Both the position numbers and the translations under genes were made by a program. From Paenibacillus phyllosphaerae (GTDB lineage Bacteria; Bacillota; Bacilli; Paenibacillales; Paenibacillaceae), in assembly GCF_014192105.1 (NCBI RefSeq), contig NZ_JACHXK010000011.1, positions 62,001 to 126,000 of the forward strand: a DNA stretch of 64,000 nt, in the 5' to 3' direction. This document shows positions 1 to 64,000 of the stretch, one piece after another. Below the pieces are notes generated by a model. That model was not told where the DNA came from and ran no database searches. It was given only the letters and a program-made list of their open reading frames with translations. The first letter of the stretch is position 1. Each line of letters begins with the position of its first letter.

Positions 1-1686
1 GAGTCCGGGCAGGTAACGGTGTCGATCGTAAGTATGCAGACCAAGACGGGCGAAAAGGCGGGCCGATTAGATGACCCGACTGCCGATGAGTCAATCAGGC
101 AGGAAGACGAGGGAATCGAACTGCCCTTACCTGCTGACGCAGCGATTGAGCAGATCGAGATCACGGTTGCGGATACCGGCAAAGGCATCCCGGAGGAACA
201 GATGCAGCGCCTGTTCGAGCCGTTCGCCGCGGCCGAACATCAGCTGGGCGGCGGCACCGGGCTTGGGCTATCGATTACGCGAAGGCTCGTGGAGCTGCAC
301 GGCGGGACGATCGGCGTCGTATCCTCCCCGAAGGGAACCCGCGTGACCTTCACGTTGCCGGCCCTTGAGCCAAGGCTTGCCGCGAATATCAGCAAGGCGG
401 AATCTCCTCTGTCTGAGCTAGGGACGGAATCCGAGCAGGACAATGACTTCGATTCGCTTGCCCAAGTCCTCCCGCTTGCTCCGCCAGCGCTCTCGCCGCC
501 GTCTGCCGACTTGCTTACTCAGCCCTCCGATCCATCCGGAGAAGCTGCTGATGACGATGAAGCCGTCGCGACCGCTCACCGCCCGCTCATCCTGATCGCG
601 GACGATGAGCCGATCAATCTGCAGGTGCTGCGCCACTACATGCGCCATGCGGATTACGAATTGATCGAGGCCGCCGATGGACTCGAGGCCATCGCCATGC
701 TCGGGGCGACCAAGCGCAAGCCCGATCTGCTGCTGCTCGACGTCATGATGCCGGGCATGACCGGCTATGACGTCTGCCGCAAGGTGCGCGAGCGCTACAG
801 CGCCAGCGAGCTTCCGATCATCCTGCTGTCCGCCCGCGACCGCACGATCGATCTGGTGCAGGGCTTCGATGCCGGAGCGAACGATTACGTCACGAAGCCG
901 TTCTCGCAAGGCGAGCTGATGGCGCGCATGAACATTCAGCTGAAGCTGGCGCAATTCCACCTGTCGCTCGAGCAGCTCGTTGCCGTACGCACCTCCGAGC
1001 TGGAGGAGGCGAACAAGGTGCTCGCCGGTTCCGTCCGCGAGACGGCCGAAGCGCTCGCCGAAGTATCGGTGCTCGAGGAGCGCAACCGGATCGCCCACGA
1101 GATGCATGACGTGGTCGGCCACTCGCTGACCGCCGCGATCGTGCAGATGGAAGCCGCCAAGAAGCTGGCTCCGCGGGATCTTGATCAGGCGCTCGCTCGG
1201 GTCGACACCGCCGGCGGCATGGTGCGCAAGGGGCTCGACGAAATCCGGCGCACGGTGCGCATGCTTAAGGATGAAGAGCAATCGATCGATCTCGCCAGCG
1301 CGCTGCAGGAGCTGATCCGCGAGACGTCCTCCAATGCCGGCGTCCAGATTCACGCCCGGATCGAACCGCTCCCGCCCATGAGCGGCCTGAAGGAGCGCAT
1401 CCTCTACCATGCGCTGATGGAGGGCATGACGAACGGCCTCCGGCATGGACGGTGCAGCGCCTTCCACTTCGAGCTGCGCCATGAGGAAGACGCGCTGCTC
1501 TTCCAGCTAACGAACGATGGGGAAGCCTACGGCAATGCGAAGCCGGGCTTCGGCCTCAGCGCCATGATGGAGCGTGTCCACCTGCTGGGCGGCACCGTCG
1601 ATATTTCCTCCGGCCGCGACCCGCGCACCGGTGAGGTCGCAGGCTGCGTGCTGCTCATCCGTCTGCCGCTGCAACGGGCGGCCTAA
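1..1686 (+). CDS. Hybrid sensor histidine kinase / response regulator, 5' end cut by the window
   Basis: The reading frame is open from base 1, so the gene begins before the window; the GTG at 19 is only the first in-frame start inside it. In order: the end of a HATPase domain (DTGKGIPEEQ, then GGGTGLGLSI, about residues 50-115), a receiver domain (ADDEPINLQ, phospho-acceptor in LLLLDVMMPG, TKPF; about 190-315), then a second kinase module of HisKA_3 type (EERNRIAHEMHDVVGH, His near 365) and a degenerate C-terminal ATPase lobe (NGLRHG, GFGLSAMMERV). Two ATPase lobes around one receiver suggest an internal phosphorelay. The input domain lies upstream and cannot be seen. The gene is convergent with the M56 gene and shares a terminator with it. 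The ligand is unknown. Confidence 0.88.
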   Translation, partial: ESGQVTVSIVSMQTKTGEKAGRLDDPTADESIRQEDEGIELPLPADAAIEQIEITVADTGKGIPEEQMQRLFEPFAAAEHQLGGGTGLGLSITRRLVELHGGTIGVVSSPKGTRVTFTLPALEPRLAANISKAESPLSELGTESEQDNDFDSLAQVLPLAPPALSPPSADLLTQPSDPSGEAADDDEAVATAHRPLILIADDEPINLQVLRHYMRHADYELIEAADGLEAIAMLGATKRKPDLLLLDVMMPGMTGYDVCRKVRERYSASELPIILLSARDRTIDLVQGFDAGANDYVTKPFSQGELMARMNIQLKLAQFHLSLEQLVAVRTSELEEANKVLAGSVRETAEALAEVSVLEERNRIAHEMHDVVGHSLTAAIVQMEAAKKLAPRDLDQALARVDTAGGMVRKGLDEIRRTVRMLKDEEQSIDLASALQELIRETSSNAGVQIHARIEPLPPMSGLKERILYHALMEGMTNGLRHGRCSAFHFELRHEEDALLFQLTNDGEAYGNAKPGFGLSAMMERVHLLGGTVDISSGRDPRTGEVAGCVLLIRLPLQRAA

Positions 1687-1692
1687 TCAAAC

Positions 1693-1730
1693 ACAAAGGG
1701 ACTGGATCCACGCGGATCCAGTCCCTTTGT
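1693..1730. terminator. Bidirectional intrinsic terminator
   Basis: A perfect 17-bp stem (1693-1709 with 1714-1730) and a 4-nt loop. The arms begin ACAAAGGG and end CCCTTTGT, giving short U-rich tails on either strand. It lies between the convergent kinase and M56 genes. Confidence 0.85.
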
Positions 1731-1749
1731 CATATCTATCGGGTACGAA

Positions 1750-2598
1750 TTATAGGCAAGCAAGATAGAACATAACGAACAGCACGATGACGACGTGAGC
1801 CGAGATCGCCGCGCGCGTGATCGGCAGCTTGAAGGACGCCTGATCATGCGGGTCGAGCAGCTGCCGGATGCGTACATTGATGCCCGTATCCGCGAAGGAT
1901 ACATGCGCGAAAGCCATCTGCTGCGGACGTCCGCGGCGGAGCAGCTTCACGAGCGCGCTCGACAGTCCGGCCGGCGAGCCTTGGCGCTGCAGGGCGTACT
2001 GGTCGGCAAGCACTTCGCGGACCAGCTTGTATTGCTGATGGACCCAGCCGAGAATCGGAAGATACCACAACGTCTGGCTGAATAAGAAGAGCACGTACGT
2101 CTTAAGCGGATCCGCATGGCTCTGATGATACTGTTCATGCAGAATGACGGCCTCCAGCTCCTCCTCGTCGAGCAGCTGCAGCATGCCGGTCGACAATACG
2201 ATCACCGGACGGAAGAAGCCGAAGGTGAACGCGGCCGGGGCATCGTGGCCGATGATGACCAGCCGAAGCTTACCGCCGCCGAACTGGCTATTGTAGAGCT
2301 TGGTCAGCTTGTCATCCTTGGCGCGGTGCAGCTTATACATGGCGCGTCTGGAGACGATGAGCTGATAGAGCACCATGGCCCCGCCCGTCAGCAGCGTCGT
2401 GATGACGACCGCATCGAGCGCATGGACCGCTACGAGCAGCCCATATCTGCGCACGATGCTGCTGCACAGCTCGAACAGATTGAAGTGAAGCTTGAAACCA
2501 GCGGCAAGATGAAGCACATAGATGATCATTTGGGACAGGAGGAGACTTGCAGGCAATACGCCTGCCCAGAACAAACGTCTCGAGTGTTTATTCCACAT
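1750..2598 (-). CDS. M56 family (BlaR1/MecR1-like) membrane metallopeptidase
   Basis: 282 aa. Several hydrophobic segments flank a cytoplasmic metalloprotease domain with the zinc motif HEQYH (about residue 154, in AVILHEQYHQ) and a downstream E-x3-D ligand region (REVLADQYAL). In the BlaR1/MecR1 family this domain destroys a partner BlaI/MecI repressor after a signal is sensed. The extracellular penicillin-binding sensor of classical BlaR1 (about 600 aa) is missing, so the signal here is not necessarily a beta-lactam. The gene starts 3 nt after the BlaI-like gene and is surely co-transcribed and translationally linked with it. Function as the repressor's antagonist is inferred from family and pairing. 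Confidence 0.88.
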   Translation of the reverse strand: MWNKHSRRLFWAGVLPASLLLSQMIIYVLHLAAGFKLHFNLFELCSSIVRRYGLLVAVHALDAVVITTLLTGGAMVLYQLIVSRRAMYKLHRAKDDKLTKLYNSQFGGGKLRLVIIGHDAPAAFTFGFFRPVIVLSTGMLQLLDEEELEAVILHEQYHQSHADPLKTYVLFLFSQTLWYLPILGWVHQQYKLVREVLADQYALQRQGSPAGLSSALVKLLRRGRPQQMAFAHVSFADTGINVRIRQLLDPHDQASFKLPITRAAISAHVVIVLFVMFYLACL

Positions 2599-2601
2599 CG
2601 G

Positions 2602-3015
2602 CTACCGTTCCTTTTTCCACGCTTTGATTTTTTGCTCCAGCTTCGCAATCAGGTCCTCGTCCGCCTCGTCGATCGCGTCCAGCATATGGCTGACGACCAG
2701 CGGTCCGAACTCTTCCATCAGCTCGTTGGTCAGCTCCTTGGACTGCGTCTCGAGGAAGCGATCCTTGGACTGTACGGGTCGGAAATACGACGTGCGGCCT
2801 TCGACGCGCTTCTGCAGTACCCCTTTGTCGACGAGCCTGTTCATGACGGTCATGACCGTGTTGAAGCTCATCGCCTTCTCGCGCTCCAGCCGATGCTGCA
2901 CATCCCGGATCGGCATCTCGTCGCCTTCCCACAGGATGTTCATAATCTTCGATTCGAGCGGTCCGAAGAACCGGTTAAGCCCGCTCTCGTTCGTCTTGAA
3001 GTTGGGTATTTTCAT
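2602..3015 (-). CDS. BlaI/MecI/CopY family transcriptional repressor
   Basis: 137 aa. N-terminal winged helix (LESKIMNILWEG, then MSFNTVMTVMNRLVDKGVL as recognition helix and wing, about residues 15-60) followed by a helical dimerisation tail, the standard size and layout of BlaI-type repressors. I chose the ATG at 3015: the GTG at 3027 overlaps the SD (AGGTG, about 9 nt before the ATG). First gene of a two-gene unit with the M56 protease; a dyad directly upstream is a likely self-operator. Expected behaviour by family: dimer binds the dyad, proteolysis by the M56 partner relieves repression. Any target outside this pair cannot be seen. Confidence 0.9.
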   Translation of the reverse strand: MKIPNFKTNESGLNRFFGPLESKIMNILWEGDEMPIRDVQHRLEREKAMSFNTVMTVMNRLVDKGVLQKRVEGRTSYFRPVQSKDRFLETQSKELTNELMEEFGPLVVSHMLDAIDEADEDLIAKLEQKIKAWKKER

Positions 3016-3031
3016 AAAAGGAAGCACCTCA

Positions 3032-3048
3032 CACTACCCATTGTAGTG
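3032..3048 (-). promoter_or_regulatory. Candidate BlaI-type operator
   Basis: Inverted repeat CACTAC-N5-GTAGTG, 17 nt upstream of the blaI-like ATG. It resembles the TACA/TGTA-centred dyads bound by BlaI/MecI proteins. Autoregulation is inferred. Confidence 0.6.
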
Positions 3049-3084
3049 GCGTAAAAATTGGGCGTCAATGCTTATATTCCAAGC

Positions 3085-3654
3085 TCATTGCTTATAGTTG
3101 AGGATCTCGAGCAGTTCTTCCCAATCGGTTATCCGCGGGATCGTCAGATGGCGGTTATAGGACGTGTCCTTCACGTACACTTGGACCGGAAGCCCGGTGA
3201 GCGTGTCGAGCACGGCTGGCTTATCGTCGAAATAAAAGTCCAGTCCCAGCCGCTCGATGATGTGCACCTTCTCCGTGTCGCTCATGCCGCAATAGAAGCG
3301 GTCCGGGTCCACCGGAAAACCGGCCGCAATCATCCAGTCCCGCGTCCGCTCGCAATGCTCGGGCGCTCTGGCCGTGATGTAATACACCTCATGCCCTTCG
3401 CGCACGAGCTGCTGCAGCACGTCGATCGCGCTCGGGAACGGCGGACAGTCCGAATAGTAGATGGAGTCCCGCTGGCTGTTCCACATCTCTTTGCCTTGCT
3501 CGCGGGTCATGCCGAACAGCTCGTGGATCGGCACATCGGTCAGCTCGTGGAAACGTTCGATCTCTACCTGCTTATCCAGTTTCTTGCTGTACAGATGGAA
3601 GGCATGCTCGCGCAAATTAATCAGCGTATCGTCAATATCGAATCCAAATTTCAT
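3085..3654 (-). CDS. 5' nucleotidase, NT5C type (HAD superfamily)
   Basis: 189 aa. HAD motif I is FDIDDTLI at the N-terminus (nucleophile Asp and acid/base Asp), motif II is YYITAR near residue 95, and motif IV DFYFDDKP near 142. The arrangement with a small helical cap matches the NT5C/YqfW-like phosphatases that dephosphorylate deoxynucleotides, though many members have untested substrates. Transcribed alone, 57 nt after the BlaI start region. The substrate is inferred from family only. Confidence 0.82.
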   Translation of the reverse strand: MKFGFDIDDTLINLREHAFHLYSKKLDKQVEIERFHELTDVPIHELFGMTREQGKEMWNSQRDSIYYSDCPPFPSAIDVLQQLVREGHEVYYITARAPEHCERTRDWMIAAGFPVDPDRFYCGMSDTEKVHIIERLGLDFYFDDKPAVLDTLTGLPVQVYVKDTSYNRHLTIPRITDWEELLEILNYKQ

Positions 3655-3755
3655 ATCGTTATATCTCCTTGTACGAGGTGGTTATCCGCTATAGGAATAG
3701 GCATTCTGCTTGTCACTCTCCTATTCTAACAGAATTGCACCTGTGGTTGCTTGCG

Positions 3756-4466
3756 TCACCCGGCCGCAGTCGGTCCAGCTGCCTGCTTCTCCTGCCTAAG
3801 CTGCATATGCAATCCGCCGTCTGCCGACCATTCCACATACAGCACATCGTCGGGGCGAGCGGCGCCGCGGGCTTGGAGCTGCTTGTGCAGCCACCGTTCA
3901 TCCCGGCCGATCTCCTTCAACACCTCATGCTCGATGCAGCCATGATCGATCAGAATATACGTCATTTGCGCCGGCTTCGGCGCAAGCCCCAAGTCCTCCC
4001 GCTTCACCGTATCGGCCGACGAGGCCAGCAAGACGCTCAAGTTGCCGTTCGTCTCGAATATCGCGCACGCCACCTCCTGCACGCTGAACACGTTCTGCTC
4101 CCGGAGCAGCATGCCCAGCTGATGCATATCGAGCTTGTTGCGCTTCAGCGCCGCTTCGTCGATCCGGCCGTCGCGGATGACGATATCCGGCCGCCCGCTA
4201 AGCGGGCGCGACAGCCAAGGGAACAGCTGCATCGCCTTCTCGAGCGCCAGCGATAGCGCCATCCAGAGCGTGAGCGCGAAGATGAGCTCGCTCCATGTCA
4301 CCTCGCGGTCATACACCGTGTTGCCGACCAGCTCGCTTAACATGAGCGAGGTGACGAAATCAAACGGGGTCAGCTGCGAAATTTCTTTTTTGCCGAGCAG
4401 CCTCGTCATGATCCACAGCCCGAAGAACCCGGTCACCAGTTTCACCGCAATGTACGTATACGTCAT
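3756..4466 (-). CDS. DUF421 (YetF-type) membrane protein
   Basis: 236 aa. Two to three N-terminal membrane helices (about residues 5-85) contain the family signature TRLLGKKEISQLTPFDFV. A cytoplasmic DUF421 domain follows (RPDIVIRDGRID, then LDMHQLGMLLREQNVFSV) and a second alpha/beta part near 155-225. Family members (YetF, YrbG, YkjA) are mostly uncharacterised; some affect spore germination or cell-envelope traits. A paralog with the same layout lies at 58233-58958. Apparently monocistronic. Confidence 0.85.
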   Translation of the reverse strand: MTYTYIAVKLVTGFFGLWIMTRLLGKKEISQLTPFDFVTSLMLSELVGNTVYDREVTWSELIFALTLWMALSLALEKAMQLFPWLSRPLSGRPDIVIRDGRIDEAALKRNKLDMHQLGMLLREQNVFSVQEVACAIFETNGNLSVLLASSADTVKREDLGLAPKPAQMTYILIDHGCIEHEVLKEIGRDERWLHKQLQARGAARPDDVLYVEWSADGGLHMQLRQEKQAAGPTAAG

Positions 4467-4653
4467 TCACGAACGCCTCCCGTTCTCCGCTTGCATGTAT
4501 CCTTCCTTAAACGGGACGCAAGCTGCGAGAAACGCTCCGCGGTATTCATGACGTTGTGGCGACATGGTGAAACCGGACAAAGGTGGCTCTGCATTAAAAC
4601 GCATTCATTTACAGATAATGCCATGTCGCTTCATCACGTGAACCTTATAGGTG

Positions 4654-5325
4654 CTAAATCGTTAATCCCAGCTTCGTCAACAACACCGGCAGCTCATCGA
4701 GCCGCTGCATCTGCGCAACCGGCCGCACGCCCCGCTCTTCCATCGCCTGCAAGGCGCCGCCGTAACAGACGAACGGAATGCCGGCCTCTGCCGAAGCTTG
4801 CCCGTCGATCCAGGAATCGCCGATCGAGAGCCAGCGCTCATCGCTTATCGCCGGATAATGCGCTTTTACCTTAAGGAATCCCGCCGGCGACGGCTTAAGC
4901 GCCCCCTGCTGCTCCCTGCCCATGACGAGGTCGAAGTACCGCCCGATGCCCGTCCGCTCTAGCGCTTCCTCCGCCGCTTCGTACGCGTTATTCGTAATGA
5001 GCACCAGCGTGGCCTGGCCATGCAGCAGTTCGAGCAGCTCTTCGGCAAACGGCTCCAATCCGGCATCCACCATCCCCCGGCGCTCATGGACCGCCGCGAT
5101 CTTCATCGCTTCCTCGTACCCTGCCGCGCTCAGGCCGCCGAACGCCTCCGCATGGGCCAGCAGCGTCGATGTCGTGTGGGCCGTCCATCCGAAGTCGGCT
5201 TCAATGTGCCCGCGTTCCGTCAAATACGCCGCCACCGCGCCTTTCATCGCCGGAAAATCGATCGTCGAACGCAACAACGTATTATCCATATCAAAGATTA
5301 AGCCCGTTAAGCTTCGGTCTGCCAT
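4654..5325 (-). CDS. HAD family phosphatase (phosphoglycolate-phosphatase-like)
   Basis: 223 aa. Motif I FDMDNTLL at residues 10-17, an alpha-helical cap (about 20-85), motif II VLITNN near 110, and motif IV SIGDSWIDGQ near 165, the complete HAD catalytic set. The ATG at 5325 is preceded by AAGGGGGCGAG as SD. Size and cap type fit the phosphoglycolate phosphatase/beta-phosphoglucomutase-like group, but nothing here identifies the substrate. It lies downstream of the terminator of the queuosine transporter gene, so it probably has its own promoter. Confidence 0.83.
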   Translation of the reverse strand: MADRSLTGLIFDMDNTLLRSTIDFPAMKGAVAAYLTERGHIEADFGWTAHTTSTLLAHAEAFGGLSAAGYEEAMKIAAVHERRGMVDAGLEPFAEELLELLHGQATLVLITNNAYEAAEEALERTGIGRYFDLVMGREQQGALKPSPAGFLKVKAHYPAISDERWLSIGDSWIDGQASAEAGIPFVCYGGALQAMEERGVRPVAQMQRLDELPVLLTKLGLTI

Positions 5326-5351
5326 GGCGCTCGCCCCCTTCTTACATTCAT

Positions 5352-5390
5352 ATAGAAGAAAAGCCGATGCATTCGCTCATGCACCGGCTT
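5352..5390 (-). terminator. Intrinsic terminator after the queuosine-precursor transporter gene
   Basis: On the minus strand a 12-bp stem with one G-T pair (AAGCCGGTGCAT / ATGCATCGGCTT, 6-nt loop) followed by TTTTCTTCT. Confidence 0.75.
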
Positions 5391-5414
5391 CCCGTTAACC
5401 GCTATACGTCTATC

Positions 5415-6101
5415 CTATGCTTCATCCTTGAACGTAAATGTCCTGGCGATATACAGAATCGGCGTCGAAGCCGCGGAAATAATGAACTTGAATAAGTACG
5501 TCGTTATGAAAATATCGAACCTTACGTCCCACGAATAGGCCGTGCTGCTGAAGGCGATCGCGCAGAAGATGAACGAATCGACCAGCTGGCTGATCAGCGT
5601 GCTGCCGTTATTGCGGATCCATAGCTGATTCGGCTTCGGGAATCTGCGCTTCAAGTACGAATAGATGCGCACATCGAGGAACTGGCTGACGAAATACGCC
5701 GTTAAGCTGCCGATCGCGATCTCCGGAAGCAAGCCGAAAATCGTCTCCATCGGCGCCTGCCCGATATCCGATTCGAACCGCTCGAATTGCAGCACCATCT
5801 GCATGATAATCGTCGAGGCGATGAGCGAGAAGAAGCCGAACCAGACCGCTTTCTTCGCCGCGCGCTCGCCGTACTTCTCATTGAGCAGATCGCTCGTCAG
5901 ATAGATCGTGCCGTACATCGTGTTGCCGAGCGTCATGACGAGCCCGAACATGCCGATCGTCTTGACCACTTGAATATTGGCCAATATCGTCGCGAACCCG
6001 ATCCATGCATACAGGCCGTTCTTGCCGAACGCCCGGTAACAGATCAGGAACAACGCGAAATTGACCAGGACGAACAATACGCCCCACCATACGTTGAACA
6101 T
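5415..6101 (-). CDS. Queuosine precursor transporter (VUT/YhhQ family)
   Basis: 228 aa, about six membrane helices. The N-terminal half carries the family pattern of polar residues inside helices (FATILANIQVVKT, then LTSDLLNEKYGERAAKKAVW), and RNNGSTLISQLVDSFIF near residue 165 matches the conserved YhhQ region. E. coli YhhQ imports preQ0/preQ1, and Firmicute relatives serve queuosine salvage. The preQ1-I riboswitch directly upstream supports the substrate independently of homology. SD AGGAGGAAG sits 6 nt before the ATG at 6101, inside the riboswitch tail. Confidence 0.9.
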   Translation of the reverse strand: MFNVWWGVLFVLVNFALFLICYRAFGKNGLYAWIGFATILANIQVVKTIGMFGLVMTLGNTMYGTIYLTSDLLNEKYGERAAKKAVWFGFFSLIASTIIMQMVLQFERFESDIGQAPMETIFGLLPEIAIGSLTAYFVSQFLDVRIYSYLKRRFPKPNQLWIRNNGSTLISQLVDSFIFCAIAFSSTAYSWDVRFDIFITTYLFKFIISAASTPILYIARTFTFKDEA

Positions 6102-6108
6102 GTTTCTT

Positions 6109-6147
6109 CCTCCTAGTTTTGATAACGCGGGAGTTTTCGAACCGCGG
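6109..6147 (-). promoter_or_regulatory. preQ1-I riboswitch controlling the queuosine-precursor transporter
   Basis: On the minus strand the leader has CGCGG, a loop beginning UUCG, CCCGCG closing the P1 stem, then an A-rich tail UUAUCAAAACUAGGAGG. Five-base P1, C-rich loop exit and an A-rich tail running into the SD are the hallmarks of class I preQ1 riboswitches. The tail is close to that of the well-studied Thermoanaerobacter example. Because the tail holds the SD, control is most likely translational: preQ1 binding hides the ribosome site. Confidence 0.82.
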
Positions 6148-6180
6148 CTATCGCGCGTCCAGGGCGCGAAGCTTGGATCA

Positions 6181-6603
6181 TTATAGCACAGCTTTCTGCT
6201 CTCCGGTTCGGGAAGATGTAGCGGCTGACGCCGTCGTTACGCCTCGCTCCATTCTCAGCAGCAGATAATAAGATAGCAGAACAAAAGTGATGACCACGAC
6301 AGACTGTATGCTCCCCTTCGGATTGCCTACTGCCATCTGCGACCAGAAGGCGGAAATGCAGTCAATCGTCAGCCCGGCATACGCCCATTCTTTCAGCCTG
6401 TAATATCGGGGGACCAGCAGAACAACGATCCCTATGATCTTGGCCACCCCAAGAAGCGTCAAGAAGTAAGCCGGGTACCCTAGCAGCTCGGTCGTTTGCG
6501 TGAACGTTGCGGGCGAATGGGCAATCTCATTAAAGGCGCTGATTCCGAATCCGATGAGCGTACATACCGTAATAATCCAATACGTGATTTTGACTTTTTT
6601 CAT
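6181..6603 (-). CDS. DoxX-like membrane protein
   Basis: 140 aa with four membrane helices (about residues 8-28, 45-65, 72-92, 98-118). It has the DoxX-like features GYPAYFLTLLGVAKIIG and LKEWAYAGLTID. The family is widespread and often linked to oxidative stress or quinone-related reactions, but this short type is largely uncharacterised. It lies alone between the riboswitch-controlled transporter and the two-component system. ATG at 6603 with GGGGAGATG upstream as SD. Confidence 0.8.
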   Translation of the reverse strand: MKKVKITYWIITVCTLIGFGISAFNEIAHSPATFTQTTELLGYPAYFLTLLGVAKIIGIVVLLVPRYYRLKEWAYAGLTIDCISAFWSQMAVGNPKGSIQSVVVITFVLLSYYLLLRMERGVTTASAATSSRTGEQKAVL

Positions 6604-6768
6604 CTCAACATCTCCCCGTTTCTTATTGGCTGCTGCTCTAAGTTGATTCTAGCTGAAATCGGAAACGGGCAAAGCTGCGATAAGTCATGGATTTCCAAAG
6701 AAAAAGGCAGAACGTTTGATCGCTAGAACATGACGAATCTCATGCACTATGCCAAACGTCATGCCTTA

Positions 6769-7437
6769 TTACACGTAAGTTTGGTTACGGACCGATAAGA
6801 GCGCGGCCTGGGTGCGGTCTCGCAGGCCAAGCTTGGCGATAAGGTTAGAAACGTGGTTTTTGACGGTGCCTTCCGTGATGACGAGCCGGTCGGCCATCTC
6901 TTTATTATTGAGTCCCTGCCCCAGCAAAGCAAGGATCTCTTGTTCGCGCTCGGTCAGCGCCTTTAAGGCTGCCAGTTCGCTATCGCTCAGGAGATTCGGC
7001 TTATCCATGCTCCGTGTTGGCCTTTTGTTCAGTTCGCTGAGCAGCGAGGCCGTGATCTCGGATTGAAGCACCGTTCCGCCGTTATGAACGGTCTGTATGG
7101 CGCTTACGATCGCCTCGGACGGCATATCTTTCAACAAGTATCCATGAACGCCTTGGTCCAGCGCGCGCAGAATCAACTCCGTATCATCGAAGGTGGTCAG
7201 AACCAGGATCTTGGTGCCCGGCAAATGCTTCAAGATCAGCTGGGCCCCCTCCACGCCGTCGATCCCTGGCATCCGGATATCCATCAGCACCACGTGCGGC
7301 CGACATTCCAGCGCCTTGGCATAGGCATCTCTCCCATCCACCGCCGTCCCGACCACTTCCATTCCCGGTTCAAGGCCGATGAGGGCAGCCAGCCCTTCTC
7401 TCATCAGCCGCTGGTCGTCTACAATAAGAATTTTCAA
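6769..7437 (-). CDS. NarL/LuxR-family response regulator
   Basis: 222 aa. Receiver domain at residues 1-120 (DDQRLMREGL, phospho-acceptor in VVLMDIRMPG, DMPSEAI near the switch Lys) and a LuxR-type HTH at 150-215 (LTEREQEILALLGQGLNNKE, then GTVKNHVSNLIAKLGLRDR). I start it at the TTG at 7437: SD GGAAGGGGG lies about 8 nt upstream and the receiver begins MKILIVDD. A longer frame up to 7536 would run into the kinase gene. Forms an operon with the kinase, 17 nt after its stop. Target genes are unknown. Confidence 0.9.
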   Translation of the reverse strand: MKILIVDDQRLMREGLAALIGLEPGMEVVGTAVDGRDAYAKALECRPHVVLMDIRMPGIDGVEGAQLILKHLPGTKILVLTTFDDTELILRALDQGVHGYLLKDMPSEAIVSAIQTVHNGGTVLQSEITASLLSELNKRPTRSMDKPNLLSDSELAALKALTEREQEILALLGQGLNNKEMADRLVITEGTVKNHVSNLIAKLGLRDRTQAALLSVRNQTYV

Positions 7438-7454
7438 AGATGGACCCCCTTCCT

Positions 7455-8660
7455 TCACGCTGCCGAATAAGGCAGAGCCACTTGGACTGCAAAACCTTCG
7501 CCTTCCTCCCGTATAAACCGCACCTCTCCATTCCACTCCCTCGCTCGTTCCTGCAGACTGATTAGACCAAAGCCCGGTTTCAGTTCTTGGGGAATGACGC
7601 CATCATTCCATATGTGCAGCGACACCTCGTTCTCCGAATAGGCCAATGCCACGTTCACATGCTTGGCATCGCCGTGTTTCTGCGCATTCGTCAGGCATTC
7701 CTGGGCGATGCGGTAGGCCGTTAACTGGAGATTGCGGGGAAGAGCGACGGGGACTCCCTTCATCTCGACAGCGGTCCGTACGCCGGTGAATCTGGTAAAC
7801 TCCGCACACAGCTTCTCGATGCTGTCAACCAAGGAGGCGCCCCCCGCAGGCTCTTCGCGAATGGCTCTTACCGAAAGCCGAACCTCCTGCAGGGACGATC
7901 GGACCAGCTCCTCGCACTCCAGGTAGATGTGCTGACTACGCGAGGAATCCGAATTGCCCAGCTTGCGTGCCAATTGCATTTGAACCAATAATGCCGTTAA
8001 TTTGTGGCCTACCGTATCGTGGATATCCCGCGCTATCCGCACTCTTTCCCTCGTCGCGGCCCACTCCTCCGTCTGGCGCGCATATTCGGCCAGCTGCTCA
8101 TGAGACTGCATCAGCATCGCGTACAACTGCATCGCATTCTCGCGGGCGCGCTGATAATGCTGAATGACGGCGCTCACGATACCCGCGAAGAGGATGAACG
8201 AGCAGGAGATGAAATAGCTGGTTATATGGAGCTCGTGATGGTTATGCCAGTCGAAGCCGCCCATCGTCGCAACGTACACGGCAAGCAGCAACAGGCAGGC
8301 CGCGATCAGCCTTCGGATCCCCTTGATCACCATCAGAATCGCCAGCGCGGTGATGCCAATGGATAGATGGTTGGGGAAATCTCCACTGATATAGGCATAG
8401 CCGTGGGCGGCGGAGATCAGGAAGTCGAGGAGAAGGACGTGAAGAAGCCAATTCGGCCGTCTCTTCCTATTCAGATAAAAGGCATTGATCCCGAGGAAGA
8501 TCAGCAGGGAAAGGAGAATAAAGCCCAGTTTCCAAAAATCAGCTAGCGAATGCTGAAAATAAAACACGCCCGCTAAAGCCGCATCGCCGATGAGCTTCAA
8601 ACCGAATATCAATCGCCATGGGATCGGACTTTTCCTCACCGTTTCATACCCTTGGAGCAT
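7455..8660 (-). CDS. HisKA_3 sensor histidine kinase (partner of the NarL-type regulator)
   Basis: 401 aa. Five to six membrane helices within residues 15-165 without a large extracellular loop, a coiled linker (about 170-205), a HisKA_3 dimerisation domain with RIARDIHDTVGHKL (His near 215), and a HATPase_c lobe with NAQKHG and GFGLISLQER. The intramembrane-sensing layout resembles DesK/LiaS-type kinases, which detect membrane state, but the sequence alone does not identify the stimulus. First gene of the kinase-regulator operon. Confidence 0.9.
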   Translation of the reverse strand: MLQGYETVRKSPIPWRLIFGLKLIGDAALAGVFYFQHSLADFWKLGFILLSLLIFLGINAFYLNRKRRPNWLLHVLLLDFLISAAHGYAYISGDFPNHLSIGITALAILMVIKGIRRLIAACLLLLAVYVATMGGFDWHNHHELHITSYFISCSFILFAGIVSAVIQHYQRARENAMQLYAMLMQSHEQLAEYARQTEEWAATRERVRIARDIHDTVGHKLTALLVQMQLARKLGNSDSSRSQHIYLECEELVRSSLQEVRLSVRAIREEPAGGASLVDSIEKLCAEFTRFTGVRTAVEMKGVPVALPRNLQLTAYRIAQECLTNAQKHGDAKHVNVALAYSENEVSLHIWNDGVIPQELKPGFGLISLQERAREWNGEVRFIREEGEGFAVQVALPYSAA

Positions 8661-8737
8661 ACGTTTCCCACCTCATCAACGTTGTGTTTCGCAGCGCCCA
8701 CCCGACCCGCCTCATTGACTTGTAAGCTGCTAGACCA

Positions 8738-8766
8738 ATTATACTTCTAAATCCCGGTGGTGGGAT
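8738..8766 (-). promoter_or_regulatory. Promoter of the two-component operon with an overlapping dyad
   Basis: Minus-strand -10 TATAAT (8743-8738) lies 78 nt before the kinase ATG. No good -35 is visible; its place is taken by the inverted repeat ATCCC-N6-GGGAT (8751-8766). This suggests activator-dependent or autoregulated transcription. Inference from position only. Confidence 0.45.
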
Positions 8767-8780
8767 ATTCTTACAGGAAC

Positions 8781-8837
8781 AAAAAAACTCCCCTCCCAAT
8801 AGCGGCGTATCATTACACCTGTCTATTGTTAGGGGAG
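8781..8837 (-). terminator. Terminator of the glutathione peroxidase gene
   Basis: Minus-strand hairpin with arms starting CTCCCCTAACAATAG and ending CTATTGGGAGGGGAG, followed by seven Ts. Confidence 0.82.
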
Positions 8838-8859
8838 CATGCGCACGGGTCTGTCTGGA

Positions 8860-9354
8860 CTATACGCCGACCGACGATTGATTCAGCAGCTTGACGATTT
8901 CGTCTTCGAATTTCTTCGGCGCCGTCGTCGGGGAGAACCGCTTGACGACTTTGCCTTCGCGGTTGACGAGGAACTTGGTGAAGTTCCACTTGATGCCGGA
9001 GCCGAACAGACCGCCCGTTTCTTTCTTCAAATATTGGAACAACGGATCCGTACTCGGCCCGTTCACGTCTACCTTGCCCATGAGCGGGAACGTCACGCCG
9101 AAGTTGATTTTGCACGCTTGCTCGACCGTATCGTTCGTCTCCGGCTCCTGATCCATGAACTGGTTGCACGGGAAACCGAGGACGGTGAGTCCTTGATCCT
9201 TGTACTTCTCATGCAGGTATTGCAAGCCGTCGAACTGAGGCGCCAGGCCGCACTTGGTCGCCGTATTCACAATGAGCAGCACCTGTCCGCGAAAGTCGGA
9301 GAGCTTCTTGTTCTCGCCCCGGGGCGTTACTACATCAAAATCGTATACGTTCAT
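8860..9354 (-). CDS. Glutathione peroxidase family thiol peroxidase
   Basis: 164 aa, thioredoxin fold. The peroxidatic motif is NTATKCGLAPQ with Cys (residue about 36) in the selenocysteine position. It is followed by GFPCNQFMDQEP (resolving-Cys region near 64) and WNFTKFLVNREGKV near 130, all standard for bacterial Gpx/BsaA. Such Cys enzymes usually take electrons from thioredoxin and reduce organic hydroperoxides. The OhrR-like operator upstream fits that substrate. Monocistronic, with its own terminator. Confidence 0.93.
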   Translation of the reverse strand: MNVYDFDVVTPRGENKKLSDFRGQVLLIVNTATKCGLAPQFDGLQYLHEKYKDQGLTVLGFPCNQFMDQEPETNDTVEQACKINFGVTFPLMGKVDVNGPSTDPLFQYLKKETGGLFGSGIKWNFTKFLVNREGKVVKRFSPTTAPKKFEDEIVKLLNQSSVGV

Positions 9355-9378
9355 TATCCGTCACCTCGTTTAATTGAT

Positions 9379-9408
9379 TACAATTGTATTGTACACAATT
9401 AAATTCGT
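9379..9408 (-). promoter_or_regulatory. Candidate OhrR operator upstream of the peroxidase
   Basis: The plus strand reads TACAATT, then TATTGTA, ACAATTA, AAATT: a tandem AT-rich palindrome closely following the Bacillus subtilis ohrA operator pattern TACAATT-AATTGTA repeated twice. It lies 24-54 nt upstream of the gpx start, overlapping the expected promoter. The binder is inferred; no ohrR gene is in the window. Confidence 0.6.
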
Positions 9409-9563
9409 CTTGAAAACCCCTTTTTTTCAGCATGCCCTCCGTATCTTGTCATGATTCCGCTTTCTTGCTAAGATGGGAGAAGATTTGCCATAAGCGAACC
9501 GCTCGACACGGAAGCAGCGTCCCTGCCACCGATTTGCCGTTCGCGCCAGAAGGAATGGTACGC

Positions 9564-9920
9564 ATGAACAGATTAGAAGCCGAATTCAGCAACCTGGTGA
9601 AGGCCTACCGCAAACGCCATATGGGTAGAGGACCCAGCCGCATCACCACGACCTTCTGCAAGAATTGGGCGATCTGCGAGATGGAGGGCAACCTCTCCCC
9701 GGTGGAGAAGTTCATCGCCTCCGCGGAGGACGGCAAGCAGATGCTGCGCGAAGCCCGCACGCAGTGGGTAAAAGATATTTACCGCAACAACCATCCCGTC
9801 GAGATGGAACAGCTGCTCGGAGCAGCCTTTATCGACCTGTACGTCGATATCGACATCGACAAGGATTTCGGCATGTCCATCTTCGTATTCGACCGACCCC
9901 TGCCCATTACCGAAGCTTAA
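9564..9920 (+). CDS. MpsC / DUF2294 family protein
   Basis: 118 aa, soluble. Typical DUF2294 features: SNLVKAYRKRHMGRGPSRI near the N-terminus, FCKNWAICEMEGNLSPVEK, and a C-terminal LYVDIDIDKDFGMSIFVF. In staphylococci MpsC belongs to the MpsABC bicarbonate/sodium-linked membrane system, but solitary DUF2294 genes like this one have no known role. Start ATG 9564 with AGAAGGAA upstream; an ATG at 9555 would sit on the SD. It is followed by a terminator and then the formate-dehydrogenase-like gene, an interesting neighbourhood for a CO2/bicarbonate-related protein. Confidence 0.8.
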   Translation: MNRLEAEFSNLVKAYRKRHMGRGPSRITTTFCKNWAICEMEGNLSPVEKFIASAEDGKQMLREARTQWVKDIYRNNHPVEMEQLLGAAFIDLYVDIDIDKDFGMSIFVFDRPLPITEA

Positions 9921-9966
9921 TATAGGACAGCATGTCCGCACTCAGCAGCGCACCTGCCAGAGACGA

Positions 9967-10027
9967 ACCGCTACGAGAAGATTTTTCATTTCGATGAAAG
10001 AATCATGCTCTTGTAGCGGTTTTTTTA
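9967..10027 (+). terminator. Intrinsic terminator after mpsC
   Basis: Stem ACCGCTAC...GTAGCGGT with additional internal pairing and a run of seven Ts. Confidence 0.8.
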
Positions 10028-10058
10028 TTCCCATTCGCATGAGAGAGGATGAAGCCCC

Positions 10059-12413
10059 GTGGGCACAACCAAACATTCCGGACGCATCAAGCTGCCGGGC
10101 AAGCCGGACCCGAAGCTGTGGGTGAGCGCCATGCCCTTCGGCCTGGGCCGCATCAAACCGCACCATATCAGAGACACGATGAAAATCATGGCCGATAACC
10201 GCGACAATCTGCCTTACGCGATGCGCATACTCACCCAAGGCGTATGCGACGGTTGCGCGCTCGGCGTATCCGGCCTATACGACCAGACGCTCGAAGGGCC
10301 GCATCTGTGCACGACCCGGCTCAACCTGCTGCGGCTGAACACGATGCCGGCCATCAAGCCGTCCGTGCTGCATGCCGACATCGACGAGCTGCGGCGGATG
10401 GACAGCACCGAGCTGCGCAAGCTCGGACGCCTGCCCTACCCGCTCATTCGCCGCAAGGGCGAGCGGAAGTTCAGCCGCGCCAGCTGGGATGAAGCGCTCG
10501 ATCTGATCGCCGCGAAGATCCGCAACATCGATCCGAAGCAGCTCGCCTTCTATCTCACCGCACGCGGCATTACGAACGAATCATATTACGCGGCGGCCAA
10601 GGTCGCCCGCTTCCTCGGCACGAATAATATCGACAACGCTTCTCGCATCTGCCACTCGCCGTCGAAGACGGCGCTCAAGCGCTCGGTCGGGATCGGCGCG
10701 TCCAGTTGCAACTATAAGGACTGGATCGGCACCGACGTGCTCGTTTTCTGGGGCAGCGTCGCCGCCAACAATCAGCCGGTATCGACCAAATATATGTACG
10801 CGGCCAAACGCAAAGGCACGAAGATCATCGTCATCAATCCGTACCGGGAACCCGCAATGGACGGTTATTGGGTCCCTTCGATCCCGGAATCGGCGCTGTT
10901 CGGCACGAAGATCGCCGACGACTTCTACCAGGTGAACATCGGCGGAGATATCGCCTTCATGCACGGGGTCATGAAGCATTGGTTCGAGATGGAGCGTAAG
11001 CAAGCCGGCTCGGCGATCGACCATGCTTTCGTCCGCGAGCATGTGAACGGCTATGAGTCGCTCAAGGAGCATGTGGAGCAACAAGACTGGGCGCAGCTGG
11101 AGCAATCCTCCGGCCTCACCCGCGCGCGCATGACCGAGTTCGCGGAGCTGCTGACTCGGTCCAAATCCGGCGTGTTCGTCTGGAGCATGGGGCTGACGCA
11201 GCACCGGTTCGGCACGGATAATATTTCGCAGGTCGCTAACCTCGCGCTGCTGCGCGGTTTCCTTGGCCGCGAGCACTGCGGCCTGATGCCGATCCGCGGA
11301 CACAGCGGCGTGCAAGGGTCGGGAGAGATGGGCGCCGATCCGTTCTCGCTGCCGGGCGGCGAGTTCAAGGGCGAGGACATTCCGCGCATCGAGCAAGTCT
11401 GGGGCTTCGAGCTGCCGCGCTGGCAGGGCGATATCGTCGGCGTCTCGCTTGAGAACGCGATGCTGCCGGACAATCATGAGCGGAAGCTGAAGCTGTTCTA
11501 CACGTCCGGCGGCAACTTCATCGAGACGATGCCGGATCCGGATTTCGTCCGCGCCTGCCTGGAATCCGTCGATATCCGCGTGCATCAGGATATTGTGCTG
11601 AACACCTCCACGCTTGCCGATGCACGCGAGGCGGTCCTCGTCCTCCCGGCCATGACGAGATACGAGCAGCCGGGCGGAGGCACGTCGACGTCAACGGAGC
11701 GGATGGTTTATTTCTCGCCTGAGATTGATGGTCCGCGAATGCCCGAAGCACGCACGGAATGGTCGATCTATATGGATCTGGCCGCGCGCGTGAAGCCGGA
11801 TCAGGCGGGAATCGTCCAGTTCAAGGACGCCGCTGCCATTCGCGCGGAGATTGCCCGAGCTGCGCCGAACTACGACGGCATTCAGCACTTAAGCAAGCGC
11901 GGGGACGTGTTCCAATGGGGGAATGCGTGGCTGTGCGAGGACGGGATCTGCCCGACGCCGGATGGACGCGGCAACCTGATCGCCGTCGAGCTGCCGGAGC
12001 TGCGTAAGCCGGAGGGGCACTTCTATGCCACTACGCGCCGCGGCAAACAGTTCAACTCGATGATCTACAGCGACACCGATCCGTTCAATGCGGCCCACCG
12101 CGAAGACGTGATCGTCAGCCCCGCGGATGCGAAATCGCTCGGCATCGCCAGCGGCGACGCCGTCGTCGTCTACAACCGGCAAGGCGTATTCCACGGCCGC
12201 GCCAAGCTCGGCGATGTAGCCCCGGGCAATCTGGAGCTATTCTGGCCGGAAGGCAACGTCCTCTTAGCCAAAGGCGTCTACGAGCCGATGGCCGGCATCC
12301 CCGAGTACAATATCGCGGTCGTGCTGGAGAAAGCGGAGACGTATCATGCGTTCAAGGATACCCGTTACGTGGAGCGAAGAATCGATGAGCTCGAGACCGA
12401 AGTGCTTGGTTAA
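10059..12413 (+). CDS. FdhF/YdeP family molybdopterin oxidoreductase (formate-dehydrogenase-like)
   Basis: 784 aa, the usual length for the YdeP subgroup. N-terminal iron-sulfur region GVCDGCALG and GPHLCTTRL (residues 65-90), then the molybdopterin domain with the probable Mo-ligand Cys in NASRICHSPSKT (about 205). A C-terminal Molydop_binding barrel includes TRRGKQFNSM and EGNVLLAKG. YdeP-type proteins resemble formate dehydrogenases and are tied to acid or redox stress; formate has not been shown for all. No electron-transfer subunit is adjacent. GTG start with GAGAGAGGA upstream. fdhD follows directly, as expected for an enzyme needing sulfurated Mo cofactor. Confidence 0.9.
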   Translation: MGTTKHSGRIKLPGKPDPKLWVSAMPFGLGRIKPHHIRDTMKIMADNRDNLPYAMRILTQGVCDGCALGVSGLYDQTLEGPHLCTTRLNLLRLNTMPAIKPSVLHADIDELRRMDSTELRKLGRLPYPLIRRKGERKFSRASWDEALDLIAAKIRNIDPKQLAFYLTARGITNESYYAAAKVARFLGTNNIDNASRICHSPSKTALKRSVGIGASSCNYKDWIGTDVLVFWGSVAANNQPVSTKYMYAAKRKGTKIIVINPYREPAMDGYWVPSIPESALFGTKIADDFYQVNIGGDIAFMHGVMKHWFEMERKQAGSAIDHAFVREHVNGYESLKEHVEQQDWAQLEQSSGLTRARMTEFAELLTRSKSGVFVWSMGLTQHRFGTDNISQVANLALLRGFLGREHCGLMPIRGHSGVQGSGEMGADPFSLPGGEFKGEDIPRIEQVWGFELPRWQGDIVGVSLENAMLPDNHERKLKLFYTSGGNFIETMPDPDFVRACLESVDIRVHQDIVLNTSTLADAREAVLVLPAMTRYEQPGGGTSTSTERMVYFSPEIDGPRMPEARTEWSIYMDLAARVKPDQAGIVQFKDAAAIRAEIARAAPNYDGIQHLSKRGDVFQWGNAWLCEDGICPTPDGRGNLIAVELPELRKPEGHFYATTRRGKQFNSMIYSDTDPFNAAHREDVIVSPADAKSLGIASGDAVVVYNRQGVFHGRAKLGDVAPGNLELFWPEGNVLLAKGVYEPMAGIPEYNIAVVLEKAETYHAFKDTRYVERRIDELETEVLG

Positions 12414-12469
12414 CGATGCAACCCGGGTGCTTGGCGCTCGAGAGTACATGCAGAAAGGACGACCGCGCC

Positions 12470-13279
12470 ATGACGTTATCGTCAACGACCAGCTGGCGAA
12501 TGTATAAGTTCCAGGCCGACGCGGGCGGGCTGATCACGCAAGAGGATGAGGTGGCGGCCGAGGTGGCGCTCACCTTCCACGTGAACGGCACCGAGTTCGC
12601 CACGATCGTCTGTTCGCCGAGCGACCTCAGCGAGATGGCGATCGGCTTCCTCGCCTCCGAAGGCGCGATCCGTAGCGCCGACGATGTGCAGTCCCTCACG
12701 ATCGACGAGGACCGCGGGTTCATCTACGCCGAGCTCCGCCATGCGCTTGCCGCATCGACGGTCGCCGACACCTCCAAGCGGGTCATCGGCTCCTGCTGCG
12801 GGAAGAGCCGCCAGTTCTACCTGGCGAGCGACGTGAAGACGGCCCGCACCTCGACCTCGAAGGTGCGGCTGTCTCCGTTGCAGTGCCTCTCGCTGATGCG
12901 TGAGCTGCAGAATGCCTCCGACACCTTCCAGGCCACCGGCGGCTTGCACAATGCGGCGCTCGGCACGGCGGATTCGCTGCTCGCCTTCCGCAGCGACATC
13001 GGCCGCCACAATGCGCTCGATAAGCTGCTCGGCTACAGCCTGATCGGCAAGCTGCGCACGCGCGATCTCGTCATCGTCTTCAGCGGCCGCCTCTCTTCGG
13101 AGGTCGTCCTGAAGGCGGCGAAGATCGGCGTCGGCGTCATCTTGTCCAAGTCGGCGCCGACCGACCTGGCGCTGAAGCTCGCCGACGATCTCGGCATTAC
13201 GTGCGCCGGGTTCATCCGCGGCGATACGATGAACGTGTATACGCATCCGGAGCGGATTGCGGCGGAAGCCGCGCAATAA
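12470..13279 (+). CDS. fdhD: FdhD sulfurtransferase for formate-dehydrogenase-type molybdoenzymes
   Basis: 269 aa. FdhD carries sulfur from a cysteine desulfurase to the Mo-bis-PGD cofactor. The catalytic loop is GSCCGKS (about residue 105); family motifs include ATGGLHNAAL, SDIGRHNALDKLLG and FSGRLSSEVVLKA, then SAPTDLALKLA. Start ATG 12470 (SD AGAAAGGA); an in-frame ATG at 12416 is 3 nt after the fdhF stop but has no better SD. It is co-transcribed with the upstream molybdoenzyme, its likely client. A strong terminator follows. Confidence 0.95.
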   Translation: MTLSSTTSWRMYKFQADAGGLITQEDEVAAEVALTFHVNGTEFATIVCSPSDLSEMAIGFLASEGAIRSADDVQSLTIDEDRGFIYAELRHALAASTVADTSKRVIGSCCGKSRQFYLASDVKTARTSTSKVRLSPLQCLSLMRELQNASDTFQATGGLHNAALGTADSLLAFRSDIGRHNALDKLLGYSLIGKLRTRDLVIVFSGRLSSEVVLKAAKIGVGVILSKSAPTDLALKLADDLGITCAGFIRGDTMNVYTHPERIAAEAAQ

Positions 13280-13311
13280 CGCTTTCGGCGTGTAGGCTGC
13301 TAGTGAAACAA

Positions 13312-13350
13312 GAACGCCCTAGCATCGGGTTGCCGATGCTAGGGCGTTTT
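13312..13350 (+). terminator. Intrinsic terminator of the fdhF-fdhD unit
   Basis: Perfect 16-bp stem (13312-13327 with 13332-13347), GTTG loop, T-run after it. Confidence 0.9.
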
Positions 13351-13432
13351 TCTTCACTTTCGTAACAGCCTTAACTTTGAATAGAGACTCTCTAGCTGAT
13401 TAATTCCAGGTACCTCCGATTTACGGAACGAG

Positions 13433-14569
13433 CTAAAGCAGCCCCTTCTCCTTCAGCATGCGGATCTTCTTAGACGGCACACTGTGCTCCAGATCGCCAT
13501 TCACAACCATCAACGCTTCCTCGTCGATAAAAATAACGAATGTATCCGTTGCCGGGATTCGATCTGTCCAATCACGCATGTTTAGTTCCATGGCTACGCC
13601 GTGCCATAGTGCCAGGCACTCCCACCACATATCTCCTCGTTCCAGTTCAACTTCTCGTTTGGCCGGAACGCCGGAATGATACTTCCAATACTGTAACAGC
13701 AGCGAGAAACGTTCCTCCAGCGCAGGGTTCTCCAGCGCCTCGGTATAATCCGGATGCTCAGCCGCAGACCAGATTAACCCAAGTTCATCGCCATCAGCAA
13801 GCTGCTGCTCCCTAATCCGTTGAACTCCGCCGTAGAAGATGGGATTCAAGATGCCGAAAGCTTCACCATGGATCCAAATCCCGACGAAACAAAGCTCGTC
13901 CTCCGTAACTACGTCTCCGAACCGAAGGATCGTTCGCTCCGTTTCTTGCACCAGGCCTTCGAACACTTCTTGCCTAAGGGCGGCCGCTTCATCTATCGTC
14001 AAAGCCTGATACATCACTTTACCATCCTGCTTAATCGATTGCAGTCGGCCATCCGCGTTGTAGGCGAAATCGTATTCGTACGCCCTTGTTCCTTGTCTAT
14101 GCGGCCACTGCTCGAATCTGGAGGCATGAACTAAACGGGATTCCCGGTGGATGTATTCTTCTTTAAAATAACACTCCGGTTCCTTAAACTCGAGGAAACG
14201 GCTGGGCATACCTTGTTCGTATACGAGTTCTTCGATGGCATAAACGCCTCTATCGTTATACCGCCGATTGATCAGCTTTGAGCCGTCTCGCTCGATCCCC
14301 TCTTCTTCGTTGCCTCTTCTCACGTAACGAAGATGGCCGTTCTGATCAAACCCGTACGCATAACTCCAAGGGCTCGTGGAAGCAGTGGATTCGTCAATGC
14401 GCTGACCTCTTGCCCTTAGATTTTGCTCAAAATACATAGGGGCGACGCGATAAAACTCATTATCGTAATAATCCCATCGAACGACCGATTGTCTGGCTTC
14501 ACTTAGATATTGCTCCCGATTCGCCAGCGCGTCTTCGACCAACTTGGAATAGATGTCCGTTTCGATCAT
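13433..14569 (-). CDS. Protein of unknown function
   Basis: 378 aa, acidic, no signal peptide or membrane segment. I do not recognise a family. One YD/RHS-like stretch is visible (DFAYNADGRLQSIKQDGK, about residue 170) and an earlier similar one (AYGFDQNGHLRYVRRG, about 75), with high Trp/Tyr content. This suggests a beta-rich protein distantly like RHS-repeat or immunity-type proteins, but only two such units exist. No conserved catalytic pattern is evident. It is isolated, convergent with fdhD. Confidence 0.7.
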   Translation of the reverse strand: MIETDIYSKLVEDALANREQYLSEARQSVVRWDYYDNEFYRVAPMYFEQNLRARGQRIDESTASTSPWSYAYGFDQNGHLRYVRRGNEEEGIERDGSKLINRRYNDRGVYAIEELVYEQGMPSRFLEFKEPECYFKEEYIHRESRLVHASRFEQWPHRQGTRAYEYDFAYNADGRLQSIKQDGKVMYQALTIDEAAALRQEVFEGLVQETERTILRFGDVVTEDELCFVGIWIHGEAFGILNPIFYGGVQRIREQQLADGDELGLIWSAAEHPDYTEALENPALEERFSLLLQYWKYHSGVPAKREVELERGDMWWECLALWHGVAMELNMRDWTDRIPATDTFVIFIDEEALMVVNGDLEHSVPSKKIRMLKEKGLL

Positions 14570-14732
14570 CTGTCTGTCCTCCTCTAGTTATTGCCTCCAT
14601 TGCGGACGCATGTTGCTATGACATGCAATGACCGACCGTTAAGATAGTCTTCGTCTGAGATAGCCACACAGGGAGCTTCTCCTAGGGAATGGGATTGCCG
14701 TTCATCGCATATCAGAGCCTATATTCAGAAAC

Positions 14733-14766
14733 AAAAAAGACGAGTCCGTCCAACGACTACCCGTCT
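14733..14766 (-). terminator. Minus-strand intrinsic terminator in a gene-poor stretch
   Basis: Stem AGACGGGT / ACTCGTCT with one G-U pair, followed on the minus strand by TTTTTTG. It may end the DIP1984 transcript or serve the small ORF just upstream. Confidence 0.6.
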
Positions 14767-14780
14767 CTACGCTGCCAGCC

Positions 14781-14924
14781 TCAAGTCCCCGAACCCGCCC
14801 TCGCCAGCCCCATACACCAGCATATGGTCATAACAATAAACAAGCTGAACTCTACTTGCATGCTCCGCGCAATCTTGTAACCGTACTGGGCAATACCGTA
14901 ATAGGTTAGATGGTGGCCCTGCAT
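14781..14924 (-). CDS. Possible small single-span membrane peptide (47 aa)
   Basis: An ATG-started minus-strand frame with a C-terminal hydrophobic segment (FSLFIVMTICWCMGLA) and end ARAGSGT. It is followed 14 nt later by an intrinsic terminator. There is no convincing SD before the first ATG; an internal ATG at residue 22 has GGAG too close. The remaining parts of 14570-14995 (about 425 nt between flanking genes) show nothing else recognisable. Could be a real small protein or chance. Confidence 0.3.
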   Translation of the reverse strand: MQGHHLTYYGIAQYGYKIARSMQVEFSLFIVMTICWCMGLARAGSGT

Positions 14925-14995
14925 CTATTCGGAGGTCCAACTTTCCCTGTTGGCGGGTTATGCTCGCTTGTATGGGGGGCTGACTACCAACTTGA

Positions 14996-15457
14996 TTAGT
15001 CCTCCAGCAGCTCCGTGCTCCAGTTCTTTTCTTGAATCTTGAAGTCTAGCTCGCGGTATCGCTTCGAGAGGGCATCTACCTGTTTTTGCAGCTCCGCGAT
15101 ATCGACCGTAGTGTAAAATTTGACCTCCTGCCGGCTGTATCGATCATGCTTGATCGACGCCTCTTCCAGCAGTCCGCTCATGAAATTCCGCTCCTGCATG
15201 AGGCGATCCCGCTCGGCCAGCACATCCGCCAAGCTAAGGTCGGCATCGAACGCGCTAAGCGCATTCGTCTTATTGATTCGCTTTACCCAACTGGTCTGCT
15301 CATCGAGCGTCCGGTTCAGCTCTTCCAACAGCTCGGTCGGCGATTCGGAGGGCTGATCGCCTTCCTGCACCTTGATGACACGGCCCAGCCTCGCCTTCAG
15401 CTGAGCCACCTTCCGCTGGCAGTCCGCCCGCAGCACAAGCGCTTCCGCTAGTCGCAT
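14996..15457 (-). CDS. DIP1984 family protein
   Basis: 153 aa, strongly alpha-helical and charged, predicted coiled coil. The family pattern is plain: LAEALVLRADCQRKVAQLKARL at the start, then LLEELNRTL, LVKRINKTN-like WVKRINKTNAL, LADVLAERD and the C-terminal YRELDFKIQEKNWSTELLE. DIP1984 proteins (once named septicolysin-like) have no established role. Monocistronic; ATG preceded by GGGGGA. Confidence 0.85.
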   Translation of the reverse strand: MRLAEALVLRADCQRKVAQLKARLGRVIKVQEGDQPSESPTELLEELNRTLDEQTSWVKRINKTNALSAFDADLSLADVLAERDRLMQERNFMSGLLEEASIKHDRYSRQEVKFYTTVDIAELQKQVDALSKRYRELDFKIQEKNWSTELLED

Positions 15458-15627
15458 TCGATCTCCCCCTATCTACGTCGCTATAAATCTACTTCTACCA
15501 ATATACCCATATGTTGGCACATTTCCAAGCCATATTAATAAACACAAAAGGAATAGAAACGGAGAGCGACCTCTCAAAGGTAGAGCAAACCTCCAGTGGT
15601 AATATATACCACAAACTTAGCTTTTTT

Positions 15628-15636
15628 TGGTATAAT
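15628..15636 (+). promoter_or_regulatory. Extended -10 promoter of the holin-like toxin
   Basis: TGGTATAAT, an extended -10 (TGn plus perfect TATAAT), with an AT-rich region upstream and no strong -35. Transcription would begin near 15643, about 65 nt before the toxin start. Confidence 0.6.
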
Positions 15637-15707
15637 TGGGCAGTTGGGTTGTCTGGAAGATTTGAAGGGCGGTTTCCTTGGCCGAGACTCCGAAAGGAGG
15701 TGGCCGC

Positions 15708-15821
15708 GTGGAGGTTAAGGACGTACTTACGTTAATGGTGGACTTTGGCTCGCTGATTCTAGGCATCGCTACTTTCGCCGTAACGTTGTTCGTCGCACTA
15801 AACCAAAACAAAAGGAAATAG
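15708..15821 (+). CDS. Putative holin-like toxin (type I toxin-antitoxin peptide, 37 aa)
   Basis: GTG start with an excellent SD (AAAGGAGG, 7-nt spacing). The peptide begins MEVKDVLTLMVDFGSLILG, has one membrane helix and ends in the basic tail NQNKRK. This matches the family annotated as putative holin-like toxin and resembles TxpA/BsrG-type membrane peptides. It sits between an extended -10 promoter and a hairpin whose opposite strand terminates an antisense RNA. In known systems the peptide damages the membrane unless its mRNA is silenced. Toxicity here is inference. Confidence 0.78.
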   Translation: MEVKDVLTLMVDFGSLILGIATFAVTLFVALNQNKRK

Positions 15822-15953
15822 ACCGTACCTTCCCCGACTAAGGATTGGCGGTCTATTCGTTGTCGCTAAACCATGAGCTCGGCCTACCCGCTCTTAAAGC
15901 GGACCAGCTTCCTAACATGGGGTCTTGGTGTTCCAGCACCAAGGCCTTTATCT
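15805..15953 (-). ncRNA. Candidate antisense RNA antitoxin, convergent with the toxin mRNA
   Basis: A minus-strand promoter (TTGATA, 18 nt, TAAGAT) would start transcription near 15953. The hairpin AATAGACCG...CGGTCTATT followed by TTCCTTTTGTTTT ends it near 15805. The RNA of about 150 nt would be complementary to the toxin mRNA's 3' end, the arrangement of RatA/TxpA and SR4/BsrG. Confidence 0.6.
15817..15857 (-). terminator. Terminator of the antisense RNA
   Basis: 9-bp outer stem AATAGACCG / CGGTCTATT enclosing the toxin stop region; the U-rich tail is on the minus strand only. Confidence 0.7.
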
Positions 15954-15956
15954 ATT
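15921..15956 (+). terminator. Probable terminator of the toxin mRNA
   Basis: Stem CTTGGTG / CACCAAG with flanking GG...CC pairing, followed by TTTATCTATTCT on the plus strand. The toxin mRNA would thus overlap most of the antisense RNA. Confidence 0.5.
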
Positions 15957-15959
15957 CTA

Positions 15960-15989
15960 ATCTTATCATACCCATATTATTCCTATCAA
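15960..15989 (-). promoter_or_regulatory. Promoter of the antisense RNA
   Basis: Minus strand TTGATA (15989-15984), 18-nt spacer, TAAGAT (15965-15960). Confidence 0.55.
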
Positions 15990-16072
15990 GAACCGCATGG
16001 GTTATGACTTTACAACTACAAGCCTGATATAGATCATTTCGGTCTAAAAGCCATACATTGTCTTCCTTTCGC

Positions 16073-17338
16073 CTACCCCGACACATCCCCCGCCATCTTC
16101 ACCTTCGCCCCTCTCGCATACAGCGCCCGGTAAGCCATAATCGCCGCGAGCGCGACGATGACGCCCTGCACGACATAAAGCGAGCGGAACGATAGATTCT
16201 CCATCAGATACGCCATGCCGAGGTAGATGCCGAGCGACAGCAGGGAGAAAAACGTATTGAACGTGGAATGGACGCGCCCCTGATACGTCAGCTCGGTCTC
16301 CTCCTGGGCTCTGGTCATGAACAGGATGCCGACTTGGAAGCAGGCGCCGATCAGGAAATAGAACACCATGGCCGTGGCGAGATTCGCGCTGAAGCCGAAG
16401 AGGACCAAGGCGATCGCGATGCCGAACATGCCGATCACCATGACCGGGCGATTGCCTCTAGCTTTGGTAACGGCCGGTAGCAGCAGATTGCCCGTGACCG
16501 CGCCGAGCGCGAAACAAGCGTCGATGTAGCCGAATCCAGCCGCGCCGACCTTCAGCGTATCTTTGGCGAACGGACCAAGCAGCACGTTGATCGTATAGAG
16601 CGACATGCGGATGAAGAAAATCATGGCGTAGAAGAACAAAATGCCGTTGCGTCCCCGAATATAAGCAAGACCCGACTTCATATCCGCCACGAAGCTGCGG
16701 AAGCCGCCCTTGGTCGCCTCGGCTGCCGCCGCCGGACGGACGAAGCCTTTGCGGATGAGCACGAGGCAGACCGCCGAGACTAGGAAACTGACCACATTGA
16801 TGACCATGACGGTCACCGCGGAAGAGAACCCGACGATGACGCCCCCTACCCCTGCGCCTAACAGAACGCCGGCCTGCATCGCAATCGCGTTCGTGGAGTT
16901 CGCGTAGAGCAGCATATTGGACGGGAGCACCTCCCGAATGAGCGACATGGCGGACGGCGTGTAGATTTCGTCGCCGAGCGCGACAAGGAACGTCGCCAGA
17001 TACAGATGCCATGGCTCGAGCAATCCCTCCCACCATAAGAACGGGATCGCCACCAACACGCCGGCCCGGAACACGTCCATCAGGACCGCCATCCACTTCC
17101 GGTCGAATCGATCGACGAGTACCCCGATCACAGGAGAGAGCACAATGCCCGGCAAGGAGGTGAAAATCAGCACATACGCCACCGAAGCGCTGCTGCCGGT
17201 CAGCTCCATCGCAAGCCAGCTGGTCGCAATGAACTGCATGCCCGTGCCGAGCATCGAGATAATATGGCCGATGAAATAAAGCAGATAAGGCCGATACTTA
17301 AAAATCTGCCATCGGCCCGTGTACGCATTCGCACTCAC
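16073..17338 (-). CDS. MFS exporter of the biosynthetic cluster (EntS-like)
   Basis: 421 aa, twelve membrane helices. Motif A between helices 2 and 3 reads GVLVDRFDRKWM, typical of the DHA3/EntS-type efflux group with its fused MFS_3 pattern. GTG start at 17338 with GAAGGAGA 8 nt upstream. It is the last gene of the ten-gene minus-strand cluster, 29 nt after the other MFS gene. Probable role by context: export of, and self-resistance to, the NRPS product. The substrate is not known. Confidence 0.86.
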   Translation of the reverse strand: MSANAYTGRWQIFKYRPYLLYFIGHIISMLGTGMQFIATSWLAMELTGSSASVAYVLIFTSLPGIVLSPVIGVLVDRFDRKWMAVLMDVFRAGVLVAIPFLWWEGLLEPWHLYLATFLVALGDEIYTPSAMSLIREVLPSNMLLYANSTNAIAMQAGVLLGAGVGGVIVGFSSAVTVMVINVVSFLVSAVCLVLIRKGFVRPAAAAEATKGGFRSFVADMKSGLAYIRGRNGILFFYAMIFFIRMSLYTINVLLGPFAKDTLKVGAAGFGYIDACFALGAVTGNLLLPAVTKARGNRPVMVIGMFGIAIALVLFGFSANLATAMVFYFLIGACFQVGILFMTRAQEETELTYQGRVHSTFNTFFSLLSLGIYLGMAYLMENLSFRSLYVVQGVIVALAAIMAYRALYARGAKVKMAGDVSG

Positions 17339-17367
17339 GCGTCATTCTCCTTCTCTTCTCTTGTCGT

Positions 17368-18549
17368 TCACACCATTTTCGACGATTGTTCATTCGGCGC
17401 GGATACAACGAGTTTGTTCACGATCTTGGTATGTACGAACAGTAAGGCCATTCCCGCGGCAAGGAGCGCCACAATGAGATGGGTGCCCGCCAGGTTCATC
17501 AGTACCGACCCGAGCGAGATCGACAGGCCGATCATTGCCTCCGACACCGCAAAGATCCGTCCCTGCATGTCGTTAGGAGCGTGCTCCTGCACCTTCACTT
17601 TCGCAAGCACCTCCCCGTATTCGAGCGCGACGAACAGCAAGACCGCGGCAAGGAAAGCTACCGTGAAGCTGCCCGCATACATGAACACGGCCAGCGAGGC
17701 GACGCTGAGCAGCACGAAATACAGCAAGCCCTTGTCGCTGTTGAACCCCCATCGGGTCACCAATTGCGCGCCAAGGAACCCGCCGAGGCCGATCGTGACG
17801 GTCAGGATGAAGTTGCCGATCTCCCCGTCGCCCATCGACTGGCTGACCACCGGAAAATAGCTGTACACGACGCCGCACAGCACGGACATGACCATCATCG
17901 TCAGCACGCCGTTCAGGACGAACGAATTACGCCCGATCTCTTGCAGCCCGACCTTGAACGAGGCAATGATCGGCATCCGATTCTGCTTCAAACTCACTTC
18001 CGACGCGATGTTCATGCGCCCGATGAAGATGGCCGAGACAAAATAGGTGACGGCGTTGAAGGCAACGGCCGCTTTGACCGAACCGAACGCGAGGAAGCCC
18101 GCGCCGATCAGCGCGCCGGCAATGACGCATAGCGTCGTCGCTTTGGCGAACAGCGTGTTGACCTGCTTAATATCTTCACCCAGCGAAGACATTACCGCGA
18201 GCCGGGCGGGGTTGAAGAAGATGCCGCTCCCGTAAGACAGCAGCAAGAGAAGCAGGAAGACCGCCGGATACTCCCCTTCGGGCAACAACGTGACGCTTAA
18301 GAAGATGATGCCGCGGACAATATCGGTCCATAACATGATTTTCACCCGGCTGACCCGGTCCACGAAGACGCCGAGGAAAGGCTGCAGGATCATGGGCAGG
18401 CTGCGCACGATGATGACGCCCGAAGTGACCCAATAATCCTGGTAATACGTCGATAGAATCAGCAGCGCCGGCAAGACGCAGTAATCCCCCATGAAGGAGA
18501 GCGCCTGGCCGATCAGCAGTAATCTCGAGTTCCGCTGAAGACTTAAGAT
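17368..18549 (-). CDS. Second MFS exporter of the cluster, apparent ATC start
   Basis: About 393 aa, twelve helices; motif A GVFVDRVSRVKIM. The first helix starts NSRLLLIGQALSFMGDY. The only ATG/GTG/TTG upstream of it is a TTG at 18681, deep inside the thioesterase gene and coding a non-MFS-like tail. A strong SD (GGGGAGG) lies 8 nt before an ATC at 18549, 7 nt inside the end of the thioesterase gene, so I propose ATC initiation with translational coupling. Alternatives: TTG 18681, or an internal ATG that would cut helix 1. Role: a second product exporter. Confidence 0.8.
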   Translation of the reverse strand: MLSLQRNSRLLLIGQALSFMGDYCVLPALLILSTYYQDYWVTSGVIIVRSLPMILQPFLGVFVDRVSRVKIMLWTDIVRGIIFLSVTLLPEGEYPAVFLLLLLLSYGSGIFFNPARLAVMSSLGEDIKQVNTLFAKATTLCVIAGALIGAGFLAFGSVKAAVAFNAVTYFVSAIFIGRMNIASEVSLKQNRMPIIASFKVGLQEIGRNSFVLNGVLTMMVMSVLCGVVYSYFPVVSQSMGDGEIGNFILTVTIGLGGFLGAQLVTRWGFNSDKGLLYFVLLSVASLAVFMYAGSFTVAFLAAVLLFVALEYGEVLAKVKVQEHAPNDMQGRIFAVSEAMIGLSISLGSVLMNLAGTHLIVALLAAGMALLFVHTKIVNKLVVSAPNEQSSKMV

Positions 18550-19316
18550 GTCATTTCCCTCCCCGCCAAATGTTGTGCCTGCACGATAACGCCAGCCAGC
18601 TCCCGAGGCTGATGGGCAAAATAAAAATGTCCGCCGGGCAGCTCCGCAAGCCGGAAGTCCCTTTCGGTCAAATGTGCCCAATCCGAAGCGCCCTCCCGCT
18701 TCGTGCTCTTATCCTCCATGCCGATGACCGCCAGGATCGGCACATGCAGCCGTTCCAGCCGCTCGATGGCGAAGACGTCCACCGCTTCCAGATCGTTCTT
18801 CACCGCCGGCAGGATCATGTCCAGCAGCGCCGGTTCGGACAATAGCTCGTCATCCATGCCGCCTAATGCCTGAAGATGGGCGAGCACCGTTTCATCGGAC
18901 ATCGGCCTTGCGAACCGGGACGGCGCCTGACGCCGGGGCGGATGATGGGCGGAAGCGACGAAGCAGTCGATGAACGGCAGCCTGCGTCCATGCCGCGCGA
19001 GCAGATCGTAGCCGATCAACGCGCCCATGCTGTGCCCAAGCAGCATCGTCGGCTTATCACCCAACCCTTCGAGCGCTTCGGCGATCCGATCCGCATAGTC
19101 GTCGATCCGGTCGATCATCGTCTCCCGGATCCGGTCCTGACGACCCGGATATTGAATCGCCATACAGTCGATGCCGCAGGTGCTGAGCTGTGCGAATAAT
19201 GGCCAATAATAGTTTGCAGAGCCTCCGGCATGCGGAAGCACAAGGAGACGCGAAGACGCTCCATTCGTCGTTGCAGGATACTTGCGTATCCATTTGTCCC
19301 GTTCCAACGCGTTCAT
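18543..19316 (-). CDS. Type II thioesterase (NRPS editing), serine nucleophile
   Basis: 257 aa, alpha/beta hydrolase fold. LVLPHAGGSANYYWPL (oxyanion region), nucleophile Ser in LLGHSMGALIGYDL (about residue 100), Asp near 205 (IGMEDKSTK) and catalytic His in LPGGHFYFAHQ (about 236). This is the standard type II thioesterase that clears mis-primed carrier domains. Its ATG abuts the nitrilase stop (TAAATG), giving tight coupling. Unlike the two other thioesterase units of this cluster, it keeps Ser. Confidence 0.92.
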   Translation of the reverse strand: MNALERDKWIRKYPATTNGASSRLLVLPHAGGSANYYWPLFAQLSTCGIDCMAIQYPGRQDRIRETMIDRIDDYADRIAEALEGLGDKPTMLLGHSMGALIGYDLLARHGRRLPFIDCFVASAHHPPRRQAPSRFARPMSDETVLAHLQALGGMDDELLSEPALLDMILPAVKNDLEAVDVFAIERLERLHVPILAVIGMEDKSTKREGASDWAHLTERDFRLAELPGGHFYFAHQPRELAGVIVQAQHLAGREMTS

Positions 19317-20168
19317 TTAACGGTCCATCCCGATCTCGACAATATCGTCTGCCGCATGGCGAATCCCTACGGAGTCCGCGAGCATATGCTCGGCCTTCCG
19401 GGCGGCTTGCAGCGCTTCCGGGTGCAGATCGGCCACGATCAATTCGGCCTCCGACTCGGACGCTGCGACGATCAGCTGACCCATCGGGCTCCATATGCCG
19501 CTTGCGCCGCAGGCATCCCATACGCCGGTCTTGCCCGCATGATTGGTCATCACCGCGTAGACCGTGTTATCCAAGGCACGTGCCGGGAACCAGATTCGGG
19601 ACTCCAGATAGCCGCCGCCTTTGCTGAAGAGAGAGCTGACCATGTAGACGTGGCAGCCCGCCTGGGCCAGCGCCCGGGCATGCTCCGGGAACCCGGCGTC
19701 GTAGCAGATGCCAAGGCCGATCTTCCAGCCTTTGAGCGTAAGGATGCTCAGCCGCGGATCCGGCCGGAACACGCCAATCTCGCTATGGAACAGATGCGTC
19801 TTATGGTAAGCGGACAGCTCGGTTCCGTCCGCGCCGATGACGATGGACGAAATATGCAACCCCTCGTCCGAAAGGGTCGGGCTGCCCACGATTGCGGCGA
19901 TCTTATGCCGCTTGCACGCTTCGCGGATCGGAGCAAGCCGTGGATCGTTCGAGCGGACCGCGTAACGGTCGGGATCGGTCACGATAATCTCCGGCACATA
20001 GCCGGTCAAATATTTCTCCGGAAACTGGACGATATCCGCGTCCTTCTGCGCCGCTTCCGCGATCATGGCAACCGCGCGGTCCACGTTGGCGGCAATGTCG
20101 CCTGACTGCGAGATCGCCTGAGCGGCAGCGACACGCAAAGGCTGGGTAGGCAAACGATCTTCTTGCAT
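19317..20168 (-). CDS. Carbon-nitrogen hydrolase (nitrilase superfamily) in the NRPS cluster
   Basis: 283 aa. The Glu-Lys-Cys triad is complete: VQFPEKYLTG (Glu about 50), SAYHKTHLFH (Lys about 118) and LGICYDAGFPE (Cys about 151). Members hydrolyse amides or nitriles, or transfer acyl groups. In a peptide cluster it could trim an amide, release ammonia or modify a side chain. ATG 20168 chosen; longer frames run into the NRPS gene. A long hairpin lies between the NRPS stop and this gene. The substrate is unknown. Confidence 0.85.
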   Translation of the reverse strand: MQEDRLPTQPLRVAAAQAISQSGDIAANVDRAVAMIAEAAQKDADIVQFPEKYLTGYVPEIIVTDPDRYAVRSNDPRLAPIREACKRHKIAAIVGSPTLSDEGLHISSIVIGADGTELSAYHKTHLFHSEIGVFRPDPRLSILTLKGWKIGLGICYDAGFPEHARALAQAGCHVYMVSSLFSKGGGYLESRIWFPARALDNTVYAVMTNHAGKTGVWDACGASGIWSPMGQLIVAASESEAELIVADLHPEALQAARKAEHMLADSVGIRHAADDIVEIGMDR

Positions 20169-20218
20169 GGGTAAGTGTGCACATCCTCTACTCGTAAGGT
20201 GAACGGCCGTTAAGCCAA

Positions 20219-20274
20219 GCAGCCGCGCCTCCCATTCCCGATCATCTGGCGCGAATCGGGAATAAGGAGGCTGC
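20219..20274 (-). other. Long intercistronic hairpin between NRPS and nitrilase genes
   Basis: Paired arms CCTCC-CATTCCCGAT and ATCGGGAAT-AA-GGAGG (20228-20240 with 20257-20270) and outer GCAGC/GCTGC, without a T-run on either strand. Likely an mRNA-stability or processing hairpin rather than a terminator. Confidence 0.6.
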
Positions 20275-20295
20275 GGCATTCGGGAAACGAACCGA

Positions 20296-23200
20296 TTAAT
20301 GCGATGGTATGGCTTGGCGCTTGCTGTCCATCTCGCCCAGCAGGTAGCCGGCAATCTCACGCTGAATCGTACGGAAGAAGTAGTGTCCGCCCAACTCGAA
20401 CGTCTGCAGCTTCAGCTCCGGCGCGAAGCGCGACCAAGCGGACCATTCGCTCGCATAGGTCTGCGTCGCAGGATCGTCCTTGGTCACAACGGCGACCGTC
20501 GGCGTCTGCAAGGCTGCTGCGCCGGACTGATTCCAGAGCGAGAGCAGGTATTGGTTGGACTCGATGGAATCATGACGGAAGATGTTGACCAGGTGGCGTT
20601 CATACGTCTCCCCGAGCGTCGACAGCTCGTTCGTCCCGCTCCATTCGGCGTGGAACTTGGCGATATCGCCGAACACAAGGCGTTTCGCGTTCTCGATGGT
20701 CTCTTCGATCTCACCCGGCTGCGCAAGCACCTTCGCGGCCAGGAACAGCTTCTTCGGCGCACGGGAACGAGCTTCGAGCTGCCGCGTGACCTCATAGGCA
20801 AGGGCGGTACCGACGCAATGGCCCCAGATCACGAACTCCGAATTACCAAGCTTAAGCTCGATCTCATCGACGATTAGCTTCGCCACGGCGGCGAAATCCT
20901 TCAAGGATCCCGCTGCGGCATTCGGGTCGTGGCCCGGCAGCTCAACGGCGTATACGGACACATCGGCATCGATTGCCTCGAACGCTTTGGCCACCGGCAT
21001 GAAGCTGAGCGCATTGCCGCCCGCATACGGAATGAAGACGATTGTTTGCGCCGCAGTCGCCGATTTGCTTAAGCACTGAAGCACATTCGTCGATTCGACC
21101 GGCTTCGCGCCGTTCGTCAGCAAAGCGGAGGCCAGCTCGTGCAGCACCGATTTTTGCATGATCGTCTTGAGCGACAACTGCTTTTCCATCAATAAGGATA
21201 CCTTCATCGCGGACAGCGAATTGCCCCCGATCAGGAAGAAATCGTCCTGCAGCTTCAGGTCGTCTGCCGGAATGCCGAGCACGCTCGACCAGACCGATCG
21301 CACCCGTTCGACCGCTTCCGCATACCCGGCTTGCTCGATCGACTCCGCGGTTTCTTCCTTCTGCTGATGCTGCCCTTCTCCCTGCTGAACTTCCGCGGCC
21401 GGAACAATCGTATACCGTTCCAGATGATCGCCCACAGCCAGATCATGGTGCCGCTCATCCGTCCGCTCCACCATCGCTTCGAGAATCCGGACGAAGATAT
21501 GGCCGAAATTCCGCATATCCGCTTCATCGAACGCCGCCGTATGGTAATGCAGGCTGAGTTCGACCTGATCGTCGTAGAAGTGACGGGAGTATTCGATCCG
21601 CAGCGGGAATTCGGTAATGGCCGCCGCTCGGACGTCGATGCGATCGAAGCCCGGCAGGTCCCGAATCGCTTTCAGGGAATAGAAGTGCGTGAAGTTAAAG
21701 ACCGTCTCGAACAGCATGCCGATCGTGCCTTGATCCTGCATCACCTTCGCCATCGGGTAACGGCGGAACGGCAGCACTTGGGCCTCCACGTCATACACGC
21801 TGCGAATCATCTCGCGCCACGAATGCTGCTCGTTCAGCTTCACCCGGAACGGCATCGTATTCAAGAAGACGCCCAGCGCATCCTCCGCGCCCGCACGTTC
21901 AGGACGCCCGCCGATCTCGTAGCCGATGAACACGTCGGGGCTGTCGTTCAGCAAGGATAGGAACTTGATGTGGGACGCCAGCAGCACATCCTTCACCGGC
22001 ACCTTCAGCTCATTGGCCAGCTTAACGAGGCTCGCGGATAGCCCTTCCGGCAGTGCGACGTCATGGAAAACAACCTCGTTGCCCTGCTTTGGCTTCGGCT
22101 GTCTGGACCGCGGAATGACGCCGTCCGGCGCATCCTGAAGCAGATCCGCCCAGAACTTGCGATGCTGCTCGGACTTGATCGCCCGCTGCTCCAGATAGAT
22201 GAAGTTCCGGTTATGGTCGTTGCCGCTGATCGTGACGGTGCGCTCGTTCGTGGCGCTAATGAGGTCAAAATACGTCTGGAACAAGTACGTGTGCACCTTA
22301 TTCATGCTCCAGCCGTCCAAGCCGGAATTATGCTGGCTGATGCTGTACCGGTACGAATCGTCCCGCAAGATGTGGATGTGCAGCTGGACCAGGCCCGGCG
22401 TTTCCCACTCGAACGGACGGTGCTGCTCCTTCCAGAACCACTCCTCGTACCATTGATCCTGCTCCTCTTGCGTCTTCAGACCGCGCAGGTCATGGACGTT
22501 CAGCGGCAACTTGTCGAGCTCGCGGTGGACAAGCTGCATGTACTGCGAGAAGTCCCGCAGATTGTAGCTGGTGCGGAAGATCGGCTGCTCCGTCACGAGT
22601 CTGCGGACCGCTTCGCGGAACACGTCGACGTCGATCGCGCCGGCAATCGTGTACGACACGATATCGTGGTAGTTGTTGTCTCCCTGCATGACGATGCTCT
22701 GGTAGACAAGGCCGGCCTGCAGCATCGACATCGGATAGGCATCCTCGATGCCCTCCGGAACGCGGCTGCGATCCTCCTCGGAGATGAGCGCGAAGGCGTC
22801 GATCTGATCCAGCAGCGCCTCGTCGCTGACGATTTCGCCGTCCGGATTGAGCAGCTCGCGGATGGTCGGGTGCTTGAACAGCTGCTGATAGGAGATCTTC
22901 ATCCCCTTCTCGCTTGCCAGCGCCAGGACGGAGACGAAGTTGATCGAATTGCCGCCGAGCGCGAAGAAGTTGTCCGTCACGCCGACCTCATCGAGGCCCA
23001 GCACCTGCTCCCAAATCCGTGCCATCCGCTGCTCCTCCGGTGTAACCGGCAGCACTTTCTCCGGTCGCGCCTCCAGCTCGCGAAGCGACAACAGCGCGTT
23101 CCGGTCCACCTTGCCGTTCGGGGTAAGCGGCATCCGCTCGATAAGGTACACGTTGTCGGGGATCATATACGAAGGAACGATAAGCGCCAGGTCGGACACG

Positions 23201-25344
23201 ATTTGCTTGTACGTAACCGTCTTATCTGCCGCAATGACATAGGCATACAAATGATACATGCCGTCCGATTCGCCATGGCTGAGCACGACCGCATCGTTAA
23301 GGTACGATTGGCTCGTCAGCGCATGTTCGATCTCGCCGAGCTCGATCCGGAAGCCGCGCACCTTCACCTGCCGGTCATTGCGGCCCAAATATTCGATCGT
23401 CTTATCGTGCCGCACTCTTGCCAGGTCGCCGGTCTTGTAGACGACCGCTTCGCCGAGCGAAGGCATCGCCACGAAACGTTCCGCCGTTCGGGAAGGATCG
23501 TTGATGTATCCGTTGGCCACACCTACGCCGGCAATGCACAGTTCGCCCACCATGCCTGTCGGACGCTCCTGGCCGCGGTCATCGACGATGTACAGCCGGA
23601 TATTATCGATCGGCTCTCCGATCGGAACCGGATTGTCGCCTTTGCGGGCGATATGGCACGTCACATCCACGGTCGCCTCCGTTGGCCCGTACAGATTGAT
23701 GAGCGATACGTTGCCGAGCAGCTTATAGAACTTCTCGACGTGATGGGGACTGAGCGCCTCGCCGCTGCAGAATACGCGGCTCAGCGATTGCAGCCGGCCC
23801 GCGCTGCCCGTGAGCTCGACATAGTCCAGGAAGGCGTTCAGCATCGAGGGAACAAAATGCATCGTCGTCACCGAATTGCGCTCGATCGTCTCGATGATGA
23901 CCTCGGGATTGGCTTCCTCGCCGGGAGGCAGCAGCGCCGCTTGGCAGCCTGCAATCTGCCACCAGAACAGTTCCCAGACCGATACGTCGAACGTCGACGG
24001 CGTCTTGTGCAGGATGACGTCATCCTGCTGCAGCGGGAAGCGTCGCTGCATCCACTCCAGACGGTTGACCGCGCTCCGGTGATTGACGCAGACGCCCTTC
24101 GGCAGACCTGTCGAGCCGGACGTGAAAATAACGTAAGCCAGCGCTTCCGGCGCAACGGCAGGCAGTTGCTCGAGAGCAGCCGTCCCATCGATCGACTCGA
24201 TGGCATAGCAAGCGACCGACGCCGGAAGTTTGTCCCTATACCGCTCGGCGCAGAGCACGATCGCTGCCCCGCTCTGGCTTAGGATGCGGTGATTCCGCTC
24301 TTCGGGCGCCTTGGGATCGAGTGGCACATAGGCTTTGCCTGCCCGCATGATGCCCAGCACGCCGATCAGGAAATCCGGGGAACGGTCGACCATAATGCCA
24401 ACGACCGGCTCACCGCCTTGATCGCCGGACGCAAGGAGATGGGAAGCAATCTGCTTCGATTTGCGGTCGAGCTCCTTATAGGTAAGATCGCCTTCGCGGC
24501 TACGAATAGCCAAGTCCGCCCCCTGCGCTTGGAATGTCCGCTCGAACAGGTCCACGAGCGACATCTGATCCGAGAACGGATACGAAGTCGCATTCAATGC
24601 GCGGCTGAGATCCTGGTCATAGGCCGAACGCAACTCCAACTGCAGCAGATTCGCCTGCGGCGCTTCAGCGCAACGCTCGATCAGCAGGCATACTTTGTCC
24701 GCAAGCTGTTGAACGGATGCTTCGAGATAACGCGAAGCGTCACCGATGACCGTCAGTTTCACATCCCCGCTGCCTGGATTGACGGCAAACTCGAAGGTAA
24801 GCGTCGCCTCCATTGCGGTCCTGCGAGATGCTTCCTCGCGAAGCGGCGCGACGTCGATCACGATGTGATGCTGGGGCATGATGAGATCCGTCGGGTAATT
24901 CTTGTGCGCGTGCGCCCTGCCGATGTATTCCCGCACGCCATGCAGCACGGCTGCGAAGGTGCTCTCGTCCGCCAGATTCAGGCGCAGCGGCAGCTGGAAG
25001 CTCCCGGTCTCGGACTCGGCGGCATATTGGACCGTCAAGTCTTGCGCGACTCCGTTGTAAGCGACATACACGAGCGCCAGCACGGCAGAAGCGAGCGCCT
25101 CGCCGCGGTCTTGCACATTCGTGCCGAAAGCGGCCGACAACTTGTCCAGCAAGCCGGCATCCAGCTTGGCCGAAGCCTCGGCATATTGCGGAGCAGCACC
25201 GGGCTCCATCGTCCGGTAGAAATCGGTTGGATAGGCGGACGGAATCGCGCCGCTCAGCTCTTGGCCCCAGAACGCGGCCGCTTCCGGCATGGAGGCCGCC
25301 ACTATTTTCTTTTGACCCATCGTTCTTCTCGGTTTCATCCTCAT
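20296..25344 (-). CDS. Nonribosomal peptide synthetase, half-C - A(Ser) - T - C - T - TE(Cys)
   Basis: 1682 aa. Residues 20-235 match only the C-terminal lobe of a condensation domain. The A domain (250-750: FTSGSTGLPKG, LYGPTEATVD, YKTGDLAR, GKVDR) gives code residues DVWHFSLVDK, the classical L-serine code. T1 is GGNS at Ser 800. C domain 865-1295: the HHxxxDG motif reads HNSGLDG (1005-1011), so the second, catalytic His is Asn. T2 is GGNS at Ser 1376. The TE domain has nucleophile GHCVG (Cys 1510) and His in GGHYFF (about 1654). Probably the last protein of the assembly line. A Cys-type TE is known from strained-ring-forming NRPSs (obafluorin ObiF, sulfazecin SulM). Confidence 0.95.
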   Translation of the reverse strand: MRMKPRRTMGQKKIVAASMPEAAAFWGQELSGAIPSAYPTDFYRTMEPGAAPQYAEASAKLDAGLLDKLSAAFGTNVQDRGEALASAVLALVYVAYNGVAQDLTVQYAAESETGSFQLPLRLNLADESTFAAVLHGVREYIGRAHAHKNYPTDLIMPQHHIVIDVAPLREEASRRTAMEATLTFEFAVNPGSGDVKLTVIGDASRYLEASVQQLADKVCLLIERCAEAPQANLLQLELRSAYDQDLSRALNATSYPFSDQMSLVDLFERTFQAQGADLAIRSREGDLTYKELDRKSKQIASHLLASGDQGGEPVVGIMVDRSPDFLIGVLGIMRAGKAYVPLDPKAPEERNHRILSQSGAAIVLCAERYRDKLPASVACYAIESIDGTAALEQLPAVAPEALAYVIFTSGSTGLPKGVCVNHRSAVNRLEWMQRRFPLQQDDVILHKTPSTFDVSVWELFWWQIAGCQAALLPPGEEANPEVIIETIERNSVTTMHFVPSMLNAFLDYVELTGSAGRLQSLSRVFCSGEALSPHHVEKFYKLLGNVSLINLYGPTEATVDVTCHIARKGDNPVPIGEPIDNIRLYIVDDRGQERPTGMVGELCIAGVGVANGYINDPSRTAERFVAMPSLGEAVVYKTGDLARVRHDKTIEYLGRNDRQVKVRGFRIELGEIEHALTSQSYLNDAVVLSHGESDGMYHLYAYVIAADKTVTYKQIVSDLALIVPSYMIPDNVYLIERMPLTPNGKVDRNALLSLRELEARPEKVLPVTPEEQRMARIWEQVLGLDEVGVTDNFFALGGNSINFVSVLALASEKGMKISYQQLFKHPTIRELLNPDGEIVSDEALLDQIDAFALISEEDRSRVPEGIEDAYPMSMLQAGLVYQSIVMQGDNNYHDIVSYTIAGAIDVDVFREAVRRLVTEQPIFRTSYNLRDFSQYMQLVHRELDKLPLNVHDLRGLKTQEEQDQWYEEWFWKEQHRPFEWETPGLVQLHIHILRDDSYRYSISQHNSGLDGWSMNKVHTYLFQTYFDLISATNERTVTISGNDHNRNFIYLEQRAIKSEQHRKFWADLLQDAPDGVIPRSRQPKPKQGNEVVFHDVALPEGLSASLVKLANELKVPVKDVLLASHIKFLSLLNDSPDVFIGYEIGGRPERAGAEDALGVFLNTMPFRVKLNEQHSWREMIRSVYDVEAQVLPFRRYPMAKVMQDQGTIGMLFETVFNFTHFYSLKAIRDLPGFDRIDVRAAAITEFPLRIEYSRHFYDDQVELSLHYHTAAFDEADMRNFGHIFVRILEAMVERTDERHHDLAVGDHLERYTIVPAAEVQQGEGQHQQKEETAESIEQAGYAEAVERVRSVWSSVLGIPADDLKLQDDFFLIGGNSLSAMKVSLLMEKQLSLKTIMQKSVLHELASALLTNGAKPVESTNVLQCLSKSATAAQTIVFIPYAGGNALSFMPVAKAFEAIDADVSVYAVELPGHDPNAAAGSLKDFAAVAKLIVDEIELKLGNSEFVIWGHCVGTALAYEVTRQLEARSRAPKKLFLAAKVLAQPGEIEETIENAKRLVFGDIAKFHAEWSGTNELSTLGETYERHLVNIFRHDSIESNQYLLSLWNQSGAAALQTPTVAVVTKDDPATQTYASEWSAWSRFAPELKLQTFELGGHYFFRTIQREIAGYLLGEMDSKRQAIPSH

Positions 25345-25365
25345 TCTCCGTTCCCTGAATTTGCG

Positions 25366-28300
25366 CTACGCCAGCTGCAGGCGAACATAGGCCGCTGCCA
25401 GATCCTGCACGCTTCGGTCTTGCGGATGCTGCTGCTCGAGTCGTTCCAGCATGAAGGCGAACATATCGCAGAGACTTGCGATCGTATCGGGCTCGAATAA
25501 GCCGGTTACGTATTCCCACTCGCATGCCAGATGATCCGCGCCGTCATAGATTTGCAAATTCAAGGAGAACATCCCCTCGTCCGGACTGATCGGCTTCAGC
25601 TGTAACGGCCGGCCGAAAAGTTCCGTCTGCATCTCCTTCACGCTATGGTAGGCGATGAGCGAGTCGGTTACCGCCCCGCGCGCTTCCGGCGTGTTCATGC
25701 GCAGCAGCTCGTACATCTCATCCAACTGCACATGCTCATACTTCCGCGATTCCCGTAGGTGCTGCACGAACGCGTGGCTGAATTCCGCGAGAGGCTGCTC
25801 TTGTTTGGCCTCGGAATGGACCCATAACGTATGGGTCAGCATTGCGACGGTCGGCTCGTCGGCAGCGATCGAATAATCGCGGGTCGGCGTGGCGAATACC
25901 ACCTCCGGACTTGCGGTGACCGCATGCAACATGCAGGCGTAGCCAAGCATCAGCCCTTCGAATACGGTCATCTGATGTGCAGCTGCCCATGCGCGCAGCG
26001 CCGACGTTCGCCCCTCGCCGATCCGGAAACGGAACACCTCGCTTTTGTGCGTATTCCCGCTTCCTGGCCGCTTATCGGTCGGCAGCTCCTCCATCCCGCC
26101 GTATTGCCGCAGACGCGTCTGCCAATACGCCTTGCTCGATTCGCGATTGCTATCGAAGGCCTCGTGCGCTTGCTCCACGATGGCCGCGAAGTTGTGGTCA
26201 GGCTCCGCGAGCGGAAGTCCGCCGTACAGACGATTCAAGTCCTGAACGATGACGGCTAACGAAGCGCCATCTACCGCGATATGATGGAAATCCATGAACA
26301 ACCATGCGCTGTCCGCGCTTTCAATCAGAGCAAAACGGAACGGCAGGCCGCCCGTCAGATCGAATGGCCGAATCAGCTGCTGCAGGTCAGGCCGGCCTTC
26401 CACGCGAGCAATCGTATAGACCGGCCCGTCGATTAGGGTCTGCATCATCTCCGTGCCCGCCATCGAGAATTGCAGCCTGAGCCCGTCATGCCTGGCGACG
26501 AGCTGCCGCAGCGCGTCCATCAACCGAGGAACGGATACCTCGGCTGCCAACTCGATCAGCAGCGGCACATTGTATCGGATCGAGTGCGGATTCACTTGGT
26601 AGTCGACGAAGAACGGCTTCTGCTGCTCGAGCAGCGGCAGCTGCTTGGCTTCGCTTCTGCGAGCGCCGCCGTCGATGCCGGATGCTGCCGGCTGTGCGGC
26701 CGCGCTTCCTTTGCCGAGGAATACCATCAAGTCGAGCAGCGTCGCGTGGGCGAGAATATCGACCGCGCTCACTTTCGTGCCAAAAGCGTTCGTCATGTCG
26801 CGCGCCAAATAAACGGCCATCAGGGAATCGATGCCTAGCTCGAAGAAGGATGTCGTCAGGTCCGTAACGGGGAATCCCGTACGGCTGCTGATCAGCTCCA
26901 TCATGCGTGCTTCATCCGTCTCGGAGGATGCCTCGGACGCTTCGGGCACTTCGGGCACACCATTCTCCTTCTCCGAAGCCGGCTGTTCCCGTTCGAAGAA
27001 CGATAGAATCCGCCCGTAATCGATCTTGCCGTTCTTGTTGAGCGGCATGGCATCGGCCACTCTCAGATGCGTCAGGATAACATGGGAAGGCGCAACGAGG
27101 CCGAATGCCTGGCGGATCGCCTCCCCATGGATCTCCCGCTGGCCGCGCACGGTGACGCAAGCCCCGATCTCCTTCCCGCCGAGCGAGTTCGTAACTACGC
27201 ATACCGCAGCCGACTCGATCTCGTCGATCGACTCGAGCATCGCTTCAACGGCAGCCAATTCGATCCGATAGCCGCGGATTTTGACCTGCCTGTCCTTGCG
27301 CCCGTAGTAATGAAGATTGCCCGCAGCATCCTGGCTCACCCGATCCCCGGTCCGGTACAGCTTCCCCTCGCCGAATGGATTGTCGACGAACCGCTCCGCG
27401 TTAAGCTCCGGACGATTGATGTAGCCGGCCCCTACCCCTTTGCCGCCGATATACAGCTCGCCGATCTCGCCTTGCGGGACGGGAAGCCCTTGCTCATTGA
27501 GAATATGGACGCTCGCATTGCGGATCGGTTTGCCGATCGGGATCGGCCCTAGCGTCTCGCTGTGCGGAATGCGGTAGGTCGTCGAGAAAGTGGTGCACTC
27601 GGTCGGACCGTAGCCGTTAACGACACGGATAGTCGAGCAAGCCTCCAGCACCTTGTTCACCGCAGCCTGATTGACGACATCCCCGCCGACGACCAGCTCG
27701 CGGATCCCTTCGAACATCGAGGGGTTCTGCTCTGCGGCAATATGGAACAGCGGAGCCGTCAGCCACATCGTCGTAATGCCGTAGGTACGTACCATGTCCT
27801 CTATATAGTCAAAATCCGTTAGTCCGCGCTTGCCCGGAATCACCAGCGTACCGCCGTTCAGCAGCGCTCCCCATACTTCGAATGTAGACGCATCGAAAGT
27901 AGGCGCGCCGGTCTGCAGCACGCGGATGTCGGCATCCAGCCGGACATAATCGGCATTTACGGTCAAATTAAGGATGTTCCCTTGCGTGACGCCGACCCCT
28001 TTGGGCTTGCCCGTCGTCCCGGAGGTGAACATGATGTAAGCGAGCGAGTCGTCCGTGACCGGCTGGCTGTCCGCTGCGGAACGGATCGCGTCCATTCTGA
28101 TGGCACGCTTCAGATTCAACGTTGGGGCCGACAGTTCCACGTCATCCCGGTCCGTCAGTACCAGCTTCACTTCAACATCGGCCGCCAGTTGTTCGATATG
28201 CGGCAGCGGATCTTCCATCGCCAAAGGCACGTACGCCGCACCCAGCTTCACGATCGCGATCATGGCCGCGACCCACTCGGCACTCCGGTCGCACAGCATC

Positions 28301-28485
28301 CCTATTCGGCTATCCTTCGTAACGCCAGCTTGCAGCAGCGCGCTGCTTAACGCATCGGCTTGCCGCTGAAGCGCTTGGTAAGTAAGCGCCGTGCCTTCGT
28401 GGATTACGGCCGTATGCTCCGGAGTCTGCGCCGCCATCGCATCGAAACGGCTGCCCAACGTCATGCCCATTATGTTACCGTGCAT
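25366..28485 (-). CDS. Nonribosomal peptide synthetase, A(Val) - T - C
   Basis: 1039 aa. A domain 10-490 (FTSGTTGKPKG, GYGPTEC, YRTGDR, NKNGKID); my reading of the specificity residues is DAFWVGGTFK, one conservative change from the known valine code DAFWIGGTFK. T domain FFELGIDSLMA (Ser 554) after an acidic Pro/Glu linker (500-525). A full-length C domain ends the protein, with an intact HHIAVDG. It probably condenses the valyl unit with the growing chain or passes it to the Ser module. Its start overlaps the ATP-grasp stop by 11 nt; ATGs at 28470 and 28464 are alternatives. Confidence 0.93.
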   Translation of the reverse strand: MHGNIMGMTLGSRFDAMAAQTPEHTAVIHEGTALTYQALQRQADALSSALLQAGVTKDSRIGMLCDRSAEWVAAMIAIVKLGAAYVPLAMEDPLPHIEQLAADVEVKLVLTDRDDVELSAPTLNLKRAIRMDAIRSAADSQPVTDDSLAYIMFTSGTTGKPKGVGVTQGNILNLTVNADYVRLDADIRVLQTGAPTFDASTFEVWGALLNGGTLVIPGKRGLTDFDYIEDMVRTYGITTMWLTAPLFHIAAEQNPSMFEGIRELVVGGDVVNQAAVNKVLEACSTIRVVNGYGPTECTTFSTTYRIPHSETLGPIPIGKPIRNASVHILNEQGLPVPQGEIGELYIGGKGVGAGYINRPELNAERFVDNPFGEGKLYRTGDRVSQDAAGNLHYYGRKDRQVKIRGYRIELAAVEAMLESIDEIESAAVCVVTNSLGGKEIGACVTVRGQREIHGEAIRQAFGLVAPSHVILTHLRVADAMPLNKNGKIDYGRILSFFEREQPASEKENGVPEVPEASEASSETDEARMMELISSRTGFPVTDLTTSFFELGIDSLMAVYLARDMTNAFGTKVSAVDILAHATLLDLMVFLGKGSAAAQPAASGIDGGARRSEAKQLPLLEQQKPFFVDYQVNPHSIRYNVPLLIELAAEVSVPRLMDALRQLVARHDGLRLQFSMAGTEMMQTLIDGPVYTIARVEGRPDLQQLIRPFDLTGGLPFRFALIESADSAWLFMDFHHIAVDGASLAVIVQDLNRLYGGLPLAEPDHNFAAIVEQAHEAFDSNRESSKAYWQTRLRQYGGMEELPTDKRPGSGNTHKSEVFRFRIGEGRTSALRAWAAAHQMTVFEGLMLGYACMLHAVTASPEVVFATPTRDYSIAADEPTVAMLTHTLWVHSEAKQEQPLAEFSHAFVQHLRESRKYEHVQLDEMYELLRMNTPEARGAVTDSLIAYHSVKEMQTELFGRPLQLKPISPDEGMFSLNLQIYDGADHLACEWEYVTGLFEPDTIASLCDMFAFMLERLEQQHPQDRSVQDLAAAYVRLQLA

Positions 28486-29740
28486 AGACTTCGTTGCCTC
28501 CCGGAACCGTAAGTTTCGGAACGAGCGTTGCCCGGATCTCCTGGATCCGGCCCGCGAAGGATTCCCAGTCCGGCGCCTCGCCGTACACGATGCCGAGGTT
28601 GCTCTGCGTGCCCAGCCTGTAATCGATCAGTTGTCCCTTGTCCTTGGTCATCTCGATATGCAGAACGCCGTCCAAGCCTACGGCCTCTTCCGTGCCGTTC
28701 ATGCCGGCGAGCCATGCGGGCTCGCTAACCGGCGCCGGCACGAACACCTGATAGACGACCGAATCATTGCGTCTTGCCGCGAATTTCACTTCTTGTCCCA
28801 AGGCAGCCTGCAGGGCGACCCGAACGAGATCTACCCCCATTGCCCGCTTCACGATCTCGGGCACATAGCCGCCAAGACGCCCGTTAACCTCGATGATCTT
28901 CGGACCGTCTGCGGTAAGCTTGATCTCCGTATGCGTAACGCCGTCGGCGATGCCCATCGCTTGAATGGCTTGCGATTCGAGCGCGCTAATCCGCTCCGCC
29001 AGCTCCGGGGAGAACGGATGCGGCACGAACATGCCCGTCTCGGCAAAATGCGCCGTGAGCGGCAATTTGGCCGTAATGCACACCTGCTGCGATACGCCAT
29101 GCCGATGAACCGATTCCACCGATACATAATCGCCGTAGAACTGACCTTGCATAGCCGGATCGCCTGCCAAATATTCCTCCAACACATACTCGCCGTCGGC
29201 CGGGCTTGCAGATAGCGCTTGCCGCAGCTCGTCGAGCGTATTCACCTTCACCGTCCATCGGCTGCCGGCGCCGACGCGCGGCTTGAGGACGGACGGGAAC
29301 CCTACGCTTGTTGCGGTTCGTTCGGGATGGCTCCGGTCGACGATCGCGTGGCGCACGGTATGCACGCCGCAATCGCCCAGCCGTTCCCGCTGCGCATATT
29401 TGTCCGTCAAATAAAGGAGCGTCTCGCCGGAATGCGCAGTCAGCCCAAGCTCAGCGGCATACCGGGTTACGGTAGGCAGCTCGTACTCGCTGAACGTGAC
29501 GATCCCCGCGACTTGTTCCTGACGGAGCAGCGCCACGGCTTCGTGGTCGCTGAGCGATGCCAGATTATGCACGCCGGCATGATTCTTGAGCAGTTCCAAC
29601 TGAGCCTTATCCTTCTGCGGGCAATCGGCCGCATAGAGGAATACCGGCTGGCAAAGGCCCAGCGTCGCGGCTTTGATCGTGAGAGGGGAGGCAGAGCCTT
29701 CCCCATGGATGACGGCTATCTTAGGCAGATTAGAAGTCAT
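28475..29740 (-). CDS. ATP-grasp ligase (amino-acid ligase type) in the NRPS cluster
   Basis: 421 aa. N-terminal Rossmann-like part (KIAVIHGEGSASPL), then the ATP-grasp fold: GFPSVLKPRVGAGS (ATP-binding Lys, about residue 150), EEYLAGD (about 198), HTEIKLTADGPKIIEVNGRL (metal-binding Glu and Asn, about 278-297). This is the L-amino-acid-ligase/carbamoylphosphate-synthase-like group. It could ligate a free amino acid to an intermediate outside the NRPS, as in dapdiamide- or rhizocticin-type pathways. The product is not predictable. Located between two NRPS genes, 11 nt after the Thr-module gene. Confidence 0.9.
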   Translation of the reverse strand: MTSNLPKIAVIHGEGSASPLTIKAATLGLCQPVFLYAADCPQKDKAQLELLKNHAGVHNLASLSDHEAVALLRQEQVAGIVTFSEYELPTVTRYAAELGLTAHSGETLLYLTDKYAQRERLGDCGVHTVRHAIVDRSHPERTATSVGFPSVLKPRVGAGSRWTVKVNTLDELRQALSASPADGEYVLEEYLAGDPAMQGQFYGDYVSVESVHRHGVSQQVCITAKLPLTAHFAETGMFVPHPFSPELAERISALESQAIQAMGIADGVTHTEIKLTADGPKIIEVNGRLGGYVPEIVKRAMGVDLVRVALQAALGQEVKFAARRNDSVVYQVFVPAPVSEPAWLAGMNGTEEAVGLDGVLHIEMTKDKGQLIDYRLGTQSNLGIVYGEAPDWESFAGRIQEIRATLVPKLTVPGGNEVYAR

Positions 29741-29751
29741 GACGTGCCTCC

Positions 29752-32532
29752 CTATCGGATGGATTTGCTGGATACGAACTGCTGCAGCGCATTCGGGGAG
29801 GAATGGATGTATAGATCCCGCAGCGTCAGGGCGCTGTCGACTTCCTTCTTCAAGGCGGACAAGAGCTCGACAGCCAGCAGCGAGTTGCCCCCGGACTCGA
29901 AGAAATTGTCATCCGGTCCGATCGCATGTCCCAGCACCTTGCTCCACAGCGACAGATAACCGTCCGCGCTGTTGCCCGTATCGCTCGCGCGCTCCTCCTG
30001 CTGCGGCTCATTCAGCTTCAGCGTCAAGGCGCCGTAGTCGACTTTTCCGTTGATCGTCATCGGAATCTCACCAACCCGGACGATGCGGGCCGGGATCATA
30101 TATTCCGGCATCTTGTTCTTCAGCTCGCCCCGAACGCTATCCCCGTGCAGGCGATCCGCGCTTTCGATGAACGCCACGATCTGCTTGTGGGAAGATTCGC
30201 CGTCTTGGCCGTCATGCAGCATCACCGCGACATTGCGGATATTCGGCAATTTTTGAATAACGGCGCGTATCTCGTCCAGCTCGATCCGGAAACCGCGCAG
30301 CTTCACCTGGCTGTCCATCCGTCCCAGGTAATCGACGCTTGCGTCGGGTCTCATGCGTCCCAGATCGCCGCTGCGGTACCATCTGCGGCCATCCTTCGGA
30401 TCGATGACGAAGCGCTGGCTCGTAAGCTCCTCGCGGTTGTGATAGCCGTGCGACAGACCGGCTCCGCCGACCCAGATCTCGCCCTCCATCCCATAGAAAC
30501 TAGGCTCGCCTCGCTCGTCCCGGATCGAGATTTCCCAGCCCGGCAGCGCAACGCCGACCGATTTCGCCAGAAACTCCGGATCCCGGTGACGGATGTTGCG
30601 GTAAGTGACGTGAACGGTCGTCTCCGTAATGCCATACATATTGACCAATCGGCAGCAGCTGACCGGGTAACGCTCCAGCCAATTCGACAGCTTGTACGTG
30701 TCGAGCGCTTCGCCGCCGAAGATGACCAGCCTGATCGACGTCAGTTTCGCCTGGCGCTGCTCATGGTCTACCTTCGTCAACGCATAGAAGGCCGACGGCG
30801 TCTGATTCAGCACCGTTACCTGTTTCTCGGCGAGCAGCTCGTAGAAATCATACGGCGAACGGGCCGTCTGGCGCGGAACGACGACCAGATGCCCGCCGGT
30901 CAGCAGGCTGCCCCACATTTCCCACACGGAGAAGTCGAAGGAAGCCGAGTGGAACATCGTCCACACATCGCGATGAGTCAGCCTGAATTCCTGCTCGGTC
31001 GCCTCGATCAACGACATAATATTCCGTGGCGGCACCATGACGCCCTTCGGTTGGCCGGTCGTGCCGGAGGTATAGATCATGTACGCCACGTCCGCGACGA
31101 TGTTCGGCAAAACGACGGAGTCCAGCTTGTCCGGCTCCTCTTCGATCAGCAGCTCCGGCGCGATGCGACGTAGCGCATCCAGGGCGGACAGCTCCTTCGA
31201 ACGAGTAATGATATGCGTCGCTTGCGAGTCCTCCATGACGAACGTAATCCGCTCCTGCGGATAATTCGGATCGACCGGAATATAAGTGCCGCCGGCCTTC
31301 ACGATCGCGGCCATGATCAGCACAAGCTCGACCGTCTGATCCAAGGAGACGATCACTTTGTCGCCGGGATGGAGACCCGAGGCGATCAGCTTCTTAGCGA
31401 TCGTATCGCTTTTCAGCTTGAATTCCGCATAGGTGATACTGCCGTCTTCGCCCGATACGGCCGTCTTGCCCGGGTAGGCTGCCGCAACCGCTTCAAGCCG
31501 CGCAAGCAGAGCCAGATTGTCCGGCTGTCCGATACGGCCCTTCTTCGATGGCGTATGGCTGACCGCTGCTTGGGAAGGCAGCGGCAGATTCAGCCATTGG
31601 TGCGGCGACAGATCGCTGCGCTCCGCCTGCGCTTGCAGATAGAACTGAATCAGCTGGGCGAATTGCTGAAGCACGGCCGGCTGCACCATCTTTTCGCTAG
31701 CCGCGACATCCAGGGCATGCAGAGTTCCGTTATACGTCGTAACACTCACGGTGACGGGGTAGAGCGCAGTCAAGCAAGGTGTATAGGCATCGTTCGGATT
31801 AGCGAGATCGGAGATGATAATGCCCGCGTCGATCGCACTGTGCGCCCCGTCCGCATGAATACCCTCGTCCTTGAACTGGAGCTGCTTGTTATCGTCCAGC
31901 CAGCCCGTCCGGATCGTCCTCGCGGCTTGGTCGTTCGCTTCGATCCGGATCTTGCCGTTCTTCGAACCGTACCGGTCCAGCGTCAAGAGCAGCGCGTAGG
32001 CAATCGCCGACGATACGCGGGCGGAATCGAATACGCCTTCCGGCACAGGCAGCTGCGCGCGGTAAGACTGCGAATATCCGGCCTTGCTGCTCCAGTTCGG
32101 AACGCCCCATTTGGGCCGAATATACGAGCCGTACTTAGGCTTGGCCGCATCCGAGACCGCGAAGTCTGGACGACGCTCCGACAAATAATCGCTCAACTGC
32201 AGCAGATCTTGGAATGTCGCGCGTTCCCGGTTCGCCACGATGATCAGATCGGCTTCGTCTTCGCTTGCCACCGCCAGAATGACCCGCATGCGTCCCGTGC
32301 AGCCGATGGATCTCGCCGACTCCCTGCGAACGAACTCCTCGTGCTGTTCCTTCGAGGCCGTGCGCTCCACCCAAGCATGCATGACATCCCGCAGCGCTTC
32401 GTCTCCGTTGACGCCGCGCAGGATCGAATCTATCGTTCCGATCACGGATGCATGGGTAAGACGACGGACGAACACCTGGGTTACAGCTGCCTGATCCATC
32501 TCGAGCGCCGATATGAAGTTGTTTGCTTGCAT
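29752..32532 (-). CDS. Nonribosomal peptide synthetase, degenerate C - A(Thr) - T
   Basis: 926 aa. Residues 1-330 have condensation-domain layout, but the catalytic HHxxxDG site is replaced by NRERATF (101-107, after DLIIVA), so this domain cannot condense. A domain 345-835 (YTSGTTGQPKG, MYGITETTVH, YRSGDLGR, INGKVD); specificity residues DFWNIGMVHK equal the standard L-threonine code. T domain FFESGGNSLLAV near 880. It probably loads Thr as starter or supplies it in trans. Position: first NRPS of the operon, 21 nt after the SDR gene. Confidence 0.93.
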   Translation of the reverse strand: MQANNFISALEMDQAAVTQVFVRRLTHASVIGTIDSILRGVNGDEALRDVMHAWVERTASKEQHEEFVRRESARSIGCTGRMRVILAVASEDEADLIIVANRERATFQDLLQLSDYLSERRPDFAVSDAAKPKYGSYIRPKWGVPNWSSKAGYSQSYRAQLPVPEGVFDSARVSSAIAYALLLTLDRYGSKNGKIRIEANDQAARTIRTGWLDDNKQLQFKDEGIHADGAHSAIDAGIIISDLANPNDAYTPCLTALYPVTVSVTTYNGTLHALDVAASEKMVQPAVLQQFAQLIQFYLQAQAERSDLSPHQWLNLPLPSQAAVSHTPSKKGRIGQPDNLALLARLEAVAAAYPGKTAVSGEDGSITYAEFKLKSDTIAKKLIASGLHPGDKVIVSLDQTVELVLIMAAIVKAGGTYIPVDPNYPQERITFVMEDSQATHIITRSKELSALDALRRIAPELLIEEEPDKLDSVVLPNIVADVAYMIYTSGTTGQPKGVMVPPRNIMSLIEATEQEFRLTHRDVWTMFHSASFDFSVWEMWGSLLTGGHLVVVPRQTARSPYDFYELLAEKQVTVLNQTPSAFYALTKVDHEQRQAKLTSIRLVIFGGEALDTYKLSNWLERYPVSCCRLVNMYGITETTVHVTYRNIRHRDPEFLAKSVGVALPGWEISIRDERGEPSFYGMEGEIWVGGAGLSHGYHNREELTSQRFVIDPKDGRRWYRSGDLGRMRPDASVDYLGRMDSQVKLRGFRIELDEIRAVIQKLPNIRNVAVMLHDGQDGESSHKQIVAFIESADRLHGDSVRGELKNKMPEYMIPARIVRVGEIPMTINGKVDYGALTLKLNEPQQEERASDTGNSADGYLSLWSKVLGHAIGPDDNFFESGGNSLLAVELLSALKKEVDSALTLRDLYIHSSPNALQQFVSSKSIR

Positions 32533-32553
32533 GATTATAAATTCCCTCCAGTG

Positions 32554-33381
32554 CTATTTGGCTGCGTAACCGGCATCTACCGTTACTGTCGTTCCCGTCA
32601 CCCGATGCGACCCGTCGCTGGCCAGCCAAAGCATAGCCTCCGCTACGTCCATCGGAGATACCACCGTATTCATTGCGACCGATGCCAGATCGATCGATTC
32701 CTGATCCCCCAATCGAATGCCTAATGCGTCCGCGACCACCTTCGTCATATGGCCGTCCAACCGTTCATCGTCATATACCGGACCTGGGCAAATGGCATTC
32801 ACTCGAATATTGTAAGACGCGTAATCCAGCGCCGCGGATTTGGTCAACCCGACTACCCCATGCTTGGATGCTACATAGCCGGCAAAATGCTTATAGCCGA
32901 GCAACCCCGCCGTGGACGCGATATTAACCATGCTCCCATGCTGCTGTTCGATCATGACCGGCGCTACCGCCTTAATGAGCCGCCATGGACCGGACAGGTT
33001 AACGCCCATCAGCACTTCCCACTCTTCGCTCGTATACAGATGCGTCGCTTTGCCCGCCGGAGCGCCGATGCCGGCATTGTTGACCAGTGTGTCGATGCGG
33101 CCAAACCGTTGCAGCCCGGCTTCCACGAGCGCCGTGACATCGTCCATGCTGCCCACGTCCGCCAGCTGCGTCAGCACGCTTGCGCCGTAAGCCCTGCATT
33201 GTTCGGCCGTCACCTCAAGCTGGTCGCTGGACGACAGCTGGTACGGGACGAAATCTTTGGCGCCGCCAATGTCGGTGAGGATGAGATCCGCGCCTTCTTG
33301 TGCCGCTCGCAGCGCGCATGCCCGTCCGATCCCGCGCCCGGCACCGGTAATTAAGACAACCTTGTCTTGTAACCTACTCAT
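32554..33381 (-). CDS. SDR-family oxidoreductase in the NRPS cluster
   Basis: 275 aa. NAD(P)-binding TGAGRGIGRA (residues 11-20), NNAG (about 95), catalytic Ser (NIASTAG, about 150) and YVASKH (Tyr/Lys about 165-169), then PGPV. A classical short-chain dehydrogenase, slightly longer than average because of an insert after the second strand. ATG 33381 overlaps the thioesterase stop by 8 nt. It may oxidise a hydroxyl (Ser/Thr-derived) or reduce a keto group of the peptide. Substrate unknown. Confidence 0.9.
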   Translation of the reverse strand: MSRLQDKVVLITGAGRGIGRACALRAAQEGADLILTDIGGAKDFVPYQLSSSDQLEVTAEQCRAYGASVLTQLADVGSMDDVTALVEAGLQRFGRIDTLVNNAGIGAPAGKATHLYTSEEWEVLMGVNLSGPWRLIKAVAPVMIEQQHGSMVNIASTAGLLGYKHFAGYVASKHGVVGLTKSAALDYASYNIRVNAICPGPVYDDERLDGHMTKVVADALGIRLGDQESIDLASVAMNTVVSPMDVAEAMLWLASDGSHRVTGTTVTVDAGYAAK

Positions 33382-34120
33382 GGTGGAGGGCACCTTCCTT
33401 ATACAGTTTTGCAAGTGTACCTTGGATGATGGTCTTCGCTTGGTGGGAGTTGTGGGTGATGTACATATGCTCGCCGTTCACTTCGAACAGCTCGAATTCG
33501 CCGGATGTGCACGCTTGCCAGCGGGCAACGTCTTCTTGCGATACAAAGGAGTCTTCTGTGGCATACATAGCTGTGATGGAAGCATGGATGGAATCTCTTG
33601 ATGCGGGGATGTAAGTCTCGTCCATTTCGAAATCGGCCCGAAGCGCCGGCAGCAGCAGTTCTCTGAGTTCCGGAATGGCGAAAGCATGGTGCGTAAAGCC
33701 GGTGAGGTTCTGGACCTCTTCGACGAAGCAATCGTCTGCGCAGGAGGAAAGTTTATAAGTGCGCGTGCTATGCGGCGTAGATGCCGCGCTGATGAACAAC
33801 CGGACCAGTTCTACGGTGCCGCGGCTCTCCAGCCGTCTGGCCACTTCGAAAGCCATCGTTGCCCCTAGGAAGCAGTGTCCGAAAAGAGCGACGGGATGGG
33901 CGCCATTCTCCGTCTCGATCATGGAGGCGAAGGCGTCTGCCGCCGTATGGAGATCCCGGTAAGGTTCCTCGGCAATGAGCCGCTCCCGCCCGGGCAGTTG
34001 AACCGGCACAACCTCAACCGAATCCCCGAAATAATCGTTCCAGCCGTTATAGAAGCTGGCTCCTGCTCCTGCGAACGGGAAGCAGTACAGCTTGACAGGC
34101 ACCGTCAAATTTTGCGACAT
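33374..34120 (-). CDS. Stand-alone thioesterase with a Cys-containing, expanded nucleophile loop
   Basis: 248 aa, thioesterase II fold: LYCFPFAGAGASFYNGW, VPVQLPGRERL, and His in NGEHMYITHN (about 225). The usual GHSMG elbow reads GHCFLGATMAFE: Ser is Cys and one residue is inserted. This gene heads the operon, behind a -10 with a large dyad. Because it keeps the fold and His, it may still be active as a Cys enzyme, perhaps acyl transfer or ring formation instead of hydrolysis; a decayed protein is the alternative. Confidence 0.85.
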   Translation of the reverse strand: MSQNLTVPVKLYCFPFAGAGASFYNGWNDYFGDSVEVVPVQLPGRERLIAEEPYRDLHTAADAFASMIETENGAHPVALFGHCFLGATMAFEVARRLESRGTVELVRLFISAASTPHSTRTYKLSSCADDCFVEEVQNLTGFTHHAFAIPELRELLLPALRADFEMDETYIPASRDSIHASITAMYATEDSFVSQEDVARWQACTSGEFELFEVNGEHMYITHNSHQAKTIIQGTLAKLYKEGALHHE

Positions 34121-34160
34121 CCGTTGATCACCTATTTTCTATTTTTTTCAATTCTTGCCT

Positions 34161-34207
34161 ATTATATAAGATTTTTGTTTGATAGAATAGAGTTTACAAA
34201 AATCTTA
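34161..34207 (-). promoter_or_regulatory. Promoter and operator-like dyad of the NRPS operon
   Basis: Minus-strand -10 TATAAT (34166-34161). Directly upstream is a perfect 12-bp inverted repeat, TAAGATTTTTGT (34167-34178) and ACAAAAATCTTA (34196-34207), with a 17-nt spacer spanning the -35 position, where no good hexamer is found. This is the only clear promoter for the ten-gene cluster. Confidence 0.6.
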
Positions 34208-34348
34208 CAGTTTGGTACTATAGAGCCTTTTCCCTCGCCCCTTCCCCCTCCGCCAAGGGGAACCAAGGGCCACGGCCCTCTGGACACCCGTAACTAGCTA
34301 GACTCGGACGCGGCCGTCTTCGATCTGTCCTTTCGCGGTTGGCCCGCT

Positions 34349-34404
34349 TTTGTCTTGGCGGAATATTGCAGGTAGTTCGATATGCGGGATTCCGCCAAGA
34401 CAAA
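34349..34404. repeat. Large inverted repeat in a non-coding stretch
   Basis: Perfect 16-bp arms TTTGTCTTGGCGGAAT and ATTCCGCCAAGACAAA separated by 24 nt. The region 34208-34600 otherwise holds no gene I can support; it is GC-rich with several short C/G-runs. There is no T-run right after the repeat, so it is not a standard terminator. Possibly a dispersed palindromic element. Confidence 0.65.
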
Positions 34405-34625
34405 GCTCTACGGCGAGCTTCGTTCGCGGCGTCGGTGCCTTGGGAGCTGACCTGGTAGGCTTGTGCAGCTTGCAGCATACGTGCGGACTCTCGCTTGACG
34501 TCCCCTTCGTGGACACGCTTGAAATGAAGGAACAAGAGGTCGATTGCTTCTTCACCGCTCGGTTCGGCGCAACTTTGTCAAAAAACTGTAACGTTTATGC
34601 CTATAGACAGCAGACCCAAAAGGAG

Positions 34626-34991
34626 TTGACCAAAATTAAAAAGATCGTTACTGCACTTCTAATGAGTTTCGTAATTACTGCGCTTGCTGCTTGCGCTTCC
34701 AACGACACCTCCCCGAATGATACGGCTATCTCGTTGAAGAATGCTCTGACCTTCGATGATTATGAGAAGTTCCAGTCCTTATTTAGTGAAGGTAAGAAGG
34801 GTATTGCCACGAAAGCGTTATTCGAGCAGCTGAAGGATATCAATTCATCCAGGGCAGATTTCAGAAGTTATACGGTCATCACGCTGGATAACGGAGAGAT
34901 GCTCCTCGTTAATTTAACGCCGAACAAGGAACAAGCGATTCAAAGCATTACCGTGATTCCAGAGGAGCATAAGGAGCTTTTTAGCGAGTAA
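34626..34991 (+). CDS. Small lipoprotein of unknown function
   Basis: 121 aa from the TTG at 34626. The mature frame reads MKKIVTALLMSFVITALAAC if begun at the ATT at 34635: basic n-region, hydrophobic core, lipobox LAAC. This makes it a lipid-anchored extracytoplasmic protein of about 100 residues. The SD AAAGGAG touches the TTG but stands 9 nt before the ATT, so ATT may be the true start. The rest (TFDDYEKFQSLFSEGKKG, VITLDNGEMLLVNLTP) looks like a small secreted domain of the DUF4878/NTF2-like kind, but I cannot assign it. Confidence 0.7.
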   Translation: MTKIKKIVTALLMSFVITALAACASNDTSPNDTAISLKNALTFDDYEKFQSLFSEGKKGIATKALFEQLKDINSSRADFRSYTVITLDNGEMLLVNLTPNKEQAIQSITVIPEEHKELFSE

Positions 34992-35036
34992 GCTCTTTAT
35001 TAGACCGGGACAAATCGGTTATAACTGATCTTTCTT

Positions 35037-35065
35037 TTGTCAAAGCACTCTTTACTTTGTAAAAT
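35037..35065 (+). promoter_or_regulatory. Promoter of the APH-fold kinase gene
   Basis: TTGTCA, 17-nt spacer, TAAAAT; about 70 nt before the proposed start. Confidence 0.55.
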
Positions 35066-35139
35066 TATGGATATGTATATTGGAGCTCGGATACTCGCAA
35101 CCGAGACATTTTCAGTTGGCCCTTAAAGGAGGAAAACCT

Positions 35140-36213
35140 ATTATTTTTAACGAGGTTGTCAACAACAGTGAAGCCTATTTACTTGCACTAGCATCCGAGT
35201 TGTATTCGTTGGAAGGCTATGAATTCAGGCCGGTTGAAGCACATGCCGGAGGGAGAAACCTGGTCTACAGCTGCGAGCGAGAAGGCGCTCCTGCCAAAAT
35301 ACTGCGAATCGCTTTCTTAACCGACAGGAGCCGGGAAGACTTGTTGGGCGAGAATGAATTTATCCGGTATCTATTCGAGCATGGCGGCAGCGTCGCGAAT
35401 GTGGTCAACTCCATCAAAGGGAATCTGGTCGAAGAGATCACGCATCATAATCGCGTTTTTTTCGTCTGCCTGTTCGAAAAAGCCAGAGGCAAGAAGCTGG
35501 TGGACCATAATTACCGGTATCGGGAAGGGGTCCCTATTACCGAATATTATTATAACTGCGGCAAAGTCCTGGGGAAGCTGCATCAATTGTCGAAAGAATA
35601 CCAACCTGTCCATCGCCGGTACCGTTTTTCGGATAAATATAATACCGCATATATCGATCAACTAATCCCCGACTCCTTATCGCCGCTTAAGGAGAAGCTG
35701 GTGGAGCTCCTTCATACCTTAGAAGGACTGGACACGGCCCCTGAATCTTACGGCATGATCCATCTGGATTACAACGACGGGAATTATATGATCGATTATG
35801 ATACCGGCCAAATAACGGTTTACGACTTCGATAATTCCTGTTTCGGCTGGTATATGTATGACCTGGCGGATCTCTGGAAAAGCGGAGTGGGCTGGATCGC
35901 TGCTGAACCCGATGCGGGGAAACGCCAAACATTCATGGATGAATATTTTAAGACGGCCCTCGAGGGATACCGTTCAGAGACCGGGATCCCTCCTTCGATG
36001 ATCGATCAATTGCCTTTGTTCATCCAAGTCACTCTTATGGAACGGATCGTTGATACATTTGAGCATATGCGGCGCAACGGTGAAGAGACGACGTGCGACG
36101 AAGAGTTGTCTTATTGCATCAAATGCCTGGAAGACGATATCCCGTATATGGGGTTTTTCCATGACATCTATTCGTGCGAGGAACCCTTTGCGTATGAGGA
36201 ACGGAACATTTAG
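35140..36213 (+). CDS. Aminoglycoside-phosphotransferase-fold (APH) kinase
   Basis: About 357 aa. APH-family hallmarks: an N-lobe with EGAPAKILRIAF, the catalytic loop MIHLDYNDGNYMID (catalytic Asp about residue 212) and the metal-binding YDFDNS (about 233). The family phosphorylates aminoglycosides, choline, homoserine, amino sugars and more; nothing here proves antibiotic resistance. An ideal SD (AAAGGAGG) is followed after 7 nt by ATT-ATT, not by ATG/GTG/TTG, and upstream TTGs at 35080 and 35115 lie before the SD. I therefore propose ATT initiation at 35140 or 35143. A small-RNA-like unit follows the stop. Confidence 0.8.
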   Translation: MIFNEVVNNSEAYLLALASELYSLEGYEFRPVEAHAGGRNLVYSCEREGAPAKILRIAFLTDRSREDLLGENEFIRYLFEHGGSVANVVNSIKGNLVEEITHHNRVFFVCLFEKARGKKLVDHNYRYREGVPITEYYYNCGKVLGKLHQLSKEYQPVHRRYRFSDKYNTAYIDQLIPDSLSPLKEKLVELLHTLEGLDTAPESYGMIHLDYNDGNYMIDYDTGQITVYDFDNSCFGWYMYDLADLWKSGVGWIAAEPDAGKRQTFMDEYFKTALEGYRSETGIPPSMIDQLPLFIQVTLMERIVDTFEHMRRNGEETTCDEELSYCIKCLEDDIPYMGFFHDIYSCEEPFAYEERNI

Positions 36214-36253
36214 CCTCTTAGGGTACAAACTTAATCCTCATGTAATCTCTTTC

Positions 36254-36284
36254 TCAGGTTCATTTAAGATTCCATCCCTATAAT
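36254..36284 (+). promoter_or_regulatory. Activator-type promoter of small RNA unit 1
   Basis: Direct repeat TCAGGTT (36254) and TAAGATT (36265), 11-nt period, then 7 nt and -10 TATAAT (36279-36284); no -35. This is the layout of OmpR/PhoB-type response-regulator promoters. Copy 2 at 57089-57119 has identical geometry. Confidence 0.6.
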
Positions 36285-36288
36285 AAGA

Positions 36289-36349
36289 ACCAACAACCCC
36301 CCTTTAATATAGAACGACTGGAGCCCGCAGCGATGCGGGCTATTTTTTT
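36289..36349 (+). ncRNA. Candidate C-rich small RNA, copy 1
   Basis: A unit of about 60 nt from the predicted start to a terminator T-run. A 5' single-stranded segment with CCCCCCTTTA (36297-36306) is followed by an A/U-rich stretch and the hairpin AGCCCGCA-GCGA-TGCGGGCT (36322-36341) with seven Ts. Homologous to the unit at 57124-57187. The C-run could pair with G-rich ribosome-binding sites. The alternative is an attenuating leader of the SLH gene, whose ATG is 77 nt further on. Confidence 0.55.
36322..36349 (+). terminator. Intrinsic terminator of small RNA unit 1
   Basis: Eight-bp stem with GCGA loop and a T-run. May also end the APH transcript. Confidence 0.85.
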
Positions 36350-36425
36350 GCAACAAATCCGCCTCTGCGTTCGTTTCCAATATATGGTGTAAAATTTGCA
36401 TAGGAATTTGGGGGAGGGCTAGGCG

Positions 36426-37016
36426 ATGAAGAAGGCATTGGGCCTGCTGGGGGCCGCAGCTCTATTATGGAGTCACTCCGCGGCGTACGCTGCTAACGAC
36501 AAGTTGACCGTCGCGGAGAAGTACGAAGCGTTCAAAAAGGCGGGCATATTCAAGGGCTACCCGGACGGGGAAGCTCATCTGGATGCGTCCATTACGAGAG
36601 CCGAACTTGCTGTCGTCCTGTCTCGGTTATTGGATCTGCAACCCCCTGCAAAGGCGGAAGCGGATTTCGTTGATCTCGAGGGGCATTGGGTCTCTAAGAG
36701 GACGATTAGCGCCGTGGCCTCCAAAGGTGTTATGGTCGGCAAAGGCAATGGCCGGTTCGATCCCGACGGGCTGGTAACGATCCAGGAATTGGCCGTTATT
36801 CTAACGCGCACGACCGGTCTTTCTCCTCAACAAACCACCATTACCGATGCCAAAGTATCCGAATGGGCTCAAGGGTATGTGGCAGCCGTCGTAGAGGCAG
36901 GTCTTATTGATCCGCAGCAGGATTATACCGCGCCTGCAACACGTGCGTTCGTGGTCGATGCCTCCTTTATGGAATACGAGACGTTGCCGCTTTACGTCGG
37001 AGCGCCTCATGAATAG
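36426..37016 (+). CDS. Secreted protein with S-layer homology (SLH) domains
   Basis: 196 aa. Signal peptide about 1-22 (MKKALGLLGAAALLWSHSAA, cleavage near AYA-AN). Three SLH-like units follow: GIFKGYPDGEAHLDASITRA, GVMVGKGNGRFDPDGLVTIQ, and a third around EAGLIDPQQDYTAPATRA. With SLH units only and no further domain, it is about the minimum for binding secondary cell-wall polymers. A wall-attached or regulatory role is inferred. GGGGGAGG lies upstream of the ATG at 36426. Confidence 0.87.
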   Translation: MKKALGLLGAAALLWSHSAAYAANDKLTVAEKYEAFKKAGIFKGYPDGEAHLDASITRAELAVVLSRLLDLQPPAKAEADFVDLEGHWVSKRTISAVASKGVMVGKGNGRFDPDGLVTIQELAVILTRTTGLSPQQTTITDAKVSEWAQGYVAAVVEAGLIDPQQDYTAPATRAFVVDASFMEYETLPLYVGAPHE

Positions 37017-37034
37017 AATATCTCCCAACTACAA

Positions 37035-37070
37035 AGAGACTCGGCCGCCATCAGCCGAATCTCTTATTTT
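37035..37070. terminator. Terminator between convergent SLH and nasC genes
   Basis: Stem AGAGACTCGGC / GCCGAATCTCT with T-rich ends on both strands (TTATTTT on plus, TTTG on minus). Confidence 0.7.
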
Positions 37071-37113
37071 GTCTCTATGATCTATTTATCCTATCCTATC
37101 CAAATGCTAACCT

Positions 37114-39249
37114 CTAAGCCCCGCTAACGAGCGGTTCAATCGTGACCGCGCACACCTTGAACCCCGGCATTCGGCACGTCGGATCGAGCGCCTGGTTCGT
37201 GATTTTGTTGACGCACTGCGAATCGCCCCAGTGCATCGGCACGAAGACCGTGTCCTGCCGGATATCGGTCGTCACCCGGCTGCGCACGACGATGGTGCCC
37301 CGGCGCGAGGTGACGCGCACCAGTTCCCCGTCCGTAATCCGGTAAGCCCGCGCCGTCTTCGGATGCAGCTCCACGAACGATTCAACATCGCGGGCCGCGA
37401 GCGAGCGGCTTCGGCGCGTCTGTACGCCGGTCAGGTATTGCGAGAGCACGCGTCCCGTCGTCAAATAGAGCGGATATGCGTCGTCCGTCAGCTCGGCCGG
37501 CATATGGTTGTCGACCGGAATGAGCTCCGCCCTGCCGCCTTCGTGCGCGAACTGCTGCTCGAACAGCCGGCCCGTGCTCACCGTGCCCGTCGATGGACAC
37601 GGCCAGTACACGCCCTCTTCCCGGCGCAGACGGTCGTACGTGATGCCGTAGTAATCGGCGATTCCGCCGCGGCTCGCGACGCGCAGCTCTTCGAAAATAT
37701 CCTCGGCACTGCCGTATTCGAAATATTGACCGCGACCCAGCTGGTCCGCAATATCGCTCAGTACCCTCCAGTCGTCCCGCGATTGGCCGACCGGAGGACG
37801 GCTCGCTTCGCGCAGCAGCACGCGCCCTTCCAGATTCGTCAGCGTACCCGCGTTCTCCATATAGGAAGTGACAGGGAGAATGAGATCCGCCAGCTGCGCG
37901 GTTTCGGAGAAGAACATATCGGCCACGACGAGAAAATCGAGCTTGCGCAGGCCTTCCTCGACGAAATTGGCGTTCGGGTTCGAGACGATCGGATTCGAGC
38001 CCATAACGAGCAGCGAACGAATCTCTTGCGCGTGGACCTTCTCCATCATTTCATAGGCCGACACGCCTTTGCCCGGCAGCTCCTCCGGTTCGATATCCCA
38101 CACATCCGCGATATAGGCACGGTCGCCCGGATTCTCGATCAGTCGATAACCCGGCAGCTGATCGGCTTTCTGCCCATGCTCGCGGCCGCCTTGCCCATTG
38201 CCTTGGCCGGTCACGGCGCCATAACCGGAGCCTGGTTTGCCGATTTTACCCGACATCAGCACGAGATTGAGGAAAGCGCGGACCGCCATATAGCCGTCCG
38301 TCTGCTGCTCGACGCCGCGAGCCGTGAACACCATCGCCGTGCTCGACTTCCCGTAGGTGACCGCAGCTTTCCGAATATTCGCTTCCGATACTCCGGTCAG
38401 TTGCGCGATTTCCTCCAGATCGAGCGCTTCGAGATGCGCCTTCAGCTCCGCGAAGCCTTTCGTCCGCGCGCCCAGGAACGACGCATCGATCAACCCTTCC
38501 TCGAGCAGCACCTTCTGCAGCCCGTTCGCGAGCGCCGCGTCCATCCCCGGCTTCACCTTCAGATGCAGATCCGACATGCGCGTCGTCCCCGTCTCGCGCG
38601 GATCGATCGCGATGATGAACGCGCCGTTCTCTTTGGCCCGGGTAAAATACGGCATCAGCGTCGGCTGGCACTCCGCGATGTTCGTGCCTGCCAGAATAAT
38701 GCACTTGGCTAGCGGAATATCGGAGAGAGGGTTCGTTAAGCCGCGGTCGATGCCGAACGCCTTATTGCCGGCCGATGCCGCCGCCGACATGCAGAAGCGT
38801 CCGTTGTAATCGATATATTTGCTCCGCAGCGCAACGCGTGCGAACTTGCCGAGCAAATAAGCCGATTCGTTCGTCAGCGACCCGCCGCCGTAGACCCCGA
38901 CCGTATCGCGGCCGTACTGATCCTGCAGCGCGGTGAACCGCTCGCCGATCAGCGTGAGCGCCGCATCCCACGAGATCGGGACGAATTGGCCGCCTTGCCG
39001 CAGCAGCGGCTCGGTCAGCCGCTCGCGATGCAGCGCATGCTGGTAGGCATTCATCCCTTTAATGCAGAGCCGGCCTTCCGAAGCGGCATTCATCTTCGGT
39101 TCGACCCGATAGGTCGGCTTTGTTGCCCCAGGCGCCCACTCCTCAATGACCTGCGCTTTGCACTGTACGCTGCAGAACGGGCATTGCGTATCCATCACCT
39201 TCAATACCGGCGCACCTGTATTCGTATGATCCTGCTGCATGGTCTCCAT
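37114..39249 (-). CDS. nasC: Assimilatory nitrate reductase, catalytic subunit
   Basis: 711 aa, the length of Bacillus-type NasC. N-terminal [4Fe-4S] motif CPFCSVQC and a later GRLCIKG (residues 24-63), molybdopterin domain with probable Mo-ligand Cys in YNGRFCMSAA (about 155), and a C-terminal Molydop_binding domain (YLTTGRVLSQYLTG, then CRMPGFK). It reduces nitrate to nitrite in the cytoplasm with electrons from NasB, whose gene stops 16 nt upstream. Last gene of the five-gene nitrogen operon. Confidence 0.93.
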   Translation of the reverse strand: METMQQDHTNTGAPVLKVMDTQCPFCSVQCKAQVIEEWAPGATKPTYRVEPKMNAASEGRLCIKGMNAYQHALHRERLTEPLLRQGGQFVPISWDAALTLIGERFTALQDQYGRDTVGVYGGGSLTNESAYLLGKFARVALRSKYIDYNGRFCMSAAASAGNKAFGIDRGLTNPLSDIPLAKCIILAGTNIAECQPTLMPYFTRAKENGAFIIAIDPRETGTTRMSDLHLKVKPGMDAALANGLQKVLLEEGLIDASFLGARTKGFAELKAHLEALDLEEIAQLTGVSEANIRKAAVTYGKSSTAMVFTARGVEQQTDGYMAVRAFLNLVLMSGKIGKPGSGYGAVTGQGNGQGGREHGQKADQLPGYRLIENPGDRAYIADVWDIEPEELPGKGVSAYEMMEKVHAQEIRSLLVMGSNPIVSNPNANFVEEGLRKLDFLVVADMFFSETAQLADLILPVTSYMENAGTLTNLEGRVLLREASRPPVGQSRDDWRVLSDIADQLGRGQYFEYGSAEDIFEELRVASRGGIADYYGITYDRLRREEGVYWPCPSTGTVSTGRLFEQQFAHEGGRAELIPVDNHMPAELTDDAYPLYLTTGRVLSQYLTGVQTRRSRSLAARDVESFVELHPKTARAYRITDGELVRVTSRRGTIVVRSRVTTDIRQDTVFVPMHWGDSQCVNKITNQALDPTCRMPGFKVCAVTIEPLVSGA

Positions 39250-39265
39250 CGCTACTTCCTCCCGA

Positions 39266-41719
39266 TCACAGACTGCTTACGACACTGTCTTGCATGTGTA
39301 CATATCCGACGGCCGGGGACGAAGGCAGCACATTCCCGTCCGAAGGCAGATTCGCCATGAAGCGTTCCCTTACATCGCCGTCAAAAAGCCCCTCGCGAAG
39401 CGGAATCAATCCGACCCGCTCCATCCACTGCCAGCTCAGCTCGCCATACTCCGCTTCTTCCCGGTACCACGCCACGAATGCGGCCGCGACCGCAATCGCT
39501 TCCTCGTCGCTTGGGCAGACTCCGATCAGCTGCGGCGCGCGCAGCTCCTTGGTCCGGCTGCCCCCCGCATAGATCTCCCAGCCCGCCGGCGTGCCGACCA
39601 GACCGAGGTCGGCGGTCAGCGTACCCGCGCGATGCAGCGTGCTGCCGGATACCGCCGCGGTGAATTCCGCCGGCAGCGCGGCTCCCTCGAGCAGTCGTTC
39701 CAGCCGAGCGCCAAGCGCGACCGAATCGCGCCACGCACCGGATTCGTACTGCGATCCGCCGCAGGTGATAACCGCGCCGATCGGCTTGCCGTAACTTGCG
39801 GCAGCGACCGGCATCGCCAGCGCCGCGCCGACTTCGGCCAGCTGCTCCGCGGCAATCCCGCGGAGATCCAGTCCGCCGCCGCTCGTCAGCTTCACCTGCG
39901 GGATCGCGAACCTGTCGACGACTTCGGCAATGCGCCGCAGCTGGTCGCCGCTTGTCACGCCGCCATACATGCGCGGCATGATCGAATACGTGCCGTCCGC
40001 AAGCTGCGAGAAGGCAAGGCCTGCGCCAGCTGCCTGCGTCCCTTCGGCCTCGGCGGCCGCCGTCTCGCGTACCGCGGCCGTCCATGCGCCCTCTTGTTTC
40101 GTCTTGGCTTGGTTCAACGCAGCCGCAACGCCGAGGTAATAAGCAATGGCCGACTGACAGACGGAGCAACCTTCGCCGCTCTTCCAATCATGCGCGGAAC
40201 GGACCGCCTGAACATCGCCGTACCGGCCTGCAACAATAGCCGCGCGGAGCTCAGCGTGGCTCAGCGTCGTACAGCCGCACACCGTGACTTTCGGCGGTTC
40301 CGGCTCTTCTTCGTTCGCGAGCGTGTAGGCCAGCAGCGCGGATACGAGCGGTTTGCAGCCGCCGCAAGAGCTGGATGCCTTGGTGCAGCTTCGTACCTGC
40401 TCGAAAGTCTCCAGACCGTTCTCGCGGATTGCCGAGACAATTGCGCCTTTGCTCACCCCGTTGCAGGAACAGATGGTATCTTTGTCGCCCATCGCGCAGA
40501 TCGCCGCTTCCTCCGCATCGCCGCCGGCCGGTTGCGCCGTATCCTGCTCCAGCACGGAAGCATCGGATTGCTGCTTAATATAGCCGAGCAGCTTGCCGCC
40601 TTCCGCGCTATCGCCGAACAGCACCGCGCCGACAACCTTGTTGCGCTTGACGAAGACGCGTTTATAGGTCCCTTTGATACCGTTGGACACCTTATAAGAC
40701 GTATCCGTCTCGCTGTCGCGGATCTCGCCTGCGGAGAATACATCCACGCCGGAGACTTTGAGGTGCGAGGCCAGAATCGAACCTTCGTACCCTTCCGTCT
40801 CTTGGCCGCAAATCTGCTTGGCCAGCACCTTTCCCTGCTCATACAGCGGGGAAACCATGCCGTACACCATGCCTCTGTGCTCCGCGCACTCGCCTACCGC
40901 ATACACGTCGGGCACATTCGTCCGCATATAGTCGTCGACCAGAATCGCGCGGTCGATCTCAATGCCGCTGGCGGCCGCAAGCTTCACGTTCGGCCGCACG
41001 CCGACGGCGATCACGACCAGATCGACGTTGATTTTGGTCCCGTCCTTGAACAGAATCCCTTCGGCTCGCTTCTTGCCGAGAATCTTCTCCGTGTTCTTGG
41101 TCAGCAGGAAGTTCATCCCTTGCTGCTCGAGTTCACGGCGCAGCATGATCGCCGCTTCCCGGTCTAGCTGGCGTTCCATCAGAAACTCGTTGATGTGGAT
41201 GACGTCCACCTGCATGCCGAGATTGAGCAATCCTCTTGCCGCCTCGAGGCCGAGCAGGCCGCCGCCGATGACCGCCGCTTTACGGTATGTCTTAGACGCC
41301 TCCAGCATCGTATTGCAATCTTTAATATCGCGGAAGGCCGTGACGCCCGGGAGATCGGCGCCCGGCAGCGGCAGCATGAACGGCAGGGAGCCCGTCGCGA
41401 AAATCAGCTTATCGTAGGGAGCGACGACGCCGCTTGCGCTGATGACCCGTTTGCGCTCGATATCGACCTGCACGACAGGATCGCCCGCATAGAGCGCGAT
41501 GCCGTTATCTTTGTACCATTGCCAGTCATTGATCGTAATGTCCGACAGCTGCGTATCCCCTTGCAGCACCTTCGACAGCATAATCCGGTTATAGTTCGGG
41601 TGCGGCTCGCCGCCGAAGATCGTCACCGCGAATTCGTCTTGCGCCAACTTAAGAATCTCCTCGACGCACCGTACACCAGCCATGCCGTTACCAATGACAA
41701 CGAGCTTCGTTTTTCCCAT
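39266..41719 (-). CDS. nasB: Nitrate reductase electron-transfer subunit (NasB-type), with decayed nitrite-reductase domain
   Basis: 817 aa. FAD/NAD(P)H oxidoreductase part (GNGMAGVRCVEE, GGGLLGLEAARGLL, YAVGECAEHRG; 1-400) and two BFD-like [2Fe-2S] units (CSCNGVSKG with CGGCKP, about 435-475; CGCTT with CSVCQ, about 500-550). The C-terminal region is homologous to the siroheme domain of the NasD protein encoded nearby. There, NasD's cluster cysteines (CVGETFC and CPRNC) are replaced: one Cys left in ITCGGSQYES, and SGSTLHRAG in place of GCPRNCAEA. It thus cannot bind siroheme-4Fe4S and should serve only as electron carrier to NasC. Confidence 0.88.
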   Translation of the reverse strand: MGKTKLVVIGNGMAGVRCVEEILKLAQDEFAVTIFGGEPHPNYNRIMLSKVLQGDTQLSDITINDWQWYKDNGIALYAGDPVVQVDIERKRVISASGVVAPYDKLIFATGSLPFMLPLPGADLPGVTAFRDIKDCNTMLEASKTYRKAAVIGGGLLGLEAARGLLNLGMQVDVIHINEFLMERQLDREAAIMLRRELEQQGMNFLLTKNTEKILGKKRAEGILFKDGTKINVDLVVIAVGVRPNVKLAAASGIEIDRAILVDDYMRTNVPDVYAVGECAEHRGMVYGMVSPLYEQGKVLAKQICGQETEGYEGSILASHLKVSGVDVFSAGEIRDSETDTSYKVSNGIKGTYKRVFVKRNKVVGAVLFGDSAEGGKLLGYIKQQSDASVLEQDTAQPAGGDAEEAAICAMGDKDTICSCNGVSKGAIVSAIRENGLETFEQVRSCTKASSSCGGCKPLVSALLAYTLANEEEPEPPKVTVCGCTTLSHAELRAAIVAGRYGDVQAVRSAHDWKSGEGCSVCQSAIAYYLGVAAALNQAKTKQEGAWTAAVRETAAAEAEGTQAAGAGLAFSQLADGTYSIMPRMYGGVTSGDQLRRIAEVVDRFAIPQVKLTSGGGLDLRGIAAEQLAEVGAALAMPVAAASYGKPIGAVITCGGSQYESGAWRDSVALGARLERLLEGAALPAEFTAAVSGSTLHRAGTLTADLGLVGTPAGWEIYAGGSRTKELRAPQLIGVCPSDEEAIAVAAAFVAWYREEAEYGELSWQWMERVGLIPLREGLFDGDVRERFMANLPSDGNVLPSSPAVGYVHMQDSVVSSL

Positions 41720-41801
41720 AAGCGATTCCCCTCCACGTCCACACCAGAACTTTCTCTTCCGCGCTTTACGCCGCGAGCCGAACTTATCGCAGGGCCGTGC
41801 G

Positions 41802-42986
41802 CTATACCGCGTGAGCCGCCCGTTTCTCTATGCCAGGGCGTTTGGTCCATTGATTGAAGCCGAAGCATACGACTGCGAATGCCGTCAGCAGGATGAAGCC
41901 CAATACATACGAGCCGCTCGCGTCATGAATGAAGCCGAGCAACAGGGGCGGGAAGAAGCCGCCAAGGCCGCCTGCCGCACCTACGATACCGGTCACCGCC
42001 CCCGTATCTTGCGGGGACACCTCCGGCACCATCTTGAACACCGCGCCGTTCCCGATTCCGAGGAACGCCGCTCCCATCAGGCAGCCTGCCGTGAGCAGCG
42101 GGATCTGCTCCAGCGAGAACGCCATCAGAAGCGCCGAGATGGCGATTCCGACGAACACGACCGCGAGGACGCGCCGCGAGCCGATCCGGTCTGCCCATAA
42201 GCCGCCGAGCGGACGGATGAGCGTCGCCAGCAGCACGAACACCGCCGTTCGGAGTCCCGCTTCCGTTGCGCTAAGCGCGAACTGTTCCTTCAGCAGCGTC
42301 GGCAGATAAACGCTGAATGCGACGAAACCGCCGAAGGTGAGCGAATAATACATCGACAGCAGCCATGTGGATCTGACGCGCAGCACCGACATGGATTGCT
42401 TGAACGTTTTGACGGTAGACGGTCTTGGCAGATCCTTCGCAAGGAACCAGAACCCGATCGCCATAACGCCGATCATGATCGCCAGCAAACGGAAGGTCCC
42501 AGGCAGTCCCGCTTGCGCGTGAAGCACCGGAACGCCATAGCTTGCCGCCGCTACCCCCAGATTGCCGAGTCCCGCAAGCCCGAGCACGAAGCCTTGTTTC
42601 TGCGGCGGGAACCATCTGGACACATACGTGAGCGAGATAGCGAAAGTCGAACCGCCCATCCCGATGAAAAGCGCGCACAGCAGCAATCCCATATAAGAGG
42701 TTGCAAAGCTCGCAGCCACGAGCGGCACGACCAGGAACAGCATCGTAAGCGCGAACACCCTCCTGCCGCCGAAGCGGTCGGTATAGATGCCCATCGGGAT
42801 GCGCATCACCGACCCGAGCAGCACGGGAGCGGCCACCAGGGCGCTGGCCTGAAAGCCCGTCAACTGGTATAGCTCCTTGATCTGCCCCGCCAGCGGGGAC
42901 AGCATATTCCATATGATGAAGGACGCCGCCATCGCGAGCGTAGATAACAATAAGGCCCTTATCGGTCTGTTGGTCGTATGGCTCAT
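41802..42986 (-). CDS. Nitrate/nitrite transporter (NarK/NasA type MFS)
   Basis: 394 aa, twelve helices. NNP-family signatures: GIYTDRFGGRRVF (motif A), GLAGLGNLGVA and GIVGAAGGLGGFFPP, the glycine-rich nitrate signatures of helices 5 and 11. Start ATG 42986 with SD GGAGGGGGAG; a longer frame to 43061 overlaps nasE. It sits inside the operon between nasE and nasB, so its job is nitrate uptake for assimilation (or nitrite exchange). Confidence 0.92.
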   Translation of the reverse strand: MSHTTNRPIRALLLSTLAMAASFIIWNMLSPLAGQIKELYQLTGFQASALVAAPVLLGSVMRIPMGIYTDRFGGRRVFALTMLFLVVPLVAASFATSYMGLLLCALFIGMGGSTFAISLTYVSRWFPPQKQGFVLGLAGLGNLGVAAASYGVPVLHAQAGLPGTFRLLAIMIGVMAIGFWFLAKDLPRPSTVKTFKQSMSVLRVRSTWLLSMYYSLTFGGFVAFSVYLPTLLKEQFALSATEAGLRTAVFVLLATLIRPLGGLWADRIGSRRVLAVVFVGIAISALLMAFSLEQIPLLTAGCLMGAAFLGIGNGAVFKMVPEVSPQDTGAVTGIVGAAGGLGGFFPPLLLGFIHDASGSYVLGFILLTAFAVVCFGFNQWTKRPGIEKRAAHAV

Positions 42987-43021
42987 GATGACTCCCCCTC
43001 CTTCATGAGACGATCGGCACC

Positions 43022-43357
43022 CTAGGATGCGATCGTCTGCTCCTCCGGCAGATGGAGCCAAACTTCGCCGCTTGCGCCGTCAATCTCAACCCGGTAGGAC
43101 GTTACGCAGCCTTCGTCCGGCGCTTGAACGAGTCCATCCTTAAGACTGATCTTCCAATCATGCAGCGGACAGAACACATGATGGTCGCACACGATGCCCT
43201 CCGACAGCTTGCCGCCCTTGTGCGGGCAGCGGTTCTCGATCGCCTTCAGCTCCCCGCCGGTCAGCTTGAATATCGCGATTTCCAGTTCGCCGATGCGCAC
43301 GACCCGTGCGCGCTTCTCTGCAATATCCGTTTCGTAGCCAATGTGGATTCGTTTCAT
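43022..43357 (-). CDS. nasE: Assimilatory nitrite reductase small subunit, Rieske type
   Basis: 111 aa. NirD/NasE fold with a complete Rieske [2Fe-2S] site: CPHKGG (about 44-49) and CPLHDW (about 63-68). Unlike E. coli NirD, which has lost the cluster, this one should bind it. Partner of the large subunit encoded 28 nt upstream. Confidence 0.93.
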   Translation of the reverse strand: MKRIHIGYETDIAEKRARVVRIGELEIAIFKLTGGELKAIENRCPHKGGKLSEGIVCDHHVFCPLHDWKISLKDGLVQAPDEGCVTSYRVEIDGASGEVWLHLPEEQTIAS

Positions 43358-43385
43358 CTCTCACCAGACTCCTTTTCCTTCAAGC

Positions 43386-45818
43386 TTATCGTGCCGACGC
43401 GGGCGCTTCTTCAGCAAGAGGTACATAGGTCGCGTTCAGCGCCTTCTCCTCGATAATTTCCTTCCATGGCTCTTTCGTCAGGCTGAGCGAGTGTTCGATG
43501 CGCGCCACGAGCGCCAAACGGTCTTCCTGCTTCTCGAGCGCGGCTTTCACCGTATCCAAGCCAATGCGTTCCAGCCATTCGCTAGTCCGTTCGTTGTATT
43601 TGCCCGTCTCGCGGTAATACTGCATGTAAGCGCCGCACCATTCCATGACGTCGTCCTCGGTCTTCACCTTGGTCAACAGATCGCAGCCGCGAAGCTTGGT
43701 TCCGCCGTTACCCGCAACGTACAGCTCCCAGCCGCCGTCGATCGCGACAACGCCGAAGTCCTTGATCGTCGCTTCCGCGCAGTTACGCGGGCAGCCGGAG
43801 ACTGCCATCTTGAACTTGGCCGGCGTAGGCAGACGTTCGAATTTCTTCTCCATCTTGATGCCCATGCCCATCGCATCCTGCGTACCGAAGCGGCAGAACG
43901 TCTCGCCAACGCAAGTCTTGACCGTCCGAAGCGTCTTGCCGTACGCATAACCGGAAGGCATATCCAGGTCCTCCCACATCTTCGGCAAATCTTCCTTCTT
44001 CACGCCGAGCAAGTCGATCCGCTGTCCACCGGTCATTTTCACCAGAGGCACATCATATTTGATCGCCACATTGGCGATTCTCTGCAGATCCGCCGGCGTC
44101 GTTACGCCGCCGTACATCCGAGGCACGACCGAATATGTGCCGTCCTTCTGAATATTCGCGTGGTTGCGTTCGTTGACGAAACGGGATTCGCGCTCGTCTT
44201 CGTGATCATCCGGCCATACCATGCCGAGGTAATAGTTAAGCGCCGGGCGGCACTTCGAGCAGCCTTCCGTATTCGACCAGCCGAGGACGTTCATGACTTC
44301 CTTCGACGTCGTCAGATGCATGCTGCGGATCGATTCGACCACTTCGTCGCGGCCGAGCGTCGTACAACCGCAAATGCCTTCCTTGACCGTCTTGACGCCG
44401 TCCGCGCCGAGCACGTATGTCAACACATCGCCGATGAGCGGTTTACAGCCGCCGCAGGATCCGCCTGCTTTGGTGCACGCTTTAATGTCATTTACGCTGC
44501 TGCAGCCTTTTTCGTTAATGGCGCTCACGATCGCGCCCTTGGATATGCCGTTACAACCGCAGACAATCTCGTCGTCCGGCATCTCGGCTACCATGTCCGC
44601 GCCAGACTTCTTCGCGCCGCCGCCAGATGCGCCGAGCAGCACCTCTTTCTCGTGACCAGTCACGTCTTCTCCCGTACGGATCATCTTGAACAAGCGCGAG
44701 CTGTCCGTGATATCGCCGAACAATACGGCGCCGATCACTTTACCGTCCTGAATGACGACTTTCTTGTAGACGCCATCGAAATCGTCTTGCACCCGGATCG
44801 AACGCGTTCCCGGACGATCGGCGTACACGCCGGCCGAGAATACGTCGACGCCCGATACCTTGAGCTTCGTCGAGACGACCGAACCGTGGTAACCGTCCGT
44901 CTCCAGACCAGCTAGCCGTTTGGCAATAACGGCGCCTTGCTCGTACAGCGGAGCGACCAGGCCGTAAGCGACGCCGCGGTGCTCTACGCATTCGCCTACC
45001 GCATAGACGTTCGGGAGATTCGTCTCCAGGAAGTCGTTGACCACGATGCCTTGGTTGATCGTGATGCCCGCTTGGCGAGCCAGCGCCACGTTAGGCCGAA
45101 TGCCGATCGCCATAACGACCAGATCCGCCTCTTCCTCCGTGCCGTCGGTGAAGCGAAGGCCGCTTACCCGTTTCTTGCCGTAGATCGTCTCGGTATTCTT
45201 GCTCAGCAGGAATTTCATCCCCTGTTGTTCGAGCTCGGTGCGCAGCATCGTCGATGCCGTGTAATCGAGCTGGCGTTCCATAATGTAAGGGTGTTTGTGG
45301 ACGACCGTAACTTCCATATTCAAGTTCAGCAAGCCGCGCGCCGCTTCCAGACCGAGCAGACCGCCGCCGATAACGACTGCCTTGCGGTAGCTCTTCGCCG
45401 TCTCCATCATCGTCTCGCAATCCTTAATATCGCGGAAAGCGATAACGCCCGGTTTGTCGGCACCCGGTACCGGGAGCATGAAGGCATTCGAACCGGTCGC
45501 GATGATCAGCTCGTCGTACGGAAGCTTGAGACCGCCGTCAGTGGAGATGATCTTACGCTCGGAATCAACGGCGTTCACCGTCTGACCCGTGTGCAGCGTA
45601 ATGTGGTTCTCTTCGTACCAGGACCAGTCGTTGATGACGATATCCTTCATATCTGCGTCCCCTGCCAGAACGGAAGACAGCAGGATCCGGTTATAGTTGG
45701 GGTGCGGCTCGCTGCCGATAATCGTAATGTCGTACCGGTTGGGAGCCAGCTTCAGCAGTTGTTCGATGCAATTCACACCGGCCATTCCGTTTCCTACCAA
45801 AACAAGTTTCTTCTTCAT
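43386..45818 (-). CDS. nasD: Assimilatory nitrite reductase [NAD(P)H], large subunit
   Basis: 810 aa. FAD/NAD(P)H module (GNGMAGVNCIEQ, GGGLLGLEAARGLL, AVGECVEHRG), BFD [2Fe-2S] motifs (CGCNGISKG, CGGCKP), then the nitrite/sulfite reductase half-domain and the siroheme-[4Fe-4S] site with all four Cys (CVGETFC about 635, GCPRNCAEA about 676). It reduces nitrite to ammonium with NasE. ATG 45818 chosen over a GTG at 45830. First gene of the operon, downstream of a TnrA/GlnR box. Confidence 0.95.
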   Translation of the reverse strand: MKKKLVLVGNGMAGVNCIEQLLKLAPNRYDITIIGSEPHPNYNRILLSSVLAGDADMKDIVINDWSWYEENHITLHTGQTVNAVDSERKIISTDGGLKLPYDELIIATGSNAFMLPVPGADKPGVIAFRDIKDCETMMETAKSYRKAVVIGGGLLGLEAARGLLNLNMEVTVVHKHPYIMERQLDYTASTMLRTELEQQGMKFLLSKNTETIYGKKRVSGLRFTDGTEEEADLVVMAIGIRPNVALARQAGITINQGIVVNDFLETNLPNVYAVGECVEHRGVAYGLVAPLYEQGAVIAKRLAGLETDGYHGSVVSTKLKVSGVDVFSAGVYADRPGTRSIRVQDDFDGVYKKVVIQDGKVIGAVLFGDITDSSRLFKMIRTGEDVTGHEKEVLLGASGGGAKKSGADMVAEMPDDEIVCGCNGISKGAIVSAINEKGCSSVNDIKACTKAGGSCGGCKPLIGDVLTYVLGADGVKTVKEGICGCTTLGRDEVVESIRSMHLTTSKEVMNVLGWSNTEGCSKCRPALNYYLGMVWPDDHEDERESRFVNERNHANIQKDGTYSVVPRMYGGVTTPADLQRIANVAIKYDVPLVKMTGGQRIDLLGVKKEDLPKMWEDLDMPSGYAYGKTLRTVKTCVGETFCRFGTQDAMGMGIKMEKKFERLPTPAKFKMAVSGCPRNCAEATIKDFGVVAIDGGWELYVAGNGGTKLRGCDLLTKVKTEDDVMEWCGAYMQYYRETGKYNERTSEWLERIGLDTVKAALEKQEDRLALVARIEHSLSLTKEPWKEIIEEKALNATYVPLAEEAPASAR

Positions 45819-45907
45819 GGAAACCCACACTCCAATCTAATATCTAACATGATTGTGTTACATTATTCGTGATGCTATGTTTACCCACGAACGAACTTCG
45901 TTTTGTG

Positions 45908-45924
45908 TGTTAGATTTTCTAACA
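45908..45924 (-). promoter_or_regulatory. TnrA/GlnR box upstream of the nitrate operon
   Basis: Perfect palindrome TGTTAGATTTTCTAACA, fitting the 17-bp nitrogen-control consensus TGTNA-N7-TNACA, about 90 nt before nasD. Related TCTAACATGA half-sites occur at 45844 and 46024. Position fits activation by TnrA under nitrogen limitation. Confidence 0.8.
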
Positions 45925-46640
45925 TTATTTATTCATACTTTAACGCAGAAGCTCATTTTTGGCAATGATTAATAAATAAAATGTTTTTCCGCCCCTTTTT
46001 CGAGGAGAACTCGAACATTACATCTAACATGAAGTGTCATTGTTCGTTATTAGTTTGAAAACGGTTAACCTCGCGCCGTTGCAAGAAAATGACAGGATAA
46101 GGGGCGAATTATGGACAAATATGGGATTTGTGAAGGTTTCACAATTGAATGGGCAGGCGGGAAATCATCGAAAAATGGACTTATGTGAGGTTCACAAGGT
46201 ACCGGGTTGTCCAAATTCGAATCTCGTGTGAGGTTTCAGGCGTGTGCGGAGCGGCCGGCGGAACGGATAATGAGATGGAGGAGGGGGGATCGGGGGGAGA
46301 GTAATTCGATGCCGCGGGAAGTGGAAAACGAGGCGAAATTGGCAAGTCAGCCTATATGCGGTTGCATCCTTCGTTATTAGGCGGCCGTTCCGATAGCGCG
46401 CAGTCAATGAGTAGGCGTTCTTGTCGCAGCAGTCTCACGGTGATTCACTCCCCCATCCCCTATCCCGCCCGATAAGCACCGCCGCTACATGTCCGCCCTG
46501 CCAAAAGAAACCCCAATTGTCGCGGGATACTCCCAAAGTTCGCAAAGGTTCTTCTATAGTAGTTACTCGTGCGCGTGCCCATCCTTACCTTAGGTCCGAC
46601 CTCAATCCCCGCCTCCGGGCTAGCTCCAAAAACCGCCCCG
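45925..46640. other. Long intergenic region (about 700 nt) with short degenerate repeats
   Basis: No gene is supported between the nas promoter and the pspC promoter. Within 46113-46240 a motif recurs three times: TGTGAAGGTTTCACA (near 46129), TGTGAGGTTCACA (near 46184) and TGTGAGGTTTCAG (near 46226), each preceded by a GGAC/GTCC-A-rich stretch. The rest is unremarkable GC-rich DNA. Confidence 0.5.
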
Positions 46641-46646
46641 GGACTG

Positions 46647-46675
46647 TTACCGTATCCCGTATCCGAAGGTAGAAT
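46647..46675 (+). promoter_or_regulatory. Promoter of pspC-pspA
   Basis: TTACCG, 17-nt spacer, TAGAAT; about 90 nt before the pspC ATG. Confidence 0.5.
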
Positions 46676-46766
46676 TAAGCCATAAGAACAACGACGCAAA
46701 CGAAACAAACAACGCAGATTGCCTTATGAGATAAGCAAGAAACTAATTAGAGGAGCGATTCCGATT

Positions 46767-46994
46767 ATGAAAAAATTATTCCGTTCGAGCACTGACAGCA
46801 AGTTATCCGGCGTGTGCGGCGGCCTTGCCCAATACCTTGGTTTCAACGCCACCCTGATCCGCCTGGCGCTGGTCGTTACCGCGTTGTTCAGCTTCGGCAG
46901 CGTGCTTCTGATCTACATCCTGGCCGCCGTCATCATCCCGAAGGAACCGACGTTCAACCCTTTCTATGATGAGCGCATGCACCACCATTACTAA
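46767..46994 (+). CDS. PspC domain envelope-stress protein
   Basis: 75 aa. KLSGVCGGLAQYLG is the PspC signature (residues 12-25), followed by one membrane helix (LVVTALFSFGSVLLIYILAA) ending in VIIPKE; a His-rich tail closes it. In PspC/LiaI-type systems such proteins anchor or sense membrane stress with PspA-family partners. The next gene is pspA-like, 69 nt on. ATG 46767 with AGAGGAG. Confidence 0.9.
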   Translation: MKKLFRSSTDSKLSGVCGGLAQYLGFNATLIRLALVVTALFSFGSVLLIYILAAVIIPKEPTFNPFYDERMHHHY

Positions 46995-47063
46995 TCGCCA
47001 AACAGCCGCCGACCATTAACCGCCTAAACAATTAACCTAATTAACTTGAAGGAGTGTTTCATA

Positions 47064-47774
47064 ATGAGCGTATTCCAACGGATCGTAGAACTGACTAAAG
47101 CAGCAACGCATGAGGTATTGGAGAAGCTGGAGAGTCCTGCAATCATGATGAACCAATATATCCGCGACATGGAGAACGAGATCGCCGAGGTCAAAAGCGA
47201 GTTGGCCCGCCAAGAGGCTGCGGCGCGCAGCTACAAATTACAGCACGCCGAGATGTCCCGCTATACCGAGCAATATGAGGCGAAGGCGCTGGAAGCGCTG
47301 GCTGCCGGCCGCGAAGCCGAAGCGCGCGAAGCATTGACCGCCAAGCTGCATTACGCCGACAAAGCAAAGGCTTACCTCGAGCTGCATGAGGCTGCCGTTA
47401 CGCGCAAGCACGAACTGACTTACAAGCTGGAGAGCGCCAATGAAGAACTCGCGGCGCTGCACAAGAAACGGACCGAGCTGACAGCCCGCCTGCAGCAAGC
47501 CGAAGCCAAAGCACGCACGGCGATGCCGAGCTTCAATAGCACGGCCGGTTTCGAGGGTGGCACCGCTGCACGCGGCTTCCAGCGCATGGAAGAGAAAATC
47601 GCCGAGCTCGAAGCGCGCCTGGAACTCAGCGGCAAGCACGCGCCATACGGCACGCACGGCGTATATGGCACGCCTTCCGTACCAACTTCGCCAGCTGCGC
47701 CTAGCGACCCGGCGAAGGATGCGCTTGTCGCCGAGCAGCTCGAGCTGCTGCGCAAGAAACTTCCGCAAGAATAA
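47064..47774 (+). CDS. PspA/IM30 family membrane-protecting protein
   Basis: 236 aa. Long alpha-helical hairpin typical of PspA/LiaH/Vipp1 (residues 1-165), including ESPAIMMNQYIRDMENEIAE and a coiled coil rich in Ala/Glu/Lys. A Pro/Ser-rich linker (TPSVPTSPAAPSDP) precedes a last helix LEKL-like. Family members form ESCRT-III-like polymers on damaged membranes. Operon with PspC. Start ATG 47064 with AAGGAG. Confidence 0.92.
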   Translation: MSVFQRIVELTKAATHEVLEKLESPAIMMNQYIRDMENEIAEVKSELARQEAAARSYKLQHAEMSRYTEQYEAKALEALAAGREAEAREALTAKLHYADKAKAYLELHEAAVTRKHELTYKLESANEELAALHKKRTELTARLQQAEAKARTAMPSFNSTAGFEGGTAARGFQRMEEKIAELEARLELSGKHAPYGTHGVYGTPSVPTSPAAPSDPAKDALVAEQLELLRKKLPQE

Positions 47775-47841
47775 GCGCTCGGTTACGTAAAGCCTGAACT
47801 CAGCAACAAGGCTCACACGCCTCACAATATCCCGTTAACGC

Positions 47842-47895
47842 AAAGAGGGACTGCACGGCTGTCATCATACGATGACGCCGAAGCAGTCCCTCTTT
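47842..47895. terminator. Bidirectional terminator between pspA and the GH52 gene
   Basis: Arms AAAGAGGGACTGC / GCAGTCCCTCTTT (13 bp) with an inner hairpin, and a T-run on the plus strand. Confidence 0.88.
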
Positions 47896-47909
47896 TTCTC
47901 GCCTTAAAG

Positions 47910-50051
47910 CTATACGCCGGCTTCCTCCAGCCACAGAATGCCGGTGACGCCGCGCGGATAATACTTGCTGCCCGCGATCTCGCCGGCAATGATCTGGTCG
48001 CTCCAGCTCCATACCGACAACGTCGGATGGGTCAGCCAGCGCACATGCGCCGCATCCGCGGCCACGCCTTTATCGTCCCAGGCAAGACCGAGAATCTGAC
48101 GGGCGATGAACTGGCACAGGTAGATTTTGCTCAGCCACGAGTTATTGCTCGTCGAGGAGATTTTCCAGCCGCCGTCCTCGAACAGGCAGACGCCTTCGCG
48201 CAGCACCGTGTCCAGATGCGTGCCGAGCGCCTCGATATAGTCCGCATACGGGCCATCCTTCGCCAGCGCATCCTGACGGTTCGTGAAATACGGGAAGATG
48301 AGTCCCTCGATCGCCGGAATGATGCGGGAGTCGTTGCCTTCGCCGATTACCGCCGGAATGTAGCCATCCGGCGTCATGTGGCTTGTGATCGTCCGTGCGC
48401 AACGTGCCGCCTGCTCGCCCGCTTCCCGCGACAACTCCGGCTTGCCGAAGTCGGCGAAGAGCTTCTCGAGCGCGACGTAGGACGCCCAGCTTTTGCCCGC
48501 CAGATAGATATTGTTCCGCGCTTGGCCGAGCGATACGTCCAAGCTGTCGTAGGTCGTAATCTCCGCGCCGCCCATTACTCGCGTGCTGTCCAGACCCATG
48601 ATGCCGTTGCGCTGCGCAGGGTCCGGATGGTCGCGGTTCAGCATGCTCGTAAAGCAGCGGACCAACACCTCTAACTGCGACCTCATCCACGCTCGGTCGC
48701 CCGTCTGCTCCGTATAAACCGCGGCGCATAGCACCCAGTTCACCAGCTGCTCATGCGTCATATGCGAGAAGCAGCCGTCGAGTCCGTACAGCTCATAAGA
48801 CGAAAATTCTGGTCTGGAGATCGTATTCGCGACGCCCATATCGTGCGTGAAGCTGATGCCGCCCGGATATTCCGTTGTGTCGCCAGGGAACCGGACGCGA
48901 TCCTCGTAGCTGAACCGCTTCACGAACATGTCCAGCTCGTTGCGGACCGTCCACGGGTTCATCTTCAGCTCGAAGAACAGCTGGTCGACGGTCAGGTCGA
49001 ACGTGTTCATCATCCGGTATTCGCCCTCGTTGACGACCCAGAACGGCTCGCCGTCTGCCTCGAGCAGCTGCGTGGAGCCGTAATAGCTGCGGATCGCGTG
49101 CGCCAGCATGAACTGCTGGTCGTCCGATAAATGCGGCGCTTCCGCTAGCAGGTTCGACGCTTCCGCCCGTTCCCGCAAAGCCTTGAAGTTCGCGTGCGAG
49201 TAACTCGCCACCTCTTCGATATTGCGGAAGTATCGCGTGTAGTAATAAGCTGTGTCCATGCCTGCCGTCACGAGGCCGCCTCGGTAGAAGTTGACGGCGA
49301 ACTGGTACGTCCGGCGCTCGCCTGCAGGCACGTCCATGACGAGCACGCCGACAGGGCCAAGCCCGAATGTCCAGTTCTCCGTCAGCGGCGTCGTCAGGAT
49401 GTTCTCGACGCTGAAGTGAAGCGCGGAGCGAACGTCCGGATCGGCGCATGTAATGGCTGTCAGCCGTCCCTGCCCGATTCCGGCGATGCCGGCCATGGTG
49501 TCATCGACGCGGCGCATCGAGCTGTACGGGTCGCTGCCCTGGTAGCCGAAGAACGCCCGGCGCGCGGCCTTTCCTTCGCGGTTATCAATAGTGAGTTCCG
49601 CCAATACGGACGGTACGAGCGCCAGCTTCAACTCTTCGTCAGTTGCAGTGGCTGGATCTGGAACTGACTGCGCCTGCGAGTAGATCGTGAACGTGATGTC
49701 ACCCGCCCGCCAAGTGTCCGTGCCGAGCCGGAATTCCCGCTCCACCGCTTCCTTCGCGAACGGAATAATGATCTTCGGCTTATTCGGCTCCGGGTCCGGA
49801 TTCTCGATATCGTACCTCTTGCTCTCGTCGTCGGCGGCCGCGAAGAACGGCAGCGCGTCGTACATGCCGGCCTGCTCCTTCGATTCGACGCCGATATAGA
49901 CGCTCTGTCTCGGCGAACGGCCAAGTTCCAGATCGAGCCCGCCGCCGCTGCCGGGGAACCCGAGCGTGAAGCTCGCGAAGGCGCCGATCGGCGAATGATG
50001 GGCGTTGAAGAATTGATTCTTAACCACAATAATTCCGTCCTTCCCACGCAT
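47910..50051 (-). CDS. Glycoside hydrolase family 52 beta-xylosidase
   Basis: 713 aa, usual GH52 length. FFNAHHSPIGAFASFTLGFP at the N-terminus is the family hallmark, continued by GGLDLELGRSPRQSVYIGVE; the catalytic half holds VVNEGEYRMMNTFDL (nucleophile Glu region, about 352) and GLDSTRVMGGAEITTYDSLD (acid region, about 508). GH52 enzymes cleave xylose from xylo-oligosaccharides with retention. No signal peptide, so it acts inside the cell on imported oligomers. A GTG at 50027 (SD GGGAAGGA) is an equally good start, nearer to homologs. Last gene of the ABC operon. Confidence 0.93.
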   Translation of the reverse strand: MRGKDGIIVVKNQFFNAHHSPIGAFASFTLGFPGSGGGLDLELGRSPRQSVYIGVESKEQAGMYDALPFFAAADDESKRYDIENPDPEPNKPKIIIPFAKEAVEREFRLGTDTWRAGDITFTIYSQAQSVPDPATATDEELKLALVPSVLAELTIDNREGKAARRAFFGYQGSDPYSSMRRVDDTMAGIAGIGQGRLTAITCADPDVRSALHFSVENILTTPLTENWTFGLGPVGVLVMDVPAGERRTYQFAVNFYRGGLVTAGMDTAYYYTRYFRNIEEVASYSHANFKALRERAEASNLLAEAPHLSDDQQFMLAHAIRSYYGSTQLLEADGEPFWVVNEGEYRMMNTFDLTVDQLFFELKMNPWTVRNELDMFVKRFSYEDRVRFPGDTTEYPGGISFTHDMGVANTISRPEFSSYELYGLDGCFSHMTHEQLVNWVLCAAVYTEQTGDRAWMRSQLEVLVRCFTSMLNRDHPDPAQRNGIMGLDSTRVMGGAEITTYDSLDVSLGQARNNIYLAGKSWASYVALEKLFADFGKPELSREAGEQAARCARTITSHMTPDGYIPAVIGEGNDSRIIPAIEGLIFPYFTNRQDALAKDGPYADYIEALGTHLDTVLREGVCLFEDGGWKISSTSNNSWLSKIYLCQFIARQILGLAWDDKGVAADAAHVRWLTHPTLSVWSWSDQIIAGEIAGSKYYPRGVTGILWLEEAGV

Positions 50052-50063
50052 GAATTAACGTCA

Positions 50064-50945
50064 TTAACCTTTGACCGAGCCGGCCGTCATGCCTTCCATG
50101 ATGCGGTTGCTGAGTATGAAGAACACGATCAGAATCGGCAGGATGCTGATCATGAGCGTCGCGCCGATCGCGCCCCAGTCTGTCGTATATTGGCCGATGA
50201 AATTCTGAATGCCGACCGTCAGCGTCTTCAGTCCGTCGGAGCTGATGAACGTGTTCACGAACACGAATTCGTTCCAGTTGTAAATCATGTTAATGATTAC
50301 CGTGGTTGCAATGACCGACGAGGTCATCGGCAGGATGATCTGGAAGAAGATGCGGTTCACCGAGCAGCCGTCCATGACAGCCGCCTCCTCCACCTCGCGC
50401 GGCAAGGTCTGATAGAAGCCGAGCAGAATCATAATCGTGAGCGGCAGGTTGAACGCCGTATACGTCAGGATGATCGACAACGGATGGTCGGTCAGATTGA
50501 TTTTCATGAACATTTGGAACAGCGGAATAAGGGTCGAGTGGATCGGAATCATGATGCCGACCATGAACAGGCCGAGCACCGGCTTCTTCAGCTTCCAGTT
50601 CATCCGCGTCAGCGCGAATGTCACGAGGCTCGCCAGCAGCACCGTCAGCACGACCGCCGCAACGGTATACCAGACGCTGTTGAAGAAGTACTGGCTGATG
50701 TTCCCTTCCGTCCAAACTTTCGCGTAATTCTCCCACTTCGGATCCGTCGGCAACGCGAATGGAGAGAGATTGAACACTTCCTGATTGTCCTTGAGCGAGA
50801 AGAACAGCAGCCAGATGAGCGGAAACACTTGAATGACCGCGATAATAGCCAAGAGTATATATAGGAGCGACATGCCGATTCTGCTTCCGATCGGCCGATG
50901 GCTCGCATGGGCTGGCAGACGCTGCGCAGCTAGTGATTGTGCCAT
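50064..50945 (-). CDS. Carbohydrate ABC transporter permease (MalG-like)
   Basis: 293 aa, six helices. The EAA loop reads EVEEAAVMDGCSVNRIFFQI (about residue 190) and the C-terminal GSVKG is typical of MalG/LplC-type permeases. Pairs with the next permease for oligosaccharide import, probably xylo-oligosaccharides given the GH52 partner. The ATPase is not encoded here; a shared MsmX-type ATPase elsewhere is expected. Confidence 0.93.
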   Translation of the reverse strand: MAQSLAAQRLPAHASHRPIGSRIGMSLLYILLAIIAVIQVFPLIWLLFFSLKDNQEVFNLSPFALPTDPKWENYAKVWTEGNISQYFFNSVWYTVAAVVLTVLLASLVTFALTRMNWKLKKPVLGLFMVGIMIPIHSTLIPLFQMFMKINLTDHPLSIILTYTAFNLPLTIMILLGFYQTLPREVEEAAVMDGCSVNRIFFQIILPMTSSVIATTVIINMIYNWNEFVFVNTFISSDGLKTLTVGIQNFIGQYTTDWGAIGATLMISILPILIVFFILSNRIMEGMTAGSVKG

Positions 50946-50966
50946 AGTCTTGATGCTCCTTTCCGA

Positions 50967-51845
50967 TTACGAGTATTGAATTTCTTCGCTGTCCGTCAGC
51001 TTGCGGATCAGCCAGGTGACGACAAGGCAGATGAGCAGCAGGAAGAAGCCGATCGCGCTGCCGTAACCGAAGTCGAAACTGCGGAACGCTTGATGGTACA
51101 TATAAGAGGCCATCACTTCGCTCGCGCCGTTCGGACCGCCATCGGTCATGACGTAGATGAGGTCGAAGTACTTCAGCGAGCCGACGATCGCCAGGACGAT
51201 CGTGACTTTGGTGACGCTGAGGATGAGCGGGATTTTGACCCGAAAAGCAATCTGCAGCGGATTCGCCCCATCGATTCGCGCCGCCTCGACGAGCGAGGTC
51301 GGGATGTTCTTCAATGCGGCGTAGTAGATGAGAATATAGAAGCCCGCATACTGCCAGATGATCGGGATAAAAATAGCGAGAAGCACGATCTTCGTATCCG
51401 CCAGCCACTCGATCGTACCGGTGAAGCCGAGCGAGGCGAGCAGGCTATTAATGACGCCGTTCGTCGGGTGGTAAATCTTCAACCACAGCTGCGCGATGGC
51501 AACGGAGGATAAGAGCATCGGAATGAGATATATTTTGCGCAGCAGATTCGCACCCTTGATCTCGCCGGACAGCACCAGCGCGATCGCCAGATACGCGATC
51601 AGGCTGAGCGCGGAGAATGCGGCCAGCAAGAAAGCGTGGTAGGCGCTCTGCCAGAAGGCCGAGTCTTGGACGAGCCTGCTGTAATTATCGAGGCCGATGA
51701 ATTCCATGGCGCCGATGCCGTCCCACTTCATGAGGCCGTAGTAGCCGGTGAGGACGATCGGCACGTAGATCAGCGCGAGCACGAGCGCAAGCGCGGGGAG
51801 AACGTAGAGCGCGATCATTTTTTTATTCGACATGACTTTGTCCAT
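50967..51845 (-). CDS. Carbohydrate ABC transporter permease (MalF-like)
   Basis: 292 aa, six helices. EAA loop SLVEAARIDGANPLQIAFRV near residue 190. It follows a stem-loop after the substrate-binding-protein gene, so it is likely made in lower amounts than the binding protein. Confidence 0.93.
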   Translation of the reverse strand: MDKVMSNKKMIALYVLPALALVLALIYVPIVLTGYYGLMKWDGIGAMEFIGLDNYSRLVQDSAFWQSAYHAFLLAAFSALSLIAYLAIALVLSGEIKGANLLRKIYLIPMLLSSVAIAQLWLKIYHPTNGVINSLLASLGFTGTIEWLADTKIVLLAIFIPIIWQYAGFYILIYYAALKNIPTSLVEAARIDGANPLQIAFRVKIPLILSVTKVTIVLAIVGSLKYFDLIYVMTDGGPNGASEVMASYMYHQAFRSFDFGYGSAIGFFLLLICLVVTWLIRKLTDSEEIQYS

Positions 51846-51987
51846 GCTTCACAACTCCTTTACGGGTGATGGATCCTGCATTCATAGCCGGGAAGGCGTG
51901 GAATGCAGCATTCACCTGACCTAGGCGGATTGGCTTGCGTATACAACCGTGAGGTTGGACATGCAGCATTCCGCTACTTCTGCGTAC

Positions 51988-52025
51988 AAAAAAGGACATA
52001 TCGCGCACAATGGGGATATGCCCTT
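51988..52025 (-). terminator. Attenuating hairpin between binding-protein and permease genes
   Basis: Minus strand AAGGGCATATC...GATATGTCCTT with TTTTTTG after it. Such partial terminators keep binding-protein mRNA in excess over permease mRNA. Confidence 0.7.
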
Positions 52026-52057
52026 CTTGATCCTTCTCGCTTGTAGAACGTCCTCGC

Positions 52058-53434
52058 TTATTTGCCCGCTTCCTGCGCCAGCGCCTCTTCATGGGCCTTG
52101 GCGTAATCGGCCGGCGTTACCTGCTTGCCGAACAGCGCCTGGATGCTGTTCAGGTGAACCTGCGCCACGGCCGGGCTCATCTGCACGTCCGCGAACAGCG
52201 TAATGTTGCTCGCTTTGCCCAGCTCGTTGAGGATATCGATGTACATCTGCGGCAGATCGACCTTCGACGTATCGACCTTCGTAGCCGGGATGACGCCGGC
52301 CTTGGTCACCGATTGCTCGCCCCACTTCTCCACGAAGAACTTCACGAATTTCTTCGCTTCTTCCTTCACCTTGGAGTTCTCGGCCACGAACAACCCTACG
52401 CCCGGACCACCGACCCAGCTGTCGATGTCGCCCTTGCCGCCTTCGATCGTCGGGAATTTGAAGAAGCCGACGCTATCGCGGAATTCTTGCGGGATCGTCT
52501 CGTTCGTCGTGAAGTTCGGCAGTTCCCACGTACCCATCAGGTACATCGCCGCTTTGCCGTTCATGAATTCGGACTTGCCTTCGTCGTTGGAGAGGCCGTT
52601 GAAGCCTTTGTTGAACGCGTTCTTATCGACCAGCGCCTGCGCTTCTTCGGCCGCTTTCACAAGCGCAGGATCCTCGAAGGAACCGGTGCGGTTGATCGCG
52701 TTCTTCAACGTCTCCGGTCCGCCCAGACGGTCGGCCAGGTACATGTACCAGAGCGAGCCGGTCCAGCGGTCCTTGTTGCCGAGGGCGATCGGCGCTACGC
52801 CATTGCTTTGCAGCGTGTCGACGACCTTCTGGAAGTCGGCGTACGTCTGCGGCACTTCAAGATTGTATTTGGCGAAGATCGCCTTGTTGTAGTACACCGG
52901 CGTAATGTTCAGCTCGAGCGGCAGCGCGTACGTCTTGCCGTCCACCGCGTAAGCCTCGGTCGTGCCGGAGACGAACGAATCCTTCAGCCCGTCGCCGAGC
53001 ACGTCGTCGAGCGGAGCGAACAGGGAACCTTTCACGTATGGCGTCAGGAAGCCCGCCGCCCATGTCATACCAATGTCCGGCAGATCGTTCGAAGCCGAGA
53101 GCACCTTCAGCTTGTTCTTGTACTGCTCGTTCTCGAGAATCTCTTGCTTGATCGTGACATTCGGATTCGCCGTCTGGTATTCGTTAATGATGTCATTGAC
53201 GATCATGTTCTGCTGCTTGGAGCTACCGGCGGGCCACAGGTGCATCATCTTCAGCGTGACCTTCTCCGCGGAACCTCCGCCCGTGTTCGTGCTGCTATTG
53301 GCCGGCGCGTTGCCGCCCGTATTCGTATTGCCCGCGTTCTCGCTGCTGCCTGCATTGTTGCTGCCGCAGCCCGTAAGCGCGACTGCAGATGCCAGCGCTA
53401 CGGTCAGGGCAACGGTCATTGTCTTCTTTTTCAT
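52058..53434 (-). CDS. ABC transporter substrate-binding lipoprotein (carbohydrate)
   Basis: 458 aa. Lipoprotein signal ending LTGCGSNN (Cys about 22), a Gly/Asn/Ser-rich linker (residues 23-55), then the cluster B/SBP_bac_1 fold (KMMHLWPAGSSKQQ, YALPLELNITPVYYNKAIF, MYLMGTWELPNF). Delivers oligosaccharides, by context xylo-oligomers, to the two permeases. Two cre-like sites lie in its promoter. Confidence 0.93.
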   Translation of the reverse strand: MKKKTMTVALTVALASAVALTGCGSNNAGSSENAGNTNTGGNAPANSSTNTGGGSAEKVTLKMMHLWPAGSSKQQNMIVNDIINEYQTANPNVTIKQEILENEQYKNKLKVLSASNDLPDIGMTWAAGFLTPYVKGSLFAPLDDVLGDGLKDSFVSGTTEAYAVDGKTYALPLELNITPVYYNKAIFAKYNLEVPQTYADFQKVVDTLQSNGVAPIALGNKDRWTGSLWYMYLADRLGGPETLKNAINRTGSFEDPALVKAAEEAQALVDKNAFNKGFNGLSNDEGKSEFMNGKAAMYLMGTWELPNFTTNETIPQEFRDSVGFFKFPTIEGGKGDIDSWVGGPGVGLFVAENSKVKEEAKKFVKFFVEKWGEQSVTKAGVIPATKVDTSKVDLPQMYIDILNELGKASNITLFADVQMSPAVAQVHLNSIQALFGKQVTPADYAKAHEEALAQEAGK

Positions 53435-53460
53435 TGTGTTCTTCTCCCCTTTGTCGCTAA

Positions 53461-53509
53461 GGATAGCGGTTACATTTCCAATGATAGCGCTTAAGAGGTA
53501 ATGAGATAA
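53461..53509 (-). promoter_or_regulatory. Promoter of the xylo-oligosaccharide operon with two cre-like sites
   Basis: Minus strand: -35 TTATCT (53509-53504), 17 nt, -10 TATCAT (53486-53481). A cre-like site TGATAGCGCTTAAG (53482-53495, 12 of 14 by my count) overlaps the -10. A better one, TGTAACCGCTATCC (minus strand, 53474-53461, 13 of 14), sits at the start point. This predicts CcpA repression. Confidence 0.65.
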
Positions 53510-53554
53510 GGTAACGGCGATCAGGGAAAAGTTCGTTATTTTTAGGTGGAGGAC

Positions 53555-54346
53555 CTATATATTGTCCCCTTCCGACAGGTTCTTACGATATTGGCTGGGG
53601 GTTATGCCCTCGTATTCTTTGAACAGGGTAATAAAATATTTGGCCGTCTGGTAGCCGACCTCTTCGGCAACATCAGCGATCGGCAGCCCCGTCGAGTAGA
53701 GCAGTTTCTTGGCCGCCTGCATCTTGCTGCGCGCCACGAACTCGCTGAAGGTCATGCCCGTCTTCTCCTTGAACAGCGAGCTGAAGTAGCTGGCATTGAG
53801 ATGGACATGCTCGGCCACCTCGCGCAGCGACAAGGGGGCCTTCACGTTCGCCTCGATGAACCGGATCGCCTCTTGCACCGGCTGGGGAACGAGACGATCC
53901 TCTTCCTTCATCTCGATCAGCTGCTTGTCCACGATTTTCTCCATCGCGCCCATCCGCCTGCGCCCTTCGCTCACGCGCAGCGCCTCTTCGACCGCCTCGA
54001 GCAGCTTCGTCTTCGTCACCGGCTTGAGCAAATAATTGACGACGCCAAGCCGGATCCCTTCCTGCGCATATTCGAACTCGGAATAGCCCGATAGCAGAAT
54101 GACGACCGGTTCGCTGCCTTGCTTCTTAATCGCCTGAATCAGCTCGAGCCCGTTCATCTCCGGCATCCGGATATCCGTGAGCAGCAGATGGATCGGCCGG
54201 CTCGCGGCAAGTTCCAATGCCTCGTCACCGTTCTCGGCCGTCATAATCTCGCAGCTGCTGTCCGCCCAGGTTTCAAGCGTCTTCTTCAGCCCCTGCCTCG
54301 TTCGCGGTTCATCGTCGACAATCAGAATCGTTGTGCTGGTCTTCAT
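53555..54346 (-). CDS. YesN-type response regulator with AraC DNA-binding domain
   Basis: 263 aa. Receiver 1-125 (VDDEPRTRQG, LLLTDIRMPEMNG with phospho-Asp about 58, LLKPVTK), and an AraC-type double HTH at 160-260 (LSLREVAEHVHLNASYFSSL, ADVAEEVGYQTAKYF). ATG 54346 overlaps the kinase stop by one base (SD GGGAGG, 6 nt before); the GTG at 54349 is less well placed. Probably activates the ABC-GH52 operon downstream, from family and position. Confidence 0.93.
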   Translation of the reverse strand: MKTSTTILIVDDEPRTRQGLKKTLETWADSSCEIMTAENGDEALELAASRPIHLLLTDIRMPEMNGLELIQAIKKQGSEPVVILLSGYSEFEYAQEGIRLGVVNYLLKPVTKTKLLEAVEEALRVSEGRRRMGAMEKIVDKQLIEMKEEDRLVPQPVQEAIRFIEANVKAPLSLREVAEHVHLNASYFSSLFKEKTGMTFSEFVARSKMQAAKKLLYSTGLPIADVAEEVGYQTAKYFITLFKEYEGITPSQYRKNLSEGDNI

Positions 54347-56079
54347 CACGTACCTCCCGGTATCTCGAATTGAGCGATGGTGCCTTCGCCGAGCGCGCTC
54401 GTAATCTGCAGCCCTTCCAGCGCTTCGTCTTTGTAATATAACTGCAGCCGTTTGTTCACGTTCGCCAGCGCAAGGCCGCTTCCCTTGCCTGTCGTCAGTC
54501 CGCCCGTGGCGAGCGAGCGCATGAGGTCATGCACCATCTGCTGCTCCATGCCGGGGCCGTCGTCCTTCACCTGGACGAGCCAGCGGTCGCCGTCACCGAT
54601 CCGCTGAATCACGAGCGATACCGCGCCGTGCCCCTTCTTGTTGCCGACGCCGTGCAGAATCGCGTTCTCCACGAGCGGCTGAATGAGCAGCTTCGGGATG
54701 CGGACGGCAAGACATTCGGAAGGAGCATCGATGTGCCAAGCCAGCTGATCGCCGAAACGCAGCTTCATCATTTGCATATAGCGTTCGATATGTTCCAGCT
54801 CGTCCTTCACCGTCACCCACTCGCTCTGGCTCTCGCTGCCGATCGTGTAGCGGAACAGCTCGGACATCGCCACGACGAGATCGGCGAGTTCCTCTTCGTC
54901 CTTCTCCTGCAAGGCCCAATAGAGCGCCTCGAGCGTGTTGTAGAGGAAGTGCGGATTGATCTGCGCTTGCAGCGCTTTGAGTTCCGTGCGGCTGCGGACG
55001 AGCTCTTTTTCATAGATGACCTGAATGAGATCGTTCATATGGCCGACCAGCTGGTTGTACGTCTTCGTCAACTCGTTCAGCTCCACCGTCGACTGCATCT
55101 CCGGCGTGGGACGCAGTTCGCCAAGGCGCGCCCCGCGCATCGTCTTGATCAGACGCAGAATCGGCCTCGTAATCATCGCCGACAAGAAGAACGAGCAGAT
55201 GAGACAGATGAGGAAGCCGACTACCCCCGAAACGACAATCGCTGTGCGGAGGACATTAATGCCTTCCGTCAGGCTGCTGACCGGCGAGAGAATGACGAGC
55301 TGCCAGTCCGTCAGCCCGGAGGTTTGCCGTACCTGGATGTACGATTCTCCGCCGATGGTCAGCTTCTGCTGCGCGTCTGCCTGCAACTTTACGGATGCCG
55401 CGCTATAGTTGGACGAGATTAGCCCACCTTTCTGATCATAGAGCATCATGTATTCGCGGCGGCCATCGGTATCGTCCCCGCCCAAGTCGAAATATCCGCG
55501 ATTGATCCGCATGAGCAAATAACCGCCGTGATCGAACCAGCGATCCATCAGCCGGACTTGTCGGACGGCCAAGAAGTAAGACGGATCCCGCGGGTCATCG
55601 CCGATCCACACGAGCCGTCCCTTCGCCTCATCGGCCAGCCGCACAGGATCCGGCCCGACCCGGGTGAGCAGCGTCGTCTCATCGAGCGGGAATAAGCTGC
55701 GGTAGTCTTTCGTGTACAGGTCAAAAGCGTGAATGCCGTCCGAGTACACCTGGAACGTGCTTACGCTCTGCATCAGCGACTGCCGCTGCTTGAGGCTCGA
55801 TGGCTGCCCTTTCGCCTCCTGCATGAGCAGCTGCTGCACCTCCGTTGTCGTCATCACTTGGCTGGATAGCATGTCCACCTGCCGATAAAGCGTTTCCAAA
55901 CGACCGACCGCTTCGATCGCCGTCTGCTGCAGCTGGCGCTCCGCGTTGTTCGTGATGAGCACCGATACGCGGTTGTATGTCACGAGCCCCACGAAGCACA
56001 GGACAAGCGCCATTACGAGCAGGCACACCGCCAAGATCTGGTTGCGCAAGGTATTGTAGTTCTGAAGCCAAGCTCGCAT
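54346..56079 (-). CDS. YesM-type sensor histidine kinase
   Basis: 577 aa. Helix 1 at 15-37, a large extracellular sensor (38-285), helix 2 at 288-310, a HAMP domain, His_kinase domain ALQAQINPHFLYNTLEALYW (phospho-His about 385), and HATPase_c (VENAILHGVG, DDGPGM, GSGLALANVNKRL). The family senses extracellular sugars or binding-protein complexes and partners AraC-type regulators like the next gene. Confidence 0.93.
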   Translation of the reverse strand: MRAWLQNYNTLRNQILAVCLLVMALVLCFVGLVTYNRVSVLITNNAERQLQQTAIEAVGRLETLYRQVDMLSSQVMTTTEVQQLLMQEAKGQPSSLKQRQSLMQSVSTFQVYSDGIHAFDLYTKDYRSLFPLDETTLLTRVGPDPVRLADEAKGRLVWIGDDPRDPSYFLAVRQVRLMDRWFDHGGYLLMRINRGYFDLGGDDTDGRREYMMLYDQKGGLISSNYSAASVKLQADAQQKLTIGGESYIQVRQTSGLTDWQLVILSPVSSLTEGINVLRTAIVVSGVVGFLICLICSFFLSAMITRPILRLIKTMRGARLGELRPTPEMQSTVELNELTKTYNQLVGHMNDLIQVIYEKELVRSRTELKALQAQINPHFLYNTLEALYWALQEKDEEELADLVVAMSELFRYTIGSESQSEWVTVKDELEHIERYMQMMKLRFGDQLAWHIDAPSECLAVRIPKLLIQPLVENAILHGVGNKKGHGAVSLVIQRIGDGDRWLVQVKDDGPGMEQQMVHDLMRSLATGGLTTGKGSGLALANVNKRLQLYYKDEALEGLQITSALGEGTIAQFEIPGGT

Positions 56080-56096
56080 GTTGATCCCCTTTCGCC

Positions 56097-56155
56097 TGAC
56101 AGCGCTTCATTCGTTAATGTGGTTTATTATAGTGTCGGGCTCATGGCTAAGACAA
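56097..56155 (-). promoter_or_regulatory. Promoter of the YesM/YesN pair with a cre-like site
   Basis: Minus strand -35 TTGTCT (56155-56150), 18 nt, -10 TATAAT (56131-56126). Downstream at 56110-56097 is ATGAAGCGCTGTCA, one base short of a cre consensus. Confidence 0.5.
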
Positions 56156-56212
56156 GAGCCTCCGGGAACCCTAATTTAACAGACAGCGAAAGACATAACC
56201 AAGGGGGCAGCG

Positions 56213-57006
56213 ATGGATTTTCAGTTCTTCACGACAGACGACCAGGTCAAACTGGCTTACGCGGTGCAAGGGACAGGCCGGCCGATTGTGTTCGTATCCG
56301 GTTACAGCGCGGCTGGAGAGCTCTGGTTCTCTCAGGTGAAAGCCTGCGTTCAAGCCGGATTCCAGGCGATCGTGTTCGACCGGCGCAGCCACGGCTATTC
56401 CGATAATCCCGCCTATGGGCAGAGCATGCAGCGGCATGGCGAAGACTTGCATTAGCTCATTGGGCATCTGCGGCTTGTGAAGCCGATTCTAGTGGGGCAG
56501 TCTATGGGGGCATCCACTGTTTTTTCGTATCTGAATCAGTACGGGGAAGCGAACGTCAGCGCCGTCATCGACGTCGATCAGACGCCGAAAATCATCATGA
56601 CGCGCATTGGAAGCACGGGATGTATGACTCGGAGGAGATGGACTTCGAGCATTACCTGGACCGCGAGCTCCCTTCTCCTTTTTATAAAAGAGTGCCGCTA
56701 GGCGTCGTCATTCGCGTGCTGCTGCTGAGCCGAAAGCTGCCCAAATTCGACTTCGTGACCACCAAACCGCTGTTCCTCGATCATGTTCGCTCCGACTGGC
56801 GCCCTGTTCTGGAGACGTTGACGATCCCCATTCTCTTCCTTGCTGGCGCGCAAAGTCCGATGTGGCCCCCCAGCCACGCCGAAGCCACCGCGGCGCTATG
56901 CCGTAACGCTACCGTTCGCATTATAGACAATGCCGGGCATGCCGTTAACTTGGAGCAGCCTAAGGCGAGCAACGAGGCGATACTTCAGTTCATCCAGCGA
57001 ATCTAG
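56213..57006 (+). pseudogene. Broken alpha/beta hydrolase gene
   Basis: The frame starts MDFQFFTTDDQVKLAYAVQG with an alpha/beta hydrolase N-terminus (FVSGYSAAGELWF, VFDRRSHGYSDNP). It meets TAG at 56453-56455 where homologs would have Gln (CAG to TAG), and continues in the same frame with the nucleophile elbow VGQSMGAST. Near 56597 one base is missing (expected ATC-ATC-AAT-GAC; present ATCATCATGAC), shifting the rest (YDSEEMDFEHYLD... to IDNAGHAVNLEQP with the catalytic His) into another frame. Two independent lesions make it a pseudogene. It was probably a chloroperoxidase-like hydrolase. Confidence 0.88.
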
Positions 57007-57088
57007 CGTGCTAACTGGGGCAAGTGTGCGGTTATGAGAACAGTCTAATCGGCTTGAACGAAATCTTAATGTTAGCCTCATAAGCGCT

Positions 57089-57119
57089 TCAGATTACGTT
57101 AAGGTTGTCCGCTTATACT
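57089..57119 (+). promoter_or_regulatory. Activator-type promoter of small RNA unit 2
   Basis: Direct repeat TCAGATT (57089) and TAAGGTT (57100), 11-nt period, 7 nt, then -10 TATACT (57114-57119). Identical spacing to copy 1 at 36254. Confidence 0.6.
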
Positions 57120-57123
57120 TGGT

Positions 57124-57187
57124 TTCAACGACCCCCCTTTATTATATAGTTCGACTTGAACCCGCCTCCGCAGCGGGTTATTTTTTC
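57124..57187 (+). ncRNA. Candidate C-rich small RNA, copy 2
   Basis: CCCCCCTTTA at 57132-57141 lies 12 nt after the -10, exactly as in copy 1. Then an A/U-rich stretch, a CGACTtGAaCCCGC segment similar to copy 1, and the terminator hairpin. The unit is followed by about 165 nt with no recognised feature before the ANT-like gene; of 57007-57354 nothing else is identified. Alternative: a leader that attenuates that gene. Confidence 0.55.
57159..57187 (+). terminator. Intrinsic terminator of small RNA unit 2
   Basis: Stem AACCCGC / GCGGGTT with a 7-nt loop and six Ts. Confidence 0.82.
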
Positions 57188-57354
57188 GCCCTGATTTCTA
57201 TCGAAGGCAGCTCTGCCGCCATGTTTACAACCTTTTAGTGAATATTTGCGCAGGATTGTTAGATCCGCCCAACGAATAGAGCATCAAACGATGTGCTGCG
57301 GCGAAGATCCGCTGACGTAATCGTCGTGTTCATTCATCGGCAAGAGGTGATCGG

Positions 57355-58161
57355 ATGCAGCCTCCTGTAATTCCATTCCGGATTTCGGCGGGATGGCAGG
57401 ATTCCAATGTCAATGAAATGCTGCGAGTTCTGCTGCAAGGCATGCAAGAGCTCCTTGACGATAATCTCGTCGGGGTGTATCTGCGGGGCTCGCTCGCTTT
57501 AGGCGATTTTGATCCCGCGACAAGCGACGTTGATTTCTTGGCCGCGACTCAAATTCCCGTGACGGATGCAGCCTTGGCGGCGCTCGTGGATTTTCATAAC
57601 CGACTCGCGAAGTTTCCCAACCCCTATGCGAACGAGTTGGAAGGCGCGTATATCGACCTGGAAGGACTGCGGCGTTTTCAGCCAGGGCAGCCCTATCCCA
57701 CGTTATACCGCGGGGAAGGTCTACAGGTGACCAGGCATCAATCGAACTGGGTACTCGAACGATGGACGGTTCGCGAGCATGGCCTTACGCTCCTCGGACC
57801 GGATCCGCAACAGCTGATCGACCCTATTCCCGCAGAACGGCTCCGCGCCGCCGTCTCCCTTCGATTGCGCGATTGGGCGGACTGGTGCAGCCAAGTCGAT
57901 GACCCTGCATGGCAATTGCCGCTGAGCCATAAAGCTTATGTGATTGAGACGATGTGCCGAGTCCTCTATACGCTGGCTAATGGAGAGATCTGCAGTAAAC
58001 CGCATGCTGTTGCATGGGCATTAAGCACGCTTCCGGAGCCATGGCGTTCCCTGGTGGAACGGTCGCAATGCTGGCGAACGGACACCTTAACCACACCTGA
58101 TGATCCACTCATCGCTGAAGTGAGACGATTCCTGCTGTGGGTGACTGCCCAGGGGGCATAA
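57355..58161 (+). CDS. Aminoglycoside nucleotidyltransferase-like protein (AadA/DUF4111)
   Basis: 268 aa. Nucleotidyltransferase motif VYLRGSLALGDFDPATSDVD (about residues 40-58: GS, then two metal-binding Asp) and a C-terminal helical DUF4111 domain (SHKAYVIETMCRVLYTLANG, KPHAVAWAL). This is the ANT(3'')/ANT(9) architecture. Chromosomal relatives in soil bacilli may or may not modify antibiotics. SD GAGGTGAT 5 nt before the ATG. A small-RNA-like unit precedes it. Confidence 0.85.
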   Translation: MQPPVIPFRISAGWQDSNVNEMLRVLLQGMQELLDDNLVGVYLRGSLALGDFDPATSDVDFLAATQIPVTDAALAALVDFHNRLAKFPNPYANELEGAYIDLEGLRRFQPGQPYPTLYRGEGLQVTRHQSNWVLERWTVREHGLTLLGPDPQQLIDPIPAERLRAAVSLRLRDWADWCSQVDDPAWQLPLSHKAYVIETMCRVLYTLANGEICSKPHAVAWALSTLPEPWRSLVERSQCWRTDTLTTPDDPLIAEVRRFLLWVTAQGA

Positions 58162-58232
58162 ACACAATGCCAAGGTATAAATTCGAATCGAGGTAGCACT
58201 CTAATTGCAGTTCCGTTAGCAGGAGGTTACCT

Positions 58233-58958
58233 ATGTCCGAACATATACAGATTTTGATCCGCAGCATATCCGCTTTCGCGCTATTGCTTATCATTACGAG
58301 GCTAATAGGCAAACAAACCCTTTCTAACATGAACATTCATGACTTTGTGACCGCGGTTATATTAGGTGCCATCTCCGCGAACTTTGCCTTCAACGAAAAA
58401 ATCAATCCGTCCCATTTGCTTATCTCCTTAGCCGTTTTCACCGTTACTTCTTGGCTCATGTCGGTGCTCACGCTAAAGAGCCGCCGCTCGGAAAAGCTGC
58501 TGTTCGGCAAGCCTTCCATTCTGATCGAAGGCGGGAAATTGCTAGAGGGCAACATGAAGAAGAGCAAGTATACGCTAGGCTCGCTCAACGAGATGCTTCG
58601 TGAAAAAGATATTTTCGATATCGCCGAAGTCGAGTACGCCGTGCTCGAAAACAACGGCAAACTCTCCGTGCTCAAAAAGAAAGAGCACCGGACGCTTACC
58701 CTCCAAGATTTTCTGTCGCACTCCAGCGGTGCCGCAGCGCCTGCTCCTAAATCCAACTACCCTGTTGAATTCATTCTGGAGGGTAAACTGATTCCGGAAC
58801 AATTGAAGAGAGCCCATCTTGCACAGCATGCGATCGAAGAGGCCGTAAGGAAGAAGGGACATACGATGGCGGACGTCTTTTATGCTGTGCAGGGAACGGA
58901 CGGTGGATTGTATTTCGATTTTTACGATGATAAGTTACGGCAGCCAGTGGAGCTCTAA
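58233..58958 (+). CDS. DUF421 (YetF-type) membrane protein, second copy
   Basis: 241 aa. Same plan as the protein at 3756-4466: N-terminal helices with LIITRLIGKQTLSNMNIHDF, then KPSILIEGGKLLEGNMKKSK, and a C-terminal cytoplasmic part. Sequence identity between the two copies is limited to these motifs, so they are old paralogs. AGGAGG lies before the ATG. Confidence 0.87.
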   Translation: MSEHIQILIRSISAFALLLIITRLIGKQTLSNMNIHDFVTAVILGAISANFAFNEKINPSHLLISLAVFTVTSWLMSVLTLKSRRSEKLLFGKPSILIEGGKLLEGNMKKSKYTLGSLNEMLREKDIFDIAEVEYAVLENNGKLSVLKKKEHRTLTLQDFLSHSSGAAAPAPKSNYPVEFILEGKLIPEQLKRAHLAQHAIEEAVRKKGHTMADVFYAVQGTDGGLYFDFYDDKLRQPVEL

Positions 58959-59066
58959 ATGGAATCGGCACCGATCAAGGACGATGACTCGGGCGGCAAA
59001 CGAAGATGCATAGCTCGCAAGATCTAGCACACCTTAATTAGGTATACACTATCTCGCGATCAAAGG

Positions 59067-60134
59067 ATGAACCGACCTATGCATTGGACTAGCAAGAAGC
59101 TTGCAGCCGTCTGCTGTACGGTAATGTTAGGTACGGCGTTATTCGCTAGCAGCATGGCGGCAGCCAACCCGCAAGTAACGCCGCACACCGTCAATGACGT
59201 AGTGCTGGAGCCCGAAGCCAAGAAGGTGACCGAGGCGACCAAGGCCCCGCCCTATACGTACGATCTTGGTCCGCAAAAAGCGCGCAAGCAGCTGGACAAG
59301 CTGCAGTCAAGGAAAGTCAGCCTGCTGCCTGCGGATATTCATCATGTGAAGGTCAAAGGCGGACCGTCCGGGAATGTATCGCTGACGATCGTTCGGCCGC
59401 AACAGAACAAAGCCAATCTGCCTGTCGTGCTCTACACCCACGGAGGCGGCTGGGTGCTCGGAAACTTCGGCACGCATGAGCGGCTGGTTCGCGAACTTGC
59501 GGTCCGTTCGAATGCGGTCGTCGTCTTCGTGAACTACAGCCTGTCTCCGGAAGCCAAGTATCCGACCGCCATCGAAGAAGTATACGCTGCCTTGGAGTGG
59601 GTGGCGAAGAGTGGCGGCAAGCACGGCATGGATCCGACCAAAATCATCGTCGCTGGCGATAGCGTAGGCGGCAATATGACCGCGGCCGTCGCCATTATGT
59701 CCAAGGAGCGCGGAGGACCGAAGATCGCCAAGCAGCTCATGTTCTACCCGGTCACGGATGCCGCCTTCGACACGCCTTCGTACAAACAGTTTGCTGAAGG
59801 GTACTATCTTCGCCGCGACGTCATGCAGTGGTTCTGGGACCAATACACGACGGATCCGGCGCAAAGAGCGCAGATTACGGCGTCACCGCTCCGCGCGACG
59901 ACCGAGCAGCTGGAAGGATTGCCGCCCGCGATGATCATCACGGGCCAAGCGGACGTCCTCCGCGATGAAGGCGAAGCGTATGCGAACAAGCTGCGGCAAG
60001 CAGGCGTATGCGTGGCTCAGGCGCGAATACAGGGCACGATCCATGACTTCGTCATGCTGAATTCGCTTAGCAGTACGGCCGCCACCCGCAGCGCGATGTC
60101 TCTCGCGGTCTCCTTCATCCGCTGCGATATTTAA
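59067..60134 (+). CDS. Secreted alpha/beta hydrolase of the hormone-sensitive-lipase (HSL) family
   Basis: 355 aa. Signal peptide about 1-33 (SKKLAAVCCTVMLGTALFAS, cleavage near AAA-NP). HSL hallmarks: oxyanion motif THGGGWVLG (about 124), nucleophile elbow VAGDSVGGNM (Ser about 196), then Asp (TGQADVLRDEG, about 293) and His (GTIHDFVML, about 323). Expected to be an extracellular esterase for short-chain esters. Monocistronic. Confidence 0.9.
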   Translation: MNRPMHWTSKKLAAVCCTVMLGTALFASSMAAANPQVTPHTVNDVVLEPEAKKVTEATKAPPYTYDLGPQKARKQLDKLQSRKVSLLPADIHHVKVKGGPSGNVSLTIVRPQQNKANLPVVLYTHGGGWVLGNFGTHERLVRELAVRSNAVVVFVNYSLSPEAKYPTAIEEVYAALEWVAKSGGKHGMDPTKIIVAGDSVGGNMTAAVAIMSKERGGPKIAKQLMFYPVTDAAFDTPSYKQFAEGYYLRRDVMQWFWDQYTTDPAQRAQITASPLRATTEQLEGLPPAMIITGQADVLRDEGEAYANKLRQAGVCVAQARIQGTIHDFVMLNSLSSTAATRSAMSLAVSFIRCDI

Positions 60135-60157
60135 TTTCACGTTCAATCTGCCATGCC

Positions 60158-60183
60158 ACCGCTCTTCTCTAGAGCGGTTTTTC
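60158..60183 (+). terminator. Terminator of the esterase gene
   Basis: Stem ACCGCTCT / AGAGCGGT, 5-nt loop, TTTTT. Confidence 0.85.
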
Positions 60184-60200
60184 GTGTTGCGGCGGGAGCG

Positions 60201-60238
60201 AAAAAAGACCGTCCCATCATCACCGCAGTGACGGATGG
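60201..60238 (-). terminator. Terminator of the amino-acid permease gene
   Basis: Minus strand CCATCCGTCAC-TGCG-GTGATGATGG (one bulge) with GACGG and TTTTTTC after it. Confidence 0.6.
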
Positions 60239-60283
60239 AACAGCCTATATTATCTCTCTCGTTCTTCGCTGACGCTCGCGAAT

Positions 60284-61753
60284 TTACCTCGACACGTCCG
60301 TGTCCAGATCGCATTCCGACAGCTTCAGCAGCTTGGTGCGATGCTTCCACTTATGTCCGAGCCAGATCGCAAGGAACAGCGGGATGCCCACGTAGGAAGC
60401 GAACAGGTACGGCCAGTCGACTTCGCCGTCTGCGTAGGCGCCGTAGCTTTGGCCGATAATGACGATGATACAGAGGATCATCGCCAGGATCGGGCCGAGC
60501 GGGAACCATTTGGCCCTGTAAGGCAGGTCCGCAAGCGATTTGCCCTGGGCGAGATACGCGCGGCGGAAGCGGTAGTGGCTGATCGCAATGCCCAGCCATA
60601 CGATGAAGCCGGACATCCCCGAAGCGTTAAGCAGCCAAACGTAGACGTCGCCGTCCCCGAACAGGGAGGAGAAGAAGGCCAACGTGCCGACGGCCGCGGT
60701 CGCCAAGAGCGCCATGATCGGTACGCCGCGCTTGTTTAAGCGAGCCAGGAACCGCGGCGCTTTGCCTTCCTTGGCCAGTACCCAGAGCATCCGCGTCGAA
60801 GCGTACATGCCGGAGTTGCCGGCCGACAGCACCGAAGTCAGAATGACCGCGTTCATGACCGAGGCTGCGATCGAGAGACCCGCTTTTTCAAAAATGATCG
60901 TGAACGGACTTGTCGCTACCGTATCGCCCGCCAACTGCTCGTCCGTATACGGAATAAGCAAGCCGATGACGAGAATCGCGAGAATGTAGAACAATAGAAT
61001 GCGCCAGAACACGGAACGGATCGCGCGCGGGATGCTCGAGCGCGGGTTCTCGCTCTCGCCTGCCGTAACGCCGACGAGCTCCGTGCCCTGGAACGAGAAG
61101 CCGGCCGCCATGAAGACGCCGAGCGTCGCCAGGAACCCGCCCGGGAACGGGGTTTCCGTCAGATTCTTGAATCCGACGCTCTCGCCGCCCCAGATGCCGA
61201 TCAACATCAGGATACCGACGCCGATGAAGACGATGACGGTAATGATTTTGATCATCGCGAACCAATATTCGGACTCGCCGTAGCCTTTGACCGAGAGCAG
61301 GTTAAGCCCCACCATCAGGATGAGGAATAACGCGCACCACAGGAAGGACGAGCTGTCCGGGAACCAGAATTTCATTATCATCGTCGCCGCCGACAACTCG
61401 GCCGCAATCGTGATCGCCCAGTTGTACCAATAATTCCAACCGAGTGCGAAGCCGAAGGACGGATCGACGAACCGGTTCGCATACGTGCTGAACGTACCGG
61501 ATACCGGCATGTAGGTAGCCATCTCGCCCAGGCTTGTCATGAGAAAATAAACCATGATGCCGATCAGCAAGTACGCTACGAGCGCACCGCCGCTGCCCGC
61601 CGAATGGATCGCGCCGCCGCTGGCCAGGAACAGGCCTGTCCCGATCGAACCGCCGAGCGAGATCATCGCCATATGGCGGGATTTGAGCCCTCTGCGCAGC
61701 GTGCCGCCTTCATCGCTCTTCTGCTGCTGTTGTGAATTCACGTGCAAGTTCAC
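60284..61753 (-). CDS. Amino-acid permease (APC/AAT family, LysP-like)
   Basis: 489 aa, twelve helices. N-terminal AAT-family signature LKSRHMAMISLGGSIGTGLF (residues 24-43), followed by LGEMATYMPVSGTFSTYA and FQGTELVGVTAGESENP. Closest to the lysine/aromatic permease group by these motifs; the exact substrate cannot be read from sequence. Monocistronic, with GAGGAG before the start. Confidence 0.88.
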   Translation of the reverse strand: MNLHVNSQQQQKSDEGGTLRRGLKSRHMAMISLGGSIGTGLFLASGGAIHSAGSGGALVAYLLIGIMVYFLMTSLGEMATYMPVSGTFSTYANRFVDPSFGFALGWNYWYNWAITIAAELSAATMIMKFWFPDSSSFLWCALFLILMVGLNLLSVKGYGESEYWFAMIKIITVIVFIGVGILMLIGIWGGESVGFKNLTETPFPGGFLATLGVFMAAGFSFQGTELVGVTAGESENPRSSIPRAIRSVFWRILLFYILAILVIGLLIPYTDEQLAGDTVATSPFTIIFEKAGLSIAASVMNAVILTSVLSAGNSGMYASTRMLWVLAKEGKAPRFLARLNKRGVPIMALLATAAVGTLAFFSSLFGDGDVYVWLLNASGMSGFIVWLGIAISHYRFRRAYLAQGKSLADLPYRAKWFPLGPILAMILCIIVIIGQSYGAYADGEVDWPYLFASYVGIPLFLAIWLGHKWKHRTKLLKLSECDLDTDVSR

Positions 61754-62132
61754 ACTCCTCTAGTTGCTTGTACGTCTATTCGTGAAGTTGGGGAGTGAGA
61801 GAAAGTCTCCTCTTATCGTCCACTTTCGATAACGCATTTTGAACCCATATATTGTAGAAAATTTAGCGCGGTAAAGCAACTGTAAATTCCTTCAAAGCCT
61901 TACTTCCTATCCCCTCCCCCATCGCAAGTCTAGGACACAAACCATTCCGCGGCCCGTTCCTGGCCCTCGCCTGGGACCGTACACTTAAGAGCATAAAGTT
62001 CGACATGCGACGACTGCACCCGGCACGCATCATTGCGCCGCGATTAGAGCCTAAGGTCTTAGATGCAGCTTGGTCTTGCGGGCGGCGTACTGTTCGTCTG
62101 TTCGCTTCATACATTGGGGAGGTTGTTTGTTC
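61754..62132. other. Intergenic region (about 380 nt) between divergent genes
   Basis: Contains the promoters of the permease and the multicopper oxidase. An AT-rich stretch at 61830-61870 is the likely permease promoter side. No further feature recognised. Confidence 0.4.
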
Positions 62133-64000
62133 GTGTATAGTTTACTTGTTGGTTTAACACTTATACCGCCAATTCTATTAATCGTGTTTGGCTGGATTGC
62201 CGGGACGAAGGCTTCGCGCCTGCTATTCAGCCCATCGGCGCCGCTGATGCGCAAGAAAGCACGGAAACTGATCAGCTGGACGTTCATCCTGACGATCCCC
62301 GCAGCGGCTTCATGCACGGGAGCCGCGCTGCTGATGCTGGATTACGATCCCGTCTATTGGCAGGATCGGGTATACGTACAGGCGCCGCTCGTCGCGCTGC
62401 CGCTAATCGCCGCTTGGTTCATTGCCGTTCCTAGGCTGCTCCTGCTGCGCCGGGAGTTGTCGCGTTACGAGGCCGAAGCGCCGCTGATGGCGCAGACACG
62501 GGCCAAAGCCGCTCATCCCGGCATCGTCGTCCCCTTCCAGGCTTCCGCTTGGGGAGGCGCTGCCGTACTCTTCATCGCGCTTATCATGCCCGCTCCGATC
62601 GATTGGCTGAGCACCGCATTCCCGGCCGCGCTCACGCTGCTCGTCTGGTACGTCCTCTGGATCCGGCATGGCCGCCGTTCCCATAAGGCGTCGAACCCGG
62701 AAGCGGTCCTGATCTCCCGGCCTTGGCGCAGCGCGTTCGGCGGCTTGGGCGTCGCCCTGTTCTTATCGGCGATTATGGGTCTATTCGTCTATTTGGCTTA
62801 CGAGAACAGCCGCTTGCCGAGCCGAATCGATATGGCTTCAGGCGAGGCGGATTTCGGCGGGGGCAGCGAGCTTGCGCATGTCCATGACGGCAGTGAAGTT
62901 CCGGAAGGCCTGCGCGTCATCTCGGTATCCGACTTGACCGGCCCGCAGGACGGCGAGCCGGATCAGACGTTTACCCTGACGGCAGAGAAGAAGAACGTTA
63001 CGCTCAGCTCCGGCACAATGGTCGAAGCCTGGACGTTCAACGGGCAGATTCCCGGTCCGCAACTGCGGGTCAAACAAGGCGAGCTGGTCGAAGTGACGCT
63101 CGTGAACCGGGATATTGAGGACGGCGCGACGATCCACTGGCACGGACTTGACGTACCGAACGCCGAGGATGGCGTAGCCGGCGCGACGCAGGATGCGGTC
63201 ATGCCGGGACAGACGCACACGTACCGTTTTGTCGCGGAACAGACGGGGACATTCTGGTATCACTCCCATCAGCATTCGAGAGAGGCCGTCTCGAAGGGGC
63301 TGTTCGGATCGCTCATCGTCGAGCCGGCTGACCTTGTTCAACCTGAACCCGACACGGACACGGATGCGGCTGTAGACGAAGAACAGCTTGAAGCCGATGG
63401 CCTAACCGAACCGGAGATCAACGAACCCGCGGCGGAGTCCGGATCTGACGCCGGCGATGAAATTCTCGCCGGGGCGGACGGTCTGAATAGCGGACTGACG
63501 TTGGCCTCCCTGACGCTGACGGAGCAATCTTCTGCATGGACAGCTGAAGGCGAGGCCGCAGCCGAAACGGCGACTGAGGCCGAAACAGCTGAAGCGCCGG
63601 TTGAAGCAGTTGACGCAGCCGCTGCGGAAGAGCGCGATTTTACCGTCATGACCCATCTGTGGGGAAGTACGTTCGCGATCGGCGCGAATGACCAGGTGCA
63701 GCGCTTCGATGTCGCTCCCGGTACGCAAGTCCGGATGCGCCTCATTAATACCGACGATTGGGTTCGCCAGTCGTATATGCTTGTCGGCACCTCCTTCCAG
63801 GTCGCCGCAATTGACGGGACGGATCTCAATGCACCCGGCATGCTGACGAACGAAAAGCTGGTGCTGACCACAGGCGGACGGTACGATCTGACCTTCACGA
63901 TGCCCGATGGCCCTGTCTACCTGAGCGTAGCCGGACGGGAAGATCTCGGTCTCTTCCTGAGCCCGGACGGCAACGGCGATATTCCGTCCATTCCCGCCAT
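62133..64000 (+). CDS. Membrane-anchored multicopper oxidase, 3' end beyond the window
   Basis: At least 622 residues, no stop before 64000. Residues 1-235 form a membrane domain with about five to six helices. A cupredoxin domain follows, with copper ligands IHWHGL (about 335) and FWYHSHQHS (about 377). The C-terminal copper motifs lie outside. Between the first and second cupredoxin parts is an acidic Ala/Glu/Thr-rich linker of about 100 residues (about 400-500). Start GTG 62133 or TTG 62127 after SD GGGGAGG. Similar proteins oxidise metals or phenols on the outer face of the membrane; substrate unknown. Confidence 0.85.
   Translation, partial: MYSLLVGLTLIPPILLIVFGWIAGTKASRLLFSPSAPLMRKKARKLISWTFILTIPAAASCTGAALLMLDYDPVYWQDRVYVQAPLVALPLIAAWFIAVPRLLLLRRELSRYEAEAPLMAQTRAKAAHPGIVVPFQASAWGGAAVLFIALIMPAPIDWLSTAFPAALTLLVWYVLWIRHGRRSHKASNPEAVLISRPWRSAFGGLGVALFLSAIMGLFVYLAYENSRLPSRIDMASGEADFGGGSELAHVHDGSEVPEGLRVISVSDLTGPQDGEPDQTFTLTAEKKNVTLSSGTMVEAWTFNGQIPGPQLRVKQGELVEVTLVNRDIEDGATIHWHGLDVPNAEDGVAGATQDAVMPGQTHTYRFVAEQTGTFWYHSHQHSREAVSKGLFGSLIVEPADLVQPEPDTDTDAAVDEEQLEADGLTEPEINEPAAESGSDAGDEILAGADGLNSGLTLASLTLTEQSSAWTAEGEAAAETATEAETAEAPVEAVDAAAAEERDFTVMTHLWGSTFAIGANDQVQRFDVAPGTQVRMRLINTDDWVRQSYMLVGTSFQVAAIDGTDLNAPGMLTNEKLVLTTGGRYDLTFTMPDGPVYLSVAGREDLGLFLSPDGNGDIPSIPA

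Follow-up and report, generated by a model that had tools for sequence, protein, structure and literature searches.

Do two short intergenic units in a 64,000-nucleotide stretch of the Paenibacillus phyllosphaerae genome (this whole stretch is called the window below) encode small RNAs of one family, and if so, what would switch them on and which mRNAs would they meet? An earlier note on this DNA had described two homologous units with shared promoter geometry and a C6 motif. Both are present in the window (36228-36349 and 57063-57186) and have a box array, a -10 element, a C6 seed, an A/U tract and a terminator in common, laid out as claimed (Table 1). The additional claim that all spacings are equal is correct as far as C6, but the gap between C6 and the hairpin is two bases longer in copy 2. 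Beyond the pair of boxes named in that note, each copy carries two extra boxes upstream (36228-36253 and 57063-57088), which gives an array of four. With up to two mismatches allowed, CAACRACCCCCCTTTA was found 2 times in the window compared to a mean of 0.03 in shuffled sequence, and none of 100 shuffles reached two; a chance origin of the C-rich core is excluded. The ends of the predicted RNAs follow a convention, with the start placed 7 nt past the -10 element and the end at the last T. Both units are intergenic: copy 1 is flanked by an ORF that ends at 36213 and an SLH-domain gene that begins at 36426, and copy 2 by two ORFs, of which one ends at 57006 and the other begins at 57355. The genes adjoining the copies, one with an APH-type phosphotransferase domain (copy 1; window 35080-36213) and one resembling nucleotidyltransferases with an AadA_C domain (copy 2; window 57355-58161), score far under the cut-offs of named resistance families.

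Table 1. Features of the two window units and loci listed for the comparisons in the text
Feature	Position	Strand	Remarks
Copy 1, box pair of the earlier note	TCAGGTT 36254-36260, N4, TAAGATT 36265-36271	+	
Copy 2, box pair of the earlier note	TCAGATT 57089-57095, N4, TAAGGTT 57100-57106	+	
Copy 1, four response-regulator-type boxes	36228..36271	+	11-bp period; lag-11 self-match 0.561 across 41 relatives
Copy 2, four response-regulator-type boxes	57063..57106	+	11-bp period
Copy 1, -10 TATAAT	36279..36284	+	7 nt after last box
Copy 2, -10 TATACT	57114..57119	+	7 nt after last box
Copy 1, C6	36297-36302	+	12 nt after -10
Copy 2, C6	57132-57137	+	12 nt after -10
Copy 1, predicted sRNA	36291..36349	+	59 nt; start and end inferred
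Copy 2, predicted sRNA	57126..57186	+	61 nt; start and end inferred
Copy 1, seed CCCCCCTTTA and A/T tract	36297..36312	+	single-stranded in predicted fold
Copy 2, seed CCCCCCTTTA and A/T tract	57132..57149	+	
Copy 1, intrinsic terminator	36322..36349	+	hairpin 36322-36341, T-run 36343-36349
Copy 2, intrinsic terminator	57159..57186	+	hairpin 57159-57179, T-run 57181-57186
Copies at the trxB locus	L113, L123, L246-L248, L250-L256, L258-L262, L264		
Sites of the same box type, in the gene order of the text	L213:7471-7617, L214:9511, L210:8881, L211:9522, L212:15532, L217:9424		

The two units are not alone. At least 11 units were identified in the own genome (7.9 Mb), and five of them, including both window copies, form one subtype (window subtype). 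The core pattern with at most one mismatch occurs there at six places, four of them exact; of the two others, one is a real copy and one the start of a gene. At E ≤ 10, a covariance model of the five own copies (R1) matched 24 places there, of which 11 were counted as members: the five that built the model and score by construction, and six others for which this does not apply (C3:277604, C15:177158, C3:467088, C11:179224, C14:53708 and C1:516318; E 1.7e-9 to 1.6e-4). The remaining 13 matches were set aside, three being terminator-only (L022-L024), eight promoter-only (L026-L032, L034), one degenerate (L025) and one (L033) the reverse strand of the copy 1 terminator. Two pattern matches are likewise no members: at C4:199521 (L001) the boxes are not followed by an sRNA, while C11:203619 (L009) is the start of a gene. 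Model R2 gave 12 matches in the own genome at E ≤ 0.001. A model from 43 diverse members (R3) was run at E ≤ 1 on 436 kb consisting of the window, 20 own stretches and one stretch from another genome, mostly picked around known matches, and its 13 matches comprise the 11 known units, one degenerate and one terminator-only match. A family of paralogous sRNAs, as proposed in the earlier note, is thus seen in the covariance-model scan of the genome, and matches extend throughout genus and family; where that note had named a lack of further genomic copies as an argument against its proposal, nine units besides the two in the window were found.

Two places in the own genome resemble the family less closely. 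The degenerate unit L013:947-1078 (C13, 143264-143395, minus strand) has CCCC and a weak E-value and lies about 0.4 kb from the C13:143818 copy. L216:9100-9440 (C3, about 317.1-317.4 kb, minus strand), which immediately follows a regulator-kinase pair, has four boxes, TATGAT and a short stretch bearing CUCUCCCC, and ends in a long hairpin with a T-run; it was missed by R3 and is a possible divergent paralog.

Similarity between five own copies is limited to about 125 bp. Identity amounts to 63.5% in the boxes and 79.9% in the RNA part, compared to 41.3% and 43.2% in the flanks and 37.6% after shuffling; conservation is therefore not restricted to the terminator, another finding that the earlier note had named as an argument against its proposal. 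From 5′ to 3′, the RNA consists of an open region that holds the C-run, then an AUAUA tract and finally the terminator. Both window RNAs are predicted to fold into a single stable hairpin, the terminator, with the seed on its 5′ side (folding z-scores -2.99 for copy 1 and -1.60 for copy 2), and weak 5′ pairings were seen in some relatives only. The C6 motif emphasized in the earlier note applies to the window subtype and some relatives, but the wider family carries C5: in alignments A4 and A3, which have members in common and contain many close relatives as rows, C5 is present in 43/43 and 42/43 rows, CCCCCTT in 41/43 and 32/43, and C6 in 8/43 and 28/43, respectively. The terminator stem stays paired while its sequence changes, with 98.3% of cells paired, compared to 33-55% for slid controls, and two-sided compensatory changes at 7 of 7 pairs; as the alignment had been fitted to the model, these counts lean towards pairing. 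We regard the units as almost certainly a real sRNA family.

This family is not confined to Paenibacillus phyllosphaerae. With R1 at E ≤ 0.01, each of the 22 genus genomes, the own one among them, had 2-14 matches, and with R2 at E ≤ 0.001 each of the 197 genomes of the family, belonging to 19 genera, had 2-12; E-values are rough because calibration was short. In the class, R2 matched 85 of 299 genomes (27 of the own family and 58 others), and R3 at E ≤ 1e-5 matched 191 of 398 (the own family accounts for 37, a second family of the order for one, and 153 are others); among the 20 genomes listed as having no match in the class searches, a minority of such genomes, none belongs to the own family. 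Outside the family, the sequences of 23 loci from the R2 search and of 20 from the R3 search, one of the latter from the order, were read. The layout is nearly always kept in these loci; it is less clear in L127 and L131, and L262 has CCCC in place of C5. Some of the remaining single matches outside the family may be due to chance. A scan for the exact pattern yielded 51 stretches, 23 of them from Brevibacillus, six from Aneurinibacillus, one from a Bacillaceae MAG and one from Anoxybacillus, which is near-identical to the Brevibacillus form. The other 20 (19 from outside Bacilli and Siminovitchia L143) were taken as chance matches, L143 being the one whose sequence was inspected. Several relatives from the genus have a tandem pair of units within 300 bp (e.g. 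L053:1354-1633 and L055:1352-1632).

Rfam 15 gave no match in the window at gathering score, and among 30 loci searched at E ≤ 1 no match over the sRNA reached this score. With regard to sRNA families described from Paenibacillus, from Brevibacillus or at the trxB-yvcI gap, the accessible passages of the open-access literature yield three Bacillus papers only (PMC3871023, PMC3713015, PMC4634765). The family, traced through much of the class Bacilli, may so far not have been recognised as one.

The genes next to the copies differ between lineages. The own copy C3:467088 has dtd and hisS as its neighbours, and hisS is preceded by a T-box-like match that stays below the Rfam gathering score. Since hisS is also near copies in other genera of the family (L085, L102, L110, L189), an orthologous locus is indicated. 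T-box-like matches below gathering score adjoin the sRNA in L018:1775-2041, L085:1100-1411 and L111:650-930, in L018 and L085 before hisS. In other families the copy directly follows trxB in 18 loci with ten family codes (Table 1), with a NUDIX gene, rapZ or both beyond as judged by motif; profiles confirmed both trxB and rapZ in L252, trxB also in L254 and rapZ also in L259. A second locus, near a ytkL-like gene, trmB or a CBS-domain gene, is found in Brevibacillus and Aneurinibacillus. Motifs of regulators or kinases adjoin the sRNA in 1 of 139 loci, as found by a regular-expression search that can miss cases, and position thus links no regulator to the family.

Unnamed transcripts are known from the trxB-yvcI gap of two Bacillus species, i.e. 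the 52-nt ncRNA BLi_r2828 of B. licheniformis (listed value 15924; PMC3871023) and an ncRNA of B. amyloliquefaciens FZB42 (PMC4634765) that corresponds to FZB42_3895 (PMC3713015). For the latter, fold changes of -2.05 and -1.85 are given with exudates of N- and Fe-starved maize, the columns being assigned from a flattened table (PMC3713015). These transcripts occupy the same gap as the family copies of the 18 loci, and transcription of this locus in Bacillus counts in favour of an sRNA; the source passages assign them no function, regulator or family (PMC3871023, PMC3713015, PMC4634765).

Upstream of the -10 element the boxes are arranged as direct repeats. Across 41 gap-free rows of A4, self-match of the array was 0.561 at lag 11 and 0.458 at lag 22, compared to 0.20-0.35 at other lags. 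This supports the OmpR-type direct repeats suggested earlier, with the correction that four boxes, not two, recur at an 11-bp period. Control by a response regulator appears probable. WalR is an essential cell-wall regulator. Of the 43 rows of A4, 30 match the WalR/VicR consensus TGTWAH-N5-TGTWAH (PMC4168254) exactly. Among other genus rows it was found in 9 of 29, and among later loci in 5 of 20 (mostly trxB copies), but none of 13 members of the window subtype has it, one A3 row (the degenerate L013:947-1078) being excluded from both groups; letter shuffles match the consensus at 0.03-0.15%. As the exact pair is a minority outside A4, the WalR reading is slightly lowered. A search of seven genomes for TGTAAY pairs followed by a -10 element gave six sites, of which five are at the sRNA.

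In the window subtype, TT[AC]AG-N5-NTTAAG-N10-(-10) was found in 8 of 13 members, all five own copies included, and this is the spacing of the streptococcal csRNAs. The strict CiaR repeat NTTAAG-N5-TTTAAG before a -10 element occurs in 0 of 13 members of the window subtype and 0 of 43 rows of A4. The analogy to csRNAs and CiaR drawn in the earlier note consequently holds for the geometry (N5, and a distance of 10 nt separating the last box from the -10 element) but not for the strict CiaR box. On C34, an OmpR-type regulator gene has a window-type array in its divergent promoter region, and on C3 such an array directly follows a regulator-kinase pair. The recognition helices of these regulators, IVEVYVRSLREKL and IVEVYIRSLREKL, agree in 8/13 and 7/13 residues with that of CiaR, VVEVYVSKVRKKL (PMC3091779). 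On this likeness the CiaR-like regulators of C34 and C3 are candidates, one or both of which probably read the boxes of the window subtype.

The RNA part directs attention to ribosome binding sites. The 16S anti-Shine-Dalgarno string is ACCUCCUUU, and the seed ACCCCC(C)UUU is one base off it. In 251 sampled ribosome sites of the own genome, which were chosen for a recognisable Shine-Dalgarno (SD) sequence, GGGGG was present in 22 and GGAGG in 103; the seed could thus tell apart a subset of genes, and it predicts selection of G-run ribosome sites over GGAGG sites. The fit of the C6 seed to G-rich SD sequences, as postulated in the earlier note, was not reflected in an enrichment of perfect complements, since AAAGGGGGGT at 2-10 nt before ATG was found once in the own genome and twice for the reversed control. 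All in all, we consider blocking of SD sequences a reasonable expectation, somewhat better than even.

Taken as a whole, trans-acting sRNAs that are driven by a response regulator and act with their C-run on G-rich SD sequences are our preferred reading, to which we assign a probability of roughly 0.66. Both window units would be genes of such sRNAs, about 50-65 nt in length, each with its own promoter and its own intrinsic terminator, from which transcription in this species is predicted. Two dimers of a response regulator of the OmpR/PhoB family may bind to the four 11-bp repeats ahead of the -10 element and switch the sRNA on. The single-stranded 5′ ACCCCC(C)UUU would then pair better with G-run SD sequences (AAAGGGGGU) than with GGAGG sites, and as long as the membrane sensor is triggered, ribosomes would be kept from loading onto a subset of mRNAs. 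WalR-type boxes are found in many relatives, the window subtype representing a duplicated branch with CiaR-like boxes.

Alternatively, the C-run may bind a protein or else a G-rich RNA, be it a sponge or a partner, and thereby titrate another regulator instead of acting on ribosome sites. The G-rich RosA of B. subtilis indeed binds the C-rich RoxS and FsrA (PMC8216469), and the lack of enrichment of perfect SD complements would fit; nevertheless, ribosome sites for the seed exist, as the GGGGG-containing SD regions demonstrate, and the C-rich sRNAs of low-GC Gram-positives described in the source passages act on SD sites (PMC4132741), which makes titration unlikely. The short RNA could also be the 5′ leader of the gene behind it, with the terminator serving as a signal-dependent attenuator. 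Several copies, including both window copies, precede a gene on the same strand, and those at the trxB locus precede same-strand NUDIX or rapZ genes. However, the genes behind the copies are mutually unrelated, no alternative antiterminator fold was found in five folded own copies, and 4 of 11 own copies (L013, L016, L019, L021) are oriented towards a converging gene that has a clear Pfam domain, an arrangement in favour of action in trans; we therefore judge a cis-acting leader very improbable.

That the unit encodes a short peptide starting ahead of the C-run is hardly credible: several members do have an ATG directly before the C-run, but it is missing in the window subtype and others, no SD sequence lies ahead and the frame is not kept. 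The last alternative concerns the promoters, which could belong to PhoP and hence to phosphate starvation and not to a WalR- or CiaR-like regulator, leaving the function of the sRNA unchanged. The PhoP box is TTAACA, and the last box TTTAACAT of some family copies resembles it. The pstS upstream regions of the same genomes, however, carry TTWACA-type boxes as judged by eye, compared to TGTAAY at the Brevibacillus sRNAs and TTCAG/TTAAG at the window copies, and the sRNA boxes are unlike them; PhoP is less likely for this reason, and we regard its involvement as quite unlikely.

The preferred reading, i.e. response-regulator-driven sRNAs acting in trans on SD sequences, has parallels in known systems. 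The csRNAs of streptococci are controlled by CiaRH through the box TTTAAG-N5-TTTAAG and consist of two stem-loops with an SD-complementary stretch between them (PMC3091779). They share with the present RNAs the occurrence as several paralogous short intergenic RNAs per genome, the terminator at the end, the unpaired SD-complementary stretch and an OmpR-type direct repeat with N5 and 10 nt between the last box and the -10 element. In contrast, the window subtype has the box TT[AC]AG-N5-NTTAAG and four boxes where csRNAs have two, and its RNAs consist of one terminator hairpin and a 5′ seed; homology to csRNAs is not claimed. LhrC of Listeria, controlled by LisRK, has three UCCC sites in two loops and in the single-stranded stretch between its stem-loops (PMC4132741). 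It is likewise a multicopy C-rich sRNA under a two-component system that pairs with G-rich ribosome sites, as the present RNAs would do, but these have one C5/C6 run in the open 5′ part and one hairpin. Because neither the csRNA box nor the LhrC anatomy was found when looked for, the family was not filed under csRNA or LhrC, though it would act alike. RoxS/RsaE and FsrA of B. subtilis also direct C-rich regions against G-rich targets in Bacilli, RoxS being controlled by ResD and Rex (PMC8216469); they lie at other loci, and the present loci gave no Rfam match to such families.

A more far-reaching version of this reading is tentative, and we rather doubt it in all its parts. The RNA would be an anti-SD mimic with one altered base (ACCCCCUUU for ACCUCCUUU). 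Many lineages would switch it on through WalR, while in the lineage of the window it would have been duplicated and placed under CiaR-like regulators, so that envelope signals would throttle translation from mRNAs with G-run SD sequences. If true, much of Bacilli (the own family, Brevibacillus, Aneurinibacillus and further families) would share a short sRNA absent from Rfam, and response-regulator signalling, possibly by WalRK, would be tied to translation via one seed. A function would be offered for the 52-nt Bacillus transcript, for which the source passages give none, and the lineage of the window would illustrate how such an sRNA multiplies and switches its regulator.

Boxes of these types were also seen away from the sRNA. 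The window type stands before a regulator divergon, a YceI-like gene, a gene for a secreted protein, an ApbE-like gene, a gene for another secreted protein and a gene for an HD-domain protein (Table 1), possibly a wider regulon. The sixth of the TGTAAY pairs, the only one without an sRNA, is located before an operon of a lipoprotein, an OmpR-type regulator and a kinase (L236:2300-5809; G373, Aneurinibacillus-type), and a three-box TGTAAY-type array precedes a glycosyltransferase-like gene (L190:1500-1530; G067).
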